A stretch of 64,000 bases of DNA from Kribbella antiqua (GTDB taxonomy: Bacteria > Actinomycetota > Actinomycetes > Propionibacteriales > Kribbellaceae), in assembly GCF_004345665.1 (NCBI RefSeq), contig NZ_SLWR01000001.1, positions 558,001 through 622,000 of the forward strand, given 5' to 3'. Below, piece after piece: positions 1-64,000 of the stretch; within the stretch, counting starts at the first letter, position 1, and every line of letters begins with the position of its first letter. The notes under the pieces were generated by a model, which was not told the DNA's origin, did no database searches, and worked only from the letters and a program-made list of their open reading frames with translations. The position numbers and the translations under genes were made by a program.

Positions 1-486
1 CAGCAGCCGTACGCCGTACTGGACATCGACGCGACCTTGTCCGACACCAGCCAGCGGATCCACTTCATCGAGAAGCGGCCGAAGGACTGGGACTCGTTCT
101 TCGCGCATGCCAAGGAGGACGCCGTACTGGAGGAAGGGCTGGCGGTCGCGACGACGCTGGCGGCCGACCACGTGATCGTCTACCTGACCGGGCGGCCCGA
201 GCGGCTGCGGCGGGACACACTGAGGTGGCTGAAGGACAACGGCTTCCCCGACGGCAAGGTCTACATGCGTGGCGACACCGACCGCCGCCCGTCGGTGACG
301 ATGAAGCTCGGCCGGCTGAAACGTCTCGCCGAGGAGCGCCGCGTGGCCGTCCTGGTCGACGACGACGTCAAGGTGTGCGCGGCCGCCGAGAAGGCCGGCT
401 ACCCGGTGCTGAGGGCCGACTGGGGACTCGACGCCGAGACCCAGCCGACCCTCTTCGAGGCCCAGGAAGAAGAGGGCCGGACCTGA
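1..486 (+). CDS. HAD-superfamily phosphatase, 5' end outside window
   Basis: The frame is open from base 1 to a TGA at 484-486, so the N-terminus lies before the window. The first residues in view contain D-I-D-A-T-L-S, the HAD nucleophile motif. About 60 residues on comes YLTGRP (motif II Thr), and near the C-terminus VLVDDD (motif III/IV acidic cluster). The TTG at 37 cannot be the true start because it would cut off the nucleophile. The TGRP-x-R-L-R pattern resembles the phosphatase half of T4 Pnkp-type proteins and related small HAD phosphatases; the substrate cannot be told from sequence. It converges on the ABC operon with one base between the two stop codons. Confidence 0.75.
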   Translation, partial: QQPYAVLDIDATLSDTSQRIHFIEKRPKDWDSFFAHAKEDAVLEEGLAVATTLAADHVIVYLTGRPERLRRDTLRWLKDNGFPDGKVYMRGDTDRRPSVTMKLGRLKRLAEERRVAVLVDDDVKVCAAAEKAGYPVLRADWGLDAETQPTLFEAQEEEGRT

Positions 487-487
487 G

Positions 488-2161
488 CTATTTGCTCAAG
501 CCCACACCGAGCACGTTCGGGTACGGCGGGTACGACGGCAGGTAGAAGTTCTGCACCTTCGATCCGTGCAGGAACGCGTTCCGGGCGTAGATCAGCGGTA
601 CGACGGGAGCGTCGGCCAGGATCTGCTTGTCCAGCGCACCCCACGCGGCAGCGGACTTCGCCTTGTCCGGCTCCGCGGTTGCGGCGTTGATCGCGGCGTC
701 GACCGCCGGGTTCGAGTACCGGGAGATGTTGTAGCCACCGTTGCCGATCTCGGACGACGCGAACAGCGGCTGGATGTTGCCGATCGCGCTGGAGAAGTCC
801 GGCAGCCAGCTCGACACGGTCAGGTCGAAGTCGGCTTTGTTGCCCGTGATCAGGTCCGTCAGCGGCTGAGCGTCCAGCGGCTTGATCTGCACCGTGATGC
901 CGGCCCGCTTCAGGCCCTGCTGAATCGCCTGCGCGACGTCCATACCGGTGTCGGTGTCGGCGACCATGAGCAGCTTGAGGTTGCTGACGCCGGCCGCCGC
1001 CAGCAGCTGCTTCGCCTTCTCCGGGTCTCCGGCCGGCGGCGCGTCGTACAGGTTGAACTTGCTGTAGCCGTCGATGCCCGGCGTGATCAGCGTGGAGGCA
1101 ATCTCGCCGCCGTACTCCGGACCGCCCTCGGCAACCTGGACGGCCTGCTTGTCGACGGCGTACTCGATCGCCTTGCGTACGGCGGGGTTCGCCAGCGCTG
1201 GGCGCTTGGTGTTCAGCGCCAGGTAGAGCAACGCACCGGACGGCGAGGTCGCGACGCGTGACTTGACCGCGGGGTTGCCGTTCACTGTCGGGATCAGCGC
1301 GGCCGGCAGCGAGACTCCGGTGGCGGCGGCGAACTTGTCGTCGCCGGCGTCCGCGATCAGCCGCTGGTTGACCACATCGGCCTGCAGGCCCATGTCGATG
1401 ACAATCGAGTCCGGCAGACCGGTCCGCGCCTCGTCGGTCGACTTGTCCCAGTTCGGGTTGCGCTCCAGCTCGAGCTTCGAGCCCGGCGAGTACGACTTCA
1501 CCTGGTAGGGGCCGCTCGCGACCGGGTCCTCGCCGTAGTGCGCCGGGTCCTTGTCGGCCGCCTTCGGCACCGGCGAGAACGCCGGCATGCTGACGATCCA
1601 CGGCCAGTCGCCGAACGACTTGTTCAGCTTGAAGATGATCGTGCTGTCGTCCGGGGTCTCGATCGACGCCAGCTGGGCGCCCTTGTAGGGGCCGGCGTAC
1701 TTGTCGCCGCCGACCAGCAGCGACTTGTGGTAGCCGAGTCCGCCGGACAACTCCGGCGCGAAGGACCGCTCGACGCCGTACTTGATGTCGGCGGCAACGA
1801 TCGGCGTACCGTCGGCGTACTTGAGACCCGGCTTGAGCTTGTAGGTCCAGGTCTTGCCGTCGGCACTGACCTGGCCGGTGTCGGTGGCCAGGTCGGGCAC
1901 CAGTTCGGCGGCCTTGTCCGGCGAAGTCTTCCACGACGTCAGGCCGCGCAGCACCAGGTGGATCGTGCTGGTGCCGAGGTTCTGGCTCTTGGCCGGGTCG
2001 AGGCTGATCTCCTTGGAGGTGCTCAGGATGTGGAAGGTGCCGCCCGCCTCGGCGGCACCCGTCGTACTGCCACCGGAGGTGGATTGGTTATTGGCGTTGC
2101 AGGCGGCAACCGCCAACGCCAGCGCGGCCGCAACGGCGACCGCACTTGTGGTGCGCTTCAT
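488..2161 (-). CDS. ABC peptide-type substrate-binding lipoprotein (family 5)
   Basis: A 557-residue extracellular solute-binding protein of the SBP_bac_5 (OppA/DppA/NikA) family. It starts with KRTTSAV and a hydrophobic signal ending in a lipobox V-A-A-C, so Cys21 should be lipidated and the protein anchored outside the membrane. The ATG at 2161 is preceded by AAAGGA at good spacing; the open frame further upstream runs into the ATPase gene and is not used. A 10-base gap separates it from that gene, so it is the last gene of the operon permease-permease-ATPase-ATPase-binding protein. The ligand is probably an oligopeptide or similar; sugars or metals are also bound by this family. Confidence 0.92.
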   Translation of the reverse strand: MKRTTSAVAVAAALALAVAACNANNQSTSGGSTTGAAEAGGTFHILSTSKEISLDPAKSQNLGTSTIHLVLRGLTSWKTSPDKAAELVPDLATDTGQVSADGKTWTYKLKPGLKYADGTPIVAADIKYGVERSFAPELSGGLGYHKSLLVGGDKYAGPYKGAQLASIETPDDSTIIFKLNKSFGDWPWIVSMPAFSPVPKAADKDPAHYGEDPVASGPYQVKSYSPGSKLELERNPNWDKSTDEARTGLPDSIVIDMGLQADVVNQRLIADAGDDKFAAATGVSLPAALIPTVNGNPAVKSRVATSPSGALLYLALNTKRPALANPAVRKAIEYAVDKQAVQVAEGGPEYGGEIASTLITPGIDGYSKFNLYDAPPAGDPEKAKQLLAAAGVSNLKLLMVADTDTGMDVAQAIQQGLKRAGITVQIKPLDAQPLTDLITGNKADFDLTVSSWLPDFSSAIGNIQPLFASSEIGNGGYNISRYSNPAVDAAINAATAEPDKAKSAAAWGALDKQILADAPVVPLIYARNAFLHGSKVQNFYLPSYPPYPNVLGVGLSK

Positions 2162-2171
2162 CGGTGTCCTT

Positions 2172-3140
2172 TCAGATTTCTGGCAAGTAGCAGGCGGCCT
2201 TGTGTTCGTTGCTTCCGGCAACTGCTTCGAGCACCAACCGTTTCGTCGAGCAGATGTCCTCGGCCTTGTAACATCGGGTCCGGAACGGGCAGCCGGACGG
2301 CGGCGAGATCGGTGTCGGGACATCACCGGTCAGCACGATCCGATCCCGTACGGCGCCCGGCTCGGGCACCGGCACCGCCGACAGCAACGCCCGCGTGTAC
2401 GGATGGGCCGGATGGTCGTAAACCTCGGCGGCCGGCCCTTCCTCGACGATCGTGCCGAGGTACATCACCGCGATCCGGCTGGCTACCTGCCGTACGACGG
2501 CCAGGTCGTGAGCGACGAGCACATACGACAGACCGAGTTCGTCGCGGAGGTCGGCGAGCAGGTTCAGCACCTGCGCCTGGATCGAGACATCGAGTGCCGA
2601 CACCGGTTCGTCGCAGACCAGGAGCTCCGGCTGCACCGACAGAGCGCGGGCGATGCCGATCCGCTGTCGCTGACCACCGGAGAACTCGTGCGGATAGCGA
2701 TCGAGGTGTTCCGCCGACAAACCGACCTGCTCGAGCAGCTCGACCAGTTGGATCTTGGTCGGCCGGATCCCCTGCGCGCGGAACGGGGTGGTGAGGATCG
2801 TGCCGACCGACTGCCGCGGGTTCAGCGACGCCTGCGGATCCTGGAACACCATCTGGACCTTGCGCCGGACCGGCCGCAGCTTCCGGCCGCTGACCTTGGT
2901 GACGTCGACGCCACCGATCTCGACCCGGCCGGCAGTGGGATCCAGCAACCGCGTCGCGACCCGCGCGAGCGTCGACTTGCCCGAGCCCGACTCCCCCACC
3001 AGTCCGACGGTTTCGCCCTTGCGGACAACGAAGCTCACGTCGTCCACGGCCTTCACTGCCTGGGCCTGACGCCAAGGCACGCCGCCGCGGAGACCGAAGT
3101 ACTTCTTGATGTTCTCGAGGTGCAGCAACTCGTCAGGCAT
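2172..3140 (-). CDS. Oligopeptide ABC transporter ATPase, OppF type
   Basis: A 322-residue ATP-binding subunit of a dipeptide/oligopeptide importer. Walker A GESGSGKST lies at about 49-57, followed by a Q-loop (MVFQDP), signature FSGGQRQR and Walker B LLVCDEPVSALD. The C-terminal oligopeptide-transporter extension has the Cys cluster CPFRTRCYKAEDIC, which in this family can carry an Fe-S cluster. The ATG at 3140 is chosen because it overlaps the stop of the upstream ATPase by 8 bases and gives the usual N-terminus (DELLHLENIKKYF). The in-frame start at 3188 would extend far into the preceding gene. It pairs with the next ATPase as a heterodimer. Confidence 0.92.
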   Translation of the reverse strand: MPDELLHLENIKKYFGLRGGVPWRQAQAVKAVDDVSFVVRKGETVGLVGESGSGKSTLARVATRLLDPTAGRVEIGGVDVTKVSGRKLRPVRRKVQMVFQDPQASLNPRQSVGTILTTPFRAQGIRPTKIQLVELLEQVGLSAEHLDRYPHEFSGGQRQRIGIARALSVQPELLVCDEPVSALDVSIQAQVLNLLADLRDELGLSYVLVAHDLAVVRQVASRIAVMYLGTIVEEGPAAEVYDHPAHPYTRALLSAVPVPEPGAVRDRIVLTGDVPTPISPPSGCPFRTRCYKAEDICSTKRLVLEAVAGSNEHKAACYLPEI

Positions 3141-4140
3141 CGGACGGCCTCCGCCCCAGGTGGCAAGCCGCTTCGTGATCGCCTTCACCCGGGCGCGGCG
3201 TCAGCTCGGGGCGTTCGGTGATGCAGCGTTCGCCGACGCGCTCGGTATAGGCGCAGCGCGGCTGGAACGGGCAGCCGGTGCTGATCGACCCAGGCGACGG
3301 CGGACTGCCGGGGATCGTCGTCAGCCGCGGCTTCGGCGGTACGTCGACCCGCGGCATCGCACCGAGGAGTCCCAGGCTGTACGGATGCGCCGCGCGATGG
3401 AACAGGTCCCGAACCGTGCCTCGTTCGGCCGCCCGTCCGGCGTACATGACGAGGACGTCGTCGGCGACCTCGGCGACCACTCCGAGATCGTGCGAGATGA
3501 GGACGAGCGCCGTACCGAACTCCTCCTGGACGTCCTCCAGCAGTCGCATGATCTGTGCCTGCACGGTGACGTCGAGCGCGGTGGTGGGCTCGTCCGCGAT
3601 CAGCACCTTCGGGTTGTTCACCAACGCCATGGCGATGACGACCCGCTGCCGCATTCCGCCGGAGAACTCGTGCGGGTAGCTGTTCGCCCGGCGCGCGGCA
3701 TCCGGGATGCCGACCAGGTCGAGCATCCGGACCGCTTGGCGCTGCGCTTCCTTCTTCGAGGCGTCCCGTGACTTGCCATGGTGCAGGCGGTACGCCTCGG
3801 CGACCTGCCAGCCGACGCTGTAGTACGGGTTCAGCGCGGAGAGCGCGTCCTGGAAGACGAGCGCGATGTCGTTGCCGCGCACCTTGCGGAGTTCGTCGCT
3901 CGGCAGGCCGACGAGATCGCGCCCGTCCAGCAGCACCTCGCCGGTCACATCGGCATTGCCCGGCAGCAGGCCCATCACCGCGGCCGAGCTCACGCTCTTA
4001 CCCGAGCCGGACTCGCCGACGATGGCGAGCGTCTCGCCGGCCGCGACGGCGAAGTCGATGCCGTCCACCGCCGGGACCAGCCCGCCGTCGGTCCGGAAGG
4101 TGACGTGGAGGTCGTGGACTTCCAGGACCGGCCTAGCCAT
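3133..4140 (-). CDS. Oligopeptide ABC transporter ATPase, OppD type
   Basis: A 335-residue ATPase. It has Walker A GESGSGKS at 42-49, FQDALSALNP at the Q-loop, signature FSGGMRQR, Walker B VLIADEPTTALD and the switch His in LISHDLG. The C-terminal half carries the OppD/DppD Cys motif CPFQPRCAYTERVGERC. It overlaps the permease gene upstream and the OppF-type gene downstream by 8 bases each (ATGxxTxA arrangements), which implies translational coupling and 1:1 production of the two ATPases. It would energise uptake through the two permeases encoded just upstream. Confidence 0.92.
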   Translation of the reverse strand: MARPVLEVHDLHVTFRTDGGLVPAVDGIDFAVAAGETLAIVGESGSGKSVSSAAVMGLLPGNADVTGEVLLDGRDLVGLPSDELRKVRGNDIALVFQDALSALNPYYSVGWQVAEAYRLHHGKSRDASKKEAQRQAVRMLDLVGIPDAARRANSYPHEFSGGMRQRVVIAMALVNNPKVLIADEPTTALDVTVQAQIMRLLEDVQEEFGTALVLISHDLGVVAEVADDVLVMYAGRAAERGTVRDLFHRAAHPYSLGLLGAMPRVDVPPKPRLTTIPGSPPSPGSISTGCPFQPRCAYTERVGERCITERPELTPRPGEGDHEAACHLGRRPSDA

Positions 4141-5131
4141 GACTCACCCTCGGGTCGAGCACTCCATGCACGATGTCCACCAAAAGATTCGCGAGGATGA
4201 TCAGGAAGGCCGAGAAGAGCGTCGTACCGACGACGACTGCGACGTCCAACTGAGCGACCGCGCTGATCAGCAGGTCGCCCAGCCCCTGCATGCTGAACAC
4301 CTTCTCGGTCAGGATCGCGCCACCGAGCAGACCACCGAGGTCGAGCCCGAACAGCGTCACGATCGGCACCAGCGCACCCCGCAGGCCATGCGTCAGGACC
4401 ACGCGCGCCTCACCGGCACCCTTCGCCCGGGCCGTCGTGATGTGGTCGAGGTTCAGCTCTTCCATCATCTGCGCACGCGTCAGCCTGATGTACGACGCCG
4501 CCTGCAGAACGGCCAGCACGAGCCACGGGGTGACCAGGTGCCAGGCCCAGTCGACCGGGCTGTCGGTGAGCGGGATGTAGCCGCTGACCGGGACCATGTT
4601 GAGCCAGAACCCGAAGACGAGGATCGCCAGCAGACCGATCAGGAACGACGGCGACGCGACTCCGACCAGCGCGAACCCGACGCTGAGCCGATCGAGCGGC
4701 CGGCCACGGTTGAGCGCGGCAACGACACCGAGCGACACCCCGATGATCAACCACAGCACCGCCGCTCCGAGCGCGATCGACGCCGTGATCGGCAGTCGCT
4801 CGAGGATGAGCGTGGTCACCGGGCGCGCCAGCGGGAACGAGTAGCCGAAGCAGGGCGCGTTGCAGTGCACGGCCGCGGTGCCGTCGCCGAACGTGCGGCC
4901 GGCGAAGATGCCTTTGAGGAAGTTCAGGTACTGCTGGATCGTGCTCTGATCCAGCTGCATGAAATGCCGGGCCTGCTCGAGCCGGTCCGGCGTACACGGT
5001 TTACCGCAGGCGAGATTCGCCGGGTCGGCGGGGATCGCATAGAAGATCAGGTAGACGGCGAAGCTCAGCGCGAGCATCACCAGTACGGCCGCGGCAAGAC
5101 GTCGTACCACGAACCAGGCAAGGTCGGGCAT
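4133..5131 (-). CDS. ABC transporter permease, OppB/DppB type
   Basis: A 332-residue inner-membrane permease with six predicted membrane segments. The first covers roughly residues 9-30 (AVLVMLALSFAVYLIF). The EAA loop for ATPase docking is near ITTARAKGAGE. The start ATG at 5131 gives the standard family N-terminus (PDLAWFVVRRL); the longer frame to 5323 lies inside the upstream permease and is low-complexity. One base separates it from the upstream permease stop, and it overlaps the OppD-type ATPase by 8 bases. Together with the neighbouring permease it forms the translocation pore. Confidence 0.9.
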   Translation of the reverse strand: MPDLAWFVVRRLAAAVLVMLALSFAVYLIFYAIPADPANLACGKPCTPDRLEQARHFMQLDQSTIQQYLNFLKGIFAGRTFGDGTAAVHCNAPCFGYSFPLARPVTTLILERLPITASIALGAAVLWLIIGVSLGVVAALNRGRPLDRLSVGFALVGVASPSFLIGLLAILVFGFWLNMVPVSGYIPLTDSPVDWAWHLVTPWLVLAVLQAASYIRLTRAQMMEELNLDHITTARAKGAGEARVVLTHGLRGALVPIVTLFGLDLGGLLGGAILTEKVFSMQGLGDLLISAVAQLDVAVVVGTTLFSAFLIILANLLVDIVHGVLDPRVSHG

Positions 5132-5132
5132 C

Positions 5133-6062
5133 TCAGTTCGCCCTCCGCAACCGCACGTCGAACGCGTCGCGGACACTGTCGCCGAGCAACGTGAACCCGA
5201 GTACGGCGAGGAACAGCGCAGCGCCCGGGAAAACCAGGAACCACGGATCGGCGCCGGTGTAGACCCAGGCGATCGAGTCGGAGATCGAACGTCCGAGGCT
5301 CGGCGTCGGCGGCGGTACGCCAACCCCGAGGAACGACAGCGCGGCCTCAGCGCCGATGTAGCCGGGCACGGCCATCGTCGCGACGACGAGCACCGGGCCG
5401 AGCAGATTCGGCAGCAGCTCGCGGGTGACGACGTGCCAGCCGGAGGAGCCGACGCTGCGGGCCGCCTCGACGAACTCGCGGGCGACCAGCGAGCGCGCCT
5501 GGTTACGGATCAGCCGGGCCAGACCGGCCCAGCCGAAGACGCTGAGCACCAGGATCAGCAGCAGCCAGCGCGGGAACCCGCCCGGGACAATGATGCCGAG
5601 GGCAATCATGAAGACGAGCTGCGGGAAACCGAAGAGGAAGTCCACCAGCCGCGAGACGACGGCGTCGTACCAGCCACCGAAGTACGCCGCGCTGATGCCG
5701 ACCAAGGTGCCGACCACTGTGGTGATGAGGGTCACGACGACCGCGATGAACAGCGACGTCCGGAGGCCGAGCACCACGATCGAGAACAAGTCCCGCCCGG
5801 TCAGCGGCTCCACGCCGAACCAGTGGTCGCCGCTGACTCCACCGATCGCACCTTTGGGTGCGTTGCCGCGGGCGGGATCGAGGAGGTCGATGTGGTACGT
5901 GTACGCGTCCTGGCCGGCCAGCTTGACCAGCAGCGGCGCCGCGGCCGCGACGACGATCAGCCCGACAACCAGGGCGACACCGGCCCGCGCACTCCGATCC
6001 CGCCGTACCCGGCGCAACGCCAGCCGGGTGGGCGAAACGGCCCCGGCGACCGAGGAACTCAC
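5133..6062 (-). CDS. ABC transporter permease, OppC/DppC type
   Basis: A roughly 309-residue permease with an N-terminal cytoplasmic stretch, a first membrane helix (about 30-50), a large periplasmic loop and the EAA motif EFVEAARSVG. It is first in the ABC operon. Two in-frame GTG codons are possible: 6068 has the GAGGA sequence touching it, while 6062 has that sequence 5 bases away, so 6062 is preferred. The 270 bases upstream hold only remnants of other genes. The gene order permease C - permease B - ATPase D - ATPase F - binding protein differs from the common binding-protein-first order. Confidence 0.88.
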   Translation of the reverse strand: MSSSVAGAVSPTRLALRRVRRDRSARAGVALVVGLIVVAAAAPLLVKLAGQDAYTYHIDLLDPARGNAPKGAIGGVSGDHWFGVEPLTGRDLFSIVVLGLRTSLFIAVVVTLITTVVGTLVGISAAYFGGWYDAVVSRLVDFLFGFPQLVFMIALGIIVPGGFPRWLLLILVLSVFGWAGLARLIRNQARSLVAREFVEAARSVGSSGWHVVTRELLPNLLGPVLVVATMAVPGYIGAEAALSFLGVGVPPPTPSLGRSISDSIAWVYTGADPWFLVFPGAALFLAVLGFTLLGDSVRDAFDVRLRRAN

Positions 6063-6195
6063 AAGCACTCCTCACGATGGAAACATCCAGCCGGCAAACG
6101 CTAGGCCGCTTCCACCCGCCACTCCGACCACATCCCAAATCTTGAGAAAGCCGACTCAAGAACTTCACATTGAGCTACGCCTAGGCGAGGCTGAT

Positions 6196-6348
6196 CCACG
6201 GCGGAACCGCACCTCCTGGCTGGCTGCCCTCGGTTTCCGGCTGGCCGACGTACGGATGCCGACGAGCATCTGGTTCGGGTCCGGCGACGACCGAGCCCGG
6301 AAGTACGCCTACCGCGAACTGCTGCATGGCTTGGCGGCTTTCAGAGCG
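6196..6348 (+). pseudogene. Alpha/beta-hydrolase C-terminal remnant
   Basis: On the plus strand, from about 6211, the frame reads SWLAALGFRLADVRMP then TSIWFGSGDDRARKYAY. This matches the pattern common before the catalytic Asp of alpha/beta hydrolases (GF-D-L-A-D-V-R-x-P-x-x-x-W-x-G-x-x-D). No start codon, nucleophile elbow or N-terminal core exists upstream; that DNA is the front of the ABC operon on the other strand. The piece runs into the GNAT remnant. It is read here as a truncated gene fragment; the identification rests on a short stretch. Confidence 0.45.
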
Positions 6349-6832
6349 GCAGCTGATACCGGCTCACCCACGTCGAGGGGCCGTGCCGGTCTGCGACGTC
6401 GCCTTGGTGCTGGAAGCCTCGGGACTCGTAGTAGGTCCTGAGTCGCCGGTTGGTGCTGACGCAGTCGAGGCGGAGATAGGCGCAGCCGAGGGCTTGGCTA
6501 GTCGCGGTGGCCCAGTCGTGGAGCGACGCGCCGAGACCGGCGGCCGAGCGTCTGACCGCCAGTTGGTGCACGTAGCCGGCGTGGGCCTCAAGGCCGGACC
6601 AGGGGGCGTCGTCCCAGTCCAGCGTGATGGTGCCGGCGACGACACCGTCGAGACGGGCCAGCCACGTATCGCCACGGTCGATCGCGGGTGCGATCCACTC
6701 CGGCTTGAACCGCTCGGGCCATTGCTCGATACCAGACGCCCGCAGCCAGGCCGCCGCCTCATCCAGTACGGCAAGTACATCGTCGACCTCGATCGCGGGC
6801 TAGATGGTCAGCACCTTCCCTTGCCAGTTCAT
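6341..6832 (-). pseudogene. GNAT acetyltransferase interrupted by an in-frame amber codon
   Basis: From 6799 down to the stop at 6341 the minus strand encodes a complete GNAT fold: an N-terminal helix region (VDDVLAVLDEAAAWLR), central strands, the acetyl-CoA motif in QLAVRRSAAGLGASL, and the C-terminal TNRRLRTYYESRGF signature. No usable start codon lies in this stretch. Just upstream, in the same frame, GTG-CTG-ACC-ATC (6814-6803) is followed by TAG at 6802-6800 and then continues into the fold; an ATG at 6832 is also in frame. GNATs often begin L-T-I-R-P, so the TAG sits where a sense codon is expected. Either a nonsense mutation, a sequencing error or, less likely, readthrough. Confidence 0.65.
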
Positions 6833-6842
6833 AGCGGTCAGT

Positions 6843-7292
6843 GTGGTGACTCGGGTTGTGGTTGTCGACGGCAACCGGATCGCCGTACGGGACAACCTGT
6901 TTCATCCTCAAGGTGGTGGACAGCCGGCGCGGATCGAGGGTGGATCGGCGCGGGTGAGGTCCGGCCGGTGCGTGTTGAGGACCGGCTGGTGTATCTGGAC
7001 GGCTCGACTGGCGAGTTGAGTGAAGGCGACATCGTCCGCGCGCGGGTGGACGCAGAGCTTCGGCTGTTGCATGCGGCTCTGCACACCGCCGGGCATGTGG
7101 TGGACGGGGTGGCTCGGGCCGAGGGGTGGTCGTGGGCCGGGAACAACCACTTCCCAGGGCAGGCCCGGATCGAATTCACCGCACCCGATCCCGTTGAGCT
7201 GACCGGCGCCGCCGAGCGGATCCAAGCGGGTGTTGATGCGGCGATAGCAGCAGACCTGGCTGTGACAGCGGTCGAGAGTGACGGGCATGGGA
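6843..7292 (+). pseudogene. AlaX-like alanyl-tRNA editing protein, frameshifted and truncated
   Basis: The start region (GTG at 6843 or 6846) reads VVVVDGNRIAVRDNLFHPQ and then GGGQPA, the hallmark of AlaRS/AlaX editing domains. After the alanine the correct continuation, DRGWIGAGEV, is in another frame. The sequence GCGCG at 6927-6931 behaves like a two-base CG insertion. The second frame then shows the zinc-site motif HTAGH and the GNNHFPGQARIEF segment. The C-terminal C-x3-H half of the editing site is missing: the frame drifts into unrelated sequence near 7290 and meets the cupin fragment. The intact family would deacylate mischarged Ser/Gly-tRNA(Ala). Confidence 0.7.
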
Positions 7293-7559
7293 CGGCGCAT
7301 CAGCGGTGGCAACAGCCTGGAGATCTGGCGACTCCGCCTCCCACCCAACACCTCGGTCGAAGGCGTCCCCCACGCCCCCGGCACCAACGAACATCTCCTG
7401 GTCGCCGCCGGGCGCCTGACAGCCGGCCCAACCAACGACCCGCGCGAACTCGCCGCCGGCGACCTCCTGGCTTTCGCCGGCGACGCCCCCCACACCTACC
7501 GCACCACCAAGACGGCCGCCGACGTCACCGTCGTCATCGCCTCCCCTGTCCAAACCTGA
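7278..7559 (+). pseudogene. Cupin-domain fragment, likely tail of an XRE-cupin regulator
   Basis: A 93-residue frame opening at a GTG and closing at TGA 7557-7559. It carries SGGNSLEIWRLRLPP, then HAPGTNEHLLVAAGRLT and LAAGDLLAFAGDAPHTY, the two-motif barrel that forms the C-terminal half of HTH-cupin regulators. No helix-turn-helix lies upstream; a stop codon at 7263-7265 closes the frame and the DNA there belongs to the broken AlaX gene. No good ribosome binding site precedes the GTG. It could be a short free-standing cupin, but a decayed 3' fragment is more likely given its neighbours. Confidence 0.5.
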
Positions 7560-7599
7560 AACTCAGTGGAGCCCGACGGCCACGCACCCGGACACTGAG

Positions 7600-8337
7600 A
7601 TGATGATTCAGGACACAGCACAGGCGGCAGACGTCGCGCGCCGGCTAGTGATGGAGCAATTCCCCAGCGCGCTCGCAGCGTGGCTTGGTGGGAGTGTGGT
7701 GCGCGGGGACGCGTCGGCGACCTCGGACCTCGACATCACCGTGCTGCTCGACGGACTGCCGGCACCGATGCGGCGGTCAATCGAGTACGGCGGGTGGCCG
7801 GTGGAGCTGTTCGTTCACACAGAGGCGTCACTGGCGCACTTCTGCGAGAAGGACCGGCAGCGTCGACAGCCCACCATGATGCGACTGGTCGGCGAGACAG
7901 TCATCCTCACCGACACCGACGGCTCCGGCGCACGACTGCAGCAGGCTTGCCTCGCAGAGGTCGAGGCCGGCCCGTCCGCACTCACCACGGCTGAGCTCGA
8001 CCTGCTCCGCTACACGATCACCTGCCTCCTCGACGACCTCGCCGATGCGTCGACCGACGACGTACGCACCGCAATCGCATCCGTCCTCTGGCAAGACGCG
8101 GCCCGCCTACTACTCACCGGCGTACGGCGCTGGTACGGCACCGGCAAGGGCCTCCTCCGCGAGCTCTCCGCCTACGACGCAATCCACGCCACCAACCATG
8201 CCCACGACCTACCCGCCGGCGTCCGGGCAGCAAGCGCTGGAGACAGCAGCACCTTGATCGAGCACACCGAGCAGATCCTGAACCTTCACGGCGGCCGCCT
8301 CTTCGCCGGCTTCGAACTCGCCGCCGAACCTGTCTGA
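7600..8337 (+). CDS. Nucleotidyltransferase-domain protein (MNT/aminoglycoside-NTase-like)
   Basis: A 245-residue protein with the polymerase-beta-like motif GGSVVRGDASATSDLDITVLL near residues 30-50: GGS plus D-x-D, the nucleotide- and metal-binding acidic pair. A third acidic strand follows (WPVELFVH, Glu). The C-terminal half is helical, like the substrate/partner domain of kanamycin-nucleotidyltransferase relatives. Start is the first of two adjacent ATG codons at 7600/7603. Substrate is unknown: small molecules, tRNA or HEPN partners are all used by relatives, but no HEPN gene is adjacent. A degenerate copy of its last 90 bases follows the stop codon. Confidence 0.75.
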   Translation: MMIQDTAQAADVARRLVMEQFPSALAAWLGGSVVRGDASATSDLDITVLLDGLPAPMRRSIEYGGWPVELFVHTEASLAHFCEKDRQRRQPTMMRLVGETVILTDTDGSGARLQQACLAEVEAGPSALTTAELDLLRYTITCLLDDLADASTDDVRTAIASVLWQDAARLLLTGVRRWYGTGKGLLRELSAYDAIHATNHAHDLPAGVRAASAGDSSTLIEHTEQILNLHGGRLFAGFELAAEPV

Positions 8338-8341
8338 CGGC

Positions 8342-8428
8342 GCAGCCGTTGCTCGAGGAGACCGACCAGATCCCGGACCCACACGGCGCCACCTCTTCGC
8401 CGGCTTCAGCCTGACCGCCGATCCCGCC
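8342..8428 (+). repeat. Degenerate second copy of the nucleotidyltransferase 3' end
   Basis: Bases 8342-8428 align to 8245-8335 (the last codons of the preceding gene). Shared segments include GACCGA/CACCGA-GCAGATCC, CACGGC and CTCTTCGCCGGCTTC, with a one-base deletion after CACGGC that breaks the frame. Read with that base restored it encodes a variant of the I-E-H-T-E-Q-I-L tail and FAGF. It is the scar of a tandem duplication or of recombination with a paralogue. From 8429 to 8667 I see no gene, repeat or clear terminator. Confidence 0.6.
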
Positions 8429-8667
8429 GGAGCCGGCCGCTGGTCAGCACCCACGAGCCGACAATGAACACACGAACGCGCGCCCACCCCGCCGGTCGCC
8501 CCGAGGACTGAAGGCCCACGCCGTGATCTGGGCGAATTGCTCTGGCCGCGCTGTCCGGGGCGGGACCAGCGCGTCGCTTCGTGTGCAACATCGCGTACGC
8601 AAGCTTTCGACATGTGCACCCCGATCGGATTCTCGTGGCGGCTCGGCCGGAGCAGTGGGGCGGGATC

Positions 8668-10878
8668 TCAGGTGGGGTCGGGCGTTCGTTGTGGCGTGGG
8701 GATGCGATGCGTCCCGGTGGGGTCGACGTGGAAGACGAAGCCGTGGGGTGTGGTCCATTCGAGGGTTTTGGGGTCGAGGCGGCGTACCTTCCAGCGGCCA
8801 TGGGTTTTGAGCCGGTGGTGGTACCGGGTGAGGGGTACGAGGTTGGTGGTACCGGTCTGCTCGGTCGGGTCGAGCGGATCGTAGGGCTGGATGTGGTCCA
8901 GGTCGGTGGTGTTGGTGGTCTCCGCGGTGCCGTAGGGGAACTGTTCGGCGGGGTGGATCAGCTTGACCCGTTCCCGGATCCGGTCGGGGATCTCGTAGGC
9001 GTCGACGCTGGCGGGCTCGTTGAGGTCGATGACCGGCTTGACCACGTACGGCCCGTGGCCGACGAGTTCGGCGAGCTGGCTGGCCAGGTGCGGGCCGAGT
9101 TCCTCGACGCGCAGGACGCCGGTGCCGGTGGCGAGGGTGTGGTCGGTGAGGTGCACATAGATCTCGGTCTTCCCCGGCTGCAGTCGTCCACCACCCGCGC
9201 GACGACCCGTGCGACTGCTGGGGCCGCGGGTGCTTGAGGGCACAGCGGTCCCGTCAGTGGGCGTGGGTGTGCCGCGACAGGGCACAGCGGTTCCGTCAGA
9301 GGGCATGGGTGTCCCGCCGGAGAGTCTGGGTGTCTCGCCGGAGGGCATGACGGTTCGGCCGGACGGCACAGGTGTCCTGCCCGAGGGCATGGGTGTTGCG
9401 CCGGAGGGCATGGGTGTTGCGCCGGAGGGCAGGTGTTTCCCGCTGGGGGGCGTAGGGGTGCTGTTCGTGGTGGCGGCGTTTCCGTGGTGGTGTCTGGTGG
9501 TGTGAGCCGCAGGCGGGGTGGTGTGGGCGTCGTGCTTGATCTGGGCGAGCCGGGCCTGGAGGGCTCGCCATGCGGCCGGGTCCATCGGCTGTCCGGTGTC
9601 GTTGTCGGTGTGTGAGCTGTCCTGGTCCCTGGGTTCGGGGATGGGGCTGGGGGTGTCAAGGGGGTCGGGCAGGTCGGTTTGGCTGGGGTGGGGTGCATCG
9701 CGGTCGGCCTCGTCGTCCGGGCCGGGCTCGCTGTACTCGCTGGCCCAGTCATTGAGCAGGGCATCGTCGTCGCTGGACCTGGGCCTCTCGGCCGGCTCCG
9801 GGGAAAGGCGCACTCCTGAACCGTCACTCGGGGTGGAGGCCGCCTGGTGCCTGCTCGGGTCGATGCTCGGGGCAACACTGGATCCGTGGGGACCGCCGCC
9901 GGAGTCGCAGGAGTTGGTTGCCGGAGGCACCGGGCTGGGTCCGCCGGCGCCGTGGGTGCGGTCGGTCGTCGCCGCAGAGTCGCTGCCCGCGGCAACCCCG
10001 GATTTGGCCGAGTTGTTGTCCGGAGTGGTGGGGTCGGCGTCGCGGTCGGCGTCGCCGTCTTCCGCACTGGCGTCGTCGGGGTCGGCGGTGGATTGGGCGT
10101 GGTGGTGTTGGGCTTGGAGGAGGAGTTCTTCGGTGTAGCGGGGGTCGGCGACGATGCCGACGGCTTCGGCGCGGCGGGCGTTCAGGCCGCGGGTGTCGCC
10201 GAAGACCTTCAGGGCCTCGGCGATGCCGGCGATGGTGGCGTCGTAGCGCTTCGCGTTGCCGGTGGAGGTGCGGATGTAGATGGTGGTGGTGCCGTGGTCG
10301 TTGCCGCGGGCGACGAAGACGCCGCGTTCACGGGCCTTCTCCTCCGCGTCGGCGCGTGCGGCTGCGGCGTCGGCGTGGTACCGGGCGGCGGTGATGATCT
10401 TGTTCAGCCGGTACGGGGTGAGGGTGTCGACGATGCTGGCGACGCGCCGGTCGACGTAGCGGGCGGCGTCTTCGGACAGTTTCAGGCAGGCGACAGCGAT
10501 CTGCCGGGCCTTCCACGGGGTCGCCTCACCGGCTTGCACCTTGGCCCAGGTGAAGGGGAACCGGTGCCGCAGTGCGAGGGCCTCGCCGATCAGCCGTGTC
10601 GCGACGCCGGTGGACACCCCGACCACCACGGCGAACTCGGCGGGGGCGAACTCGGCGATCTCGGGGCAGCCGTCGCCGCCGAGCACGATCGCGCGTTCGC
10701 GGCCGCCGGACGACTTGCGGCCGGGGCGGGTCGGGCAGTTGTCGGGGTGGAAGCGGTCGGCGTAGATCTGGGCGTGTTCGAGGAGCCGCGCGTCGACCCG
10801 GTTGGCCGCGGCGCGGTGGTCGGCGGCGGACTCGAGCAGGTCGGCCGTCGACAGCGAGGTCAGATCTCCTTCGAACAT
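8668..10878 (-). CDS. DUF222 / HNH endonuclease-domain protein (13E12-type)
   Basis: A 736-residue protein. The N-terminal ~270 residues form the DUF222 helical domain (STADLLESAADHRAAANRVD). The C-terminus carries the HNH core DLDHIQPYDP with TNLVPLTRYHHRLKTHG, where D-H, N and H-H supply the metal-binding active site. Between them lies an unusually long low-complexity linker (about residues 280-590), first acidic and then a PSG-x-TP repeat. The ATG at 10878 gives FEGDLTSLST; the frame continues to 10947 but that part precedes the promoter. The ATG lies inside a perfect LexA-type site with a TAAGAT -10 just upstream, so the mRNA is probably leaderless and SOS-controlled. 13E12-type proteins with SOS boxes are known in M. 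tuberculosis. Confidence 0.85.
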   Translation of the reverse strand: MFEGDLTSLSTADLLESAADHRAAANRVDARLLEHAQIYADRFHPDNCPTRPGRKSSGGRERAIVLGGDGCPEIAEFAPAEFAVVVGVSTGVATRLIGEALALRHRFPFTWAKVQAGEATPWKARQIAVACLKLSEDAARYVDRRVASIVDTLTPYRLNKIITAARYHADAAAARADAEEKARERGVFVARGNDHGTTTIYIRTSTGNAKRYDATIAGIAEALKVFGDTRGLNARRAEAVGIVADPRYTEELLLQAQHHHAQSTADPDDASAEDGDADRDADPTTPDNNSAKSGVAAGSDSAATTDRTHGAGGPSPVPPATNSCDSGGGPHGSSVAPSIDPSRHQAASTPSDGSGVRLSPEPAERPRSSDDDALLNDWASEYSEPGPDDEADRDAPHPSQTDLPDPLDTPSPIPEPRDQDSSHTDNDTGQPMDPAAWRALQARLAQIKHDAHTTPPAAHTTRHHHGNAATTNSTPTPPSGKHLPSGATPMPSGATPMPSGRTPVPSGRTVMPSGETPRLSGGTPMPSDGTAVPCRGTPTPTDGTAVPSSTRGPSSRTGRRAGGGRLQPGKTEIYVHLTDHTLATGTGVLRVEELGPHLASQLAELVGHGPYVVKPVIDLNEPASVDAYEIPDRIRERVKLIHPAEQFPYGTAETTNTTDLDHIQPYDPLDPTEQTGTTNLVPLTRYHHRLKTHGRWKVRRLDPKTLEWTTPHGFVFHVDPTGTHRIPTPQRTPDPT
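9240..9445 (-). repeat. 24-base tandem repeat coding PSG-x-TP-x-P units
   Basis: About nine imperfect 24-base units inside the DUF222-HNH gene encode repeats such as PSGATPMP, PSGRTPVP, PSGETPRL and PSDGTAVP. Two adjacent units near 9388-9435 are identical, which points to recent slippage or unequal crossing-over. The repeat lies in the linker, so unit number can change without touching either domain. Confidence 0.85.
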
Positions 10879-10886
10879 GTGTTCGA
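10871..10886. promoter_or_regulatory. LexA (SOS) box over the DUF222-HNH start codon
   Basis: TCGAACATGTGTTCGA matches the mycobacterial/actinobacterial LexA consensus TCGAAC-N4-GTTCGA at all 12 defined positions. On the minus strand a candidate promoter, TTGGCA (10910-10915), 18 bases, TAAGAT (10886-10891), touches the box, and the ATG (10876-10878) lies inside it. Bound LexA would block both the -10 and the likely leaderless start. Confidence 0.85.
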
Positions 10887-11000
10887 TCTTACCTGTCCAA
10901 TTGGCCGCCTGCCAAGTAGCTAAACCGCCAGAATCCCTTATCCACAAGGGAAAACATCACACTGAAAGACCCTGAGAAAACGGATATGCCGCACCGCGCG

Positions 11001-11621
11001 CTACTCCGCGTCGACGAGTTGCCAGTCGCGTCGCTTCGGGAGGAACCGGACCGCGCTCACCGCGACCACCACACCGAAGAGGAAGCCGGGGATCGTCCAG
11101 CGCCAGCCGGTGAAGGGCGACTCGGCTTCTGTGGATGCTGCTTGCGTGGTCTCGGGGGCCGGGGTCTGCGGGAGCTGGCTGGTGGGGCCGCTTGGAGCTA
11201 CCTCGCCGGAGAGGAGGCCTAGCGAATCGAGCAGCTTGAGTAGGCGGACGGGGTCGGCGGCCCGATGCCAGGTGGGCTCGGGTGTTGGGGAGCCGGGCGT
11301 GATTTCGCTGGTGGCGATCCAGGGGCCGCCGGGCGCGTCCGGGTAGATGAAGTCGAGCCGCCACGGCGTCATGTCGTGGATCAGCCAGGTGGCGCGGACG
11401 AACCTGCCGACGTCGTGCCGCTCACTGCCGAGTCTGTCGAGCGACTCGATCCCGGTCAGCTTCTGCAGATCGGCGTACCGCTGATCCTCGTAGCCGACGG
11501 CAACCAACTTGGGCGGCGCGCTGAGCAGCACGCTGGTCGGACCACCCGCTCCGGCCGGCAGCGCGCCGACGCAACCAACGGCAAGTACAGCAACCAGGAG
11601 CCCAACGATGCGGCGGTACAT
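11001..11621 (-). CDS. Secreted/membrane-anchored protein of unknown function
   Basis: A 206-residue protein. Its N-terminal hydrophobic signal (RIVGLLVAVLAVGCVG) has a Cys in a lipobox-like context at about residue 17. An exported domain follows (roughly 30-150, including TPWRLDFIYPDAPGGPW), then a Pro/Thr/Glu-rich spacer and a C-terminal membrane helix (TIPGFLFGVVVAVSAVRFL) with a basic tail. It is third in a row with an ECF sigma factor and an anti-sigma-like protein, 44 bases after the latter, so it may be part of the same envelope-sensing unit. No enzymatic motif was recognised. Confidence 0.7.
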   Translation of the reverse strand: MYRRIVGLLVAVLAVGCVGALPAGAGGPTSVLLSAPPKLVAVGYEDQRYADLQKLTGIESLDRLGSERHDVGRFVRATWLIHDMTPWRLDFIYPDAPGGPWIATSEITPGSPTPEPTWHRAADPVRLLKLLDSLGLLSGEVAPSGPTSQLPQTPAPETTQAASTEAESPFTGWRWTIPGFLFGVVVAVSAVRFLPKRRDWQLVDAE

Positions 11622-11665
11622 GGCAACCCCTCCCTCGAGACCTACCCCAGATACACCGCCGAGGG

Positions 11666-12340
11666 TCAGAAGGTTCCGCGGGCCAACCGGACCGCACGGT
11701 CCTTGTCGGTGATGCCTTCGAGCCGGAACGTCACGCCGTTGCGGACCCAGACCAGCGTCGGGCCGGCGATCCGCACGCGGCGTTCAGCGCCGGAAGGATC
11801 TTCCAGGACGAGCTCGTGCGGGGTGTCGAACCAGTAGCCGCTGACCTCCTGGATGTACTCCAGGCTCGAGTAGTACTTCTTCACGTACAGCGGCGACACC
11901 TCGGCCCGGAACTGCTCCAGCCGCACCCCGTCCCAGCCGATCGCCACAAACGCCATAGATGCCTCGACACCACTGGGCGCACCCAGCTCAGCAGGCAGAG
12001 CCGGCTTGAACCCAGCAGTCCGCTCTGCATCCTCCAACGACAGCTGACCAGTCACAGCCGGTGGTCCGGCCGCGGCACTGGTCGGTGCGCTCGTGACCGG
12101 TTGCGCCCGTACTCCCCCGATGTCCAGCCACTCCGCCACAGCCGCCCGTACCGGCGGCGTCAGCGCAGCACCGGAAAGCAGCACCAGGAAGCCAGCCACG
12201 AAGGCCCGCCACCTGTCTCGCAGCCGACGACGCACAGGTACGCCGGCCACCCGCGACAGCACTGCAGCAGTCAGACCCTCCTCCACGGGAGGTACGACGG
12301 CAGAACGGCCGAGAGCCCGTAGCTCGTCGTCCAAGCTCAT
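11666..12340 (-). CDS. Anti-sigma-like single-pass membrane protein
   Basis: A 224-residue protein with a short cytoplasmic N-terminus (about 1-45, LDDELRALGRSAVVPP), a single membrane helix (about 46-65, RAFVAGFLVLLSGAALTPPV) and an extracytoplasmic domain of about 150 residues. Its start overlaps the sigma factor stop by 4 bases. This topology and position are typical of anti-sigma partners of ECF factors. The classical zinc HxxxCxxC anti-sigma motif is absent, so sigma binding is inferred from context. The exported domain resembles DUF4367-like sensor domains. Confidence 0.65.
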   Translation of the reverse strand: MSLDDELRALGRSAVVPPVEEGLTAAVLSRVAGVPVRRRLRDRWRAFVAGFLVLLSGAALTPPVRAAVAEWLDIGGVRAQPVTSAPTSAAAGPPAVTGQLSLEDAERTAGFKPALPAELGAPSGVEASMAFVAIGWDGVRLEQFRAEVSPLYVKKYYSSLEYIQEVSGYWFDTPHELVLEDPSGAERRVRIAGPTLVWVRNGVTFRLEGITDKDRAVRLARGTF

Positions 12341-12846
12341 CGCTGCACCTCCTTGTCGGGCAGTGAGTCCCGTAGACGTCCCAGAGCGCGGTGCAGCCGC
12401 GACTTAACCGTCCCACGCGGCCAGCCGAGCACCACGGCCGTCTCCTGCTCATCCAGATCCAACAGGTAGCGACACGTCACCACCAAGCGGAAACTCTCCG
12501 GGAGCGCCCGCACAGCCGCCAAGAGCTCGCGACGCCGCTCCAGCGACACTGCCTCCTCAGCCGGATCCAGTACGACGTCCAGCGGCGCGGCCAGCTCTTC
12601 CCGGCGCGAGCGGCGACTGCGGGACCGGATAGCGTTCCGCGTCTCGTTCGCCACGATCCGCAATAACCACGGCCGGAACGCGGCTCCCGCCCGGAAGCTC
12701 CCGAGCGCCCGATAAGCCTTCACAAACGATTCCTGTACGACGTCGTCCGCGTCAGCCCCGGCCCCGAGGAACACCGCCGTACGCTTCGCCACCGAGGCAT
12801 GCCGCACCACCAGCTCGCCGTACGCGGCGGACTCCCCACCCCGCAC
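12337..12846 (-). CDS. ECF-family RNA polymerase sigma factor
   Basis: A sigma-70 family ECF factor of about 169 residues. Region 2 contains DADDVVQESFVKAYRAL and FRPWLLRIVANE (core and -10 binding); region 4 contains LPESFRLVVTCRYLLDLDEQE and RGTVKSRLHRALGRLR (the -35 helix-turn-helix). The GTG at 12846 is the first normal start codon. A strong GGGAGG at 12890-12895 lies upstream, ideally spaced for codon 12882-12880, which is ATC. That longer form (reading SQIDEAEILAR) would restore the usual ECF N-terminus. The gene is followed by its putative anti-sigma partner. Confidence 0.85.
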   Translation of the reverse strand: MRGGESAAYGELVVRHASVAKRTAVFLGAGADADDVVQESFVKAYRALGSFRAGAAFRPWLLRIVANETRNAIRSRSRRSRREELAAPLDVVLDPAEEAVSLERRRELLAAVRALPESFRLVVTCRYLLDLDEQETAVVLGWPRGTVKSRLHRALGRLRDSLPDKEVQR

Positions 12847-12963
12847 CCGAGCCAGAATCTCCGCCTCGTCGATCTGACTGATCGCGCCGCCTCCCAGTCA
12901 ACTTCCAACTATTGTGACTACACCGTGCGCGGTCGGTGGGTTCCCGTGTATAAGGTCGGGATC

Positions 12964-14481
12964 GTGCCCGAAGTCGATGCGTCCTTCCTCGCCCTTCCCC
13001 GTCACGAGCTCGCCGAGGCCGCCCTGCAGCGGGCCAAGGACCTCGGTGCCTCGTTCGCCGAGTTCCGGCTGGAGCGAATCCGGTCGGAGTCCATCGCCTT
13101 ACGCGACAGCCTGCTGGAGAGTGCCACGGACGACGAGGACCTCGGCCTCGCGGTCCGGGTCATCCACAACGGCACCTGGGGCTTCGCCGCCGGGGTCGCG
13201 CTGACGAAGGACGAGGCGGTCCAGGTCGCCGAGCAGGCCGTCAACATGGCTCAGGTGTCACGGCCGATCAATGCCGAGACGATCGAGCTCGCCGACGAGC
13301 CCGTGTACGACGACGTCACCTGGATCTCGTCGTACGAGATCGACCCCTTCAGCCTCCCGCGCGCCGAGAAGGTCGCCCTGCTGACCGACTACAGCGACCG
13401 CCTGCTCAAGGCCGAGGGTGTGGCGCACGTGAGCGTGCATGTCGCCTCGGTCCACGAGTGCAAGTACTACGCCAACTCCGCCGGCACCAGCTTCACCCAG
13501 CAGCGCGTCCGGATCGGCCCGGACATCACGGCGTACGCCGTCGACGCCGAGACCGGCCGGTTCGACTCGATGTCCAGCAACGTGCCGCCGGCCGGCCGCG
13601 GCTGGGAGTACATGACCGGCACCGGCTGGAACTGGGACGAGGAGCTCGCCCAGATCCCCGGCTGGCTCGCCGAGAAGATGGCCGCGCCGAGCGTCGAGGC
13701 CGGGGTGTACGACGTGGTGATCGACCCGACCAACCTCTGGCTCACCATCCACGAGTCGATCGGCCACGCGACCGAGCTCGACCGCGCGCTCGGCTACGAG
13801 GCCAACTACGCCGGCACCAGCTTCGCCACCACCGACAAGCTCGGCACGCTGAAGTACGGCTCGCCCGTCATGCACGTCACCGGCGACCGCACCGCCGAGC
13901 ACGGCCTGTCCACCGTCGGGTACGACGACGAGGGTGTCGCCGGCCAGCAGTGGGACCTGGTCAAGGACGGCATCCTGGTCGGCTACCAGGTCGACCGCCG
14001 GATGGCCAAGGTGAACGAGGACCTGCTCGGTACGCCGCGCTCCAACGGCTGCGCGTACGCCGACTCGTCGGGCCACATCCCGATCCAGCGGATGGCCAAC
14101 GTGTCGTTGCAGCCGGCCCCCAACGGTCCGTCCACCGAAGAGCTGATCGGCCGGGTCAAGAACGGCATCTACATCGTCGGCGACAAGTCCTGGTCGATCG
14201 ACATGCAGCGGTACAACTTCCAGTTCACCGGGCAGCGGTTCTACAAGATCACCGACGGCAAGCTCGACGGCCAGGTCCGCGATGTCGCGTACCAGGCGAC
14301 CACAACCGACTTCTGGGGCTCGATGGAGGCGGTCGGCGGCCCGCAGACGTACCTGCTGGGCGGCGCGCTCAACTGCGGCAAGGCCCAGCCGGCCCAGTCC
14401 GGCGCGGTCAGCCACGGCTGCCCGTCCGCCCTCTTCCGCAACGTCCGCATCCTCAACACCACGCAGGAGGCCGGCCGGTGA
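12964..14481 (+). CDS. tldD: TldD-family metalloprotease subunit
   Basis: A 505-residue member of the TldD/PmbA (modulator of DNA gyrase) family. The zinc-binding HExxxH signature is HESIGH at residues 263-268, followed by the downstream TldD motifs (ANYAGTSF, KYGSPVMHV, CAYADSSGHIPIQRM). In E. coli TldD and TldE form a heterodimeric protease that processes microcin B17 and degrades unfolded peptides; TldD holds the zinc. The GTG at 12964 is preceded by AGGTCGGG and gives the normal length. Its stop overlaps the start of the TldE-like gene (GTGA), so the subunits are coupled. Confidence 0.9.
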   Translation: MPEVDASFLALPRHELAEAALQRAKDLGASFAEFRLERIRSESIALRDSLLESATDDEDLGLAVRVIHNGTWGFAAGVALTKDEAVQVAEQAVNMAQVSRPINAETIELADEPVYDDVTWISSYEIDPFSLPRAEKVALLTDYSDRLLKAEGVAHVSVHVASVHECKYYANSAGTSFTQQRVRIGPDITAYAVDAETGRFDSMSSNVPPAGRGWEYMTGTGWNWDEELAQIPGWLAEKMAAPSVEAGVYDVVIDPTNLWLTIHESIGHATELDRALGYEANYAGTSFATTDKLGTLKYGSPVMHVTGDRTAEHGLSTVGYDDEGVAGQQWDLVKDGILVGYQVDRRMAKVNEDLLGTPRSNGCAYADSSGHIPIQRMANVSLQPAPNGPSTEELIGRVKNGIYIVGDKSWSIDMQRYNFQFTGQRFYKITDGKLDGQVRDVAYQATTTDFWGSMEAVGGPQTYLLGGALNCGKAQPAQSGAVSHGCPSALFRNVRILNTTQEAGR

Positions 14482-15887
14482 CGACCGCCATTCAGCTCAC
14501 CCCGCAGGACACGATCGAGCGCGGGCTGGAACTGGCCTCGGCCGAAGGTGCTGACGGCTGCGTCGTCATCGTCGCCGAGACCTCCAGCGCGAACCTCCGC
14601 TGGGCCAACAACACCCTCACCACCAACGGCGCGATGCGCGGCTCCAGTGTCACCGTGATCGCCACGGTCGGAGCCGGCGAGGGTACGGCGGCCGGCATAG
14701 TCGGCAGGTCGTCCGTCACCGACGCCTCCCTCAGCGAGATCGTCTCCGCCGCCGTCGCGACCGCCCGCTCGTCGAGCCCGGCCGAAGACGCCCGGCCGCT
14801 CGTCGACGGCACGGCCGGAGCGGGCTGGGACGAGGAGCCGGACGAAACCTCCGTCAGCGTCTACGAGAAGTTCGCCCCCGCGCTCGGCGAGACACTCAAG
14901 CGAGCCGGCCACGAGAACCGCTGGCTCTACGGCTTCGCCGACCACGAGATCACCACGGTGTACGTCGGTTCGTCCGCCGGACTGCGGCTCCGTCAGGCGC
15001 TGCCACGCGGCTTCGTCACCGCGACCGGCAAGTCCGGCGACCTGAGCCAATCGGCCTGGGTGGGTGCGGCGACCCGCGACTTCACTGACATCGACGCCCT
15101 CGCGATCGACGCGGAGCTGACCCGGCGACTCGGCTGGGCCACCCGGACCGTTGCCGTCGACCCCGGTCGGCACGCCACAGTGCTACCACCCGCAGCTGTT
15201 GCGGACCTGACGACGTACCTCTTCTGGAACCTGGACGGGCGGGATGCGTTCGAGGGACGCAGCGTCTTCTCGAAGAAGTCGGGCGGGACGCGCATCGGTG
15301 ACACGCTGTCGGAGCAGCCGGTCAACCTCCGGTCGGATCCGCACCTGCCCGGGCTGGAGACGTTTCCGTTCGCGGTGGCGCGCTCGTCGGGCCGGTCGTC
15401 CAGCGTGTTCGACAACGGGCTCACGCTGACCGCGACGGACTGGATCCGCGGCGGCAAGCTCGAGGCGTTGATGACGAGCCGGCACACCGCCGAGCTGATC
15501 GGCGTACCGGAGGCGACGCCCGACATCGAGAACTATGTGCTGTCCGTGGACGGCGCGAGCGGCAGCACCGACGACCTCGTCGCCGGGCTCGAGCACGGCT
15601 TGCTGCTCACCTGCCTGTGGTACATCCGGATGGTCGATCCGCAGACGCTGCTGCTGACCGGTCTGACCCGTGACGGCGTCTACCTGGTCGAGAACGGCGA
15701 GGTGACCGGTGCCGTGAACAACTTCCGCTTCAACGAGAGCCCGGTCGACCTGCTCGGCCGGTTCACCGCGGCCGGTGCGACCGTCCCGTCGTTCTCCCGC
15801 GAGTGGGGCGACTACTTCTCCCGTACGGCGACCCCGCCACTGCTCATCCCCGACTTCAACATGTCGAGCGTCAGTCAAGCCAGCTAG
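14478..15887 (+). CDS. tldE: TldE/PmbA-family protease partner subunit
   Basis: A 469-residue PmbA/TldE-like protein. It has the family architecture (DTIERGLELASAEGADGCVV at the N-terminus, ESPVDLLGRF near the C-terminus) but no HExxxH, as expected for the non-catalytic partner. It starts at GTG 14478, overlapping tldD by 4 bases; the much longer frame upstream is an out-of-frame shadow of tldD. A strong bidirectional terminator follows 4 bases after the stop. No peptide-precursor gene was found next to the pair, so the substrate is unknown. Confidence 0.88.
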   Translation: MTTAIQLTPQDTIERGLELASAEGADGCVVIVAETSSANLRWANNTLTTNGAMRGSSVTVIATVGAGEGTAAGIVGRSSVTDASLSEIVSAAVATARSSSPAEDARPLVDGTAGAGWDEEPDETSVSVYEKFAPALGETLKRAGHENRWLYGFADHEITTVYVGSSAGLRLRQALPRGFVTATGKSGDLSQSAWVGAATRDFTDIDALAIDAELTRRLGWATRTVAVDPGRHATVLPPAAVADLTTYLFWNLDGRDAFEGRSVFSKKSGGTRIGDTLSEQPVNLRSDPHLPGLETFPFAVARSSGRSSSVFDNGLTLTATDWIRGGKLEALMTSRHTAELIGVPEATPDIENYVLSVDGASGSTDDLVAGLEHGLLLTCLWYIRMVDPQTLLLTGLTRDGVYLVENGEVTGAVNNFRFNESPVDLLGRFTAAGATVPSFSREWGDYFSRTATPPLLIPDFNMSSVSQAS

Positions 15888-15891
15888 CACA

Positions 15892-15925
15892 GCAGAACGC
15901 CCCCGCATCGGCGGGGGCGTTCTGC
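15892..15925. terminator. Bidirectional hairpin terminator
   Basis: A perfect 15-base inverted repeat: GCAGAACGCCCCCGC at 15892-15906 and its complement at 15911-15925, with loop ATCG. It lies between the tldE stop (15887) and the stop of the converging DUF805 gene (15938). There is no long T-run, as is common in actinobacteria. Confidence 0.85.
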
Positions 15926-15937
15926 GCTGTACGACGA

Positions 15938-16360
15938 TCAGACGGTCGGGTAACCCGGCTCGGCCGGACCGGCACCCGGCTGGCCGAAGCGCTCCGCGGC
16001 CTTCGGGTCGGGACCGTAGTTGTTGTCACCGGCGGTGCCCTCCTGGGCGGCGAGCACGATGTACCAGATCCAGCCGATGCAAGGAACGAGGCTGATCAGG
16101 ATCCACCAGCCGCTGCGGTTCGTGTCGTGCATGCGGCGGATGCCGACGCCGATCGTCGGCAGCAGCACGGCCAGGCTGTAGATCGTGCTCAGCCAGCCGC
16201 TGCTCGACGCGCCGCCGAAGTCCGTGCCGATGATCCGGTCGATGATGCTCAGGATGATCGAGATGATCGTGCTGAACAGCGCGAACATCCAGAACTCCTT
16301 GCGCCGTGCCCGCCCGTCGAACACGGTGTACTTCTTGAGGACGTCGAGGTACCACTGCAT
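15938..16360 (-). CDS. DUF805 small membrane protein
   Basis: A 140-residue DUF805 (YhaH-type) membrane protein. The N-terminal signature WYLDVLKKYTVFDGRARRKE precedes FWMFALF, followed by three to four hydrophobic segments and the conserved RRMHDTNRSGWW motif, then a short polar tail rich in Gly and Pro. The ATG at 16360 has GGAGAA 8 bases upstream and gives the usual family length; the open frame further upstream is not supported. Function of the family is unknown. Confidence 0.88.
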   Translation of the reverse strand: MQWYLDVLKKYTVFDGRARRKEFWMFALFSTIISIILSIIDRIIGTDFGGASSSGWLSTIYSLAVLLPTIGVGIRRMHDTNRSGWWILISLVPCIGWIWYIVLAAQEGTAGDNNYGPDPKAAERFGQPGAGPAEPGYPTV

Positions 16361-16491
16361 TGGGATTTCTCCGATGGTCGAAAGGTGAGACGCGGACAGA
16401 GCCTGTCGGAACCGGTCGGGTTCGTCAATGCAACTTTTCGGTTTGGTGACGACATCGCAACCTGGCACGCCGAAGCTAGAGTGAACTTCAC

Positions 16492-17157
16492 CTACTCGGA
16501 ACGCGCCAGCGTGACCCGCCACATCCGGCGGGGCTCCGGACCTTCGTCGTACGGCGTCGCGTCGTCGAGCCGCCACCGGTCGGACAAGTCGTGGATCAGG
16601 GCTTCGTCGAAGAACCGGCCGACGAACCCGTCCTTGCGGGCCAGCCCGTCGTCCAGCTCCTGCCAGTGGGCGGCACAGCCGTCGTCCGATGACCAGACGG
16701 CGTACACGAAGAGCCCGCCGGGCCGGAGCACGCGGCGGATCTCGGCGACCAGGGAGCGCAGCTCGGCGCGCGAGAATGCCATGTTCAGCAACAGGTTCGC
16801 GAAGACCGCGTTGACCGTGGCGTCGGCCGGCGGCAGCGGATCCCGTACGTCGTGCAGCGCGGCCGTCAGGCGGTCGTCGAGGCCCTCGCGCTGCGCGTCC
16901 AGCCGCAGTTGGTCGAGTGCGGTCTCGATGATGTCGGTGGCGTGCACACTGAATCCCTGCCTGGCCAGGAACAGCGCGTCGCGGCCCTGCCCCGCGCCGA
17001 GCTCCAGCACGTCATCGATGCCCGCGGCACCGAATACCCCGGCCGCCCATTGGGCCGCCACGGACGGTTCGGTGCCGTGCAGGTGCGGGTGCTGCTCGTA
17101 CGCGGTCTGCCAGCGTTCCTGCTGAGCCCTTGCGAGCTCCACATGCCCAGTACTCAT
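16492..17157 (-). CDS. Class I SAM-dependent methyltransferase
   Basis: A 221-residue Rossmann-fold methyltransferase. Motif I is VLELGAGQGRDALFLA (SAM binding), followed by VHATDIIETAL (motif II acidic residue), NAVFANLLLNMAF and RVLRPGGLFVYAVWS (motif post-I/III). The start ATG at 17157 gives STGHVELARAQQERW; further upstream the frame enters the intergenic region. The pattern resembles the tellurite-resistance/thiopurine-like small-molecule methyltransferases, but the substrate cannot be told. It is transcribed away from the large membrane protein gene at 17292. Confidence 0.8.
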   Translation of the reverse strand: MSTGHVELARAQQERWQTAYEQHPHLHGTEPSVAAQWAAGVFGAAGIDDVLELGAGQGRDALFLARQGFSVHATDIIETALDQLRLDAQREGLDDRLTAALHDVRDPLPPADATVNAVFANLLLNMAFSRAELRSLVAEIRRVLRPGGLFVYAVWSSDDGCAAHWQELDDGLARKDGFVGRFFDEALIHDLSDRWRLDDATPYDEGPEPRRMWRVTLARSE

Positions 17158-17291
17158 GTTGCTCCCCGTGTTCGTCACGCCGGCCTGGACGACCGGCAGA
17201 CCGCAGCAGCCTACGCGACAATTTGAGTAGACGTACTCACGCGGGCACCCGTTCCGGCTCGGGATAGTTGATTCGAACCCGAGGAGGAGCG

Positions 17292-19388
17292 ATGCCCACC
17301 GCCACCGTGACCTGCCCAACGTGCAACACCACGCTGCAACTCACCGTGGAAGCAATGCCTCCGGTCTACCCGGCGCCTCCACCTCGCGGTTTCCCAACAC
17401 CCCCGGTCTACCAGCCACCGCCGCCGCCCCCGATCTATCAGCCGCCGGTGCCCCAGCCTGTCGCAGCCCGCGCCACTCCCCCACGTACGCCGGTGTTCTC
17501 CGCCCAGCGCCCGCTGCCGCCACCACCGCAACCGGTCAAGCAGGTCAAACAAACGACCCACCACCGTCGCCTGAGCCCGCAGGCCACTCTGCTGAGCCTC
17601 GGCGTACTGCTTCTTCTCGCCGCCGGCGTCACCTTCCTCGCCGTGACCTGGGACAGCCTCCCTGTCCCCGTCCAGGCAGGCATCATCGGCACCCTCGCCG
17701 CGCTCGCCTTCGCCGGCTCGATCCCCGCGTCCCGCGGCAAGCTCGCCGGCACCGCCGAAGCCCTTGCCATCCTGGGTTGCGGTCTCCTCACAGTTGACCT
17801 GTACGGCGCCCGCGCCCTCGGCCTCGTCGATCCGAACGCAATCGACGGCCTCACCTACAGCGCGATCGTCTTCGGATCCGTTGCCTTGGTCAACCTCCTG
17901 ATGACCCGCCTGGCCCCGAAGGTCGTCACGTACGGCGTCACCACGGTCATCGCCGGTCAGTTGCCGCTGCCGCTCGTCCTGATCGACCGGACCAGCGTGC
18001 CGGTCCTGCTGCTCGCCCTGCTGGCGCAGGTCGTCGCCACTGTCTTCCTGTCTTCCAAGGGCACCGCGATCGTACGGCGTACCGGCATCATCACCTCGAC
18101 GGTCGTGTTCTGCGGCATCCTCGTCGCAGGTGTGGCGCGCGTGTTCGCCGGTCTGCTGACGAAGTACTCCTTCGACTACCGCGACCTCACCGGCGACGTG
18201 TTCACTGACGCGGTACTCAGGTCAGTCGTCTTCACCGCAGCAGTCGTTTGCTTCGCTGCCCTGGTCGGCATCGTGCTGCTGCGGAAGGTGTCCGTCTCCC
18301 GCGGCGTCGGCGAGGCGGTCTGCGCGATCGCGGCTGGCCTCGCGGTCGCGACCTGCCTCCCGCAACTCCCCGGCCCCGGCCGCTGGCTGACCACGGGCGT
18401 CGCCACGGCCCTCGCGATCACCGAGATCCTGCTGCGCTTCCGCCGTACGGCGGCGATCCTGCATGCCGCCGCCATCACTGTTGCCTCGGTCAACCTTTTG
18501 GTCTGCGTGGCGCTGGAGGATGCCCGGCAACTCGGCTTCATGGCCGCGATCCTCGCCGTCCTCGCGATCTTCGCCGCGCTCCGCAAGGCCGTCCACGAGG
18601 TCCCGGCCGCCGCGGTCGCCGGCATGAGCGCACAGGTCGCCATCGTCGTCTTCACCCTGGACGACTTCATCAGCCTCTGGGCCGGCGCCATCAGCATCGC
18701 CCTCGTCGGCGCCTGCTGCATCGGGCTGGCGTGCCGGTACGTCGGTGCGCCGCTCGAGCGCATCCTGATCGGGTCGGCGGCGAGCGCCGTACTGCTGGCC
18801 GAGATCGTCGCCCTGATGGTGTCCGCGGACACCGGCACCGGGGTCGTCCTCACCATCGCTGCCGCACCACTGGTTGCCTACGGCATGATGCCTGACCGCC
18901 GGCCCGCGCTGCTGCTGGCCGGGTTGTTCCTGATCATCGCGAACACCGCCTTCGTGCTGGCGGCCGGCGGTACGGCGATCGAGTGGTACACGGTGCCGCC
19001 CGCGGTCGTGATGATCGCCATCGGCGTGCTGGCCTGGCGAGACCAATCGAGCTGGGTCTTCCTCGGGCCCGGTCTGCTGATCGGCCTGGTGCCGTCCACG
19101 TTGATTGCCGATGGCAACGACAGCTGGATCCGGGTGACCTTCGTGGTGGCCGCGGCCTTGGCGGTCGTCGTACTCGGCGCTCAGCTCGGGCTGCAGGCAC
19201 CGTTCGTGGTGGGCGCCGCCGTACTGGCCAAGGTCGGCATCTGGCAGTTCCTCGAGGTCGCCCCGCTGATCCCGCGCTGGATCACGCTGGGTGCTGCTGG
19301 CGCCGTCCTGCTGGCGGTCGGGGCGACGTACGAGCGGCGGCTCTCCCAGGCCAAACAAGCGGCGCGCTGGTTGTCGGCACTCCGGTGA
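17292..19388 (+). CDS. Large polytopic membrane protein with N-terminal Cys pair and Pro-rich linker
   Basis: A 698-residue protein. The N-terminus has CPTCN (half zinc ribbon, residues 7-11), then a very proline-rich cytoplasmic region (about 22-95). From about 100 to the end come some 18-20 hydrophobic segments separated by short loops. It resembles actinobacterial SCO7613-type membrane proteins, whose role is unknown. The ATG at 17292 is preceded by GAGGAGG at good spacing. It may act as a sensor or transporter, but nothing in the sequence decides this. The next gene starts 66 bases later. Confidence 0.7.
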   Translation: MPTATVTCPTCNTTLQLTVEAMPPVYPAPPPRGFPTPPVYQPPPPPPIYQPPVPQPVAARATPPRTPVFSAQRPLPPPPQPVKQVKQTTHHRRLSPQATLLSLGVLLLLAAGVTFLAVTWDSLPVPVQAGIIGTLAALAFAGSIPASRGKLAGTAEALAILGCGLLTVDLYGARALGLVDPNAIDGLTYSAIVFGSVALVNLLMTRLAPKVVTYGVTTVIAGQLPLPLVLIDRTSVPVLLLALLAQVVATVFLSSKGTAIVRRTGIITSTVVFCGILVAGVARVFAGLLTKYSFDYRDLTGDVFTDAVLRSVVFTAAVVCFAALVGIVLLRKVSVSRGVGEAVCAIAAGLAVATCLPQLPGPGRWLTTGVATALAITEILLRFRRTAAILHAAAITVASVNLLVCVALEDARQLGFMAAILAVLAIFAALRKAVHEVPAAAVAGMSAQVAIVVFTLDDFISLWAGAISIALVGACCIGLACRYVGAPLERILIGSAASAVLLAEIVALMVSADTGTGVVLTIAAAPLVAYGMMPDRRPALLLAGLFLIIANTAFVLAAGGTAIEWYTVPPAVVMIAIGVLAWRDQSSWVFLGPGLLIGLVPSTLIADGNDSWIRVTFVVAAALAVVVLGAQLGLQAPFVVGAAVLAKVGIWQFLEVAPLIPRWITLGAAGAVLLAVGATYERRLSQAKQAARWLSALR

Positions 19389-19454
19389 AGTTTCCCCGGT
19401 GGCCCGCTGGTCCGCATACTTGGTTCGAGGAGTACGACGCGACTCGGGGGCCGG

Positions 19455-21011
19455 ATGACCAACCGCAGCGACAGGCAGACAGCCGACGTGCTGGTGCTTG
19501 CCAATATGCTCGAGAAGCTGCGCACGCATGAAGGTCTCACCGTCGCCCGTCTGCACGCCGGCCGGTCCGGGATCGCGGAGCCGCTGATGGAGCTCGCCGC
19601 GACCCGCCGGTTCGCGAGCGTGCACGAGCTCGACGTCGCCACCGCGGCCTTCGACCTGGTCGTGAACTGCGTCCGCGACGACCTGCACGGCACCCAGCAG
19701 ATCGTCGCCGACGCGATCCTCGCCCTCGGCCTGCACGCCGATACGCACGCCCGCTTCGGCGTCGACGACCGGGTCATCCGCTCCCTCTACAGCACCTCCC
19801 TCGGCCGCCGACGGGAAGCGCTGCTCAACCACTGGCACCGGTTGCACGAGGCCGTCGGTCACCAGCCGACCGAGGCCCCGAGCGACCGGGCCCTCCGCGG
19901 TACGACGGAACCCGCCGTACTGCGGGAGCTCGCCAACCAGCTCGTCCGCCGCGAGATCTACTCGGTCGGCTCGAAGACCGTCGTGATGCTCGACGCGGCG
20001 CCCGCAGCCGCCACCCAGCCCGCCGCGCCGCCGGCCGGCCGGGTCGTGGTGGTCGGCGGTGCGGTGATGGACGCGACGTGGCGGATCAAGAACCTGCCGG
20101 CGCCGGAGACGTCGAGTGAGGCCTACGGCTTCGACCTGTCACCCGGCGGCAAGGCGCTGACGCAGGCGGTCGCGACCGCGCGGCTCGGGCTGCAGACGTC
20201 ACTGATCGCCGCGGTCACCGACGACCGGTTCGGCGAGGAGATCATGCAGTACCTCGAGGACGAGGGCGTGGACACGTCCCTGGTCAAGCGGGTGCGCGGC
20301 CGCCGTACGCCGTTCACGGGAGTCTTCGAGAAGGAGCTGGGCGACAGCATCGCGGTCAACTGGCGGAACCAGAGCGACGTACATCTGGCGCCGGAGGACA
20401 TGGACGAGCGGCGCGATCAGCTGGTCGACTGCGACGCGTTGCTGGTGACCTTCGAGGTGCCGCGGGAGACGATGCAGCGCACGCTCGCACTCGCGCCCCG
20501 CGGTGTGGACAACCGGCCGATCGTGGTCGTCACACCAGGTCAGCCGTACGTCGACGAGCGCATCTCGCGGGACGCCTTCCCCCGGATCGACTACCTGGTG
20601 GCGCACCCGTGGGAGCTGAGGAATTTCACGTCCCAGGGCCAGATGCCGTTCGATCCCGACCCGGTCGCGCGGAACCTGCTCGCGTTCGGGGTGGAGTCGC
20701 TCTGCATGCTGGTCAACGGCGGCTGCACGGTCTATTCAGGCCCCGCCCACGAGGTCATCAGCGTTCCGACCATCCCCTCGATCTACAAGGAGTCGGCGAC
20801 CTCCCGCGACGCCTTCTGCGCGGCGCTGGCGGCCAAGCTGATCGACAACGGCGGGAAGTTCTCCGGTCAGGTCGCGCTGTGGGCGGCGGCCGCCATGTCC
20901 TGCGCGACCGCCGACTTCCCACTCACCAACTCGATGCCGGACCGCAAGCGCATCGACGCATTGCTGGCCCGCTCGCCGTTCACCGTCAACGGCGGAGGCG
21001 GCGTCGGCTAG
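19455..21011 (+). CDS. PfkB/ribokinase-like protein with extra N-terminal domain
   Basis: A 518-residue protein. Residues 1-190 form an unrecognised helical N-terminal domain (a PfkB fusion). From about 200 the ribokinase fold begins: VVVVGGAVMDATWRIKNLP, GGKALTQAVATARLG (normally GGKGANQA) and ITPG-like VVVTPGQPYVD. The signature DTxGAGD is replaced by ESATSRD: the catalytic-base Asp is kept but the Gly-rich anion hole is lost. Kinase activity is therefore doubtful, and a sugar-sensing regulatory role is possible. Its 3' end overlaps the converging Mom-like gene by 26 bases. Confidence 0.75.
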   Translation: MTNRSDRQTADVLVLANMLEKLRTHEGLTVARLHAGRSGIAEPLMELAATRRFASVHELDVATAAFDLVVNCVRDDLHGTQQIVADAILALGLHADTHARFGVDDRVIRSLYSTSLGRRREALLNHWHRLHEAVGHQPTEAPSDRALRGTTEPAVLRELANQLVRREIYSVGSKTVVMLDAAPAAATQPAAPPAGRVVVVGGAVMDATWRIKNLPAPETSSEAYGFDLSPGGKALTQAVATARLGLQTSLIAAVTDDRFGEEIMQYLEDEGVDTSLVKRVRGRRTPFTGVFEKELGDSIAVNWRNQSDVHLAPEDMDERRDQLVDCDALLVTFEVPRETMQRTLALAPRGVDNRPIVVVTPGQPYVDERISRDAFPRIDYLVAHPWELRNFTSQGQMPFDPDPVARNLLAFGVESLCMLVNGGCTVYSGPAHEVISVPTIPSIYKESATSRDAFCAALAAKLIDNGGKFSGQVALWAAAAMSCATADFPLTNSMPDRKRIDALLARSPFTVNGGGGVG

Positions 21012-21963
21012 CCGCCGGCACCGGCTCTGTTTCACCCTTGACACGGCAGCAGAAGATCAGCGAGTCCAGCAACTTGGCTCGGCTCTGCTCGAAGCGGCCG
21101 CCGGGATTGGCCTTGCGGAGCTCACTCAGATTCGCGCCGCCGAAGCGGGTGCGCAGTTGGCGCGGGCTGGCGTAGACGCTGTCGACGTACAGGTAGGGAC
21201 GCGCCTCGATCGACATCCATTCCTGCCAGTTGGCAGCCCGGTAGCTGGATCCGGTGAAGCCGAGATTCGGATCGACGGCGGTGGTGAGCAGTTGCACGCC
21301 CGGGACCTCGCGCCGGACCACCTGCCGGACTTTCGCCAGGAGATAGGAGATCGCATTCACGGGGGCGACGTCGAAGGAATACACCCGGGACACGTCCCAG
21401 ACCGCCTGCATCGGTACGTCGAACTGGGTCTGCAGTTGCCGTCCGACCTTCATCCATTCCAGCGGCGAAACGCTGCACAACGTCACCGGCAGCAGGTTCA
21501 CCGGGTCCACCAGGGCGAAGTTCAGCGAGCCGGCCCGGGCGCTGCGCAGGTAATGCAGATTGCTGAAGATCTGGTCCGCGTCACTGCTCGGAACCCGCAC
21601 GAAACGCAGGTCGGTGAGATCGAATTTGTCTTTCGGAATGAGACTTTCGATATCGCGTTGATCGCGCCGTAACCGGGCCGCGTTGCGATTCAGTTCGGCG
21701 ATCACCTGAGTCCGGCTTACTGTTCCGTTGGGCCGCGCCAGCCGGGGTAAGTGAAGCAAGGTCCGGACGCTCAGCGCGCGACTCGGAACGCCGTGCCTGC
21801 GCACGGCGTCGGTCAGCAGGTCGGCGAAGCCCGGTGCATGCATTCGGCAATCATCGAGCGAAAGCCGAGGCGCTTGAGGTGGCACTGGGGACCTCGGAGC
21901 TACTGGGACTGGAGGCGGTGGGACGACCGCGGAAGCCACCGGACCGGTGGGCGTGATTACCAC
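20986..21963 (-). CDS. Mom-like GNAT-fold protein
   Basis: A 325-residue protein with a Pro-rich N-terminus and a central region that looks like phage Mu Mom/DUF4338-type GNAT-fold proteins: NFALVD, VYSFDVAPVNAISYLL, then VDPNLGFTGSSYRAANWQEW, a motif close to the G-x-x-Y-x-A-x-x-W of Mom relatives. Mom itself modifies adenine in phage DNA. No phage genes, methylase or partner are adjacent here, so DNA modification is only a hypothesis. The GTG at 21963 is the first start. The 365-base upstream region carries a striking array of GCCA motifs, and one 16-base element of it is repeated inside this gene. Confidence 0.5.
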   Translation of the reverse strand: MVITPTGPVASAVVPPPPVPVAPRSPVPPQAPRLSLDDCRMHAPGFADLLTDAVRRHGVPSRALSVRTLLHLPRLARPNGTVSRTQVIAELNRNAARLRRDQRDIESLIPKDKFDLTDLRFVRVPSSDADQIFSNLHYLRSARAGSLNFALVDPVNLLPVTLCSVSPLEWMKVGRQLQTQFDVPMQAVWDVSRVYSFDVAPVNAISYLLAKVRQVVRREVPGVQLLTTAVDPNLGFTGSSYRAANWQEWMSIEARPYLYVDSVYASPRQLRTRFGGANLSELRKANPGGRFEQSRAKLLDSLIFCCRVKGETEPVPAASRRRLRR

Positions 21964-22017
21964 CCGAGAATGCTAGCGGACAGTTGCCGCGACCTCGCAA
22001 CTTCCCAAGCAGACGAG

Positions 22018-22192
22018 TTTTGGCGGCGTGTTGCCACCCTTCCTGCCAGTTGGCAAGCGCAGGTTTGCCAACTGGCGGCGAACGGTACGCCAAAAGCTAC
22101 CGGCGTATCGCCGGCCGTTGCCAAATCCTCACCTCCCGGTCGGGGCAATGCGCCAAAATCATGTCCGGACAAAGAAGACAGTGCCAAATTTT
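22018..22192. promoter_or_regulatory. Helically phased GCCA(A/N) motif array
   Basis: Seven same-strand GCCA motifs start at 22033, 22045, 22067, 22089, 22120, 22152 and 22183, with spacings 12, 22, 22, 31, 32 and 31 bases, close to 1, 2, 2, 3, 3 and 3 helical turns. The last four share GCCAAA. A reverse-oriented TTTTGGC lies at 22018-22024. The array fills the divergent gap between the Mom-like gene (minus) and the small membrane protein gene (plus), so it is a candidate multi-site operator. A further dyad GACAACCGATTGTC (22200-22213) overlaps a TTGACA -35-like element. Confidence 0.55.
22045..22076. repeat. Perfect 12-base inverted repeat inside the array
   Basis: GCCAGTTGGCAA (22045-22056) is repeated as its exact reverse complement TTGCCAACTGGC (22065-22076) with an 8-base spacer. 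Each arm is itself a GCCA-N2-TGGC dyad, so it could bind two dimers. The 16-mer TTCCTGCCAGTTGGCA (22040-22055) also occurs at 21220-21235 inside the Mom-like gene. Confidence 0.75.
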
Positions 22193-22328
22193 CTGGATTG
22201 ACAACCGATTGTCGCGGCGTTCACTGAAAGCGTAACCACCACCGCCGATCAGCCGCCTCACTCTAACCCAGCAGCGGCAAAAGACAAGTAGCCCAAGGGA
22301 AGTGAACCGAAGGAAAAGAGGACACGCC

Positions 22329-22484
22329 ATGCCTCCCAACGAATTCGTCGCGACAATCGTCGTCCTGGCCAGCGCGATACTCCTGATCTCCTTCTGGAAA
22401 CAGATTCTGTTCATTCTGCTCTTCGGAGTGGTCATGGTCTTCTGCTTCGGCCTCTACAACGTCGCAACCGCCATGGGCCGCTGA
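22329..22484 (+). CDS. Small single-pass membrane protein
   Basis: A 51-residue protein. A short polar start (PPNEFVAT) is followed by one long or two closely packed hydrophobic segments (IVVLASAILLISFWK and ILFILLFGVVMVFCFGLY). The ATG at 22329 is chosen because AGAGGA lies 6 bases upstream; a GTG at 22302 would add nine basic residues. A strong intrinsic terminator follows 18 bases after the stop, so it is transcribed alone. The function is not known. Confidence 0.6.
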   Translation: MPPNEFVATIVVLASAILLISFWKQILFILLFGVVMVFCFGLYNVATAMGR

Positions 22485-22502
22485 CGTCCCATCGCACGAC
22501 GC

Positions 22503-22534
22503 CCCGCCCGGGACTGTCCCGGGCGGGTATTTTT
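22503..22534 (+). terminator. Intrinsic terminator
   Basis: CCCGCCCGGGAC (22503-22514) pairs with GTCCCGGGCGGG (22516-22527), in practice a 10-11 base stem with a small loop, followed by TATTTTT. It ends the small membrane protein transcript. The amidase start lies only 15 bases further on, so the amidase must have its own promoter overlapping this hairpin. Confidence 0.9.
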
Positions 22535-22549
22535 CGTAGGCTCGCAGAC

Positions 22550-23938
22550 GTGAGTGACTCCGCCGCGGATCTCAGCCTGACCGAGGTGCTCCCATTACTG
22601 GAGCAGCGCAAACTCTCCGCGCGCGAACTCGTCGAGGATTGCCTGCGCCGGATCGACCTCGCCGAGGCCGCGATTCGGGCCTTCGTCACCCGCACTCCCG
22701 GACTTGCACTCGCCGCCGCGCAGCGCGCCGACGAGGCCCGGGCGAAAGGTGAGCCGTGTGGACCACTGGCCGGCGTACCGGTCGCGGTCAAGGATCTCTT
22801 CCTCACCAAAGGAGTGCTCACCACCGCAGGAAGCCAGGTCCTCGCCACCTACGTCCCGGCCGAGGACGCCGCCGTCTGGGAGCGTCTCGCTGCCGCCGGA
22901 GCGGGCCTGCTCGGCAAGACCACCACGCACGAGTTCGCCTACGGTACGGCGTCCGCGCCGACAGCCAACCCTTGGGACGTACGCCGTACTCCCGGTGGAT
23001 CGTCGGGCGGATCCGCAGCCGCGCTGGCCGCACGCATGGCGCCGATCGCGACCGGGACCGACACCGGTGGTTCGCTGCGCATCCCGGCCGCGGCCTGCGG
23101 GGTAAGCACTCTTCGCAGCGCCCACGGCCGCATCTCCCGGTACGGCGTGATCCCGCTGAGCCCTTCGTTCGACGTCGCCGGGCCGATGGCACGCCGGATG
23201 CTCGACATCTCCATCCTGATGCGAGTGCTGGCCGGACGTGACCCCCGTGACCAGGCGACGCGTGACGAGCCATGTCCGTCGTACCCACTCGAACCGCCGC
23301 GCGATCTCGCCGGGGTCCGCATCGGCCTGCCGATCGATATGTCCTGGAAGCACGTGGACGAGCGAATCGCGGTCGTCTGCCGGGAGGCGCTCGGACTACT
23401 GGTCGCGCGGGGCGCGCAACTGGTCGAGATCGACACCCCGCCGAACGCGAAGGTGGTCCTGGAGAAGTCCACCGGCGTCTTCGACACCATCAACGAGACC
23501 GAGGCGCACCAGATCCACGACCCGCTGGTCCCGCACAGCCACCTCTACACGCCGCAGGTGCGCGAACGCGTCCGCAAAGGCGAACAAATCAGCAAGCAGC
23601 GGTACGACGAAGCCCTCCGCCTCCGGCAGCTCTGGACGCAGGACTGGCGCAGCATCCTCACCACGCACCGCCTGGACGCGATCGCCCACCCGACAATCGA
23701 TGCGGCCCCTCCGCTCATCGATCCCGCCGGACCGCCGAAAGGACCACGGATCCGGCTCTCGGTCCCCTGGTCGATCGCCGACTTCCCAGCGCTCAGTGTG
23801 CCCGCCGGGTTCGACGAGCGCGGCCTACCGGTGGGCCTGTCGCTGGCAGGACTCCCCGAACGCGAAGCGGAGCTCCTCGGCCTCGCCATCCTGATCGACG
23901 AGGAACTGCAACTCTGGCGACACGGCCCGCCTGTCTAA
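22550..23938 (+). CDS. Amidase signature-family enzyme
   Basis: A 462-residue amidase. The catalytic triad of the family is visible: Lys81 in VAVKDLF, cis-Ser151 in GGSSGGS and the nucleophile Ser175 in TDTGGSLRIPAA. Such enzymes hydrolyse carboxamides or, in GatA, transfer ammonia; no gatB/gatC genes are near, so a free-standing amidohydrolase is likely. The GTG start at 22550 follows a terminator T-run by 15 bases with no ribosome binding site, suggesting a leaderless mRNA. Its 3' end overlaps the converging siderophore gene by 4 bases. Confidence 0.88.
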   Translation: MSDSAADLSLTEVLPLLEQRKLSARELVEDCLRRIDLAEAAIRAFVTRTPGLALAAAQRADEARAKGEPCGPLAGVPVAVKDLFLTKGVLTTAGSQVLATYVPAEDAAVWERLAAAGAGLLGKTTTHEFAYGTASAPTANPWDVRRTPGGSSGGSAAALAARMAPIATGTDTGGSLRIPAAACGVSTLRSAHGRISRYGVIPLSPSFDVAGPMARRMLDISILMRVLAGRDPRDQATRDEPCPSYPLEPPRDLAGVRIGLPIDMSWKHVDERIAVVCREALGLLVARGAQLVEIDTPPNAKVVLEKSTGVFDTINETEAHQIHDPLVPHSHLYTPQVRERVRKGEQISKQRYDEALRLRQLWTQDWRSILTTHRLDAIAHPTIDAAPPLIDPAGPPKGPRIRLSVPWSIADFPALSVPAGFDERGLPVGLSLAGLPEREAELLGLAILIDEELQLWRHGPPV

Positions 23939-25629
23939 GGCCTGTGCAGTGGGTTCGGGATGCGGCCGGTGGCCGGAATCGGCGGGCGGGTGTCGAGGTC
24001 GGCGTACCCGAGCGTCAGGCGGTAGCCGTTGAGGGGGTAGCGGGCGAAGGTTTCGTCGAGGAGGCCGGTCGCGGCCAGGCGGTCGGCGTACTCGGGATGT
24101 TGGTCGGTATAGAGCACGACCTCGCCGCGGACCATGTCCCAGAACTCTTTTCCGGAGAGCAGACCGGCATCAGCCAGTAGATCGGACAGTGGGTTGAGGA
24201 CGCCGAGCAGCAGGGCGTCGACCAGGTACTGGCGGAGGATGTGCCAGGGCTTGCGGGGTAGCACGCGGTCGTGCGAGTCGGGTTCGATGCCGCGGGCAAC
24301 GACCGGATCGGTGGAGACGTTGATGTCGTCGACCAGGTCCTTGATCACGAGCCGCGCCGGCAGCCCTTCGGGTCCGCAAATCACCGCCAGGTTCTCGCCG
24401 TGCGGATTGACGGTGATGCCGTAGTGGTGCATCAGATGGAGCAGCGGCTTGAGCAGGACGGACAGCAGCTGCGCCACCCACGCCCGAGCGTCCGCACCGG
24501 ACTTCGCGATCAAGGCTTCGACGAGCGGTCCGCTCGGAGTGACATGCAGTACGGCGGCCAGCGGCCAAGCGGACTCGTTGGGCTGCAGCCGGGGGTCGAG
24601 CGGATCACGCCAGATGCAGCCGAGCGTCTCCGTCCACTGGTACGGGATGCCAGCTGCGGACAGTTGCGGGTGGCGGACAGTCACAGACGCGACCTCACCG
24701 AGCAGCTCGGTGCACCTGAGGACTTCGTCGCGTTGCCAGAGGCCACGCAACCACTGGGTGATCATCGGCGCCGCCAGCGTGCAGTGCGTCGGGATGCCGC
24801 GGTACACCGAGGTGTTGAGGATCTTCAGCGGCAGCTTCACCTGGTACCGCTGCGGCTGCGAGATGTTCACCATCGTCCGGATCGACTGCGTCGGCAGGTA
24901 CTCGTCCGGGCCCTCTCCGAGTACGACGATCTCGCCGCTAGCCAGCTCACGCGCCCACTGCGTCCGTACGACGTGGTCCAGCTGCCACGGGTGACATGGC
25001 AGCCACACGTAGTCGTCTAGTTCAGCCTTGAAGGCGTCATGCCCCAACTCACGTGCGACCACAGCATGCTCAGACAGGTCCGGCGTACCCCGGAACTCCG
25101 CCAGCCCACGTCGTACGGCGAGCCACACCAACCGCAACGGAGTACGAGCCTCTGGGGCATAGCGCGCACTGTCTTCCGCCGAGAAGCCCAGTCGCCCCTT
25201 GTTGGCCACCAGCAACGGATGGCCGGTCAGATGACCCTCCAACCGGCTGTGGTGCAGGTCCAACAGCTCGGACTGGTCAACAGCAGTAGTAGCCATCCGT
25301 ACGTCGGCAGCCAGCGTGCTGGAGAGTTCTGCGACGTACCCGGCCACCGTGGACCCGTCGATCCCCAGTACGACGGCCGCGTCGACGAGGAACTGCACTG
25401 GGTCGGTAGCGATCTCACTCTCGTCGTTGCCCAAGATGCCGGCGGTGGTACGACGTACTGAGTCAGGAGCGACCCGCCAGCTGCCGAACGCGCCGCGGGT
25501 GGCGGAGAAGGTGTACGAGACGTGGCCGAGGTCCAGGCGGTTGTCGACTGGCTGCAGCAGGTTCTCCGTGCAGAACTGGGAGATCAGCTTCGCCAGCAGC
25601 TCTGACGAACAGCGGGTCCAGACAGTCAT
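23935..25629 (-). CDS. NIS siderophore synthetase, IucC/RhbF-type (last step)
   Basis: A 564-residue IucA/IucC family enzyme, which forms an amide between a carboxylate and an amine with ATP via an adenylate. Visible motifs are GHPLLVANKGRLGF, LPCHPWQ, PTQSIRTM, KLPLKILNTSVYRGIP and the C-terminal HGENL with LVIKDLVDD. It is the last gene of the five-gene operon; its ATG overlaps the monooxygenase stop (ATGA). By position it equals rhbF in rhizobactin 1021 biosynthesis, which joins the second hydroxamate arm to citryl-hydroxamate. Product specificity is inferred. Confidence 0.88.
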   Translation of the reverse strand: MTVWTRCSSELLAKLISQFCTENLLQPVDNRLDLGHVSYTFSATRGAFGSWRVAPDSVRRTTAGILGNDESEIATDPVQFLVDAAVVLGIDGSTVAGYVAELSSTLAADVRMATTAVDQSELLDLHHSRLEGHLTGHPLLVANKGRLGFSAEDSARYAPEARTPLRLVWLAVRRGLAEFRGTPDLSEHAVVARELGHDAFKAELDDYVWLPCHPWQLDHVVRTQWARELASGEIVVLGEGPDEYLPTQSIRTMVNISQPQRYQVKLPLKILNTSVYRGIPTHCTLAAPMITQWLRGLWQRDEVLRCTELLGEVASVTVRHPQLSAAGIPYQWTETLGCIWRDPLDPRLQPNESAWPLAAVLHVTPSGPLVEALIAKSGADARAWVAQLLSVLLKPLLHLMHHYGITVNPHGENLAVICGPEGLPARLVIKDLVDDINVSTDPVVARGIEPDSHDRVLPRKPWHILRQYLVDALLLGVLNPLSDLLADAGLLSGKEFWDMVRGEVVLYTDQHPEYADRLAATGLLDETFARYPLNGYRLTLGYADLDTRPPIPATGRIPNPLHRP

Positions 25630-26906
25630 GCGGGAATGCTGAAGCTGGTGAAGGCAGTGGACTTGGGCAACCGGAACACCTCACGTCCAGCGACGGCGTT
25701 GAGGATCGTTGCGTTCCGGATCGCCCCGATGCCGAGGTCAGGCGCCGCGACGCCGTGGCTGTGCAGATCCGCGTTGGACACGAACAGCCGACCGGCCAGT
25801 GCGTCGTCCGTCTCGACACTGTGGTCTCTGTTGATCACCCAGCGCCCTGCGGCGTCACGCCGTACTGAGTCTTCCAGCGAGGTCATGAAAGGCAGTCGAC
25901 GGTTGCGGTAGCCGGTCGCGGCCACGACCGCCTCTGTCACGTGCTGGAAGGTTTTGCCGCTGTCGGTGTGCTGCAGCGTCATCTCGATGCCGTCTGCTCG
26001 AGTAACAGCCGACACCACGGCCACGCCACACTGCAGCTCGACCGGTGCGATCGGCACGGCGCTGAAATCCCGCTGGTAGAGCACGTCGTGGATGTCGTCG
26101 AGTGTGTCCGACGAGATGCCCTTGTAGTGCCGCCACTGCTCCTTGACCAGCTTGTCGCGCGTCGACTCGTCCAGCGTGTGGAAGTAGTCGACGTACGACG
26201 GTGTCGTCATCTCGAGCACCAGCTTCGAGTAGTCCAGCGGTGCGAAGGACGGCGTACGGGTCAGCCAGGACACTGCGGGTCCGCCGGCTGCGTTGGCCCG
26301 CAGCAGGTCTAGCGCGCACTCAGCACCGGACTGACCCGAGCCCACAACTGTCACTCGGCCCGTCTGGAGCAGGTCGTCGCGACGGAACAGGTAGTCGGCA
26401 GAGTGCAGGAAGCGCTCCTCGGGGAGTCCGGCGAGCGCTGCGGGCACAGACGGCTCGGTGCCGACGCCGACCACCAGATGCCTCGCTTCAAACGTCTCGA
26501 TGGAGTCACCGCGCTCCACGGTCAGTGTGAAGGCGTCGTCTTGCCACGACACGTCCCGGACGTGGTGACCGAAGTGCAAGGAGTCCAGCTGCGCCGCGCA
26601 CCACCGCAGATAGGCCTCGTACTCGCGTCGGGTCGGGTGGAACTTCTCCCGGACGTAGAACTGGTAGAGCCGGTCGTTGTCGCGCAGATAGGACAGGAAA
26701 GACAGCGGGTGGGCCGGCTCGACCAGGCTGACCAGGTCGGCGAGGAACGACACCTGCAGCATCGCGTCGTCGAACATCAGCCCGCGGTGCCAGGTGAACT
26801 CCGGGCGGCTGTCCAGCACCGCCAGGCGCACGTCGTCCACCCCGTCGGCCAGTGCGGCGAGCCCGAGGTTGAAGGGCCCGCAGCCGATCGCGATCACGTC
26901 ATACAT
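25626..26906 (-). CDS. Lysine/diamine N-monooxygenase (IucD/RhbE/DesB type)
   Basis: A 426-residue flavin-dependent N-hydroxylase. The FAD site GCGPFNLGL lies at 8-16, the NADPH site GSGQSGAE at about 189-196, and the C-terminal ATGY motif with LGIGAIRNA near the end. It hydroxylates a primary amine of lysine or a decarboxylated diamine, the first step to the hydroxamate iron ligand. It sits 11 bases after the acyltransferase gene and overlaps the last synthetase gene by 4 bases. With a decarboxylase in the operon, the substrate is more likely a diamine (cadaverine or 1,3-diaminopropane) than lysine itself. Confidence 0.9.
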   Translation of the reverse strand: MYDVIAIGCGPFNLGLAALADGVDDVRLAVLDSRPEFTWHRGLMFDDAMLQVSFLADLVSLVEPAHPLSFLSYLRDNDRLYQFYVREKFHPTRREYEAYLRWCAAQLDSLHFGHHVRDVSWQDDAFTLTVERGDSIETFEARHLVVGVGTEPSVPAALAGLPEERFLHSADYLFRRDDLLQTGRVTVVGSGQSGAECALDLLRANAAGGPAVSWLTRTPSFAPLDYSKLVLEMTTPSYVDYFHTLDESTRDKLVKEQWRHYKGISSDTLDDIHDVLYQRDFSAVPIAPVELQCGVAVVSAVTRADGIEMTLQHTDSGKTFQHVTEAVVAATGYRNRRLPFMTSLEDSVRRDAAGRWVINRDHSVETDDALAGRLFVSNADLHSHGVAAPDLGIGAIRNATILNAVAGREVFRLPKSTAFTSFSIPA

Positions 26907-26917
26907 GTCATGCCTCC

Positions 26918-27463
26918 CTATTGCTGCATGGTCCTGGTGCGGACCATCAGTAGTGCTGTCTTCTCGGGTAGCTGTAGCTCCCCTTGCTGGACGAACCCGG
27001 CCGCAGCGAACGCACGGACGGACGGCGTGTTGTCGATGTCGGGCTCGGCCACGACGCGCTCACACTGTGGATCGGCTCGCAGCAACGCGTCAGCCAGTGC
27101 ACGGAGCAGCTGGCGGCCCAGGCCTCGGCCGACGCGGGTGACGTCGCCGATGGCGACATGGACTCCCCAGTCGTGGTCGTGGCTGGCGTAGTACTCGGCC
27201 AGCCGGTCGTGCCGGACCCGGTAGACCTCTACGTACCCGAAGTCTTGGGAGTCGACTGCGGCGACACATGGGATCGAGTGCTCACCCGCGGACTGTGTGC
27301 TGAGCTCCTGCGCCCAGCGCTCCACCGGCCAGTCCTGCTGCCACCACCGCTGGATGTGCGGCTGTGCCATCCACAGCGCGATCCTGGCGGCATCCGCAGG
27401 TACGGCGGGGCGGAGGTCGAAGCCGTTGTCGAGATGCAGCATCGGCGCGACCTCACACCTCAC
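26918..27463 (-). CDS. GNAT N-hydroxydiamine acyltransferase (IucB/RhbD type)
   Basis: A 181-residue acyltransferase of the IucB/RhbD group. It shows HIQRWWQQDWPVERW at about 40, a family-typical Trp-rich segment, YVEVYRVRHDRLAEYY, and the CoA-binding VGRGLGRQLLRAL. It would acetylate (or otherwise acylate) the N-hydroxylated diamine to give the hydroxamate. GTG at 27463 overlaps the previous stop (GTGA); an ATG at 27442 with GAGG upstream is an alternative. It lies between the two synthetases, as rhbD does. Confidence 0.87.
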   Translation of the reverse strand: MRCEVAPMLHLDNGFDLRPAVPADAARIALWMAQPHIQRWWQQDWPVERWAQELSTQSAGEHSIPCVAAVDSQDFGYVEVYRVRHDRLAEYYASHDHDWGVHVAIGDVTRVGRGLGRQLLRALADALLRADPQCERVVAEPDIDNTPSVRAFAAAGFVQQGELQLPEKTALLMVRTRTMQQ

Positions 27464-29088
27464 TTGTCACCTAGCCGTAGGGGGTTGGGGATGTCTAGGT
27501 AGACGGACTGCGCGTCCAGGGGTGCCACGACCTCGTCGATGCCCTTCAGCCGCGTGAGCATGTTCGCCTTACAGGGCAGGGTCTCCGCGTCCAGCCAGCG
27601 TCTCGGCAGTCTGTCGCCGTCAGGGCCTGCGGCCTTCAGTAGCGGCAGCGCCAGCGTCAGCCGGTCGCGCACCACTGCGAGCAGCTCATCCTCATCTGCC
27701 ACACCATCCGCTGCCAGACAGCCCACAACAGCGAGCGCCTGGTTGTGCAGCAGGTAGTAGGTCAGCCGGTCGTCCACAATCGCGTCCTCGACCACAGCCA
27801 GTGTGGAGTCCCGCAGACCAGTCACAGCCAGCAGTCCACGCAGGTACGACGAGGCGAGGTAGTAGCCCTGGTTGTCGCGGTAGGCACCACCCTTGATCCG
27901 CCCAGCGCCGTCCATCCGCACCAGCGTGTTCTGCTGATGCGCCTCCAGCCCGATCCCCGTCTCGGCGTACAGGTGCAGCATCGGCACCAGCACGTTGTCG
28001 ATGTACGACGCCACCCACGCGGCCGGGTCCTCAGCGGCGTACTCACTCAGACGGCTGACCCCACCGGGCCGCGGTGCGACCAGTCCGGCGACGCACCCGT
28101 AGCTGTCGACGTCAGCCGGCACCTCCCGCACGGCGACGTCCAGGCCGGTGAGCGCCGGTCCACCCTCGTCCAGGGCCACCCAGGCCGGGTCTCGGACGAT
28201 GGTGAAGCGCGGGTGCGCGGTCGCCGTACCGGCGTTGTACGCCGCGTCCAGCAACCTGTTGATCTCCAGACCGCGCCGCAGCTCGGTCGGAGTGGACTCA
28301 CGCTTGGAGTTGGTGATGCGCAGCCCGAGGGACAGCTTGAGCATCACCGGCAGGTCCGGGTGGTAGACGGTCCGCAGGCTGGAGGTCGGGTACCACTGGG
28401 CTCCCTGCGGACCGAGCGCTTTCACACGGCCCGCTTCGACCAGCTTGGCCACTCGCGGCCGCTGCAGGACCGCCTGAGCCTGCCATGGGTGCGCAGGGAT
28501 CAGCACTCGCCCAGCCGACGGAGTGATGCCGGCCAGCGCGCCCATCAGCTGCAAAGCGTCCAGTCCCTGCAGCGAGGGCGCGCCGGCCACCTGGTCCGAC
28601 GACACCAGCTCGGCATCGGCTTCGAACCAGTGCACTGCGAAGCGGCCGCCGAGCTCCGGCGAGTACGCCGCCAGCTCGTCACCGCTCAGCCCATCCCGGC
28701 TCTTCGGCGCCGGATGGTTCAGATGACCGAACAGCAGCGCCTGCTCAACCTCCAGAAAGCGACCAGGGCCGCGGTCACCCTGGTCCGCCACGAAACGCGC
28801 CACGTTCCGGACCGACTCCGCCGTACGCGCGGCGAGATCGTCGACCTCACCCGGGTCCGCACCCTTGGACAGCAGCCTGACCAGTCCCTCCGGAGCCGGC
28901 GGCGTGCCGTCCACCAGTACGTCGGTGAACTGATGCAGGCCGGTCCGCGACGCATGCTCGACCCAAACCGTCACGGTCGACTCATCGGCTTTGAATGTCA
29001 GCGGCCCAACCGCGACCGGGATCGCTGTCTCTCTGGTGTAGCACCGCAGGATCGCATTGAGGTGTGCAGCAACCGCTATCGATGTCAC
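27460..29088 (-). CDS. NIS siderophore synthetase, IucA/RhbC-type (first condensation)
   Basis: A 542-residue IucA/IucC family enzyme. Motifs include LFGHLNHPAPKSRDGL, LIPAHPWQ, PTSSLRTVY, KLSLGLRITNSKR and EAHQQNTLVR, the last typical of type A (citrate-activating) members such as IucA. It would attach the first hydroxamate arm to a prochiral carboxylate of citrate. GTG at 29088 overlaps the decarboxylase stop by 4 bases (GTGA), and its own stop overlaps the acyltransferase start. A divergent member relative to the second synthetase, as expected for the A and C roles. Confidence 0.87.
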   Translation of the reverse strand: MTSIAVAAHLNAILRCYTRETAIPVAVGPLTFKADESTVTVWVEHASRTGLHQFTDVLVDGTPPAPEGLVRLLSKGADPGEVDDLAARTAESVRNVARFVADQGDRGPGRFLEVEQALLFGHLNHPAPKSRDGLSGDELAAYSPELGGRFAVHWFEADAELVSSDQVAGAPSLQGLDALQLMGALAGITPSAGRVLIPAHPWQAQAVLQRPRVAKLVEAGRVKALGPQGAQWYPTSSLRTVYHPDLPVMLKLSLGLRITNSKRESTPTELRRGLEINRLLDAAYNAGTATAHPRFTIVRDPAWVALDEGGPALTGLDVAVREVPADVDSYGCVAGLVAPRPGGVSRLSEYAAEDPAAWVASYIDNVLVPMLHLYAETGIGLEAHQQNTLVRMDGAGRIKGGAYRDNQGYYLASSYLRGLLAVTGLRDSTLAVVEDAIVDDRLTYYLLHNQALAVVGCLAADGVADEDELLAVVRDRLTLALPLLKAAGPDGDRLPRRWLDAETLPCKANMLTRLKGIDEVVAPLDAQSVYLDIPNPLRLGDK

Positions 29089-30578
29089 GCCGCTCCTTCG
29101 CCACTCTCCGCCCGGACGTCGAGACCGGTGGCCACGACCTGATCGAGGAGGTCCTCGATGTCCGACGCGGTGGCGTTCGGGTTCAGCAGCGTCAGCTTCA
29201 ACGCGACCGCCGCCGGACGGCCGCCGCGGGCCGGCAGCTTGGTCCGGCCGATCAGCACCCGCCCGGACGTCAGCAACCGGCGCCGGACCTCTCCCTGGAG
29301 ACCGTCCACCTCGGCCGCCTCCAGGCCCTGCCCGGCGACCCGGAACAACACCGTGGTCAGGGTCACCGGCGCCAGCAACTCGAGGTTGCTATCGGCAACG
29401 ACCCGGGCCGCGGCGGCGTGCGCGAGCTCGTGGCAGGTGTCGAGCATCTTGCCCAGTCCGGCGCGTCCGTATGCCCTCAAAGTGGTGGCGACTTTGACCG
29501 CGTCAGGGCGGCGGGTGGTCTGCAGGCTGCGGCCGAGCAACCCGTCGAGACCGGAGTCGATGTCGTCGGCCGGGTTCAGGTAGTCCACCGAACGCCCGAA
29601 CGAGGCGAACCGGTTCCGGTCCGCCACCAGCAGCACGCTGGTCGCGGCCGGCTGCCAGCCGATCTTGTGCAGATCCAGCGTCACCGAGTCGGCATGCGGC
29701 AGCTCGGCGAGCAGCGGCGCGAGCTGGTCGGAGAACAACGCACCGAACCCGTACGCCGCGTCCACATGCATCCAGGCGCCGTACTGCCGGGCCAAGGCCG
29801 CGATCTCCGCGATCGGGTCGATCGAGCCGTAGTCCGTCGTACCGGCGGTGGCGACGACCGCGACCGGCGTACGGCCAGGCTTGGCGAGCTCGTCCTCGAG
29901 TACGTCGGTCCGCATCCGGAAGTCCTCGTCACTCGCGATCGTAATCGCCGCCTGCTCCCCGAGCCCGAGGGCGGCACAGGCTCGCTGGACGGAGAAATGC
30001 GCCAACTCGGAGCAGAACACCACTGGCTGATCGAGCCCCTGCAGCCCATTCCGTCGTACGTCGACACCTGCCGCGGCGGCGGCGCTGTCGCGGGCGATCA
30101 GGACGGCGAGCAGGTTGGAGATCGAGCCGCCGGGCGTGAGTACGCCGTCAGCCTCGGGACCGAAGCCGCCCAGCCCGGCCAGCGCCTTGACCACCCACTG
30201 CTCGATCGCGAGCGTCGCCGGGCCGGAGTCGTACGTGTCCATCGAGGCATTGCTCGCCGACGCCAGCGCATCCGCATCCACCGCAACCTGCAACACCGGC
30301 GGCTGCAGATGAGCCGCCGCGTGCGGATGACTCAGATCAATCCCGCTCTCCGCCAGCAACCCCGCAATCAAATCAAGCGCCGCCGACTCCCCCACCCCGG
30401 TCGCCGGAACCCGCGCCTCCCCCAGCACCTGCTGCGCCCGCAGCAACACCTCACCCGGCGACCCGTGCGGCAACGGTCCACGGGCACGATCCGACACAGT
30501 CGAGGCCAGCGGCCACGGCGAATCGGAGGGGCTGCGCACGGGCGAAGGCAGCGCGGTCAGACGCGCGAACTGCGGCAT
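29085..30578 (-). CDS. PLP-dependent diamine-forming decarboxylase
   Basis: A 497-residue group II amino acid decarboxylase. Signature elements are the PLP-pocket His in SELAHFSVQ (about 194), AGTTDYGSID, HVDAAYG (PLP-stacking Asp near 273) and the Schiff-base Lys305 in DLHKIGWQP. Relatives decarboxylate lysine, 2,4-diaminobutyrate or aspartate. Here it should supply the siderophore diamine. The ATG at 30578 has GGGAG 6 bases upstream; the farther in-frame start at 30611 falls inside the iron-box repeat and is rejected. First gene of the operon. Confidence 0.85.
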   Translation of the reverse strand: MPQFARLTALPSPVRSPSDSPWPLASTVSDRARGPLPHGSPGEVLLRAQQVLGEARVPATGVGESAALDLIAGLLAESGIDLSHPHAAAHLQPPVLQVAVDADALASASNASMDTYDSGPATLAIEQWVVKALAGLGGFGPEADGVLTPGGSISNLLAVLIARDSAAAAAGVDVRRNGLQGLDQPVVFCSELAHFSVQRACAALGLGEQAAITIASDEDFRMRTDVLEDELAKPGRTPVAVVATAGTTDYGSIDPIAEIAALARQYGAWMHVDAAYGFGALFSDQLAPLLAELPHADSVTLDLHKIGWQPAATSVLLVADRNRFASFGRSVDYLNPADDIDSGLDGLLGRSLQTTRRPDAVKVATTLRAYGRAGLGKMLDTCHELAHAAAARVVADSNLELLAPVTLTTVLFRVAGQGLEAAEVDGLQGEVRRRLLTSGRVLIGRTKLPARGGRPAAVALKLTLLNPNATASDIEDLLDQVVATGLDVRAESGEGAA

Positions 30579-30603
30579 CCAGATCTCCCGGGAAGTTGTC
30601 GAG

Positions 30604-30632
30604 TAAGGCAACCCTTACTAAGGCAGCCCTAA
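30604..30632 (-). promoter_or_regulatory. Tandem iron-box-like operator (DtxR/IdeR/DmdR type)
   Basis: Two 14-base units, TAAGGCAACCCTTA (30604-30617) and TAAGGCAGCCCTAA (30619-30632), lie head to tail 26 bases before the decarboxylase start. The CTTA/CTAA and TAAGG ends and spacing resemble the actinobacterial iron box (TTAGGTTAGGCTAACCTAA), although no unit matches it throughout. Position in front of a siderophore operon supports iron repression. Confidence 0.65.
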
Positions 30633-30755
30633 CTTTTGTCCCGGCTCACACACGGTGTCAACTCCACCACCCCCGACGTGGCGAGACTCACTGATCGTTC
30701 AGGTCCTGTTCAGTACGGCGGTCGCACGCTGAGGTCGAGGGAAGGGACCGCGATC

Positions 30756-31505
30756 ATGTTCGCTTGGATCGGTAAGACTGCCGCGCTCACAGCGCTGGCT
30801 TTGATCACCGCCGTCATGCCGGCATCCGCCGAGGCGCACCGGCAGTGCCCGTTGCCCGTCTTCGGACCGGGCAGTCAGTACCACCCGCAGTTCAAGCCGT
30901 CGCACTTCACGGCCAACGTGACCAACCCGTGGTTCCCACTGAAGCCCGGGCGCACGCTGGTCTCCACCGGCGTAAAGGACGGCCAGAAGGCGCTCGACCT
31001 CTTCGTCACCACGTCACGGACCAAGGTGGTTGCCGGTGTCCGCACCCGGGTGGTCGAGGACCGCCTATACCTGAACAACGTCCTGCGCGAACGCACCAGC
31101 GACTACTACGCCCAGGACCGCTGCGGCAACGTCTGGTACTTCGGCGAAGACACCGCCGAGCTGGACAGCCACGGCCGGGTCATCAGCACCGAAGGCTCCT
31201 TCCACGCCGGCATCGACGGAGCCCAGCCCGGAGTATTCATGCAGGCCCACCCCCAACTCGGCCGCAAATTCCGCCAGGAGTGGTACGCCGGCCAAGCCGA
31301 AGACGTCTTCTGGACAATCGACCGCAACGCCAAGATCACCGTCCCCTACGGCACTTTCCACCACGCCCTACGCACCCTCGAGACCACCGCGCTGGAACCC
31401 GAGGTCGTCGACACCAAGTACTACGTCAAAGGCATCGGCCAAGTAGCCGAACTCTCCCTCCAAGGCCCCCACGAAGCTTTACGCCTAGTGGAAATCATCT
31501 TCTAG
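30756..31505 (+). CDS. Secreted protein of unknown function
   Basis: A 249-residue protein with a clear Sec signal (TAALTALALITAVMPASAEA) and cleavage near residue 26. The mature part begins HRQCPLPVF and contains NPWFPLKPGRTLV, DRLYLNNVLRERTSDYYAQD, NVWYFGEDT and GVFMQAHPQLG, a pattern seen in secreted proteins of unknown role. Two Cys residues (RQCPL and DRCGN) could form a disulfide. The ATG at 30756 is preceded by GGAAGGGA. Divergent from the siderophore operon, with 177 bases between; whether iron controls it is unclear. Its end overlaps the next gene by 21 bases. Confidence 0.75.
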   Translation: MFAWIGKTAALTALALITAVMPASAEAHRQCPLPVFGPGSQYHPQFKPSHFTANVTNPWFPLKPGRTLVSTGVKDGQKALDLFVTTSRTKVVAGVRTRVVEDRLYLNNVLRERTSDYYAQDRCGNVWYFGEDTAELDSHGRVISTEGSFHAGIDGAQPGVFMQAHPQLGRKFRQEWYAGQAEDVFWTIDRNAKITVPYGTFHHALRTLETTALEPEVVDTKYYVKGIGQVAELSLQGPHEALRLVEIIF

Positions 31506-33821
31506 CTCACTCGGCTGGCACCAGTGTGGGCCGACGGTCCAGCCGAGCAGCCGTCGGCCGCCGGATCCGATGCGTCCGGAGCCGTCGAACCGACCGCCCT
31601 CGATGACCGCCTCCAGACCGTCGACGGCTGGCGCGAAGCGCGGCCCGAGAACAGCCGCACGATCGCGGAGCCGTGCCATCGACTCGCGCTGCGTGGCCGG
31701 TTCGCAGAAGCTCAGGAAGAAGATCGCCTGCCGCCAGGCGTAAGCCGCGTTCTTGATCGCCTGCAAACCGCTCACCCAGGTCGGCGCAGGCTGCGAAAGG
31801 CGACGCACCAGCCAGGCGAAGGAGCGGTCCGCGAGCTCGCCACCGGCATCGCGAGCCCAGTCGGTCAGGTCCAGCGCATCGACCAGCACTGCAAGATTGT
31901 GGCTGGTGAGGATCTGGCTCTGTTCCAGTACTACGCCGTTGCTCGCCACGTAACTGCTGTCGCCCCCGGTCCGGGCCTCCTGAGACCGCTGCACGCACAA
32001 CGCGGTGAAGTCCTCGGCGGTGGACTTCCGCCAGCGCTTCCGGGCCTTCTCGGCGGCGGGCCATTCGCCGGGAAGGTTGTAGTACCGCCCGTACAGAGTG
32101 CCGCTCAGCGTGCGGCTGGCGACTGTCGCGGCATTCCGCCACTTCGTCGTGAACGTCCCCATGAAGATGTCCGCGGCAACCTCTTCGACCAGAGGCAGCC
32201 GGAGACCCGCCTGCGAAGTGAGCGCGCTCAGCTCCCGCAGCAGCGGGTTCGGAAGGATCGCCTGTGGAAACGCACCGAGGGCGAGGACGGTCGTCTCTCG
32301 GAGCGTCTGATCCGCAGCCCGGGCCACCTGCTCGCGTTCTGCCCGGAACGGCGCGATCGCGGCGATCCACGGCAACTCGTCGAACCGAACCTGGTGCTCG
32401 AGGTTGAGCAGCAGCAGGCTGCGGCGCCGCCGGAACGCGCCGTACGTCCGCGCGTACGCCGATGCCAAGGCATTGTCGTCGATGTTCGCGGCGAGCAACT
32501 GGGACGTTATCTGGGGCAGGACCTGGGCGAGCACTTCGCCGGACCCGATCACGCCGCGATCCACCAACTCACCGACCGGCGCCTCCAGAGCGCGCGCTGC
32601 TTTTGCGAGCAAGTGCGGCGGCATCGGACTCCCAGGGGACGCAACCGATGCTTCCTCCTCGGTGACGTCCGCCGCGATGGGGTCGAGCGACGGCAGTCCA
32701 CCGTCATCGGGATACCGGTCCATCCGAGCGCTCAGCACCCGGGCGAGCGCGGCGTACGTCGGGCGGACGGCGACAGCTGCCTGAGTGGCCCGCAACGCGG
32801 CGCGGGTCTCAGATCCCGGCGCACCGTGCGCGGTGATCGTGTTGGCCAGCACCCGTCTGATCCAGCCGACCTCCCGGCCGGTCAGCGCCGCACTGTCCTC
32901 CGGGCAGCGCTCGAGGGCAGACCGGAGCCGGGCGAAGTTGCTCTTCGGGTGCCGATGGGCGTCTGCGTAGCGATTGTTCTCGGCCGCCGCCCGGTAGTCA
33001 GCAAGCCACTGCCGGCGTCGCTCGGTCCAGTCCTCCGGCCACATCCGGCAAGGCCATCCACCCACAACCCCGGCAGAACCAGCCAGCTCCGGCAGATCGT
33101 CCTCGACGGTCTCGCACCACAGCTCGACGAGCCTGTCGTACAACGGGTTCCAGACCCGCAAGGTCTCCAGCATCGCGGCGATCGCCGGCCTGACGGTTGC
33201 CTGGCGCAACGAGTCTCGGATCTCGCCGACCGGCTGGAGCCGGACCACCGCACCGGACGGCACCGACGCGGCCTCGAAGCGCGGGGTGAACCGCAGCCGG
33301 TGCATCAACGGGCGCAGCTCGGCGACCAGGTCGAGAGCCGCCGCGTCGCGACCGTGCTCGAGTAGCCACGCGACGACCAGCAACGCCCCTTCCTCGGGTA
33401 CGTCGATCCGGTACCGACCGGTGCGCAGCGCATCGAGGAGTTCGGCCAGCCCTTCGTCGCCGAGGTACCAGAGGTTGAGGCGCTCACGCTCCGAGGTTCC
33501 CGGCGCATCGCCAGGAACTGCGCGAAGTCGCGCGAGCTCGTCGTCACCCAGCGCGGACTCGGCCAGGAATCGTCCGGTCGCGAACCCACCGTGCGCAACC
33601 TCCAGGGTCACCCAGGCCGGGGTGTTCGCCACCGGCGTCCGCGAACCGATCGTGAGGCGTCCGGTCGCGACCCCGTCGAGCACAGCACGCCACATCTCGG
33701 CCCGGCCGACGGCCCGGCGGCGTACGCCGGCATCATCGGCGGCGAGCGCGCGCTCGAGGGCACGCTGCAACTGCCCCACCGCGTAGGCGGGAGAAGCCGT
33801 CACCTCTGCGTCATCCGGCAC
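31485..33821 (-). CDS. 778-residue protein of unknown function downstream of two tRNA-like genes
   Basis: I do not recognise this family. The protein is soluble-looking, Ala/Arg/Leu-rich, with no signal peptide, membrane helix, Walker or nuclease motif that I can see. Notable stretches are GSRTPVANTPAWVTLEVAHG near residue 60, PKSNFARLRSALERCPED mid-way, FRRRRSLLLLNLEHQVRF, and the end LGWTVGPHWCQP. GTG at 33821 is the start because GGGGAG lies 4 bases upstream, and the longer frame would run through the two tRNA genes. Only 24 bases separate the start from the tRNA 3' end, so the three genes are probably co-transcribed. Confidence 0.6.
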   Translation of the reverse strand: MPDDAEVTASPAYAVGQLQRALERALAADDAGVRRRAVGRAEMWRAVLDGVATGRLTIGSRTPVANTPAWVTLEVAHGGFATGRFLAESALGDDELARLRAVPGDAPGTSERERLNLWYLGDEGLAELLDALRTGRYRIDVPEEGALLVVAWLLEHGRDAAALDLVAELRPLMHRLRFTPRFEAASVPSGAVVRLQPVGEIRDSLRQATVRPAIAAMLETLRVWNPLYDRLVELWCETVEDDLPELAGSAGVVGGWPCRMWPEDWTERRRQWLADYRAAAENNRYADAHRHPKSNFARLRSALERCPEDSAALTGREVGWIRRVLANTITAHGAPGSETRAALRATQAAVAVRPTYAALARVLSARMDRYPDDGGLPSLDPIAADVTEEEASVASPGSPMPPHLLAKAARALEAPVGELVDRGVIGSGEVLAQVLPQITSQLLAANIDDNALASAYARTYGAFRRRRSLLLLNLEHQVRFDELPWIAAIAPFRAEREQVARAADQTLRETTVLALGAFPQAILPNPLLRELSALTSQAGLRLPLVEEVAADIFMGTFTTKWRNAATVASRTLSGTLYGRYYNLPGEWPAAEKARKRWRKSTAEDFTALCVQRSQEARTGGDSSYVASNGVVLEQSQILTSHNLAVLVDALDLTDWARDAGGELADRSFAWLVRRLSQPAPTWVSGLQAIKNAAYAWRQAIFFLSFCEPATQRESMARLRDRAAVLGPRFAPAVDGLEAVIEGGRFDGSGRIGSGGRRLLGWTVGPHWCQPSELEDDFH

Positions 33822-33845
33822 AGGACTCCCCGTTCTCTCGACCAG

Positions 33846-33917
33846 ACTTGGAGGCGAGGATCGAACTCGCGCCCTCCCGGTTGAGAGCCGGGTGCTCCAC
33901 CTCTGAGCTACTCCAAG
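33846..33917 (-). tRNA. Atypical tRNA, anticodon CTC (Glu), no encoded CCA
   Basis: A 72-base cloverleaf with every stem perfect: acceptor CTTGGAG/CTCCAAG, D stem GCTC/GAGC, anticodon stem CCCGG/CCGGG with loop CTCTCAA (anticodon CTC), a 5-base variable region and T arm GCGAG-TTCGATC-CTCGC, discriminator T. The body does not look like a normal actinobacterial tRNA-Glu (which begins G-C-C-C-C). It lies 2 bases after a sister tRNA and 24 bases before a protein start. Decoding function is uncertain. Confidence 0.8.
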
Positions 33918-33919
33918 CG

Positions 33920-33991
33920 ACATGGAGGCAGGACTCGAACCTGCGCCCTCCCGGTAAGCAGCCGGGCGATCTACCCCTGATCTACTCCATG
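33920..33991 (-). tRNA. Atypical tRNA, anticodon GCT (Ser) with short variable arm and T37
   Basis: A 72-base cloverleaf: acceptor CATGGAG/CTCCATG, D stem GATC/GATC, anticodon stem CCCGG/CCGGG with loop CTGCTTA (anticodon GCT), variable AGGGC, T arm GCAGG-TTCGAGT-CCTGC, discriminator T, no CCA. Bacterial tRNA-Ser has a long variable arm and a purine at 37; here the arm is 5 bases and position 37 is T. It shares the anticodon stem, variable region and much of the body with its neighbour, so the two are paralogues rather than standard Ser and Glu tRNAs. Confidence 0.75.
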
Positions 33992-34002
33992 AAGTGCGCC
34001 AC

Positions 34003-34008
34003 AGCCTA
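34003..34008 (-). promoter_or_regulatory. Candidate -10 element for the tRNA pair
   Basis: On the minus strand TAGGCT lies 11 bases upstream of the first tRNA (5' end 33991), a normal distance for a tRNA promoter with a short leader. No convincing -35 was found in the 33992-34094 gap. Confidence 0.35.
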
Positions 34009-34094
34009 GCCATGTTGCGTAGCGGCGGGCGACCCGTTTCCAGCCACCTGTGGACAACCGGCCCTTCCCGCAGAGGGTCCCGTGCTGCGTGCTC

Positions 34095-34412
34095 TCAGGC
34101 GATCGCGGCGACGTCGCCGTCGTCGAAGTAGATCGCCTGATGAAGGCGACCACCGAGTGCGGACACGTAGCGGAGCAGGACTTCCTGCCCTGAGATCTTC
34201 CCTTGCTCGATCTGGGAGATCCGGCCCTTGGTGACGCCCATCCGCTCCGCGACCTGGGCCTGGGTGAGTCCACGGCTGCGCCGGATCTCGGCCAGCCGGT
34301 GACCTTGGACCTTGGCAAGCAGTTCCTGCTTCCCGGCCTCGACGCTTTCCTCACCGCCGGCCCGCGCGACCTCGCGATCGCGGATGTCTCGCCAACGCAC
34401 ATAGCCGCTCAT
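34095..34412 (-). CDS. XRE-family helix-turn-helix protein (HigA-like)
   Basis: A 105-residue protein. The N-terminal half is charged and helical (IRDREVARAGGEESVEAGKQ); the HTH follows (LAEIRRSRGLTQAQVAERMG, then VTKGRISQIEQGKISGQEV), and the tail ends QAIYFDDGDVAAIA. This architecture is common for HigA-type antitoxins. The usual toxin partner (Gp49/RelE-like) would sit just upstream, but here the upstream gene is a serine hydrolase overlapping by 4 bases (ATGA), so this is a solitary regulator or an antitoxin orphan. Confidence 0.8.
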   Translation of the reverse strand: MSGYVRWRDIRDREVARAGGEESVEAGKQELLAKVQGHRLAEIRRSRGLTQAQVAERMGVTKGRISQIEQGKISGQEVLLRYVSALGGRLHQAIYFDDGDVAAIA

Positions 34413-35713
34413 CGGGGACCGTAGGGTTCGCGCGTGAGAACGAAGGTGGCGAGATTCAGGTGGGTGATGGCGCGCCCGTCCCGCACCACCCGTAACTTCT
34501 CGCCGGCGAAGTAGCCGTCGCGGCCTTGGTAGAGGTCGGGGGCTACGGGTGAGAAGCGCGACGTCAGGCCGCTTGTGAGCTGCAGGATGCCGCTGGAGAC
34601 CGACATGGTGAGTGGGGTGTTGCCCCAGTACCAGTGGCCTAGGAGTTCCGAGCCTTGGTCAAGGGTTGGTTCCGGGACCCACTCCTGGGGGAGGACTGGC
34701 TCGTGGGCGACCAGGGTGCGGAGCAGGTCGGGTGGCAGGGAGGCGACCTTGCCGTACGTCGCGTTGCCCAGGGTTACGGCGCCGATTCGTCGTACTCGGT
34801 CGACGAAGAGGCCGGCGAGGAAGCCGGGCATGGAGCCTGTGTGGCCGATCAGGAGGTGGGGGTCGGCGGCGATCAGTCTGAGGCCGAGGCCGTACGACGC
34901 GGTGAGGCCTTCGCGTGGGTCGGAAGCCGACGGCGACGCCATCTCCTCGACGCTCTCGCGGCTCAGGATTTCGGGCGCCGGGTCAATCCAGAACATGGCG
35001 TACTTGGCCAGATCCTCGATCGTGCTCCACAGCTGACCGGCCGGAGCCATCGCACCCGAGTCGTACGCGGGCTCCTCCACCAGCTGACCGCTGAAGGGAT
35101 GCACCGAGAAACCCTGCGCCGCCGCACCGGAAGCGAAGTACGTCGTACGGCGCATCTCCAACGGCTGGAGGATCCGCTCCTGGACCAACTCAAGCCAGGA
35201 CGAGCCGCGCAGCCGGGCGACGACCTCGCCGAGCAACCCGTAGCCGAGGTTCGAGTAGTGATGCCGGCGATCGGCTGGGCCGGCCGCCTGCGACTCGTCC
35301 ATCGCCGCCGTCAGCTGGTCGAACGTGACGCCCGGATTGCGTTCCCACCAAGGACCTTCGGGCTCGGCGTTCATACCGCCCGAGTGCGCGAGCAGGTGCC
35401 GGATCGTCCGGTCCCCGAACGCGATCCCGGGCAGATGCTTGCCCACAGCATCGTTCAGCGAGAGCAACCCGTCATCTCGGCACTGCATCACCAAGAGCGC
35501 GGTCATCGTCTTGGTGATCGACCCGATCCGGTACTGCACGTCCGCCCCCGGCGCACCACCGGTGGCGGTGGCGAACTGCCCCCGCGACCCGTTCCACACC
35601 AGCGAACCGTCCCGGACCACCCCGGCGTTGACCGAAGGCAGCTTCCACTCACTCTGAGCCGCCGCCACCTCGGCGTACAAGGCGGCGGCGGTGTCAGGAC
35701 GAACAGAGGTCAC
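34409..35713 (-). CDS. Serine hydrolase, beta-lactamase/class C PBP-like
   Basis: A 434-residue beta-lactamase-related hydrolase. SxxK is S-I-T-K at 65-68 (nucleophile Ser65), the second motif Y-S-N is at 153-155 and the third is GHTGSMPG near 290. There is no signal peptide, so it acts in the cytoplasm and is more likely an esterase or peptidase than a true beta-lactamase. A C-terminal lipocalin-like domain (about 350-434) follows, as in LACTB-type relatives. GTG at 35713 overlaps the gcvP stop by 4 bases (GTGA), making it part of the gcvP transcript. Confidence 0.85.
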
Positions 35714-38550
35714 TCAAAGGCCTCCGGGGCGGGGCAGGAGCAGATGAGGTTGCGGTCGCCGTAGGCGCCGTCGATGCGGCGGACCGGGGGCCAGTACTTC
35801 GAGGTCCGATCGACCGAGCGCGGGAACGCGGCCTCCTCGCGGGTGTAGGCGTGCTCCCACTTGTCGTTGATCACCGACTCGGCGGTGTGCGGCGCGTTAA
35901 CCAGCGGGTTGTCGCCGGCCGGCCACTCCCCCGCCGCGACCCGGTCGATCTCGTGCCGGATCGCGATCATCGCGTCGCAGAACCGGTCGAGTTCACCGAG
36001 GTCCTCGGATTCCGTCGGCTCGACCATCAGCGTGCCGGCCACCGGGAACGACATCGTCGGCGCGTGGAAGCCGTAGTCGATCAGCCGCTTCGCGACGTCG
36101 TCGACGGTGATGCCGGTCTCCTTCGTCATCGGCCGCAGATCCAGGATGCACTCGTGCGCGACCAGGCCGTTCTCACCCGTGTAGAGCACCGGGAAAGCGC
36201 CCTCGAGCCGGTTCGCCACGTAGTTGGCCGTGAGTACGGCGGCCTTCGTCGCGTCGGTCAGGCCCTTGGCGCCCATCATCCGGATGTACGCCCACGAGAT
36301 CGCCAGCACACCGGCGGACCCGAACGGCGCCGCGCTGATCGGGCCGACGCCGGACTCCGGACCGGCCTGGTCCAGCAGCGGGTGGTTCGGGAGGTACGGC
36401 GCCAAGTGCTCGGCGACCGCCACCGGGCCGACGCCCGGGCCACCACCACCGTGCGGGATGCAGAACGTTTTGTGCAGGTTCAGGTGGCTGACGTCGCCGC
36501 CGAACTCGCCCGGCTTCGCCAGACCGAGCAGCGCGTTCAGGTTCGCGCCGTCGACGTACACCTGACCGCCGTGGTCGTGGACGATCCGGCAGACCTCGGT
36601 GACGCTCTCCTCGTACACACCGTGCGTCGAGGGATACGTGATCATGATGGCGGCAAGGTTCGCCGCGTGCTCACCAGCCTTCGCCCGCAGGTCGTCCAGG
36701 TCGATCGTGCCGTCGTCGTTGCCCTTGACAACAACAACCTTCATGCCGGCCATCACCGCGGAGGCGGCGTTGGTGCCGTGCGCACTCGCCGGGATCAGGC
36801 AGACGTTGCGGTCTTCGTTGCCCTGGGCCCGGTGGTAGCCGCGGATCGCGAGCAGACCGGCGAGCTCGCCCTGGGAGCCCGCGTTCGGCTGGATCGACAC
36901 CTTCGCGTAGCCGGTCACCTCGGCCAGCCAGCGCTCAAGCTGCCCGATCAGCTTCACGTAACCGGCCGCGTCCTCGATCGGCGCGAACGGGTGCAGGTCA
37001 GCGAACTCCGGCCAGGTGACCGGCTCCATCTCGGTGGTCGCGTTCAGCTTCATCGTGCAGGAGCCGAGCGGGATCATGCCGCGGTCGAGCGCGTAGTCGT
37101 AGTCGGACAGCTTGCGCAGGTAGCGCAGCATCGCCGTCTCGGACCGATGCGTGTTGAACACCGGGTGCGTGAGGTATTCCGTCGTACGGCGAACGGCCTC
37201 GGGCAAAGCGGTCGTGTCGAGCGAACCGTCGTACCGGACTCCGAAGGCGTCGCAGACCGCACGCAGCGCGTGGCTGTCGGTCTTCTCGTCGCAGGAGATA
37301 CCGACGTGGTCGGAGTCGACGAGGCGCAGCCAGACGCCGTTCTGCCGGGCGGAGTCGACCACGTCGGCAGCACGACCCGGCACGCGGGCGAGCACGGTGT
37401 CGAAGAAGTTGTCGTGGACAACCTCCACGCCGCCCTCACGCAGCGAAGCGGCGAGCTTGCCGGCGGAGGAATGCACCCGCTCGGCGATCGCCTTCAAGCC
37501 GTCCGGCCCGTGGTAGACGGCGTACATCGACGCCACCACAGCCAGCAGGACCTGCGCCGTACAGATGTTGGACGTCGCCTTCTCGCGACGGATGTGCTGC
37601 TCGCGCGTCTGCAGCGCGAGCCGGTACGCCGGTGCGCCGTCGGCGTCGACGGATACGCCGACGAGGCGACCAGGCAACGATCGCTCGAGACCGGCGCGGA
37701 CGGACATGAAGCCGGCGTGGGGGCCGCCGTAGAACAGCGGTACGCCGAAGCGCTGGGAGGAGCCGATGACGATGTCGGCGCCGGCCTCACCCGGTGCCTC
37801 GAGCAACGTCAGCGCGAGCAGATCGGAGGCGACGGCAACGAGCGTGTCCCGCTCGTGCGCGGCGGCGATCAGCGGCTCGAGGTCGCGGACGACGCCGCCG
37901 GAGCCCGGGTACTGCACCAGGAAACCGAAGAAGTCGCCTTCGGGCAGACCATCGGTGGTGTCGGCGACGACGACCTCGATGCCGAGCGCCTCGGCCCTGG
38001 TCTGGACCACTGCGATGGTCTGGGCGAAGCAATCCGCGTCGACCAGGAACCGGTCCGACTTGCTCTTCTTGTTGGAGCGGTGCGCGAGCGTCATCGCCTC
38101 GGCGGCCGCAGTGCCTTCGTCGAGCAACGACGCGTTGGCGGTCGGCAGGCCGGTCAGATCGGAGACGGCGGTCTGGAAGTTCAGCAGCGCCTCGAGCCGG
38201 CCCTGGGAGATCTCCGGCTGGTACGGGGTGTACGCGGTGTACCAGGCCGGGTTCTCGACCAGGCGGCGGACGATCACCGACGGGGTGAAGGTGCCGTAGT
38301 AGCCCTGGCCGATCATCGTGGTGGCGACGCTGTTACGCGCGGCGAGCTGGCGAAGCTCGGTCAGCGCATCCACCTCGGACGCCGGCTCAGGCAGCCGGAG
38401 CGCCTCGGCAGACCGGATCGAGGCCGGTACGGCGGCATCGACCAGTGCGTCGACATCGTCGTACCCGAGGGCTTGCACCATCCGCGCGACCTCGTCGGGA
38501 CGCGGCCCGATGTGGCGGTCGGCGAACGTGGCGGAGAGTTGTTCGGTCAT
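35710..38550 (-). CDS. gcvP: Glycine dehydrogenase (decarboxylating), P-protein
   Basis: A 946-residue single-chain P-protein of the glycine cleavage system. It decarboxylates glycine with PLP and passes aminomethyl to lipoyl-GcvH. The PLP lysine is in [18 protein letters not shown] near residue 690; the N-terminal half starts [13 protein letters not shown], typical of the fused form. The ATG at 38550 is preferred over the TTG one codon upstream. gcvH lies about 4 kb downstream; no gcvT is in the window. A glycine riboswitch sits directly upstream. Confidence 0.96.
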
Positions 38551-38589
38551 CAAGAGGCTCCGTTGCTGACTGTGCTGCGGTCGCCTCCC

Positions 38590-38705
38590 CCTCTGTCACG
38601 CGGCACGCGCTCCAGAGTTGCCTGTGGCACTCGGTCCATGGGCCTGAGAGGTTCCGGGGAGGAATTGCCCCTTCGGCGCCCGCCTCGACGGGTCTCTCCC
38701 GAGTG
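38590..38705 (-). promoter_or_regulatory. Glycine riboswitch upstream of gcvP
   Basis: On the minus strand the aptamer core reads GGGAGAGACC, GCGCCGAAGGGGCAA, CCTCTCAGG and GGACCGAG, matching the conserved glycine aptamer. P1 is closed by CACTCGG / CCGAGTG (38699-38705 with 38628-38634). Downstream, CTCTGGAG and GACAGAGGGGGAGG (about 38580-38620) may form a partial or ghost second aptamer. It should switch on gcvP when glycine is high. Confidence 0.88.
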
Positions 38706-38730
38706 CTGTCAACAGCTACCGCCGAGGCTA

Positions 38731-39621
38731 TCAGGAATCTCCGAACAGTTCGGGCACCAGCCGCCGTACGACCGGCCGCGCGGCCTCGACGTCGGCCTGG
38801 GTCGCGGACGTCATCGGCCAGCGAACCCGCGTGCCGACGTCAGCCCAGCCACCGACCGCAGCCAGGAACTTGTCCAGCGCAGGGTTGGAGAGCCCCGCCT
38901 TCTGCAGCGGCGCGATGTGCTGCCCGAAGAATTCCCCGATCCGCCGCTCCACCTCCAGGTCCCGAGCCCACCGGACGGAACCATTGGGCGACAACGCCGC
39001 CACATTGGAGTAGCTGCCGTGTGCACCGAGTAGCGACATACTCGCCAGAAAGTGCCCGGGCACGAAGATCGACAGCCCTGACTTGGTTGCCTCGTCGAAC
39101 CACCTCTTGTCCCCGCCGGCGGTCTTCAGCCCGATCAGCTCCGGTACGACGCGCGCCAGCTCGGCAAGCAACTGAGGGCCGACCTGCGTCTTCGCGTGCG
39201 GTGGGTTGTAGAGCACGAGCGGCACGCCGTCAGACGCGTCCGCCGTACGCCGCAGGAAGTCGAGCACCTCGCGATCGTTCAGTGGCAACCAGTCCGGCAC
39301 GATCACCTGGATCGCACCCGGCTGGAACTCGGCGGCACGCCGTACTCTCGCCAACTGGACCTGCGCCGAGGGATGGCTGGCACCGATCTGGAACGGCTTG
39401 CCGGCCCCCGCGAGCACCTCGTTCACCCGATCGAACTCGTCTTCGGACAGCGTCTGAAACTCTCCCGCCGTGCCATGCGCGTACAGGCCGTCCAAGCGAC
39501 TGGAGCTCAGCACTGCCGCCTGTGCATCGAGGCGGCTGTAGTCGATGGAGTCGTCGGCGTTCAGCGGTAACAACAAAGTCGCCCACACACCGCGCAGGGT
39601 TTCGGCGGTGAGTGGGCGCAC
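38731..39621 (-). CDS. Dihydrodipicolinate synthase-family aldolase/lyase
   Basis: A 296-residue DapA-superfamily TIM barrel. It has GTAGE at 50-54 (carboxylate binding), catalytic Tyr138 in LVLYNPP and Schiff-base Lys166 in LIGLKTAGG. The true dapA motif S/T-T-G-E is altered to T-A-G-E and there are no lysine-pathway genes nearby, so another pyruvate- or keto-acid-type aldolase or dehydratase is likely. The GTG at 39621 lacks a clear ribosome binding site. It is inserted between gcvP and the MerR gene in a block otherwise conserved in mycobacteria. Confidence 0.8.
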   Translation of the reverse strand: MRPLTAETLRGVWATLLLPLNADDSIDYSRLDAQAAVLSSSRLDGLYAHGTAGEFQTLSEDEFDRVNEVLAGAGKPFQIGASHPSAQVQLARVRRAAEFQPGAIQVIVPDWLPLNDREVLDFLRRTADASDGVPLVLYNPPHAKTQVGPQLLAELARVVPELIGLKTAGGDKRWFDEATKSGLSIFVPGHFLASMSLLGAHGSYSNVAALSPNGSVRWARDLEVERRIGEFFGQHIAPLQKAGLSNPALDKFLAAVGGWADVGTRVRWPMTSATQADVEAARPVVRRLVPELFGDS

Positions 39622-39636
39622 TGTGTCGTGAGTGGG

Positions 39637-40245
39637 TCAGCCGGTCATGCGGGCACGGCGGCGGGCGGCCAGTTCGTCGTTGGCGTGGGTGTCGGACTCG
39701 CCGTCGGCGCGCTCCTGGGGGAGCTCGGACAGGGAGCCTTCGACCTCGCGCCAGACACCGCCGAGTGCGATGCCGAACACACCCTGGCCACCGGCCAGCA
39801 GGTCGATCACCTCGTCCGGCGAGGTGCACATGTAGACCGAGGCACCGTCGCTCATCAGCGTGATCTGGGTCAGGTCGTCGATGCCGCGCTTGCTCAGGTG
39901 GGCGATCGCGGTCCGGATCTGCTGCAGCGAGATCCCGGCGTCCAGCAGCCGCTTGATCACTTTCAGCAACAGGACGTCACGGAAACCGTACAACCGCTGC
40001 GTACCGGAGCCGGTCGCCGGCCGGACAGACGGCGAGACCAGGCCGGTGCGGGCCCAGTAGTCGAGCTGGCGGTAGGTGATCCCGGCCGCGGCGCACGCCG
40101 TCGGACCGCGGAAACCGACATCCTCCGGCATCGGCCGCAGGTCGTCGTCGAAGAGAAGACCCTGTACGCCGGCGGTAGCGGCCGCCTCGGCGTGTGCTTC
40201 GGACGTCGACTGCGCCGTCAGATCCGTGTCGCCGGTGCGTGTCAC
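39637..40245 (-). CDS. MerR-family transcriptional regulator (Rv1830-like)
   Basis: A 202-residue regulator with a MerR winged helix: GITYRQLDYWARTGLV, then YGFRDVLLLKVIKRLLDAGISLQQIRTA. The N-terminal extension of about 40 residues (SEAHAEAAATAG) and a C-terminal ligand-like part with VYMCTSPDEVIDLLAGGQGVFGIALGGV are typical of the Rv1830 group. The GTG start at 40245 has GGGAGG 7 bases upstream. It neighbours the bifunctional nuclease and the second MerR gene, the same order as in M. tuberculosis. The 206 bases upstream (40246-40451) hold no gene. Confidence 0.9.
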   Translation of the reverse strand: MTRTGDTDLTAQSTSEAHAEAAATAGVQGLLFDDDLRPMPEDVGFRGPTACAAAGITYRQLDYWARTGLVSPSVRPATGSGTQRLYGFRDVLLLKVIKRLLDAGISLQQIRTAIAHLSKRGIDDLTQITLMSDGASVYMCTSPDEVIDLLAGGQGVFGIALGGVWREVEGSLSELPQERADGESDTHANDELAARRRARMTG

Positions 40246-40451
40246 GCCTGAGCCTCCCTGGGTACCGACTGGAACGGGTCACATCCGTGGAGTGACAACA
40301 CCCCACAACTCCTTCAAGGTAAGCCGCCGACCAGGGAGGGTCAACGATCACAGCCCTGGTCCGAGAGCGTGTCGCAATCCCGACCTCAATTGTTACCTGC
40401 CGTGCCTTGTACCAGCCCGTTCAAATCTGGCACCCGCCCGGCTGGTCCCGG

Positions 40452-40946
40452 TCAGCTCTTGTCGAAGTCTTCTGGCGTCACCTGGTCGAGAAACTCGCGG
40501 AAGCGCTCGACCTCCTCTTCCTCCTCCACCTCGTCGGCGCCGGTGTCCTCACTGTCCGGGACCGGAATGCCGGCCTCGGCCAGAATCTCCTCGGTGCAGA
40601 ACACCGGGGTGCCGGTGCGCAGCGCGAGGGCGATCGAGTCCGACGGCCGCGCCGAGATCTCGGTCTTGTCGTCGAACACCAGGATCGCCTCGAACACACC
40701 GTCGGTCAGGTTCACGATCCGGACCTGGCTGAGTGTGTGCCCGAGCACCCGGATGGTCTCCGCGAACAGGTCGTGGGTCAGCGGCCTCGGTGGTTCCATG
40801 CCCTGCTGGGCGAAAGCGATCGCACTCGCCTCGGCCGCGCCGATCCAGATCGGCAGATACCGCTCGCCCCCGACCTCCCGGAGCAGCACGATCGGCTGAC
40901 TCGAGGGCATCTCAACCCGGACTCCGACCACGTCGACTTCGCGCAC
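40452..40946 (-). CDS. Bifunctional nuclease family protein (DUF151)
   Basis: A 164-residue BFN/DUF151 protein. The fold motifs are visible: QPIVLLREVGGERYLPIWIGAAEA at the N-terminus, RPLTHDLF in the middle, and DKTEISARPSDSIALALRTGTPVF, the family signature. An acidic tail (DEVEEEEEVERF) follows. Members have DNase/RNase activity in plants and bind divalent metal in bacteria; the cellular role in actinobacteria is unsettled. It corresponds to Rv1829 by position. The GTG at 40946 gives the normal start REVDVVGVR. Confidence 0.92.
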   Translation of the reverse strand: MREVDVVGVRVEMPSSQPIVLLREVGGERYLPIWIGAAEASAIAFAQQGMEPPRPLTHDLFAETIRVLGHTLSQVRIVNLTDGVFEAILVFDDKTEISARPSDSIALALRTGTPVFCTEEILAEAGIPVPDSEDTGADEVEEEEEVERFREFLDQVTPEDFDKS

Positions 40947-41003
40947 CCCTTCAGCCTACTCCGCGGGCCAGGCCCGGGCAGGCCCACGGGTGCGCCGATG
41001 CCC

Positions 41004-41687
41004 TCAACGCGGCAGCCGGGACCGGACCAGCGCCGCGTGCAGACGTACGGCGAGGGCCGCGAGCTCCTCGGTGCGGTCGGTCCGCCGGGGCCCGGTGACC
41101 TGCTCGATCAGGCCCACTTCGCGGTCGGCCGCCGTACGGAAGGAACGCAGGTGGCGGGGCTCGATGCCGAATCGGGCCAGCTCGCCGGCCAGCTTGGCGA
41201 TCACGATCGCGTCGCCGTCGTAGTGGTTGCCGCGGGCCACGACCAGGCCGTGACTCTCCACCTGGTCGAGCAGTTCCGCGGCGATGCCGGCGGCAACACG
41301 CAACTCGTCGCGGGTCAGTTTGAGCTCGGTGCCGGTGGCACCGAAGTCGTCGGCCACCGGCAGCCCGGCCGGCTCGGGGATGGTGGCCGGTGCGACCGGC
41401 GGACCACCGGCAGTCGGCCGGAGTCCGCGGTCCATCGCACCGAGGTGTTCCTTGATCACTTTCAGCGGCAGGTACTGGTCGCGTTGCGCGGTCAGTACGT
41501 ACCGCAACCGCTCGACGTCAGCGGCGCTGAACTTGCGGTAGCCGGAAGCCGTCCGGGCCGGCGTCACCAGTCCCTCGGCCTCGAGGAACCGGATCTTGGA
41601 GATGGTGACATCGGCGAACTCGGCCTGCAGCAGCTGCAGCACCTCGCCGATGCCGCGGCCTTCGACGGACGGCTCAGCGCTGGCCAC
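41004..41687 (-). CDS. MerR-family regulator, FtsR/Rv1828 type
   Basis: A 227-residue regulator. The MerR helix-turn-helix is ADVTISKIRFLEAEGLVTP, then SGYRKFSAADVERLRYV, LTAQRDQYLPLKVIKEHL. The C-terminal half contains GTELKLTRDELRVAAGIAAELLDQV. The orthologue in Corynebacterium (FtsR) activates ftsZ, and Rv1828 is the mycobacterial one; the assignment is by sequence style and by position between the FHA and bifunctional nuclease genes. GTG at 41687 overlaps the FHA gene by 14 bases. Likely a growth or division regulator. Confidence 0.88.
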   Translation of the reverse strand: MASAEPSVEGRGIGEVLQLLQAEFADVTISKIRFLEAEGLVTPARTASGYRKFSAADVERLRYVLTAQRDQYLPLKVIKEHLGAMDRGLRPTAGGPPVAPATIPEPAGLPVADDFGATGTELKLTRDELRVAAGIAAELLDQVESHGLVVARGNHYDGDAIVIAKLAGELARFGIEPRHLRSFRTAADREVGLIEQVTGPRRTDRTEELAALAVRLHAALVRSRLPR

Positions 41688-42207
41688 TGGCGTAGTACAC
41701 CAGCCGGTACTTGCCGATCTGGACCTCGTCGCCGTTGCGCAGCACGACCTCGTCGATCCGGTCCCGGTTCACGTAGGTCCCGTTCAGGCTGCCGACGTCG
41801 CGGACCTTGACGCCGCCGCCGTACTCCCGGCGGAACTCCGCGTGCCGGCGGGACACCGTCACGTCGTCCAGGAAGATGTCGCTGTCCGGGTGCCGGCCGG
41901 CGGTGACCACGTCGGTGTCGAGCAGGAAGCGGCTGCCCGCGTTCGGCCCGCGCTGGACGATCAGCAGCGCGGCCCCGGCCGGGAGCTCGCTGACCGCGGC
42001 CTCGTCGGCCGGTGACAGCGGCTCGCCGGTCTCGATCCGCTCGGTCTCGGGCTCGGCGCCGATCGGGGTGAGCATCGCGGTGTCGGTGACACCCGGGGTC
42101 GCAGGGGTCGCCGCCGGGCGGTCCGCGCCAGGAAGCATCGCTCCGCACTGCGAGCAGAACCTGCTGCCCTCGGAGTTCTCGTGCCCGCACTGGTTGCAGA
42201 ACGGCAT
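41674..42207 (-). CDS. FHA-domain protein with N-terminal zinc ribbon (GarA/Rv1827-like)
   Basis: A 177-residue protein. It starts with a double-Cys zinc ribbon (CNQCGHENSEGSRFCSQCG, residues 4-22), then a flexible linker and a C-terminal FHA domain: GRHPDSDIFLDDVTVSRRHAEF, then SLNGTYVNR, the phosphothreonine-binding residues. In mycobacteria the counterpart GarA controls 2-oxoglutarate metabolism and is switched by phosphorylation of an N-terminal E-T-T-S motif. That motif is absent here and a zinc ribbon stands in its place. Start ATG 42207 is supported by a GGAGG-like site. Confidence 0.92.
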   Translation of the reverse strand: MPFCNQCGHENSEGSRFCSQCGAMLPGADRPAATPATPGVTDTAMLTPIGAEPETERIETGEPLSPADEAAVSELPAGAALLIVQRGPNAGSRFLLDTDVVTAGRHPDSDIFLDDVTVSRRHAEFRREYGGGVKVRDVGSLNGTYVNRDRIDEVVLRNGDEVQIGKYRLVYYASGQR

Positions 42208-42327
42208 GCTGTGATCCTCCCGATCGCCGGCGGTCCGGCGACGTTTTACTAGACCCCGTATGAACAAGTGTGGACTTCGATCTGCGGACCTCAACCCTCG
42301 ACCAGCAGTTGAGGTCCGGCCAACCTA

Positions 42328-42711
42328 TCAGTTCTGGTCGAGTTGCCCCTGGTAGGTCTCCGCATCCATCAGTGCATTGACCTCGTCGGCGTCCTCGACG
42401 TCGATGTCGAGCAGCCAGCCCTCGCCGTACGGGTCGCTGTTGACCAGGTCCGGCTGGTCGGCGAGCGCCTCGTTGACGGCGGTCACGGTGCCGTTCACCG
42501 GGGCGAACAGGTCGCTGACGCTCTTGGTCGACTCCAGCTCACCACAGGCGTCGCCGGCCCGCACGGTGCTGCCGACGTCGGGCAACTGCACGTACACGAT
42601 GTCGCCGAGTGCGTCCTGCGCGAAGTCGGTGATACCGACCCGCACCGGTCCCTCGCCGTCGGCCTTCACCCACTCGTGCTCGGCCGTGTACTTCAGGTCT
42701 TCGGGGTACAC
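42328..42711 (-). CDS. gcvH: Glycine cleavage system H protein
   Basis: A 127-residue lipoyl carrier of the glycine cleavage system. The start YPEDLKYTAEHEWV and the lipoylation site ESTKSVSDLFAP (modified Lys) are both plain. GTG at 42711 is chosen because GAGGA lies 6 bases upstream and it gives the usual N-terminus; a TTG seven codons earlier also opens the frame. It receives aminomethyl from GcvP, which is encoded in the same region but separated by five regulatory genes, as in M. tuberculosis. Confidence 0.95.
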   Translation of the reverse strand: MYPEDLKYTAEHEWVKADGEGPVRVGITDFAQDALGDIVYVQLPDVGSTVRAGDACGELESTKSVSDLFAPVNGTVTAVNEALADQPDLVNSDPYGEGWLLDIDVEDADEVNALMDAETYQGQLDQN

Positions 42712-42738
42712 CTTTGTTCCTCTTTCACTCAAGTACAG

Positions 42739-43569
42739 CTACTTGGTCGGGCTGGGCGCCGGGCGAGCGTAGCGATGCTCCTCCGGGGCGTGCAAGGCGG
42801 TGATCTGGACGGAGTCCTGCTCGTTCACCTCGGCCGTTCCACCCACCTGCGGACCGGTCACCTCACTGACCAGACCGCCCGGGAAGTTGGCCGCCTCGGC
42901 CAGGTTGTGCGACTCCCCGATCGCCTCGATCACGTACGGCGAGGTGACCTTCTGGCCGTCGATCCGGATCCCGGGGGCGTCGTCGACGAAGTCGGTGCTG
43001 GCGACCACCCGGACCGAGCCGTTGATCTGGATCGCCTCGGCGCCGGCGTCGCGCAGTTCCTCGATCGCGTCCAGCAGGTTGCTCGACGTCATCTTGCCCT
43101 CGGGGTCGTTCAGCGTGATCCGGACCCCGGGACCCGTCGCGGGCAGCGTGCCGGCCAGGATGCCGAGCACCCGGACCTGCGCCTCGGCCTGCTCGCGGGC
43201 GGTCTGCGCCTTGTCCGCGCTGGAGGACAGTGAGTTCTTCCGCTCCTCCAGTTCGGCGATCTCGCTCTCCAGCCGGCGGGTGTTCTGGCCGAGGCCGTCG
43301 AGGATCGCGATCAGGTCCTCACGGCGGGCGTTCTGGTAGCCGTCGTCGGCCCGGTTCACCCGGACCTGGACGACCGCCATGCAGGCGACGAGCGCCAGTA
43401 CGACGGCCACGATCGCCTGGCCGCGGGACGGCTTGAACCCGGCCCGGAGCCGCCGCAGCGCCAGGTTCGGCGTCCGCTTCTTCTTCGGCTTCGGCATCGG
43501 GGTCGGCGTCACCGGCTCCGGCGGCGACGGCGTCGCCGGCTCGGGTGGATCGGGGGTGGTATCGCTCAT
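42739..43569 (-). CDS. DUF881 membrane protein (second copy)
   Basis: A 276-residue DUF881 protein. A Pro-rich cytoplasmic start is followed by a basic patch (KPKKKRTPN), one membrane helix (IVAVVLALVACMAVVQV), a coiled coil (about 95-145) and the extracytoplasmic DUF881 domain (GPGVRITLNDPEGK..., AEAIQINGSVRVV, YVIEAIGES). It forms a set with a small basic membrane protein and another DUF881 gene. In Gram-positives these sit by division genes and are implicated in septum or envelope organisation; the exact role is not established. Confidence 0.9.
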   Translation of the reverse strand: MSDTTPDPPEPATPSPPEPVTPTPMPKPKKKRTPNLALRRLRAGFKPSRGQAIVAVVLALVACMAVVQVRVNRADDGYQNARREDLIAILDGLGQNTRRLESEIAELEERKNSLSSSADKAQTAREQAEAQVRVLGILAGTLPATGPGVRITLNDPEGKMTSSNLLDAIEELRDAGAEAIQINGSVRVVASTDFVDDAPGIRIDGQKVTSPYVIEAIGESHNLAEAANFPGGLVSEVTGPQVGGTAEVNEQDSVQITALHAPEEHRYARPAPSPTK

Positions 43570-43570
43570 A

Positions 43571-43903
43571 TCAGGCCCTGAAGATGTGCCGGCGGATCGC
43601 GGCCATGTTGGTGAAGATGCGGATGCCCAGTACGACGACCACACCGGTGGACAGCTGGGAGCCGACGCCGAGCTGGTCGCCCAGGTAGACGATCAGCGCG
43701 GCGATCAGCACGTTGGACACGAAGGACACGACGAACACCTTGTCGTCGAAGATCCCGTCCAGGAACGCACGCAACGCCCCGAACACGGCGTCGAGGGCCG
43801 CCACCACCGCGATCGGCAGGTACGGCTGGGCCCACTCCGGTACGTCGGGCGCGACCAGCAGGCCGATCACGACACCGATCACCAGGCCGAGCACGGCGAT
43901 CAT
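43571..43903 (-). CDS. Small basic membrane protein (Sbp family)
   Basis: A 110-residue protein, almost all hydrophobic: IAVLGLVIGVVIGLLV, a middle LPIAVVAALDAVFGALRAFLDG and FVVSFVSNVLIAALIVYLGDQLG, with the basic tail RIFTNMAAIRRHIF. This matches the Sbp/DUF1290 family found between DUF881 genes from Bacillus to Mycobacterium (Rv1824). ATG at 43903 overlaps the upstream DUF881 stop by 4 bases (ATGA); the following DUF881 gene begins 1 base after its stop. Confidence 0.92.
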   Translation of the reverse strand: MIAVLGLVIGVVIGLLVAPDVPEWAQPYLPIAVVAALDAVFGALRAFLDGIFDDKVFVVSFVSNVLIAALIVYLGDQLGVGSQLSTGVVVVLGIRIFTNMAAIRRHIFRA

Positions 43904-44733
43904 CTGGGACTCACCTTCGCGTAGCGCAACGCGATGGTCGCATCGGCCGGCACCAGCAAGGATTCCTCCGTCGTGATCGTCATCCGGACATCGAAGTTGC
44001 TGACCAGGTACTGCATCCACTGACCGCCCGAGCTCTGCGCGAACCGGGCCGGCATGGTGGCGTTGTCCCCGATCGCGAGCACCGTGTACGGCGGGGTGAG
44101 CGAGCTGTAGTCGACCGTGATCGCGCTGCCCGCGCTGCGGATCGCGGTCAGCGAGGTGAGCCGATGACCGTTCACCGAGATCGCCTCGGCGCCGGCGGTC
44201 CACAGGCCGTTGACCAGCTGCTGCAGGTCGACGTCAAGCAGGCGCCCTTCCTTGTCGGCGTCCTTGGCATCGTCGACGACCGCCTTCATCCCAGGCCCGG
44301 TCACCGAGATCGCGCCGGTTTGCAGCTCCAGGTCGTCCAGCTTCTGCTGCAGCGCTGCGCCGGAGCTGGTGTTGCTCAGCCCGCTGGCCTGCAAGCCCCG
44401 CACCTCGTCGGCGAGATGCGACTGCTGGGTGCGCAGGCCGTTCAGCCGGGTGTCGGCCTGGTTGATCCGGGTGATCAGCTCTTTGCGCTGCTTCTCCGCC
44501 TCCGGCGCGCTGCGGTAGTTCTGCGACGCGGCGATGGCGAAAAGGAACCCGAGTACGACGCACGCCACCACGAGCATCACCCGATGCCGGGAACGCAGCG
44601 GCTTGCCGTCCTGCTTCGGGCGCGTCCGGGCCGCGACGGCGTACCCCTCGTCGAGCGGGTGCGCCATCAGGTTGTTCAGCAACGACATGGACGCGTCGAC
44701 GCGGCGCGGCTTCGGTGGAGCTTGCTGGGTCAC
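43900..44733 (-). CDS. DUF881 membrane protein (first copy)
   Basis: A 277-residue DUF881 protein. It has a cytoplasmic start (SLLNNLMAHPLDEGYAVAA), one membrane helix (VMLVVACVVLGFLFAIAA), a coiled coil (about 78-130) and the exported DUF881 domain (GPGMKAVVDDAKDAD, AEAISVNGHRLTS, YTVLAIGDNATMPA). It shares the domain order with the second copy but only modest sequence identity, so the duplication is old. GTG at 44733 lies 3 bases after the pgsA stop. It corresponds to Rv1823 by position. Confidence 0.9.
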   Translation of the reverse strand: MTQQAPPKPRRVDASMSLLNNLMAHPLDEGYAVAARTRPKQDGKPLRSRHRVMLVVACVVLGFLFAIAASQNYRSAPEAEKQRKELITRINQADTRLNGLRTQQSHLADEVRGLQASGLSNTSSGAALQQKLDDLELQTGAISVTGPGMKAVVDDAKDADKEGRLLDVDLQQLVNGLWTAGAEAISVNGHRLTSLTAIRSAGSAITVDYSSLTPPYTVLAIGDNATMPARFAQSSGGQWMQYLVSNFDVRMTITTEESLLVPADATIALRYAKVSPR

Positions 44734-44736
44734 GGC

Positions 44737-45333
44737 TTACCCGGCCGGGTCGTTGATCGGTTTCACCGTCTGCACGAGGTGACGCAACTGAGCGAAGTAC
44801 AAGGCGCCGGCCCAGTAGTACAGCCCGGTCCCCCAGATCGCGAACGCCCAGCCGAACACGCGGGCGAGCAGATTGAGGGTGCTGTCGCCGTCGCCGAGCA
44901 GGAGCAGCGGGAACGCGTACAGCAGGCAGAACGTGGCCGACTTGCCGAGGAAGTGCACCGGCAGGGCGTTGAAGCCGCGGCGGTGCAGCGCCGGCAGGGT
45001 GAAGGTGAGCAGCAGGTCGCGCAATGGCAGCGCGATCGCCAGCCACCAGGGGATGATGTCGCGCAGCGCCAGGCCGATCACGGTGGCGAAGATGTAGAGC
45101 CGGTCCGCGACCGGGTCGAGCATCTGGCCGAGCCGGGTGGTCTGGTTCATCCGCCGGGCGATTTGGCCGTCGGCCCAGTCGGTGAAGCCGGAGATGGCGA
45201 GCACCAGCAGCGCCCAGCCGTCCTCCTTCGGCCCGAGGACCAGCCACAGGAACAGCGGCACCCCCAGCAACCGGAGGAAGCTGAGCGCGTTCGGGATCGT
45301 CAGTACCCGGTCGGACACTTCCAAATCCGGCAC
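44737..45333 (-). CDS. CDP-alcohol phosphatidyltransferase (PgsA-like)
   Basis: A 198-residue membrane enzyme. The CDP-OH-P catalytic motif is complete: D52-W-A-D55-G56-Q-I-A-R60, then G69 with D73 and D77. About five further membrane segments follow. It would make phosphatidylglycerolphosphate or cardiolipin-type lipids from CDP-diacylglycerol; it corresponds to Rv1822 (pgsA2), for which the acceptor is not certain. GTG at 45333 has GGGAGG 7 bases upstream. It is first gene of the DUF881 operon, whose promoter must lie in 45334-45548. Confidence 0.9.
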   Translation of the reverse strand: MPDLEVSDRVLTIPNALSFLRLLGVPLFLWLVLGPKEDGWALLVLAISGFTDWADGQIARRMNQTTRLGQMLDPVADRLYIFATVIGLALRDIIPWWLAIALPLRDLLLTFTLPALHRRGFNALPVHFLGKSATFCLLYAFPLLLLGDGDSTLNLLARVFGWAFAIWGTGLYYWAGALYFAQLRHLVQTVKPINDPAG

Positions 45334-45548
45334 GCGACCCCTCCCTCTCTCACCCTGACACCCGGTCGTAACTCTACTTGTCCCCATCGACAGGTTTACG
45401 CCCGGCCACACCGGGGCAGCCCTGCCTTGCCCCTGATACCTGAACGCGTCCCCGAAGTTCCCGCTACGCCCGCTATGAACCGGTGACCCTATCGATACCA
45501 GAGGGTGATGGTTAGCTTGATCCAACAGGCTGAACGGGAGGGGTCCTG

Positions 45549-45917
45549 GTGAAGTTCCTGGTGCTGATCTATGGCAACCCGGAGTCCCGGGCGGTGTGGG
45601 ACTCGCTGTCCGACGAACAGAAGCGGGAAGGGATGGCCGGGTACGCCGCGCTGCACGAGGCGCTCGCGGCTCGTGGCGAACTGGTCGCGTCGGAGTCGCT
45701 GGGCGACCCGGCCGCCACCAAGCAGGTCCTGGTCCGCGACGGCCAGGCGATGACCACGGACGGTCCGTTCGCCGAGGTGAAGGAGCAGTTGGCCGGGTTC
45801 TACCTACTCGACTGCGACAGCATGGACCGAGCCGTCGAGATCGTCGCGCAGATCCCGGAGGCGCCGTTCAGCATCGTCGAGGTGCGGCCGGTCCGCGATC
45901 TCTCCGCGCTGATGTGA
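45549..45917 (+). CDS. YCII-related DGPF-domain protein
   Basis: A 122-residue protein of the YciI-like/DGPF family. It has FLVLIYGNPES at the start, LVASESLGDPAATKQV in the middle and the name-giving TTDGPFAEVKEQLAGFYLLD. Start GTG 45549 follows GGGAGG. It overlaps the ECF sigma factor gene by one base (TGATG). DGPF genes are the constant partners of ECF42-type sigma factors in actinobacteria and proteobacteria and are among their targets. The biochemical role is unknown. Confidence 0.92.
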   Translation: MKFLVLIYGNPESRAVWDSLSDEQKREGMAGYAALHEALAARGELVASESLGDPAATKQVLVRDGQAMTTDGPFAEVKEQLAGFYLLDCDSMDRAVEIVAQIPEAPFSIVEVRPVRDLSALM

Positions 45918-47098
45918 TGATCGACGATTTGTTGCGCGAGCAGGCGCCGGTGGTGCTGAGCGCGCTGGTGCGCCGGTACGGCGACTTCGACGCGTGCGAG
46001 GACGCCGTACAGGAGGCTCTGCTGGCGGCGTCGGTGCAGTGGCCGGCCGACGGCGTACCGGAGAATCCGCGCAGCTGGCTGATCACGGTCGCGTCGCGGC
46101 GACGGATCGAAGTACTGCGGAGTGAGGCGGCGCGGCAACGGCGGGAAGAGGCGGTCGCTTTTGAGCCTTTGGCTGAGCCGGCGTCCTCCGTAGACGACTC
46201 GCTGACGTTGCTGATGCTGTGCTGTCATCCGTCGCTGACGCCGCAGTCGCAGGTCGCGCTGACGCTGCGCGCGGTCGGTGGGTTGACCACTCAGGAGATC
46301 GCCCGGGCGTTTCTGGTGCCGGAGGCAACGATCGGGCAGCGGATCAGCCGGGCGAAGGCGAAGCTGCGGGATGCGCGGTTCGAGCTGCCGCCGGCCGCGG
46401 AGCAGCCGTCACGACTGGCGGCGGTGCTACATGTGCTGTATCTGATCTTCAACGAGGGCTACACCGCCTCGTCCGGGCCGTCGCTGCATCGGGTCGAGCT
46501 GAGCGCGGAGGCGATCCGGTTGACGCGGCAGCTGCGGGAGCAGTTGCCGGCCGAAGGTGAGATCGCCGGGCTGCTGGCATTGATGCTGCTGACGGACGCG
46601 CGACGGCCGGCGCGGACCACGGCCTCCGGCGCGCTGGTGCCGTTGCCGGAACAGGACCGGTCGTTGTGGGACTCGGCGGCGATTGCCGAGGGCACCGAAT
46701 TGATCACGGCAACGTTGCGCACGGCACCGATCGGGGCGTATCAGCTGCAGGCCGCGATCGCCGCCGTACACGGTCAGGCCCGAAAGGCTGAGGACACCGA
46801 CTGGCGCGAGATCCTGATGCTCTACGAACTCCTCGAGTCCACCGCACCCGGCCCGATGGTCACTCTCAACCGCATCGTCGCCGTCGCCATGGTCCACGGG
46901 CCGGCCGCCGGGCTGGCTCAGCTCGACGACATCGACCCCGCTCTCACCGAGCACCACCGGCTGGCCGCCGTACGAGCCCATCTCCTCGAACTCGCCGGCG
47001 ACCATGCTGCCGCCCGGACCGCCTACCAGCAGGCGGCACGCCTCACTCAGAGCCTGCCGGAGCAGCGCTACCTTCAGTCCCGGGCTGACTCGCTTTAG
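45917..47098 (+). CDS. ECF42-type sigma factor with long C-terminal TPR-like extension
   Basis: A 393-residue sigma factor. Region 2 includes YGDFDACEDAVQEALLAAS and RSWLITVASRRRIEVLR; region 4 includes LTPQSQVALTLRAVGGLTTQEIARAF and ATIGQRISRAKAKLR. The rest (about 180-393) is the DUF6596/TPR-like extension with FNEGYTASSG and LYELLESTAPGPMVTLNRIVAV, which replaces an anti-sigma factor in this group. GTG at 45914 is an alternative start. Its 3' end overlaps the converging methyltransferase gene by 56 bases. Confidence 0.9.
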   Translation: MIDDLLREQAPVVLSALVRRYGDFDACEDAVQEALLAASVQWPADGVPENPRSWLITVASRRRIEVLRSEAARQRREEAVAFEPLAEPASSVDDSLTLLMLCCHPSLTPQSQVALTLRAVGGLTTQEIARAFLVPEATIGQRISRAKAKLRDARFELPPAAEQPSRLAAVLHVLYLIFNEGYTASSGPSLHRVELSAEAIRLTRQLREQLPAEGEIAGLLALMLLTDARRPARTTASGALVPLPEQDRSLWDSAAIAEGTELITATLRTAPIGAYQLQAAIAAVHGQARKAEDTDWREILMLYELLESTAPGPMVTLNRIVAVAMVHGPAAGLAQLDDIDPALTEHHRLAAVRAHLLELAGDHAAARTAYQQAARLTQSLPEQRYLQSRADSL

Positions 47099-47852
47099 GT
47101 CTACCCCAACTCAGCTGGGCGACGATCGTCAGCTCCAGTACGCCGTCCCGCGCGTACGGCGTGAGGACTTCGTGGACCGCGGTGTCGAACTCGGCGGCCT
47201 CTTCGGCGGACATCAGATCCCGTGCGAGGGTCGAGGTCGAGTGCATCCACTCGATGTAGTCGGCCACGGTCTTCTGCTGGGTGACTGGGGCGGTCATCTT
47301 TTGGTCGGTCAGGTCGAGGAGGCCGCGGTCGCGGATGGCGTCCACGATGTCGAAGGTCGGGTCGTAGCCGGGGTTGCGGGTGTGCTTCTTGATGACCGGC
47401 AGCAGCTCGTCGCCCCACGGGACGTCGACCGGGCCGTGCTCGACGATCGCGAGCTGTGCGTTCTGGGTCAGGTGCGGGACAATCCGGTTGAAGGTCTCCT
47501 CCCAGGGCATCCAATGGATGCTGGCTCCGGCGGTGACGAGCGCGTAGGGTCCGTTCAGGTCAGCGGTTTCGATGCTGCTGACATGCCAGTGGAGGTTGGC
47601 TCGATCGCCTCCAGGTCGGCGGCGGCCGACGTCGACCATCGCCTGGGACATGTCGATGGCGTCCACGCGGTCGACTCTGGGTGCGAGCGGCCGGGCGATC
47701 GCTCCCTCGCCGGCGCCGATGTCCAGCACGTTGCGCGGCTCGTCGACGACCAGTGCTTCCAGATGGTCGAACACCTCGTCCGGGTACGGCGGCCGATGCT
47801 GGTAAGCCTCCGCGACCGCGTCGTACTGAAAGGTCGTCCTGAGCTCTGTCAT
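47043..47852 (-). CDS. SAM-dependent methyltransferase
   Basis: A 269-residue class I methyltransferase: YDAVAEAYQHRPPYPDEVFD at the start, VLDIGAGEGAIARPLA (motif I), VDAIDMSQAMVD (motif II), and IHWMPWEETFNRIVPHL. The YQHRPPYP start is typical of the small-molecule/trans-aconitate-like group. ATG at 47852 overlaps the upstream VOC gene by 4 bases. The C-terminus runs about 18 residues past the sigma gene stop and is Gly/Ser/Pro-rich, probably a recent extension after loss of the original stop. The substrate is not known. Confidence 0.8.
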   Translation of the reverse strand: MTELRTTFQYDAVAEAYQHRPPYPDEVFDHLEALVVDEPRNVLDIGAGEGAIARPLAPRVDRVDAIDMSQAMVDVGRRRPGGDRANLHWHVSSIETADLNGPYALVTAGASIHWMPWEETFNRIVPHLTQNAQLAIVEHGPVDVPWGDELLPVIKKHTRNPGYDPTFDIVDAIRDRGLLDLTDQKMTAPVTQQKTVADYIEWMHSTSTLARDLMSAEEAAEFDTAVHEVLTPYARDGVLELTIVAQLSWGRPKASQPGTEGSAAPAGSE

Positions 47853-48235
47853 GTGTTCCCCCAGACGGTTGCGTGCTCGGCGAAGTAGCCAGGGTCGCTG
47901 TGGACCGGGATAACGCAGAACAGGTGGCCGCCTGGCGCTTCGAGGGTGTGGCAGCCCTGCCAGCTCGAGACCTCGACCGCGCCGAGGCCGACAAGTCGTG
48001 CGACTTCGGCCGCGACGTCGTCGGTCTCGATGTCCAGGTGGTAGCGCGGCGCGTCGTCGATCGACTGGATCGCCGTCACGTAGCCGGGGATCGCGTCCTC
48101 CAGCACGGTGAACTGCGGCTCCCCCGGCGGCGTCGACGTCTTCACTCCGAGCGCACTCGCCCAGAACCCGGTCGCCTGTGCTGTCTCGTCCCGTCGTACG
48201 TCGATCAGGAACGTCGAGACCCGACTCCTGTGCAT
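47849..48235 (-). CDS. Glyoxalase/VOC-superfamily protein
   Basis: A 128-residue protein with the VOC beta-alpha-beta-beta-beta repeat: VSTFLIDVRR, FWASALGVKTS, then YHLDIETDDVAAEVARLVGLGAVEV and LEAPGGHLFCVIPV. Metal ligands expected for glyoxalase (His/Glu) are only partly evident (H in YHLDIE, E in EAPGGH), so the activity is open: isomerase, dioxygenase or resistance binding protein. Start ATG at 48235. It is coupled to the methyltransferase gene by a 4-base overlap, so the two may modify the same compound. Confidence 0.82.
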   Translation of the reverse strand: MHRSRVSTFLIDVRRDETAQATGFWASALGVKTSTPPGEPQFTVLEDAIPGYVTAIQSIDDAPRYHLDIETDDVAAEVARLVGLGAVEVSSWQGCHTLEAPGGHLFCVIPVHSDPGYFAEHATVWGNT

Positions 48236-48244
48236 CCACCAAAC

Positions 48245-49309
48245 CTAACCGCCGAGCCCTTGGGTGTGAGGGCCGGTCTTCCCCGGCGGCCTGGCGGCTG
48301 CGGGCTGCTCGCCGGCTACCGGTGCTGCGGTCTGGTCGCCTTGCTTGCCGATGGCCCCCTGAGCGGGAGGCGACGCTCCATCCGTCATCAGCTCTGCCAG
48401 CTTGGGATCGACCTCGGCACTGCCGACGGTGGCACCGGTTGATGCCTCCGTCCCCGCTTCCGCCTGAGCCTTCGCCCTGGCGTTGGCCTTGGCGGTGACC
48501 TTGCCGGCGAGCCCGCGGACCGAGGCTGCGACGGCTGAGTCCCGCGTGCCGGCTCCTGGGTTGCCGTCGCGGACGGCGCGGTTGAAGGCGGATCGGAAGT
48601 CCCACTGCGCCAGTTCGCGCAGATCAAACGTGGTCAGGCTGCTGCTCCCCGGAAGCCTGCGAACAATCTCCTGGAAGCGACTGTCGGGCGGGCGCTGGAG
48701 GAGAGAGTCGGCATGGATGCCGTAGTGGACAGCAGTCGTCGGGCCGAGCTCTTGCTGCTGCCTGACCTCATCGATGAGATCTCGCACCGCTTGCGCCAAG
48801 TCGTCGTCGCGGCCGACGTACGGGTCCGGATCCGGCATCCGAAGTCCGAGCACGCTGGAATCGCTCAGCTGCCACAGCTCGCTGCTGTTCGACTGTGCCC
48901 AGGCACGGCCAAGTCCCGTATCGAAATCGGTGTCGGCTTTGGCCAGCATGTCCGGGCGCTGGGCACGCGCACCGGCCAGCCGGATCGCCTGGGATCCCAC
49001 GTCTTCGGTCGCTGCCATCACCCCGGCCGGTTCCCCTTGCCCACGCAGGGCCGCGGTGATCTGCCCGAGATCCTCGCGCCGCAGGACCAGCGCATCCGTC
49101 GGGGTGCTGAAGCTTCTGCCGACGCCTGCCGGCCCGTGCACCTCCGCCGGATCATCGGCCACGACCACTGTTTCGTTCCAGCGGACGGCACGACCATCGG
49201 GCAACCGCTCGAGACGATTGGATTCGCGGATGAGGAACTCCACCGTATCGACGACCGACCGGACCCAGGCGTACTCCTTCGCGTCAGGTCTGAGCTGTTC
49301 GCTGGCCAT
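48245..49309 (-). CDS. Unknown 354-residue protein, possibly fragment of a larger polymorphic-type protein
   Basis: I do not recognise the family. Residues 1-230 are globular (ASEQLRPDAKEYAWVRSVVD, WNETVVVADDPAEVHGPAGV, FQEIVRRLPGSSSLTTFDLR); from about 250 it becomes low-complexity with Ala/Lys repeats (KANARAKAQAEAG) and a Gly/Pro tail. There is no signal peptide or membrane helix. The style resembles pieces of very large actinobacterial toxin-like proteins, so truncation is possible. ATG at 49309 has no strong ribosome binding site. It lies 35 bases after dnaE2 in the same direction. Confidence 0.55.
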   Translation of the reverse strand: MASEQLRPDAKEYAWVRSVVDTVEFLIRESNRLERLPDGRAVRWNETVVVADDPAEVHGPAGVGRSFSTPTDALVLRREDLGQITAALRGQGEPAGVMAATEDVGSQAIRLAGARAQRPDMLAKADTDFDTGLGRAWAQSNSSELWQLSDSSVLGLRMPDPDPYVGRDDDLAQAVRDLIDEVRQQQELGPTTAVHYGIHADSLLQRPPDSRFQEIVRRLPGSSSLTTFDLRELAQWDFRSAFNRAVRDGNPGAGTRDSAVAASVRGLAGKVTAKANARAKAQAEAGTEASTGATVGSAEVDPKLAELMTDGASPPAQGAIGKQGDQTAAPVAGEQPAAARPPGKTGPHTQGLGG

Positions 49310-49344
49310 TGGCCGACCCTAGCCATCGAGAGGGCGACTGCGGA

Positions 49345-52300
49345 TCAGCGGAAGTCGCGGGATTTGGTGGGGGCGGTCAGGGGGAGGCGTTCGAGGCGTT
49401 CGGCGGTGAGGTTGGTGACTTCGCCGGAACGCTCGACCCGGCCGCGGATGATGAGGGCACCGGCGGTGCGGGCGACGGTGGCGTGGCGGTGCCAGCAGCC
49501 GACGGAGATGACGATGTTGGCCATACCGGTCTCATCCTCGAGGTTCATGAAGGTGACACCGGAGGCGGTGGCCGGGCGCTGGCGATGGGTGACCACACCC
49601 GCCACCCGCACCTTCGCTCCAGGCTCGGCCTCGCGGAGCTGCGCGGCGGACAGGATGCCGTCGGCACGGAGGCGGTCGCGGACCCGCTGGATCGGATGGC
49701 TGGTGGTGGTGATCGAGGTCGACCACAGGTCGGCCATGTCGGCTTCGATGTCGGTCATCCCGGGCAGGGTGGGTGGTGGCCCGGCCGCGGTGATGCCGGC
49801 CAGCTGACCTGGCCGTTCCTCGGCGGCCCGGCCGGCTTCCCACAGCGCCTGCCTCCGCTCGAGGCCGAAGCAGTCGAAGGCTCCCGCGGTGGCGAGCGCC
49901 TCCACCTGGGCCGCGGTGATCCCGGTACGGCGGACGAGGTCGGCCATCTCGGTGTACGGGCCACCGCGATCGCGCTCCTCGATGATCAGCTTCGCGCCCT
50001 TCTCACCGATCGTGCGGACCTCCGACAATCCGAGCCGGACCGCGAACGCGCCGTCGCGCCGGTGCCGGGTGGTATCGAACGGCGCCTTCGGGTCGAACGG
50101 ACCGACCAATGGTTGTGGGTCGACCAGGCAGTCGGGCGTTCCGGTCGGTCCGTCGAGTTCCTGGCCGTCGACCAGGACCTCGAGGGTCGCGTCGACGCCG
50201 GAGAGGTGCAGGTCGGGCCGCCGTACCTCGACACCGTGGCGGCGGGCGTCGGCGACCAGCGACTGTGGCGAGTAGAAGCCCATCGGCTGGGCGCGGAGAA
50301 GAGCGGCCAGGAAGGCGGCCGGGTAGTGCAGCCGGAGCCACGTGCTGGAGTAGACGAGCAGGGCGAAGCTGATCGAGTGCGACTCGGCGAACCCGAAGTT
50401 CGCGAAGGCTTCGATCTTGTCGTAGATCTCGTCGGCCAGCTCCCCGGTGATGCCGTTGCGGGCCATCCCGTCGTACAGCTTCTCCTTCAGGGACGAGATC
50501 TTCTCGATCCCGCGTTTGGAACCCATCGCCCGCCGCAGCAGATCCGCCTCGTCGCCGTCGATCTCCCCGACCGCCATCGCCATCTGCATCAGCTGCTCCT
50601 GGAACAGCGGCACCCCCATGGTCCGCTCCAGCACCGGCCGCAGCTTCGGGTGCAGGTAGGTGATCGGCTCCTCACCGGTCCGGCGCCGGATGTACGGATG
50701 GACCGCACCGCCCTGGATCGGGCCGGGCCGGATCAGCGCGATCTCGGTGACCAGGTCGTAGAACTTGCGGGGCTTGAGCCGTGGCAGGGTCGCCATCTGC
50801 GCGCGGGACTCGACCTGGAACACCCCGACCGAGTCCGCGCGGCACAGCTGGTCGTAGACCCCGGCCTCTTCCTTCGGGATCGTGTGCAGCGACCACTCCT
50901 CGCCGAGGTGGTCGCGGACCAGTTCGATGCAGTACTGCAGGGCGGCCAGCATCCCCAGCCCGAGCAGGTCGAACTTCACCAGCCCCATCCAGGCGCAGTC
51001 GTCCTTGTCCCACTGCAGGACCGTGCGGTTCTCCTTGCGCGCATGCTCGATCGGCACCACCTCCCCGACCGGCCGCTCGGTCAGCACCATGCCGCCGGAG
51101 TGGATGCCGAGATGCCGCGGGAACTTCAGCAACTCGGTCGCCATCGTCACCACGCGCGGTGGGATGTCGTGCTCGGTCGAGGTGATCTCCGGACTCCATC
51201 CGTCCACCTGTTTCGACCACGCGTCCTGCTGGCCGACCGAATACCCCAGCGCCTTGGCCATGTCCCGGACGGCGGACTTCGGCCGGTAGCTGATCACGTT
51301 CGCCACCTGGGCGGCGTTGCGGCGCCCGTACTTGCCGTAGACGTACTGGATCACTTCCTCCCGGCGATCCGAGTCGAAGTCGACGTCGATGTCCGGCTCC
51401 TCCGTCCGGGTCGAGGCGAGGAACCGCTCGAACGGCAGGTTGTACAGGATGCTGTCGACCGCGGTGATGCCGAGCGCGTAGCAGACCGCGGAGTTCGCCG
51501 CCGATCCCCTGCCCTGGCAGAGGATCCCGTGGTCATGGGCGAACCGGACGATGTCCTCGACGATCAGGAAGTAGCCCGGGAACCCCTTGTCGTCGATCAC
51601 CTCCAGCTCGCGCTCCAACCGCTCGTACGCATCCGGCCGCTCCGCCCGCGTGCCGTAGCGCTTCGCGGCACCCTGGAAGGTCAGCTGCCGCAGCCACGAC
51701 ATCGGCGTCTCCCCCTCCGGCACATCCCGCAGCGGCAACTTCGGCTTCGCCCGGCGCAGGTCGAACGCGATCTGGTCCGCGATCGTCACCGATCGCGCCA
51801 CCGCCCCCGGGAACCGGCTGAACCGCTCGGCCATCTCCGCTCCCGACCGGAGGAACGCCGCACCCGCCGGAGGCAGCCAGCCGTCCATCGAATCCAGATC
51901 CCGCCGGGCCCGCACGGCGGCCAGCGCCGCGGCCAGCTTGTGCTCGCTCGGCACGGTGTAGTGAACGTTGTTCGTCGCCACCACGGCCAGACCTCGCTCG
52001 TCGGCCAACTCCGCCAGCGCCCGGTTGCGGGTCGAATCGGTCGGCAGCGCGTGATCGATCAGCTCCACCACCACCCGGTCCTTCCCGAACAGATGCGTCA
52101 GCCGATCCAGCTCCCGCCCGGCCGCGGCCGCGCCATCGGTCTCCAACGCCTGGCGCACCAGGCCTTTGCGGCATCCGGTCAGGATCAGCCAGTGGTCACG
52201 ACCGACCTTGGCCAGCTCCTCCAGGTCGTACATCGGCCGGCCCTTCTCCCCACCGGCGAGCTGCCCCTCGGTGATTGCGCCCGCCAACTGGTGGTACCCC

Positions 52301-52764
52301 TCCTGGCCCTCGGCCAGCACCAGCAGGTGACCGCCCTCCGGATCCGCGACGCCGTTCTGCGGGCCGGTCAGCCCCAATGACAGCTCCGCACCGAAGACAG
52401 TGGGCAGCCCGTACGCCGATGCGGCCTCGGCGAACCGGGCAGCGCCGTAGAAGCCGTCGTGATCGGTCAGCGCCAGCGCGTGCAGCCCCAGCTCGACCGC
52501 GGTCTCCACCAGCGCCTCCGGCTGCGACGCGCCGTCCAGGAACGAGTAGTTGGAGTGCACGTGCAACTCGGCATACGGAACGACGTCTGTGGCCGGACGC
52601 TGTTTCGGACGGTGCGGCACGTAGGGCCCGCGATGCTGCGACCAGGCTGGACTGTCGCCACCATCTGCCGTCACCGGACGGCCGCCGTGACTGTCTGGCC
52701 GTGACCGGTCCGACAGCTTGCGCTCCAGCTCCGACCACTTGATCGGCGGATTGTTGTAGCCCAT
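49345..52764 (-). CDS. dnaE2: Error-prone DNA polymerase III alpha subunit
   Basis: A 1139-residue C-family polymerase. The PHP domain starts at about residue 70 (YAELHVHSNYSFLDG, then LTDHDGFYG), the palm catalytic Asp pair is in PDIDVDFDSDRREE near 457-464, a helix-hairpin-helix is near 960 and the OB fold lies at the end. It is DnaE2 rather than DnaE1 by its lack of the long C-terminal beta-clamp/tau region and by its neighbours imuA' and imuB. ATG at 52764 follows GGGAGG. It carries out mutagenic lesion bypass under SOS control. A LexA-type box lies 29 bases upstream. Confidence 0.95.
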   Translation of the reverse strand: MGYNNPPIKWSELERKLSDRSRPDSHGGRPVTADGGDSPAWSQHRGPYVPHRPKQRPATDVVPYAELHVHSNYSFLDGASQPEALVETAVELGLHALALTDHDGFYGAARFAEAASAYGLPTVFGAELSLGLTGPQNGVADPEGGHLLVLAEGQEGYHQLAGAITEGQLAGGEKGRPMYDLEELAKVGRDHWLILTGCRKGLVRQALETDGAAAAGRELDRLTHLFGKDRVVVELIDHALPTDSTRNRALAELADERGLAVVATNNVHYTVPSEHKLAAALAAVRARRDLDSMDGWLPPAGAAFLRSGAEMAERFSRFPGAVARSVTIADQIAFDLRRAKPKLPLRDVPEGETPMSWLRQLTFQGAAKRYGTRAERPDAYERLERELEVIDDKGFPGYFLIVEDIVRFAHDHGILCQGRGSAANSAVCYALGITAVDSILYNLPFERFLASTRTEEPDIDVDFDSDRREEVIQYVYGKYGRRNAAQVANVISYRPKSAVRDMAKALGYSVGQQDAWSKQVDGWSPEITSTEHDIPPRVVTMATELLKFPRHLGIHSGGMVLTERPVGEVVPIEHARKENRTVLQWDKDDCAWMGLVKFDLLGLGMLAALQYCIELVRDHLGEEWSLHTIPKEEAGVYDQLCRADSVGVFQVESRAQMATLPRLKPRKFYDLVTEIALIRPGPIQGGAVHPYIRRRTGEEPITYLHPKLRPVLERTMGVPLFQEQLMQMAMAVGEIDGDEADLLRRAMGSKRGIEKISSLKEKLYDGMARNGITGELADEIYDKIEAFANFGFAESHSISFALLVYSSTWLRLHYPAAFLAALLRAQPMGFYSPQSLVADARRHGVEVRRPDLHLSGVDATLEVLVDGQELDGPTGTPDCLVDPQPLVGPFDPKAPFDTTRHRRDGAFAVRLGLSEVRTIGEKGAKLIIEERDRGGPYTEMADLVRRTGITAAQVEALATAGAFDCFGLERRQALWEAGRAAEERPGQLAGITAAGPPPTLPGMTDIEADMADLWSTSITTTSHPIQRVRDRLRADGILSAAQLREAEPGAKVRVAGVVTHRQRPATASGVTFMNLEDETGMANIVISVGCWHRHATVARTAGALIIRGRVERSGEVTNLTAERLERLPLTAPTKSRDFR

Positions 52765-52792
52765 CACACACACCTCCCGTCGATGACAAGAC

Positions 52793-52808
52793 TAGAACAA
52801 ATGTTCGA
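52793..52808. promoter_or_regulatory. LexA box shared by dnaE2 and the divergent small gene
   Basis: TAGAACAAATGTTCGA matches TCGAAC-N4-GTTCGA at 11 of 12 positions (second base A instead of C). It lies in the 64-base gap between dnaE2 (start 52764, minus) and the 111-residue gene (start 52829, plus), where it can repress both. A TAATCT -10-like element for the small gene lies at 52817-52822. Confidence 0.75.
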
Positions 52809-52828
52809 AGAAGCGGTAATCTGAAAAC

Positions 52829-53164
52829 ATGCTTGGGCGGTTCACGGTGCGACTGGCCGACGACGGATCGGACAGATTCGGCGTCTGGGACGGCGCGGTC
52901 AACGGGTGGCGGGCAATCGGGATCGACGACGAGACGGAGGCGCACCGGATAGCCAGCGATCTCGACGTCCAGTACGACGCTCACGGTCCACGCCCGGCCG
53001 ACGCTGTACGGCGGGTGGAGCCGGCCCAGCCGGTGCAGCAGGCCCAGTGGCAGGACGGCGAACTCGACGTCTGGATCCGCGACAACGGCCAATGGCTCGG
53101 CCGCGTCCGCGACGAGAACGGCCGCGTCACCTGGATCCCCGGCACCGACCTCCGCCCGCTCTGA
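52829..53164 (+). CDS. Small 111-residue protein, divergent from dnaE2, candidate SOS gene
   Basis: A 111-residue acidic soluble protein of unknown family. It has FTVRLADDGSDRFGVWDG, ITDDE-like stretches with EAHRIASDLDVQYD, and a Trp-rich second half (QWQDGELDVWIRDNGQW, RVTWIPGTDLRP). No catalytic motif is visible; the alternating hydrophobic pattern suggests a small beta-fold binding protein. TAATCT 7 bases upstream of the ATG and the absence of a ribosome binding site suggest a leaderless mRNA. It shares the dnaE2 LexA box and separates dnaE2 from imuB. Confidence 0.65.
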   Translation: MLGRFTVRLADDGSDRFGVWDGAVNGWRAIGIDDETEAHRIASDLDVQYDAHGPRPADAVRRVEPAQPVQQAQWQDGELDVWIRDNGQWLGRVRDENGRVTWIPGTDLRPL

Positions 53165-53171
53165 GAGCCGC

Positions 53172-54716
53172 TCAGTCATAGGTCGCTTCGGCGTGCCAAG
53201 TCGCCTGGCGGAGGGTGAAGAGCCAGGCGCGGGTGTCGGTGGTGACGAACTGGAAGCGAGCCTGACGGGATTCGGCACTGGCATCCCACCAGCGCTCGTC
53301 GGCCAGCCACGGACCGGCCCAGGCGGTGATGTCGACCCGCGACCCCGACCCCACCCGGAAGGCGGCAGGGGCTCCGGAGAGGACACCGCGGGCACTGACA
53401 GAGACCTGAGTGCCGTCCTCGGCGAAGACCTGCGCGGGCAGCGGCGAAGGAAAGATGGTGGACGGCGTGAGCGCGGCGCCGATCGACCCCGGCCACGGCT
53501 GGTCCGCCGGACGGGCCGGCACCGGGCGGTCGCCCCACGGGACCAGGGTCTGACGTTCCGCTGGTCCCCGGCCGCCGCCGACCACCACCGACGCGACAGC
53601 ACCATGGCCGAGCATGCTCTGGACCCGGGACAACGCTCGGTGAATCCGCTCGTCGGGTCCACCACCCCAGAGACCGTCCACATGCGCACCGACCGGGTCG
53701 ACCTGATCAGGGACGAGCCGGAGCCGTACGACGGCAGACGTCAGCTCGCTGGTCGCCGTACCGCTCCCCTGCAGTTGCCAGCGCACCCGGTCCACCACGT
53801 CGGCCGGAGTGAACCAGCGTGGGTGCAGCCACTCGCGCTCATGGATCCGGCCGGACTCGGTGCCGACTTCGACCCGGAGCGTCGTACACACCACGCCGAG
53901 CTCGGTCAGCCGGGCGATCAGTTCGTCGGCGACCGCGCGGACCGCGAAGGCGACTTGGTCGACCCGGTCCACGGCCGGCTCGAAGTCGAGCGTGCGGGTC
54001 AGTTCGGGCGGGATCTCCCGGGCCACCACCGGACGGTCGTCGTACCCACGGGCCAGCCGGTGGGCGAAGGCGCCGTCGGGGCCGAAGCGGGTCAGCACCT
54101 CGGTGCGCGGCAGCTGGGCGAACGCGCCGAGCGTCCGGAGCCCGAGCCGGCGGAGCAGGTCGGTGAGCGCGGGCCGCTCGAGGGTGTCGATGCTGAACGG
54201 CGCAAGGAACTCCGGGGACTCCCCCGGCGGCACCACCAGGATCCGCGTCCGCGCCGAACTCGACCGAGCCGCCTGCTCGGCGGCGAACGGGCCGTCGGCG
54301 ATTCCCACCCTGCTCCCCGGCACGTCGAACGTCTCGAGCCGGTCGAGCAGCTTCTCCGCCGCCGCGGACTCAGTGCCGTAGAACCGGGTCGGGCCGCGCG
54401 CCTTCAACGCACACATGCCCGGGCGGATCACCTGGATGCCCGGGGTGAGCGCCTCCAGGCAGCCGATCACCGGATCGAACGCGCGCGCGTCGACGACCGG
54501 GTCGTACTTCAGTACGACGAGCTCCGGGCATCGCGACTGCGCATCCCGCGCGCGCAATCCTCGCCGTACGCCAACGGCCCGGGCAGCGGCCGAAACCGCG
54601 AAGACCTTGCCCTTCTCCAGTACGGCGATCGGCTCGTCCGGGGAATGGCCGGCCGCCACCGCGGCCGCCGTCACCGGCCAGTCCGGCACCCAGACCACCA
54701 TCGTCCGGGTGAGCAT
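53172..54716 (-). CDS. imuB: ImuB, catalytically inactive Y-family polymerase-like protein
   Basis: A 514-residue ImuB. It resembles Y-family polymerases (palm: RTMVVWVPDWPVTAAAV; LEALTPGIQVIRPGMCALKARGP; fingers GVRRGLRARDAQSRCP). The first catalytic Asp and the S-x-D-E motif are replaced, as is usual for ImuB, which instead bridges DnaE2 to the beta clamp. The C-terminal extension (about 350-514) is specific to ImuB. ATG at 54716 shares its A with the imuA' stop (TGATG). It converges with the 111-residue gene, 7 bases between stops. Confidence 0.9.
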   Translation of the reverse strand: MLTRTMVVWVPDWPVTAAAVAAGHSPDEPIAVLEKGKVFAVSAAARAVGVRRGLRARDAQSRCPELVVLKYDPVVDARAFDPVIGCLEALTPGIQVIRPGMCALKARGPTRFYGTESAAAEKLLDRLETFDVPGSRVGIADGPFAAEQAARSSSARTRILVVPPGESPEFLAPFSIDTLERPALTDLLRRLGLRTLGAFAQLPRTEVLTRFGPDGAFAHRLARGYDDRPVVAREIPPELTRTLDFEPAVDRVDQVAFAVRAVADELIARLTELGVVCTTLRVEVGTESGRIHEREWLHPRWFTPADVVDRVRWQLQGSGTATSELTSAVVRLRLVPDQVDPVGAHVDGLWGGGPDERIHRALSRVQSMLGHGAVASVVVGGGRGPAERQTLVPWGDRPVPARPADQPWPGSIGAALTPSTIFPSPLPAQVFAEDGTQVSVSARGVLSGAPAAFRVGSGSRVDITAWAGPWLADERWWDASAESRQARFQFVTTDTRAWLFTLRQATWHAEATYD

Positions 54717-55471
54717 CAGCCCACCGCCTCTTCCTGCCACTCCCCGATCGAGTGGACGGGCTCGACCGAGCGGATGGCGCCGTCCGGCCCCGGCAGCCAG
54801 AGGTGGTGCCGACGCGGACGTACGGCGGCTCTACGGCCAGTCACGACGACAGTCGCCTGTCTGGCGGTGAGCAGGCCTTCACCGACACCCAGACCGGTCC
54901 AGACACTGCTCTCCACTTCCAGCCGGGCCTCACTACCCGGCCAGGAGCCGACCGCGATCAGCACTGCTCCACGCGTCCGCAGGCGGGCCGCCAGCCGGGA
55001 CGCCTCCCCCGGCGTCACCTCACCCGGCGGACGGACGACCACCACGGTCAAGGCGTCGACCAGCGCGGCGACGACGCTGAGCCAGTCGTGCCCCGGATCC
55101 GGCACCAGGACCAGGCGGTCGAGGTCGACTCCGAGCCCACGGGCCGACTCCGCGCCGAACGACGGCAGCCCGACCACTCCGCACCAGGCACCTTCCGCGG
55201 ACGGACCGGCCATCAACGCCGTCACCAACGCGGTCGATCCGCGCACCGAGTACGCCGAACCGCCGCGCAGCCCGGCCCCGGACAGCAACTCGGAGACGGC
55301 CGGCAACGTCGGCAACTCCCGGTCCGCCTTCGCCGTATCCAGCGCCTGCTGCACCCGCGAAACCTCGGGCGCCTTCTGTTCCTTGGCCCGGGCGAGCAGC
55401 ATCCGCGCCTGATCCAGCGCGGTAACCTGCGATCCAGGCCGCGCTCGACCGACTGCCGAAGTCCCCGTCAC
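54716..55471 (-). CDS. imuA: ImuA', RecA-like mutasome subunit
   Basis: A 251-residue ImuA'-type protein. It contains LPTLPAVSELLSGAGLRGGSAYSV, HDWLSVVAALVDALTVVVVRPPG and an acidic C-terminus with VVVTGRRAAVRPRRHHLWL. It is related to RecA but without a full Walker A. With ImuB and DnaE2 it forms the mycobacterial-type mutasome. GTG at 55471 is the start because GGGAGG abuts it and a LexA box lies 11 bases upstream; the longer frame to 56389 crosses the divergent promoter and the next genes and is a shadow. Confidence 0.82.
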   Translation of the reverse strand: MTGTSAVGRARPGSQVTALDQARMLLARAKEQKAPEVSRVQQALDTAKADRELPTLPAVSELLSGAGLRGGSAYSVRGSTALVTALMAGPSAEGAWCGVVGLPSFGAESARGLGVDLDRLVLVPDPGHDWLSVVAALVDALTVVVVRPPGEVTPGEASRLAARLRTRGAVLIAVGSWPGSEARLEVESSVWTGLGVGEGLLTARQATVVVTGRRAAVRPRRHHLWLPGPDGAIRSVEPVHSIGEWQEEAVG

Positions 55472-55481
55472 CCTCCCATGT

Positions 55482-55497
55482 TCGAACACATGTTCGA
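55482..55497. promoter_or_regulatory. LexA (SOS) box of imuA'-imuB
   Basis: TCGAACACATGTTCGA is a perfect match to TCGAAC-N4-GTTCGA. On the minus strand it follows a TTGACA -35 (55502-55507) and ends 11 bases before the imuA' GTG. It is the exact reverse complement of the box over the DUF222-HNH start. The divergent flavoprotein gene starts at 55526, so that promoter may also be affected. Confidence 0.92.
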
Positions 55498-55525
55498 TCC
55501 ATGTCAATTGCATAGGGTGGGGTTC

Positions 55526-55990
55526 ATGCCGAGGACTATTGCCACCAAGACCAAGGTCGAGCTGGACGGGTTGCTGGAGTTCGTCCGGCCGCGTCATCAC
55601 ATGCTGTTGATCACCACCAGGGCGGACGGTACGCCGCAGGCGTCGCCGGTGTCGGGTGGGGTCGACGAGGCCGGCCGCATCGTCATCTCGTCGTACCCGG
55701 AGCGGGCCAAGAGCACCAACGTGCAGCGGGATCCACGGACCAGTGTCGTGGTGCTGTCGGACGACTGGAACGGCCCGTGGGTGCAGGTGGACGGCAGCGG
55801 CGAGGTGATCGAGCTGCCGGACGCAGTGGAGCCCCTGGTGGAGTACTACCGGTCGATCTCCGGAGAGCACCCGGACTGGGACGAGTACCGGGAGGCCATG
55901 CGAAACCAGGGCAAGTGCCTCATCCGGATCACGCCCCAGCGCTGGGGCCCACTGGCAACGGGCGGCTTCCCCGCCCGGCTGGCCGACTGA
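55526..55990 (+). CDS. PPOX-class flavin/F420-dependent oxidoreductase
   Basis: A 154-residue split-barrel protein of the PPOX/pyridoxamine-oxidase-like F420 group. It has LLEFVRPRHHMLLITTRADGTPQASPVSGGVDEAG, RIVISSYPERAKSTNVQRDPRTSVVVL and WVQVDGSGEVIELPD: the phosphate-binding R-x-K-x-x-N motif and the barrel strands. It likely binds F420 or FMN and reduces small molecules. The ATG at 55526 follows GGTGGGG and sits 28 bases from the LexA box of imuA'. Only a short repeat separates it from the PIG-L gene. Confidence 0.85.
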   Translation: MPRTIATKTKVELDGLLEFVRPRHHMLLITTRADGTPQASPVSGGVDEAGRIVISSYPERAKSTNVQRDPRTSVVVLSDDWNGPWVQVDGSGEVIELPDAVEPLVEYYRSISGEHPDWDEYREAMRNQGKCLIRITPQRWGPLATGGFPARLAD

Positions 55991-56032
55991 GTGCGCCCTG
56001 AATGCGCCCTGAATGCGCCCCTGAATGCGCAC
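55988..56032 (+). repeat. Four-copy 11-12 base tandem repeat at a stop/start junction
   Basis: TGAGTGCGCCC, TGAATGCGCCC, TGAATGCGCCCC and TGAATGCGCAC lie head to tail (units start at 55988, 55999, 56010 and 56022). The first TGA is the stop codon of the flavoprotein gene and the ATG of the last unit is the start codon of the PIG-L gene. Confidence 0.9.
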
Positions 56033-56753
56033 AGTCCTGGTAATAAACGCACACCCGGACGACGAGGTCTTCGCCACCGGTGCAGCCACCGCCGTCCTGA
56101 GCGACGCCGGATGGCACGTCGTACTTCGTGTTGCCACACAAGGGGTCGGCGACGCAGCGGACAAGCTCCAAGCGTCGTGCGACCTCTTGGGCATCGACGA
56201 GTGGGACTGGCTGAGTACAAAGGACCGCTGGGTCGACGACGGCGGCCGTAGCGGACCGCAGACTCTAGCGAGTGCGGACCCCAGTGAGGTCGCAGCCGCG
56301 GTACAGACGGCGATCAGCGAAGTCTCACCGCAGCTGGTGCTCACGGTCGGGAGAGACGGCCTCACCGGGCACCCGGACCACATAGCCATCTCGCAAGCCG
56401 TGCAACAGCAGCCGATTCACGCGTTGGGAGCACGGCTGCGAGCCCAGGACGTGCAAGCCGGCTACCAGCTACTCCACCAATTGCTCCCCGGCGAGCAGGT
56501 GGGCTCAGGCCTCGTCACTGGTTGCACCGACGACCTGCAAGAGATCACCGGTGCACCAGAGACACGACGTCGACAGGCACTGGACCAGTACTACAACGGC
56601 CTTGGTACGACTGACATAGCCGAGCTGGTAACGACGTACGGCAGACGCGGCGACTCCCTGCTGCTGAGAGCGGTCTTCGACGCGAGCGGGTGGCACACCG
56701 ACCGGTTCGAGGTGCTCAGTTCTTCTGGTAGCGGCGTTCCATCGTTTCCGTGA
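56025..56753 (+). CDS. PIG-L family deacetylase (LmbE-like)
   Basis: A 242-residue PIG-L/LmbE zinc deacetylase. INAHPDDEVFATGA at residues 8-21 carries the H-P-D-D metal ligands, and TGHPDHIAIS near 123 carries the third His region. Relatives remove N-acetyl from GlcNAc-linked compounds such as mycothiol precursors. ATG at 56025 is inside the tandem repeat and has no ribosome binding site, but the frame from it gives the normal N-terminus (RTVLVINAHPDD). The 3' end overlaps the converging GntR gene by 38 bases. Confidence 0.88.
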   Translation: MRTVLVINAHPDDEVFATGAATAVLSDAGWHVVLRVATQGVGDAADKLQASCDLLGIDEWDWLSTKDRWVDDGGRSGPQTLASADPSEVAAAVQTAISEVSPQLVLTVGRDGLTGHPDHIAISQAVQQQPIHALGARLRAQDVQAGYQLLHQLLPGEQVGSGLVTGCTDDLQEITGAPETRRRQALDQYYNGLGTTDIAELVTTYGRRGDSLLLRAVFDASGWHTDRFEVLSSSGSGVPSFP

Positions 56754-57468
56754 TGCGCTGCATCGCGCCTTCGAGGTGTTCGCGCAGTGCTGCTTCGGCG
56801 CCGGCCTCGTCGTGCGCGATGCAGGCGTCGAGGATGGCCTGGTGCTCACGCCGGGTCTGCTCGATCCGTGCCTTGGTCTGGCGGGACCCGAACCGGTAGC
56901 GCTCGCTGTTCTGCCAGACCGGTTCGATCGCGCGCGGCAGCCAGCGTGAGCCGCCGGCCCGGTAGATGGCGAAGTGGAACTCGGTGTGCGCCTGCCGGGA
57001 GGCGATGTTGTCGCCCACCTTCGACAGCCGGACGTGCTCGGCGAGCGCGGTCTTGGCCAGGGCTGCATCCGGCTCGGCGAACCGCGTCGCAGCCGCGCGT
57101 ACGGCGAGGGACTCCAGCGCCAGCCGGGTCTGGTGCGTGTCCTTGAGGTCCTCCATCGACAGCTCGCGGACCCAGGCGCCCTTGTGCGGCACGATTTCGA
57201 CCAGTCCGAGCGCCTGCATCCGGCGCAGCCCTTCGCGGATCGGCATCTGGCTCATGTCCAGCCGCTTGGCGAGTTCCTCCAGCCGGAGCGCTGTACCACT
57301 TGGAAGCTCACCGGACAGGATGAGTTCGTGCAGCTCGGCAGCAGCTTCCTCGGCGAGCGTACGACGGCCTGTCGGCCCCCCAGGCGTAAGCTCAAGTCGT
57401 CGGGTCATCGGTTGCGGGCTGCCTCTCTCCTCCACTGCAGAACTCTGGGAGGTAACCGTAGCGGCCAT
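56716..57468 (-). CDS. FCD-type GntR regulator (first of two paralogues)
   Basis: A roughly 250-residue GntR regulator of the FadR/FCD subfamily. The winged helix is LRLEELAKRLDMSQMPIREGLRRMQALGLVE, and the FCD effector domain contains FHFAIYRAGGSRWL with the His/Asp/Glu metal or ligand residues. It is about three-quarters identical to the GntR at 62117, including the block WLPRAIEPVWQNSERYRFGS. The start is uncertain: ATG at 57468 or 57408. An inverted repeat GCAATC-N7-GATTGC (57483-57501) just upstream is a candidate operator. Confidence 0.85.
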   Translation of the reverse strand: MAATVTSQSSAVEERGSPQPMTRRLELTPGGPTGRRTLAEEAAAELHELILSGELPSGTALRLEELAKRLDMSQMPIREGLRRMQALGLVEIVPHKGAWVRELSMEDLKDTHQTRLALESLAVRAAATRFAEPDAALAKTALAEHVRLSKVGDNIASRQAHTEFHFAIYRAGGSRWLPRAIEPVWQNSERYRFGSRQTKARIEQTRREHQAILDACIAHDEAGAEAALREHLEGAMQRITETMERRYQKN

Positions 57469-57482
57469 CCGGGACATCTGGG

Positions 57483-57501
57483 GCAATCGACAACAGATTG
57501 C
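57483..57501. promoter_or_regulatory. Candidate GntR operator upstream of the first gntR
   Basis: GCAATC (57483-57488) and its reverse complement GATTGC (57496-57501) with a 7-base spacer lie 15-33 bases upstream of the gntR start. FCD-type GntR proteins bind such short dyads, but no second copy was found that would prove it. Confidence 0.35.
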
Positions 57502-57547
57502 TTACAGAAGGCCGATTGGTCTAGCCCGTTAAGCCTGAAAGAGGCAG

Positions 57548-58471
57548 TCAGGGCAGCGTGCTCAGGTCCAGTAGCTGGCGGCGGTCGAGTGCTTCGCCAG
57601 CCCGCTCGGCCTGCACCAACTCGACGTCCGGACGCACTTGCACCGACGCGGTGTCCGCCAGTGCCTGAGAGACCGCACCGGGCTCGAGAGTGGTGCGCTG
57701 CAGGTTCACCGGCAGCACCCGAAGGTCCCGCCCGATCAGCTGATGCAGATCGAGCGTGGTGAACTCACCAGCCGAATAGCCCAGTACGGCGATCCGTCCG
57801 CCCGGCGTGACGTGTCCAAGCACCCCACCGGTCACCGGGCCGCCCACAGTGTCGATCGCCGCGTCGCACCACGACAGCTCACGTCCGACCTGCCCGAGCT
57901 CGTCCACCCGCACGATCCGGTCGACCAGCCCGGCTACCGCGTCTACTGGCTCACCGGCCCGCGCAAGCCCGATCACACGAGAGGCCTCGGCCGACCGTGC
58001 CACCGCTGCACACAGCCGCCCGACCAGTCCGGTGATACCAGTCACCACTACCGTCTCGCCCTTCAGCACCCCGGCAACCCGTCGTACTGCCGTATGGGCG
58101 GTCAGTGCGGGCTGCAGCAGCGCCACTGCGGCAGCAGGCTCCAGCGACGGCGGCAGACGATGTACGGCGGCATCCGGTACGACGGCGTACCGCCCCCACA
58201 GGCCAGGTCGGGTCACCCCCACGCCCTCGCCACGGACCACTACCGGTGTCCCGGCCTCCAGCACTGACGAGCTGACCACCACGCCGGCGCCTTCTGAGCC
58301 AGGCACGAACGGCTGCGTCGGCTGCTTACCACCGAGCACACTGCGGTCCTGCTGCGTCACCGCGGCCACCCGCATCTCGACCAGCGTCTCGCCGGCCGAG
58401 GCGACCAGCTCGACTTCCTCAGCCTTCAACTGCTCCCCAGGCCCGTAGCTATGCAGCACCGTGCCCTTCAT
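57548..58471 (-). CDS. MDR-family (quinone oxidoreductase-like) dehydrogenase
   Basis: A 307-residue zinc-independent medium-chain reductase. The N-terminal GroES-like fold contains VAAVTQQDRSVLGG and FVPGSEGAGVV; the Rossmann fold contains VVVTGITGLVGRLCAAVARS (NADPH-binding; the usual G-x-x-G-x-x-A is partly changed) and AAIDTVGGPVTGG. It belongs to the quinone reductase/enoyl reductase group acting on a carbonyl-conjugated substrate. ATG at 58471. The 64 bases before it hold a candidate operator, TTTGATATCTGATCA, so it may have its own promoter. Confidence 0.83.
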   Translation of the reverse strand: MKGTVLHSYGPGEQLKAEEVELVASAGETLVEMRVAAVTQQDRSVLGGKQPTQPFVPGSEGAGVVVSSSVLEAGTPVVVRGEGVGVTRPGLWGRYAVVPDAAVHRLPPSLEPAAAVALLQPALTAHTAVRRVAGVLKGETVVVTGITGLVGRLCAAVARSAEASRVIGLARAGEPVDAVAGLVDRIVRVDELGQVGRELSWCDAAIDTVGGPVTGGVLGHVTPGGRIAVLGYSAGEFTTLDLHQLIGRDLRVLPVNLQRTTLEPGAVSQALADTASVQVRPDVELVQAERAGEALDRRQLLDLSTLP

Positions 58472-58493
58472 AAACTCTCCCCGTTCGCAAAGA

Positions 58494-58508
58494 TTTGATA
58501 TCTGATCA
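58494..58508. promoter_or_regulatory. Candidate GntR/FCD operator (TGAT-rich dyad)
   Basis: TTTGATATCTGATCA lies 23 bases upstream of the quinone-reductase-like gene (start 58471, minus) and contains the palindrome GATATC flanked by TGAT motifs, a form seen in operators of FCD-type GntR proteins. Two such regulators bracket this operon. Binding is inferred only. Confidence 0.35.
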
Positions 58509-58535
58509 CACTGAGGTCCGGACGAACACCGCGTC

Positions 58536-59435
58536 TCACCGTGCGACGACCTCCTTCGCCAGCGGACGGGTCAGCTCCTCAGCGGCAACGGCCCGCGCAG
58601 CCGACACCGCCGAGCTGCCCATCGGGAACGGCCAGTCACTCCCGGCCAGTACCCGATCCGCGCCAAAGGTCGCCGACACCAGCTCGAGTACTGCGGCATC
58701 GTGCACCAGATCGTCGACGTAGAACCGTCGCAAGGCGGCTGCCACCGGCAGCGAGAGCGGCGAGATCCCCGGCCGTGCCGTGTCGATCCCCCGCTGCCAC
58801 CGTCCGGCCAGAGCCGCTGTCACACCACCCCCATGGCACAAGCAGAACCGGATCCCCGGGAACCGCCCGGGCACATCCGCGAAGACCAGTGACGCCGCGG
58901 CGAGCCCGGTCTCGTACGGATTCCCCAGGAGGTTCGTCAAGTAGAACGACTCAAGCCGCTCGTCGTCACTGTGGCCGGGGTGAATCAAAGTGAACGCCTC
59001 CACGGCGTCCAGCACCTGCCACACCGGCTCCAGCCCCGAGTACGACGGCGTACCGATGGCGAAGCCACTGAAGACGCCCTCGCCTGCCAGCGACGCTGCC
59101 ACAGCGGGTGCAGCCGGATCCAGCAGCGGCAACTGACCAAGCACCCGCAACCGCGGCGTGGCCAGCTCGCGAAGCCCCTGGTTGACCAACTCGGCCCACT
59201 CGACGCCTAGGTCGTAGCGGAACAGCCCAGGTGGCACAGAGACCACAGCACCATCCAGCTGCTGCTCATCGATCCACTGCAGCAAGGCGGCCGGGTCCGC
59301 CAGCTTCCCCAGCGGCAGCCGCTCCTTGCCGACCACCAGCGACCCGTGGTCGATCGACAGGCCGAACTCACCGCGGTGCGCGGCAGAGAGCACCGTCGGC
59401 GGTATCAGGTGTGTGTGGACGTCCCAGCCGGCCAT
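58536..59435 (-). CDS. Amidohydrolase 2 family (ACMSD-like) enzyme
   Basis: A 299-residue TIM-barrel metalloenzyme. The H-x-H metal site is VHTHLIP at residues 6-8, the third and fourth ligands are in HPGH and CHGGGVT, and the catalytic Asp is in GSDWPFPMG. This is the amidohydrolase-2 family, which includes 2-amino-3-carboxymuconate semialdehyde decarboxylase and gamma-resorcylate decarboxylase. So it likely decarboxylates or hydrolyses a ring-cleavage or carboxylated aromatic intermediate. One base separates it from the cupin gene. Confidence 0.85.
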   Translation of the reverse strand: MAGWDVHTHLIPPTVLSAAHRGEFGLSIDHGSLVVGKERLPLGKLADPAALLQWIDEQQLDGAVVSVPPGLFRYDLGVEWAELVNQGLRELATPRLRVLGQLPLLDPAAPAVAASLAGEGVFSGFAIGTPSYSGLEPVWQVLDAVEAFTLIHPGHSDDERLESFYLTNLLGNPYETGLAAASLVFADVPGRFPGIRFCLCHGGGVTAALAGRWQRGIDTARPGISPLSLPVAAALRRFYVDDLVHDAAVLELVSATFGADRVLAGSDWPFPMGSSAVSAARAVAAEELTRPLAKEVVAR

Positions 59436-59436
59436 G

Positions 59437-59829
59437 TCAGCGGGCGTCCTCGTCGTTGTCGTAGAACGACGGCCGCTCCGGGTAGTGCGGCCCGTCGTAC
59501 ACCTCGAGCAGGACGGAGGTCTCCTCGGCCAGCGTGGGGCCGTGCACGTGGCCCTTGGGGTTCCAGTAGAAGCTGCCCTTGGTCAGCGTCGTACCGGTCG
59601 GCAGGTACACGTACCGGCCGGACAGGCAGAACATGAACTGGTTCGACGCGTGCTTGTGCTCCGACGGGATCCCCGACCCCTTCTCGAACCGCACCAGCGC
59701 TATCGACGCCTCTGTCTCCGGATCACGCCAGAGCATTTTGTGGGACAGACCGGCCAGCGACTTGTCCACCCACTCCAGGTCTTCCGTCTGCACCAACAGC
59801 TCACGCAGTGGCCCGTCAAAAGAGGTCAT
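59437..59829 (-). CDS. Single-domain cupin protein
   Basis: A 130-residue cupin. Motif 1 is GIPSEHKHASNQFMFCLSGRYVY (His ligands), motif 2 is GSFYWNPKGHVHGPT. The H-x-H-(x)3-4-Q/E spacing is kept, so a metal centre is likely. In catabolic operons such cupins act as ring-cleaving dioxygenases or isomerases, or simply bind intermediates. ATG at 59829 overlaps the monooxygenase stop by 4 bases. The tail ends with FYDNDEDAR. Confidence 0.82.
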   Translation of the reverse strand: MTSFDGPLRELLVQTEDLEWVDKSLAGLSHKMLWRDPETEASIALVRFEKGSGIPSEHKHASNQFMFCLSGRYVYLPTGTTLTKGSFYWNPKGHVHGPTLAEETSVLLEVYDGPHYPERPSFYDNDEDAR

Positions 59830-61388
59830 GGCACCTCCCGGCCGGTGACGCCCCTATACAGCTCAGCAGCGACACCAGCTCGCAGCGGAGCCACAGCAGC
59901 GATGTGCCCGTCCGGCCGAACCAGTACGACGCTCTCCGGCGGTACGCCGTACCTGTTCGTCGCGATGCTTCCCGGATCGAACAGAGCACGGTCCCGCAGA
60001 CCGGAGTCGTGCGGAGCGTCCCACCGCGAGATGGCGTAGTGCTTCAACGCAGGCGAGTCATTCACCGGCACCTCCGGACGCCGCCGTACGTCGGTGAAGT
60101 ACAGCGCGACAAAAGAACCCCGGCACAGGTCATGAATCGTCACGCGACCACCAGGCCCCTGCAGCGCAAGGTCCGGAGCACGGTCACCAGCCCGTACGGC
60201 GGGTGGCTCGGCCGTGGTGGCCACCATCGACCAGTCCCCCTCGCCGGTCACGTCCAGCCGCACACCGAGCAGCGTCCGCGTGTACGCCGTCGCCCAGTCA
60301 CTACCCGAGGCAGTCACGGCACCACGCTGGTGCGACATGTACTTGCGGGCCGCTTCGGCCATCTCGCCCGACCCGTTGACCGCTACCGGCCGCTGCTCCT
60401 GCTCATAGCCGTCCAGCAGCGACGCGTCGGCCCAGCCACGCAGTACCCAGGCCAGCCGCCACGGCAGGTTCGACGCGTCCAGAGCACCCGTGTTGAGGCC
60501 GAGCGCCCACATCGGCGTGATCAGGTGAGCCGCATCGCCCATCAGGAACACCTTGCGGTCGACCGCCCACTGCTCCGCGACCCGGTGGTGCACGTTGTAG
60601 ACCACTGAGCCGAGCAGCTCGATCCGGTCCACCTCACCGATGAACTGCTTCACCTTCACCAGCAGGTCCTCGTCGCCCGGCGGCTCCGCACCCGGGCCGA
60701 GGGGGAACAGGAACCGCCAGTTGTCCGGCTGCCGGATCAGCACCATCCACTCGGACCGGTCCGCGAAGTACGCGAGGTACGGGTAGTCACGCGCGTTACT
60801 GACGTCCAGGTCGACCACGACGTCGATCAGCATGTACCGCTCGGGCAGGGTCTCCCCCACCACGTTCACCCCGAGTGCGTCGCGGATCTTGCTCCGGCCG
60901 CCGTCACACGCGAGCAGATGCGACGCCTCCAGCTCACGCGGACCGTCCGGAGTGTCCAGCTGCAGCACGACGCGATCGTCACGCACCTCGAACGACGTCA
61001 ACCGGTGCCGGGTGAGTACCGGCTGCGGAAGCGCGGCGGCGAGGATTGGTTCCATCTTCTGCTGCGGCAGGTTGATCACGAACGGGAACTGCGTGTCGTT
61101 GACCAGCTCGGCCAGCTGCACCGAGGCCCGCGGGGTGTTGGTGGCCCGGTCGATGTCACCGATCTCGTCGATCCGCAGCGCCGCCGCCAGGATCTCCTCG
61201 ACGCACCCGTACCGGTTCCAGATCTCCAGCGTCCGGCTGAGCGTCGTACCGGCCTTGGTGTCCGAGGACAGTACGGCGTCCTCCTCGAGCAGCACGAACG
61301 GTACGCCGTAGTGCGCCAGCCCGAGCGCCGTCGTCAGACCGATCGGACCGGCACCCACCACCGCAACGGGCAGCTGATCAGCAGTCAC
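59826..61388 (-). CDS. FAD-dependent aromatic monooxygenase (PheA/TfdB/MhpA type)
   Basis: A 520-residue flavoprotein hydroxylase. The FAD Rossmann motif GAGPIGLTTA lies at 12-21, the second dinucleotide motif DGGRSKIR near 165, and the FAD-ribityl motif GDAAHLITP near 285. The C-terminal ~160 residues form the thioredoxin-like domain of phenol 2-monooxygenase relatives. It would hydroxylate an aromatic or heterocyclic ring with NAD(P)H and O2. ATG at 61388. The SDR gene upstream ends 3 bases earlier, so it is tightly in the operon. Confidence 0.87.
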   Translation of the reverse strand: MTADQLPVAVVGAGPIGLTTALGLAHYGVPFVLLEEDAVLSSDTKAGTTLSRTLEIWNRYGCVEEILAAALRIDEIGDIDRATNTPRASVQLAELVNDTQFPFVINLPQQKMEPILAAALPQPVLTRHRLTSFEVRDDRVVLQLDTPDGPRELEASHLLACDGGRSKIRDALGVNVVGETLPERYMLIDVVVDLDVSNARDYPYLAYFADRSEWMVLIRQPDNWRFLFPLGPGAEPPGDEDLLVKVKQFIGEVDRIELLGSVVYNVHHRVAEQWAVDRKVFLMGDAAHLITPMWALGLNTGALDASNLPWRLAWVLRGWADASLLDGYEQEQRPVAVNGSGEMAEAARKYMSHQRGAVTASGSDWATAYTRTLLGVRLDVTGEGDWSMVATTAEPPAVRAGDRAPDLALQGPGGRVTIHDLCRGSFVALYFTDVRRRPEVPVNDSPALKHYAISRWDAPHDSGLRDRALFDPGSIATNRYGVPPESVVLVRPDGHIAAVAPLRAGVAAELYRGVTGREVP

Positions 61389-61391
61389 TCA

Positions 61392-62120
61392 TCACTCCAG
61401 AAAGTCCGTCAGCCGGGCGAAGGCGCGCTCACGGGTCAGTACCGACCCCGTCATCGCCGCCGCGTCGGACAGCAGGAACAGTAATGGGCCTACCACGTCC
61501 TCGGGGTCGCCGACTCCTATGGTGTCCTGCCAGAACGCCCGGTCCGCACCGACGTTCGCACTGCGGAACTGCTCGGTGTCGAGGACCCCCGGCGCGACCA
61601 CGTTCACCCGGACCCGGTGCTCGGCCACCTCGGCCGCCAGCGACTTCGCGAAGGCGATCAACGCGGCTTTGCTCGACGCGTACGCCGCCGCACCCGGATA
61701 GCCGGTCACAGCCATACCGGAGGTGAACACCACCACCGATCCCCGACGACGCGACACCATGTGCGGTACGACGGCCTGGCACGCCCACACCACGCCGTCG
61801 AGGTTCACCTGCAGCGTCCGGCTCCACTCGGCCGGGTCCATCTCCACCACGGCCGACCGCGGCTGCACGGCCGCCCCCGCGACCAGTCCGTCGATTCGCC
61901 CGAAGCGCGACAGCACAGAAGCGACAGCCGACTCCACCGCCGCCCGGTCCGCCACGTCCACCTCGACGTACTCGACAGCCGGTTCCAGCGGCTTCACGAC
62001 GTCGAAGACCACCGCCGTACCACCTGAAGCCGTGACAGCCCGAGCCAGCGCCGCACCGATGCCCTGCGCACCGCCTGTGATCAGCACGACCTCACCGGTC
62101 GCGTCGAAGCTCACCTTCAT
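61392..62120 (-). CDS. Short-chain dehydrogenase/reductase
   Basis: A 242-residue classical SDR. The cofactor site TGGAQGIGAALA lies at 15-26, VDVADRAAVE near 50, and the catalytic Y-x3-K in YASSK near 148-152 with Ser in VVFTSGMA. The acidic residue after the second strand (VVFDVV) favours NAD. It oxidises or reduces an alcohol/ketone intermediate of the operon's pathway. ATG at 62120 overlaps the GntR gene by 4 bases. The longer frame to 62348 is a shadow of the GntR gene. Confidence 0.88.
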   Translation of the reverse strand: MKVSFDATGEVVLITGGAQGIGAALARAVTASGGTAVVFDVVKPLEPAVEYVEVDVADRAAVESAVASVLSRFGRIDGLVAGAAVQPRSAVVEMDPAEWSRTLQVNLDGVVWACQAVVPHMVSRRRGSVVVFTSGMAVTGYPGAAAYASSKAALIAFAKSLAAEVAEHRVRVNVVAPGVLDTEQFRSANVGADRAFWQDTIGVGDPEDVVGPLLFLLSDAAAMTGSVLTRERAFARLTDFLE

Positions 62121-62848
62121 GACGTCTCCTTCTGTTTCGACGTCATCGTCTCGGTGATCCGCTGCACCGCACCAGCGAGGTGGTTGCGCAACGCCTGCTC
62201 GGCCGCGTCCGGGTCGCGCGCCACACACGCGTCCAGGATGGCCTGGTGCTCCGCCCGGTTCCGCTCGATCAGAAAAGCAGTAGGCCGGCTCCCGAACCTG
62301 TACCGCTCGCTGTTCTGCCACACCGGTTCGATCGCCCTGGCCAGCCACTGGGACCCACCAGCCCGGTAGATGGCGAAGTGGAAGTCCGCATGCGCCTGCC
62401 GGGCGCCGACGTAATCCTCAGCCCGGGACAGCCTCAGGTGATCGGCCAGCGCGGCCGCTGCCTTCTCGAGGTCCTCCTCGCTGAAGCGCTCCGCCGCAGC
62501 CCGTACGGCGAGGGACTCCAGCGCCAGCCGAGTCTCATGCGTGTCACGCAAGTCCTCCAGCGAGAGCTCACGGACCCACGCGCCGCGGTGCGGGATGATG
62601 TCGACCAGACCGAGCGCCTCCAGCCGGCGGAGCCCTTCCCGGACCGGCATCTGGCTCATCTCCAGCCGACTCGCCAGCTCCACCAGCCGCAACGGCGTAC
62701 CACTCGGAAGCTCGCCCGACAGGATCAGCTGGTGCAGCTCCGCCGCGGCATGCTCCGCCAACGTACGACGTCCACCCCGGCCCCCGCCCGGCAGCAACTC
62801 CATCGAACCGCTCACGTCAGACCCACTCGACGCCACGCATCGAATCAC
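62117..62848 (-). CDS. FCD-type GntR regulator (second paralogue)
   Basis: A 243-residue GntR regulator with the same layout as the one at 56716: winged helix LRLVELASRLEMSQMPVREGLRRLEALGLVD, FCD domain with FHFAIYRAGGSQWLARAIEPVWQ. It likely controls the surrounding operon in response to an acid intermediate. The GTG at 62848 is the first start; an ATG at 62803 (ELLPGG) matches the likely start of the paralogue better. Its stop overlaps the SDR start (ATGA). Confidence 0.87.
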   Translation of the reverse strand: MIRCVASSGSDVSGSMELLPGGGRGGRRTLAEHAAAELHQLILSGELPSGTPLRLVELASRLEMSQMPVREGLRRLEALGLVDIIPHRGAWVRELSLEDLRDTHETRLALESLAVRAAAERFSEEDLEKAAAALADHLRLSRAEDYVGARQAHADFHFAIYRAGGSQWLARAIEPVWQNSERYRFGSRPTAFLIERNRAEHQAILDACVARDPDAAEQALRNHLAGAVQRITETMTSKQKETS

Positions 62849-62854
62849 CCCCGG

Positions 62855-63250
62855 TCATGAGATCACCGCGATCGCGTTGATCTCGATCAGATAGTCAGGG
62901 TGCGCGAGCTTGCTGACCTCGACCATGGTCGAGGCCGGCAGCGGCTCCGTGAAGTACTGCGCCCGGATCTCGTGGATCTTGGCGAAGTCCTCCATGTTGC
63001 GCACGTACACATCCACCCGGCAGACGTCCGCGAGCGTGCCGCCCGCCGCGACGACCGCCGAGCGCACGTTCTCGCACACCTGCCGGGTCTGCTCCCGGAT
63101 GTCGCCGACGCCGGCGATGCTGCCGTCCGGACGGCGCGCGGTCATCCCGGAGACGAACACCAACCGCCCACTCGCCTCCACCGTGGTCGCCTGCGAGAAG
63201 ACTCCGTTCGGAGTGTGCAGAGCGGTCGTCGAAACCTGTGTCTTGGCCAT
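62855..63250 (-). CDS. RidA/YjgF family protein
   Basis: A 131-residue RidA-family protein. It has GRLVFVSGMTARRPDGSIAGVGD, the conserved RAQYF and the C-terminal IEINAIAVI. RidA hydrolyses reactive enamines/imines; within catabolic operons homologues deaminate 2-aminomuconate-type intermediates. The key Arg in the family (R105 in E. coli, in A-R-x-x-F-x-x) corresponds to R-A-Q-Y-F. The ATG at 63250 shares its A with the upstream dehydrogenase stop (TGATG). It suggests a nitrogen-containing substrate for the pathway. Confidence 0.85.
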   Translation of the reverse strand: MAKTQVSTTALHTPNGVFSQATTVEASGRLVFVSGMTARRPDGSIAGVGDIREQTRQVCENVRSAVVAAGGTLADVCRVDVYVRNMEDFAKIHEIRAQYFTEPLPASTMVEVSKLAHPDYLIEINAIAVIS

Positions 63251-64000
63251 CAGTTCAGCGCCCCTCCCGCCGGCACGACAGCGCCGACAGCCCGTGCCGC
63301 CGCGAGCAGCCCGTCCAGCCCCGACCTCTCGATCAGTACGCCGTGAAGCCGCTGCTGCGTGGCTCGCTCCGCCTCGATCTCCCCTGGCAGGTACAGCCGG
63401 TCCACGCCGGGTGCAGTCGCACTCTCGCGAACCCGCGCGGCCAGCCCGGACGCCCGGCGCCGGAAGTTCTCGACGCCCCCGAGCAGCTCCGGATCGATCG
63501 CCAGGAACAGATGCGCGCAGTCGTTCGGCTGGTCCGGCTCCCGGTACAGCGGCCGCACCTGGTCTCCCCAGCCACCACCACTCAGTACGCCGGTCAGTAC
63601 GTCGATCATCAGCGCCAACCCGAAGCCCTTGTGACCGGCGGCCGGCAGCAGCATCCCGACGACGGCCTCCTCCGGATCGGTGGTCGGCGTACCGGTCGGG
63701 TCGGTGGCCCAGGTGTCCGGGATCGGCCGCCCGGCCGACGCCGCCAGCCGGATCTTGCCCAGGGCAACGGCCGAGAGCGCCATGTCCAGCACGATCTCGA
63801 CCCCGGCCGAGGTCGGTACCGCGATCGCCAGCGGATTGTTGCCGACGATCCGTTCGGCCCCGCCCGGCGCCGGCATCAGCGGGGTGGTGTTCGACATCGC
63901 GACGCCGATACAGCCGGCCTGCCCGGCCTGCATGGCCCACCGGCTGGCCGCACCGAAGTGGTGGGCGTTGCGGACCGACACCAGGCCGATGCCGTACCGG
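63250..64000 (-). CDS. Malate/lactate dehydrogenase family (Ldh_2), 5' end outside window
   Basis: At least 249 residues of an Ldh_2 (YlbC/ComC/AllD-type) NAD-dependent oxidoreductase; the frame stays open to the window edge (reading YGIGLVSVRNAHHFG just inside it). Signature segments are NSHHFG-like NAHHFG (catalytic His), NPLAIAVPT and GHKGFGLALMIDVLTGVLSG. The family oxidises 2-hydroxy acids such as sulfolactate, ureidoglycolate or malate. It is the first visible gene of the catabolic operon and is coupled to the RidA gene by one shared base. Confidence 0.85.
   Translation of the reverse strand, partial: RYGIGLVSVRNAHHFGAASRWAMQAGQAGCIGVAMSNTTPLMPAPGGAERIVGNNPLAIAVPTSAGVEIVLDMALSAVALGKIRLAASAGRPIPDTWATDPTGTPTTDPEEAVVGMLLPAAGHKGFGLALMIDVLTGVLSGGGWGDQVRPLYREPDQPNDCAHLFLAIDPELLGGVENFRRRASGLAARVRESATAPGVDRLYLPGEIEAERATQQRLHGVLIERSGLDGLLAAARAVGAVVPAGGALN

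What the first reader, a model, noticed from the sequence alone, without database searches (positions are those of the whole stretch)
22018..22192. Helically phased array of GCCA motifs in a divergent promoter region
Seen: same-strand GCCA motifs at 22033, 22045, 22067, 22089, 22120, 22152 and 22183 with spacings of 12, 22, 22, 31, 32 and 31 bases, all close to whole helical turns; the last four are GCCAAA. The gap is 365 bases without a gene, between the Mom-like gene and a 51-residue membrane protein gene. Inference: such phasing is what cooperative binding on one DNA face or an iteron-type element would give. It is not a pattern I can tie to a named regulator.
Basis: partly seen in the sequence, partly recalled or inferred. 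Interest (0 to 1): 0.72.

Follow-up and report, generated by a model that had tools for sequence, protein, structure and literature searches.

The report
Helically phased operator array, Kribbella cassette
A real and conserved row of protein-binding-type DNA sites, spaced so that all face the same side of the double helix, sits in front of a tiny membrane-protein gene in Kribbella bacteria; it occurs essentially once per genome, travels with its neighbouring genes, and points to an undescribed regulator, probably the sugar-kinase-like protein encoded next to it.

Summary
All seven GCCA coordinates check; four of the only six GCCAAA in the 64-kb window lie here. With reverse-strand TGGC included, the element is a set of full and half sites of the dyad TGCCAATTGGCA. 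It survives both refutation tests. In 14 clade representatives (13 Kribbella lineages plus Paractinoplanes) there are 68 sites against 18.7±4.0 in shuffles. Their dyads fall on one 10.5-bp grid anchored to a conserved -35 hexamer, although the DNA between sites is mostly unalignable. The array belongs to the 51-aa membrane-protein gene, not to a shared divergent promoter: it stays with that gene where the Mom-like gene lies elsewhere. It is part of a cassette: PfkB-like protein with a novel N-terminal domain (1-3 copies), Mom-like protein, array, small membrane protein. PfkB-like and Mom-like genes occur in the same 30 of 38 Kribbella genomes; the cassette recurs in three Micromonosporaceae genomes. 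In another actinobacterial genus, genes for the same PfkB-like family carry their own single-copy TTGCC arrays at exactly 20-bp spacing. Best reading: a cooperative operator array for a dedicated regulator, most likely the PfkB-like protein, probably repressing. No binding was shown; the regulator's identity is inferred.

The parts
22019..22024 (-). Reverse half-site TTTGGC, dyad about -178 from the -35 hexamer
22033..22036 (+). GCCA half-site (TTGCCACC), dyad -160
22044..22055 (.). Full palindrome TGCCAGTTGGCA, dyad -148; one of only two TGCCARTTGGCA in the 8.1-Mb genome, the other being coding DNA of the Mom-like gene
22066..22077 (.). Near-perfect palindrome TGCCAACTGGCG, dyad -126; with the previous one forms the pair 20-22 bp apart seen in most relatives
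22089..22094 (+). GCCAAA half-site, dyad -104
22119..22125 (+). TGCCAAA half-site, dyad -73
22152..22157 (+). GCCAAA half-site, dyad -41
22182..22188 (+). TGCCAAA promoter-proximal half-site, dyad -10; a CCA is retained at about this position in all 20 Kribbella orthologues
22198..22203 (+). Conserved -35 hexamer TTGACA; as a TTGNC element it also sits on the 10.5-bp grid (dyad 0)
   Evidence: grid position read from sequence
22209..22213 (+). Conserved spacer element TTGTC (TTGCC or TTGAC in relatives), dyad +11, on the grid
   Evidence: grid position read from sequence
22220..22227 (+). Conserved -10-like region TTCACTGA (not a good TANNNT)
22252..22278 (+). 5' UTR inverted repeat GCCGC/GCGGC around conserved CTCTAACCC
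22329..22484 (+). 51-aa membrane protein gene, the presumed target; invariant W23, Q25, F38, G41, Y43
22503..22527 (+). Intrinsic terminator; the small gene is probably monocistronic
20986..21963 (-). Mom-like gene (Pfam PF25680; PHROG 1384), cassette member
19455..21011 (+). PfkB-like protein with a ~170-aa all-helical N-terminal domain of no known family and a degenerate kinase motif (ATSRDAF where ribokinase has TAAGDAF); candidate regulator

Best explanation
The array is the operator region of the 51-aa membrane-protein gene. A dimeric regulator recognises TGCCAATTGGCA. It binds one or two strong palindromes, in most genomes about 95-150 bp upstream of the -35, and, through cooperativity on one face of the DNA, fills weaker half-sites at whole-turn distances down to the promoter, where the grid runs through the -35 hexamer and the spacer. 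SHOWN by sequence: sites, dyad symmetry, phasing, promoter anchoring, conservation, near single-copy status, linkage to the small gene, co-occurrence with the cassette. INFERRED: that a protein binds; that it is encoded in the cassette (about 0.75); that it is the PfkB-like protein (about 0.6); that it represses by covering the -35 region (about 0.55, against activation).
For: Phasing: pooled dyads n=108, R=0.60 at 10.5 bp, a single spectral peak with its 5.25 harmonic; GCCA and its overlapping words rank first to fourth of 136 four-letter words. Excess: 68 sites against 18.7±4.0 (maximum 34 of 1000); within-genome phasing 44.1 against 13.5±3.1 (maximum 26.8 of 3000). Held-out diverged arrays: V test u=3.3; two further Micromonosporaceae arrays, all sites: u=2.6. 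Target: array upstream of all 20 detected small genes, including genomes where the PfkB gene's 3' end takes Mom's place. Locality: TGCCARTTGGCA occurs about once or twice per genome, mostly in this locus. Cassette: PfkB-like and Mom-like genes share the same 30 of 38 genomes; cassette in three Micromonosporaceae genomes, in P. ovalisporus with different flanking genes. PfkB family: in another genus 98 of 118 genomes have a PfkB-N gene; TTGCC is the most enriched 5-mer upstream, with spacings of 20 and 40 bp, and the array pattern occurs exactly once in each of 14 genomes, upstream of that gene.
Against: No binding data. The PfkB N-terminal domain matches no HTH family, has no clear PDB fold match and is near neutral in charge. 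The outgroup motif (AATTGCC, direct, 20 bp) is similar but not identical to the Kribbella site. Most Kribbella PfkB genes lack the array at their own promoter. Homology among Kribbella genomes reduces the independence of the phasing test. Repression versus activation is undecided: the poor -10 would also fit activation.
Confidence: 0.55

Rival explanations
1. Same operator array, but bound by the Mom-like protein or by a chromosomal regulator encoded elsewhere, with the PfkB-like protein acting as enzyme or effector.
For: Mom co-occurs as perfectly as PfkB. The PfkB N-domain has no recognised DNA-binding fold.
Against: Distant Mom homologues stand without a palindrome in about 13 kb, whereas PfkB-N genes in another genus have their own phased arrays. 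Arrays travel with the cassette to another family and are nearly single-copy, unlike targets of a global regulator.
Confidence: 0.3
2. The regulator activates the promoter: strong distal sites load it and the proximal half-site about 10 bp upstream of -35 contacts RNA polymerase.
For: Proximal site at a class-II-like position in the orthologues; poor -10.
Against: The grid continues through the -35 and the spacer; in the outgroup the third repeat (TTGMC) appears to occupy a -35-like place (read from sequence), which fits occlusion better.
Confidence: 0.35
3. The element is an RNA or cruciform hairpin rather than a protein-binding array.
For: Arms 22045-22056 and 22065-22076 are perfectly complementary; single-strand folding z=-3.9.
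Against: Any two copies of a palindrome are complementary; many relatives keep one palindrome plus half-sites with no partner; no Rfam match; a 10.5-bp grid is a DNA, not RNA, property.
Confidence: 0.04
4. Chance clustering of a short motif.
For: GCCA is short and common (451 in the window).
Against: Shuffles and relatives.
Confidence: 0.01

Closest known systems
BldC operators (Streptomyces whiI, smeA-sffA; PMC5859096)
   Same: Actinobacterial promoter arrays with sites on one helical face filled by cooperative multimers, varying in number of repeats.
   Different: BldC repeats are AATTNNNNC direct repeats about one turn apart, bound head to tail; here the unit is a GC-containing dyad TGCCAATTGGCA at 2-3 turn steps in both orientations.
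Phased operator sets of looping or cooperative dimeric regulators (lac and lambda repressors, LysR-type strong distal plus weak proximal sites; own knowledge)
   Same: Strong palindromes cooperating with weaker sites at whole-turn spacing near the promoter.
   Different: More sites; a genus-wide common grid through the core promoter; no recognised HTH regulator encoded next to it.
ROK-family repressors (sugar-kinase fold with N-terminal HTH; own knowledge)
   Same: Would be the analogy for a sugar-kinase-like regulator with an N-terminal DNA-binding domain.
   Different: The protein here is PfkB/ribokinase, not ROK, and its N-domain has no recognised HTH.
Phage Mu Mom (Pfam PF25680)
   Same: The neighbouring gene encodes a Mom-family protein.
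   Different: Chromosomal, with an extra N-terminal region, in a cassette with a PfkB-like and a small membrane protein; activity untested.

Membership tests
Helically phased dyad operator array | Repeated dyad-symmetric sites in excess of chance | tested here: met
Helically phased dyad operator array | Whole-turn spacing conserved in relatives and tied to a promoter | tested here: met
Helically phased dyad operator array | Bound by a protein that changes transcription | not testable with these tools
   needs EMSA, footprint or reporter
BldC-type direct-repeat operator | AATTNNNNC direct repeats about one turn apart | tested here: not met
   sequence of 21964-22328 against the consensus in PMC5859096
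Iteron (replication or plasmid control) | Identical direct repeats next to a replication initiator gene | tested here: not met
   neighbours are PfkB-like, Mom-like, small membrane protein and amidase genes; sites are mixed palindromes and half-sites
ROK-type sugar-kinase-fold repressor | ROK domain | tested here: not met
   only PfkB PF00294 is matched
ROK-type sugar-kinase-fold repressor | N-terminal helix-turn-helix | tested here: inconclusive
   all-helical N-domain, pLDDT 90, no clear fold or family match
PfkB/ribokinase family (protein 19455-21011) | PfkB domain above the curated cut-off | tested here: met
   79.4 bits against 25.8
PfkB/ribokinase family (protein 19455-21011) | GAGD-type anion-hole motif | tested here: not met
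   ATSRDAF; aspartate kept, glycines lost
Mom family (protein 20986-21963) | Pfam Mom profile above the curated cut-off | tested here: met
   41.5 bits against 27.1

The most novel reading that the evidence does not exclude
PfkB-like proteins with this N-terminal domain are an undescribed class of sequence-specific transcription regulators (kinase-fold sensors) that work through dedicated, single-copy, helically phased arrays; in Kribbella and some Micromonosporaceae one of them controls a cassette with a DNA-modifying Mom homologue and a two-helix membrane protein, conceivably a phage-defence or cell-state switch.
Probability: 0.4. Interest if true: 0.82.

Novelty: new variant of a known kind. 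Interest (0 to 1): 0.62.

Why it matters
It gives a clean genomic case of helical phasing kept by selection while sequence turns over. It names a dedicated target gene. It also points to a large actinobacterial protein family (98 of 118 genomes in one genus) with no recognised DNA-binding domain as a likely new kind of regulator, testable with one gel shift. It places a chromosomal Mom homologue in a tightly regulated cassette.

Tried and rejected
(1) The second TGCCAGTTGGCA, at 21224 inside the Mom-like gene, as a remote operator: it encodes the conserved peptide AANWQ and its synonymous GCC/GCG position is not kept, so incidental. (2) A genome-wide regulon: exact TGCCANNTGGCA and TGCCAA pairs elsewhere in the genome are at the level of the backwards control. 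(3) PADLOC and PHROGs for a named defence system: none, only Mom in PHROGs. (4) Rfam: none. (5) Fold search of the PfkB N-domain: no significant match, which does not show a new fold. (6) A literature search for the palindrome found nothing; a promoter search for Kribbella and Mom/PfkB searches found nothing on this cassette in the listed hits. (7) The sigma-70 consensus scan did not call the TTGACA promoter; its -10 region does not fit the consensus required by the scan. (8) RNAalifold predicted no consensus structure for the 5' UTR, although a hand-specified stem covaries.

Full report
OBSERVATION. Shuffling the 365 bases makes such an array rare (P about 2e-4 for four GCCAAA, 2e-4 for count and phasing together). 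Counting both strands changes the picture: TGGC at 22021, 22051 and 22073 makes two sites into the palindromes TGCCAGTTGGCA and TGCCAACTGGC(G), 22 bp apart.

CONSERVATION. The genome is a Kribbella: same-genus contigs carry that name. Searches of 38 genomes of the genus give the Mom-like gene in 30, the small membrane protein in 20 by tblastn, and the PfkB-like N-domain in 30. The Mom and PfkB lists are the same 30 genomes. More diverged small membrane proteins were then found at the locus in the genomes examined that tblastn had missed, except G002, where one was seen only by eye downstream of the array. Upstream of all 20 detected small genes lie GCCA/TGGC sites and a promoter of the type TTGACA-CC-ATTGNC-TTCACTGA; each has at least one palindrome within one mismatch of TGCCANNTGGCA. 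Apart from three close relatives (and short pieces in two more), blastn cannot align the array region, so the sites are kept while the DNA between them changes.

PHASING. If each half-site is assigned the dyad of the palindrome it belongs to, dyads from all genomes fall at about -10, -31, -41, -52, -62, -73, -94, -105, -115, -126, -136, -147 and further from the -35 hexamer: one 10.5-bp grid, with different slots filled in different species. Pooled Rayleigh R=0.60, n=108, single peak at 10.5. With 14 clade representatives and phase left free per genome, phasing exceeds 3000 random placements and the site count exceeds 1000 shuffles. Arrays not used to form the hypothesis (five diverged Kribbella, two Micromonosporaceae) agree. 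The proximal CCA is present in nearly all Kribbella promoters; TTGACA (dyad 0) and the spacer TTGNC (dyad +11) also fit the grid, read from the alignment.

WHICH GENE. In G004, G006, G020, G024, G027 and G032 the small gene is not divergent from Mom; the 3' end of a PfkB-like gene lies upstream, and the array is still immediately upstream of the small gene. A terminator follows the small gene. So the small gene is the target; Mom may share the array only where it is divergent.

CASSETTE AND REGULATOR. PfkB-like (1-3 copies), Mom-like, array and small gene recur in Paractinoplanes ovalisporus and two other genomes of its family. In P. ovalisporus they have other neighbours than in Kribbella (an FtsX-like permease, a peptidase-like and an alpha-galactosidase-like gene, judged by eye from the ORFs). 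The palindrome TGCCARTTGGCA occurs once in the 11.4-Mb P. ovalisporus genome. This favours a regulator encoded in the cassette. Distant Mom homologues have no palindrome near them. Distant PfkB-N homologues, present in 98 of 118 genomes of another genus, lack the palindrome where examined but have their own array: TTGCC is the most enriched 5-mer upstream, spaced 20 and 40 bp, and CATTTGCC-N10-14-CAATTGCC occurs exactly once in each of 14 genomes, upstream of that gene. The ten bases CAATTGCCGT are shared with the core promoter of one Kribbella clade. Hence the PfkB-like protein is the leading candidate. Its kinase motif is degenerate and its N-domain is a confident all-helical model without a recognised relative, so DNA binding is inferred, not shown.

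MECHANISM. Strong palindromes load dimers; weaker half-sites at whole turns carry the complex to the promoter. Because the grid runs through -35 and the spacer, and because in the outgroup a repeat seems to occupy the -35 position, repression is slightly favoured; the weak -10 leaves activation open.

NOVELTY. Phased operators are a known kind; the motif, the cassette, the grid through the core promoter and the probable regulator class are not in the papers found. Limits: the genomes are unnamed; the genus data are not phylogenetically independent; -35 anchors were assigned by pattern plus a few variants. The 14 genomes were chosen among those whose upstream sequence had already shown the pattern, so that call tests uniqueness per genome and not prevalence.

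Noticed in passing
window 22252-22278 and orthologues: The 5' UTR of the small gene holds an inverted repeat around a conserved AATCTAACCCA; in 17 sequences the stem covaries (14 both-side changes, 0 of 500 shuffles), although RNAalifold finds no consensus and one clade uses another register.
   Followed up: partly
L168-L196, L134-L135, upstream of PfkB-N genes: In another actinobacterial genus PfkB-N genes carry TTGCC/TTGAC direct repeats at exactly 20 bp in front of the gene; the array pattern is single-copy in all 14 genomes tested.
   Followed up: yes
L128 about 6890 (K. soli) and L155 about 9795 (G011): In this clade the palindrome GCCAATTGGC lies at the promoter of the first PfkB-like gene, which suggests autoregulation there.
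   Followed up: partly
L075 position 1501 (G029): TTGCCAATTGGCAA lies just upstream of what reads as an XRE-type regulator gene in a genome without the cassette.
   Followed up: no
L089 (G002) and L100 (G028): The PfkB-like reading frame is interrupted in these genomes (429 and 320 aa instead of about 510).
   Followed up: no
window 21221-21236 and 22041-22056: An exact repeat TTCCTGCCAGTTGGCA links the Mom-like coding region and the array; explained by the peptide AANWQ and judged incidental.
   Followed up: yes
L121: A contig labelled Streptomyces sp. SID13031 carries the Kribbella-type cassette and matches a genome classed in the same genus as the window; the label is probably out of date.
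   Followed up: no
window 22530-22550: The downstream amidase looks leaderless: a TAGGCT hexamer ends about 10 bases before its GTG start.
   Followed up: no
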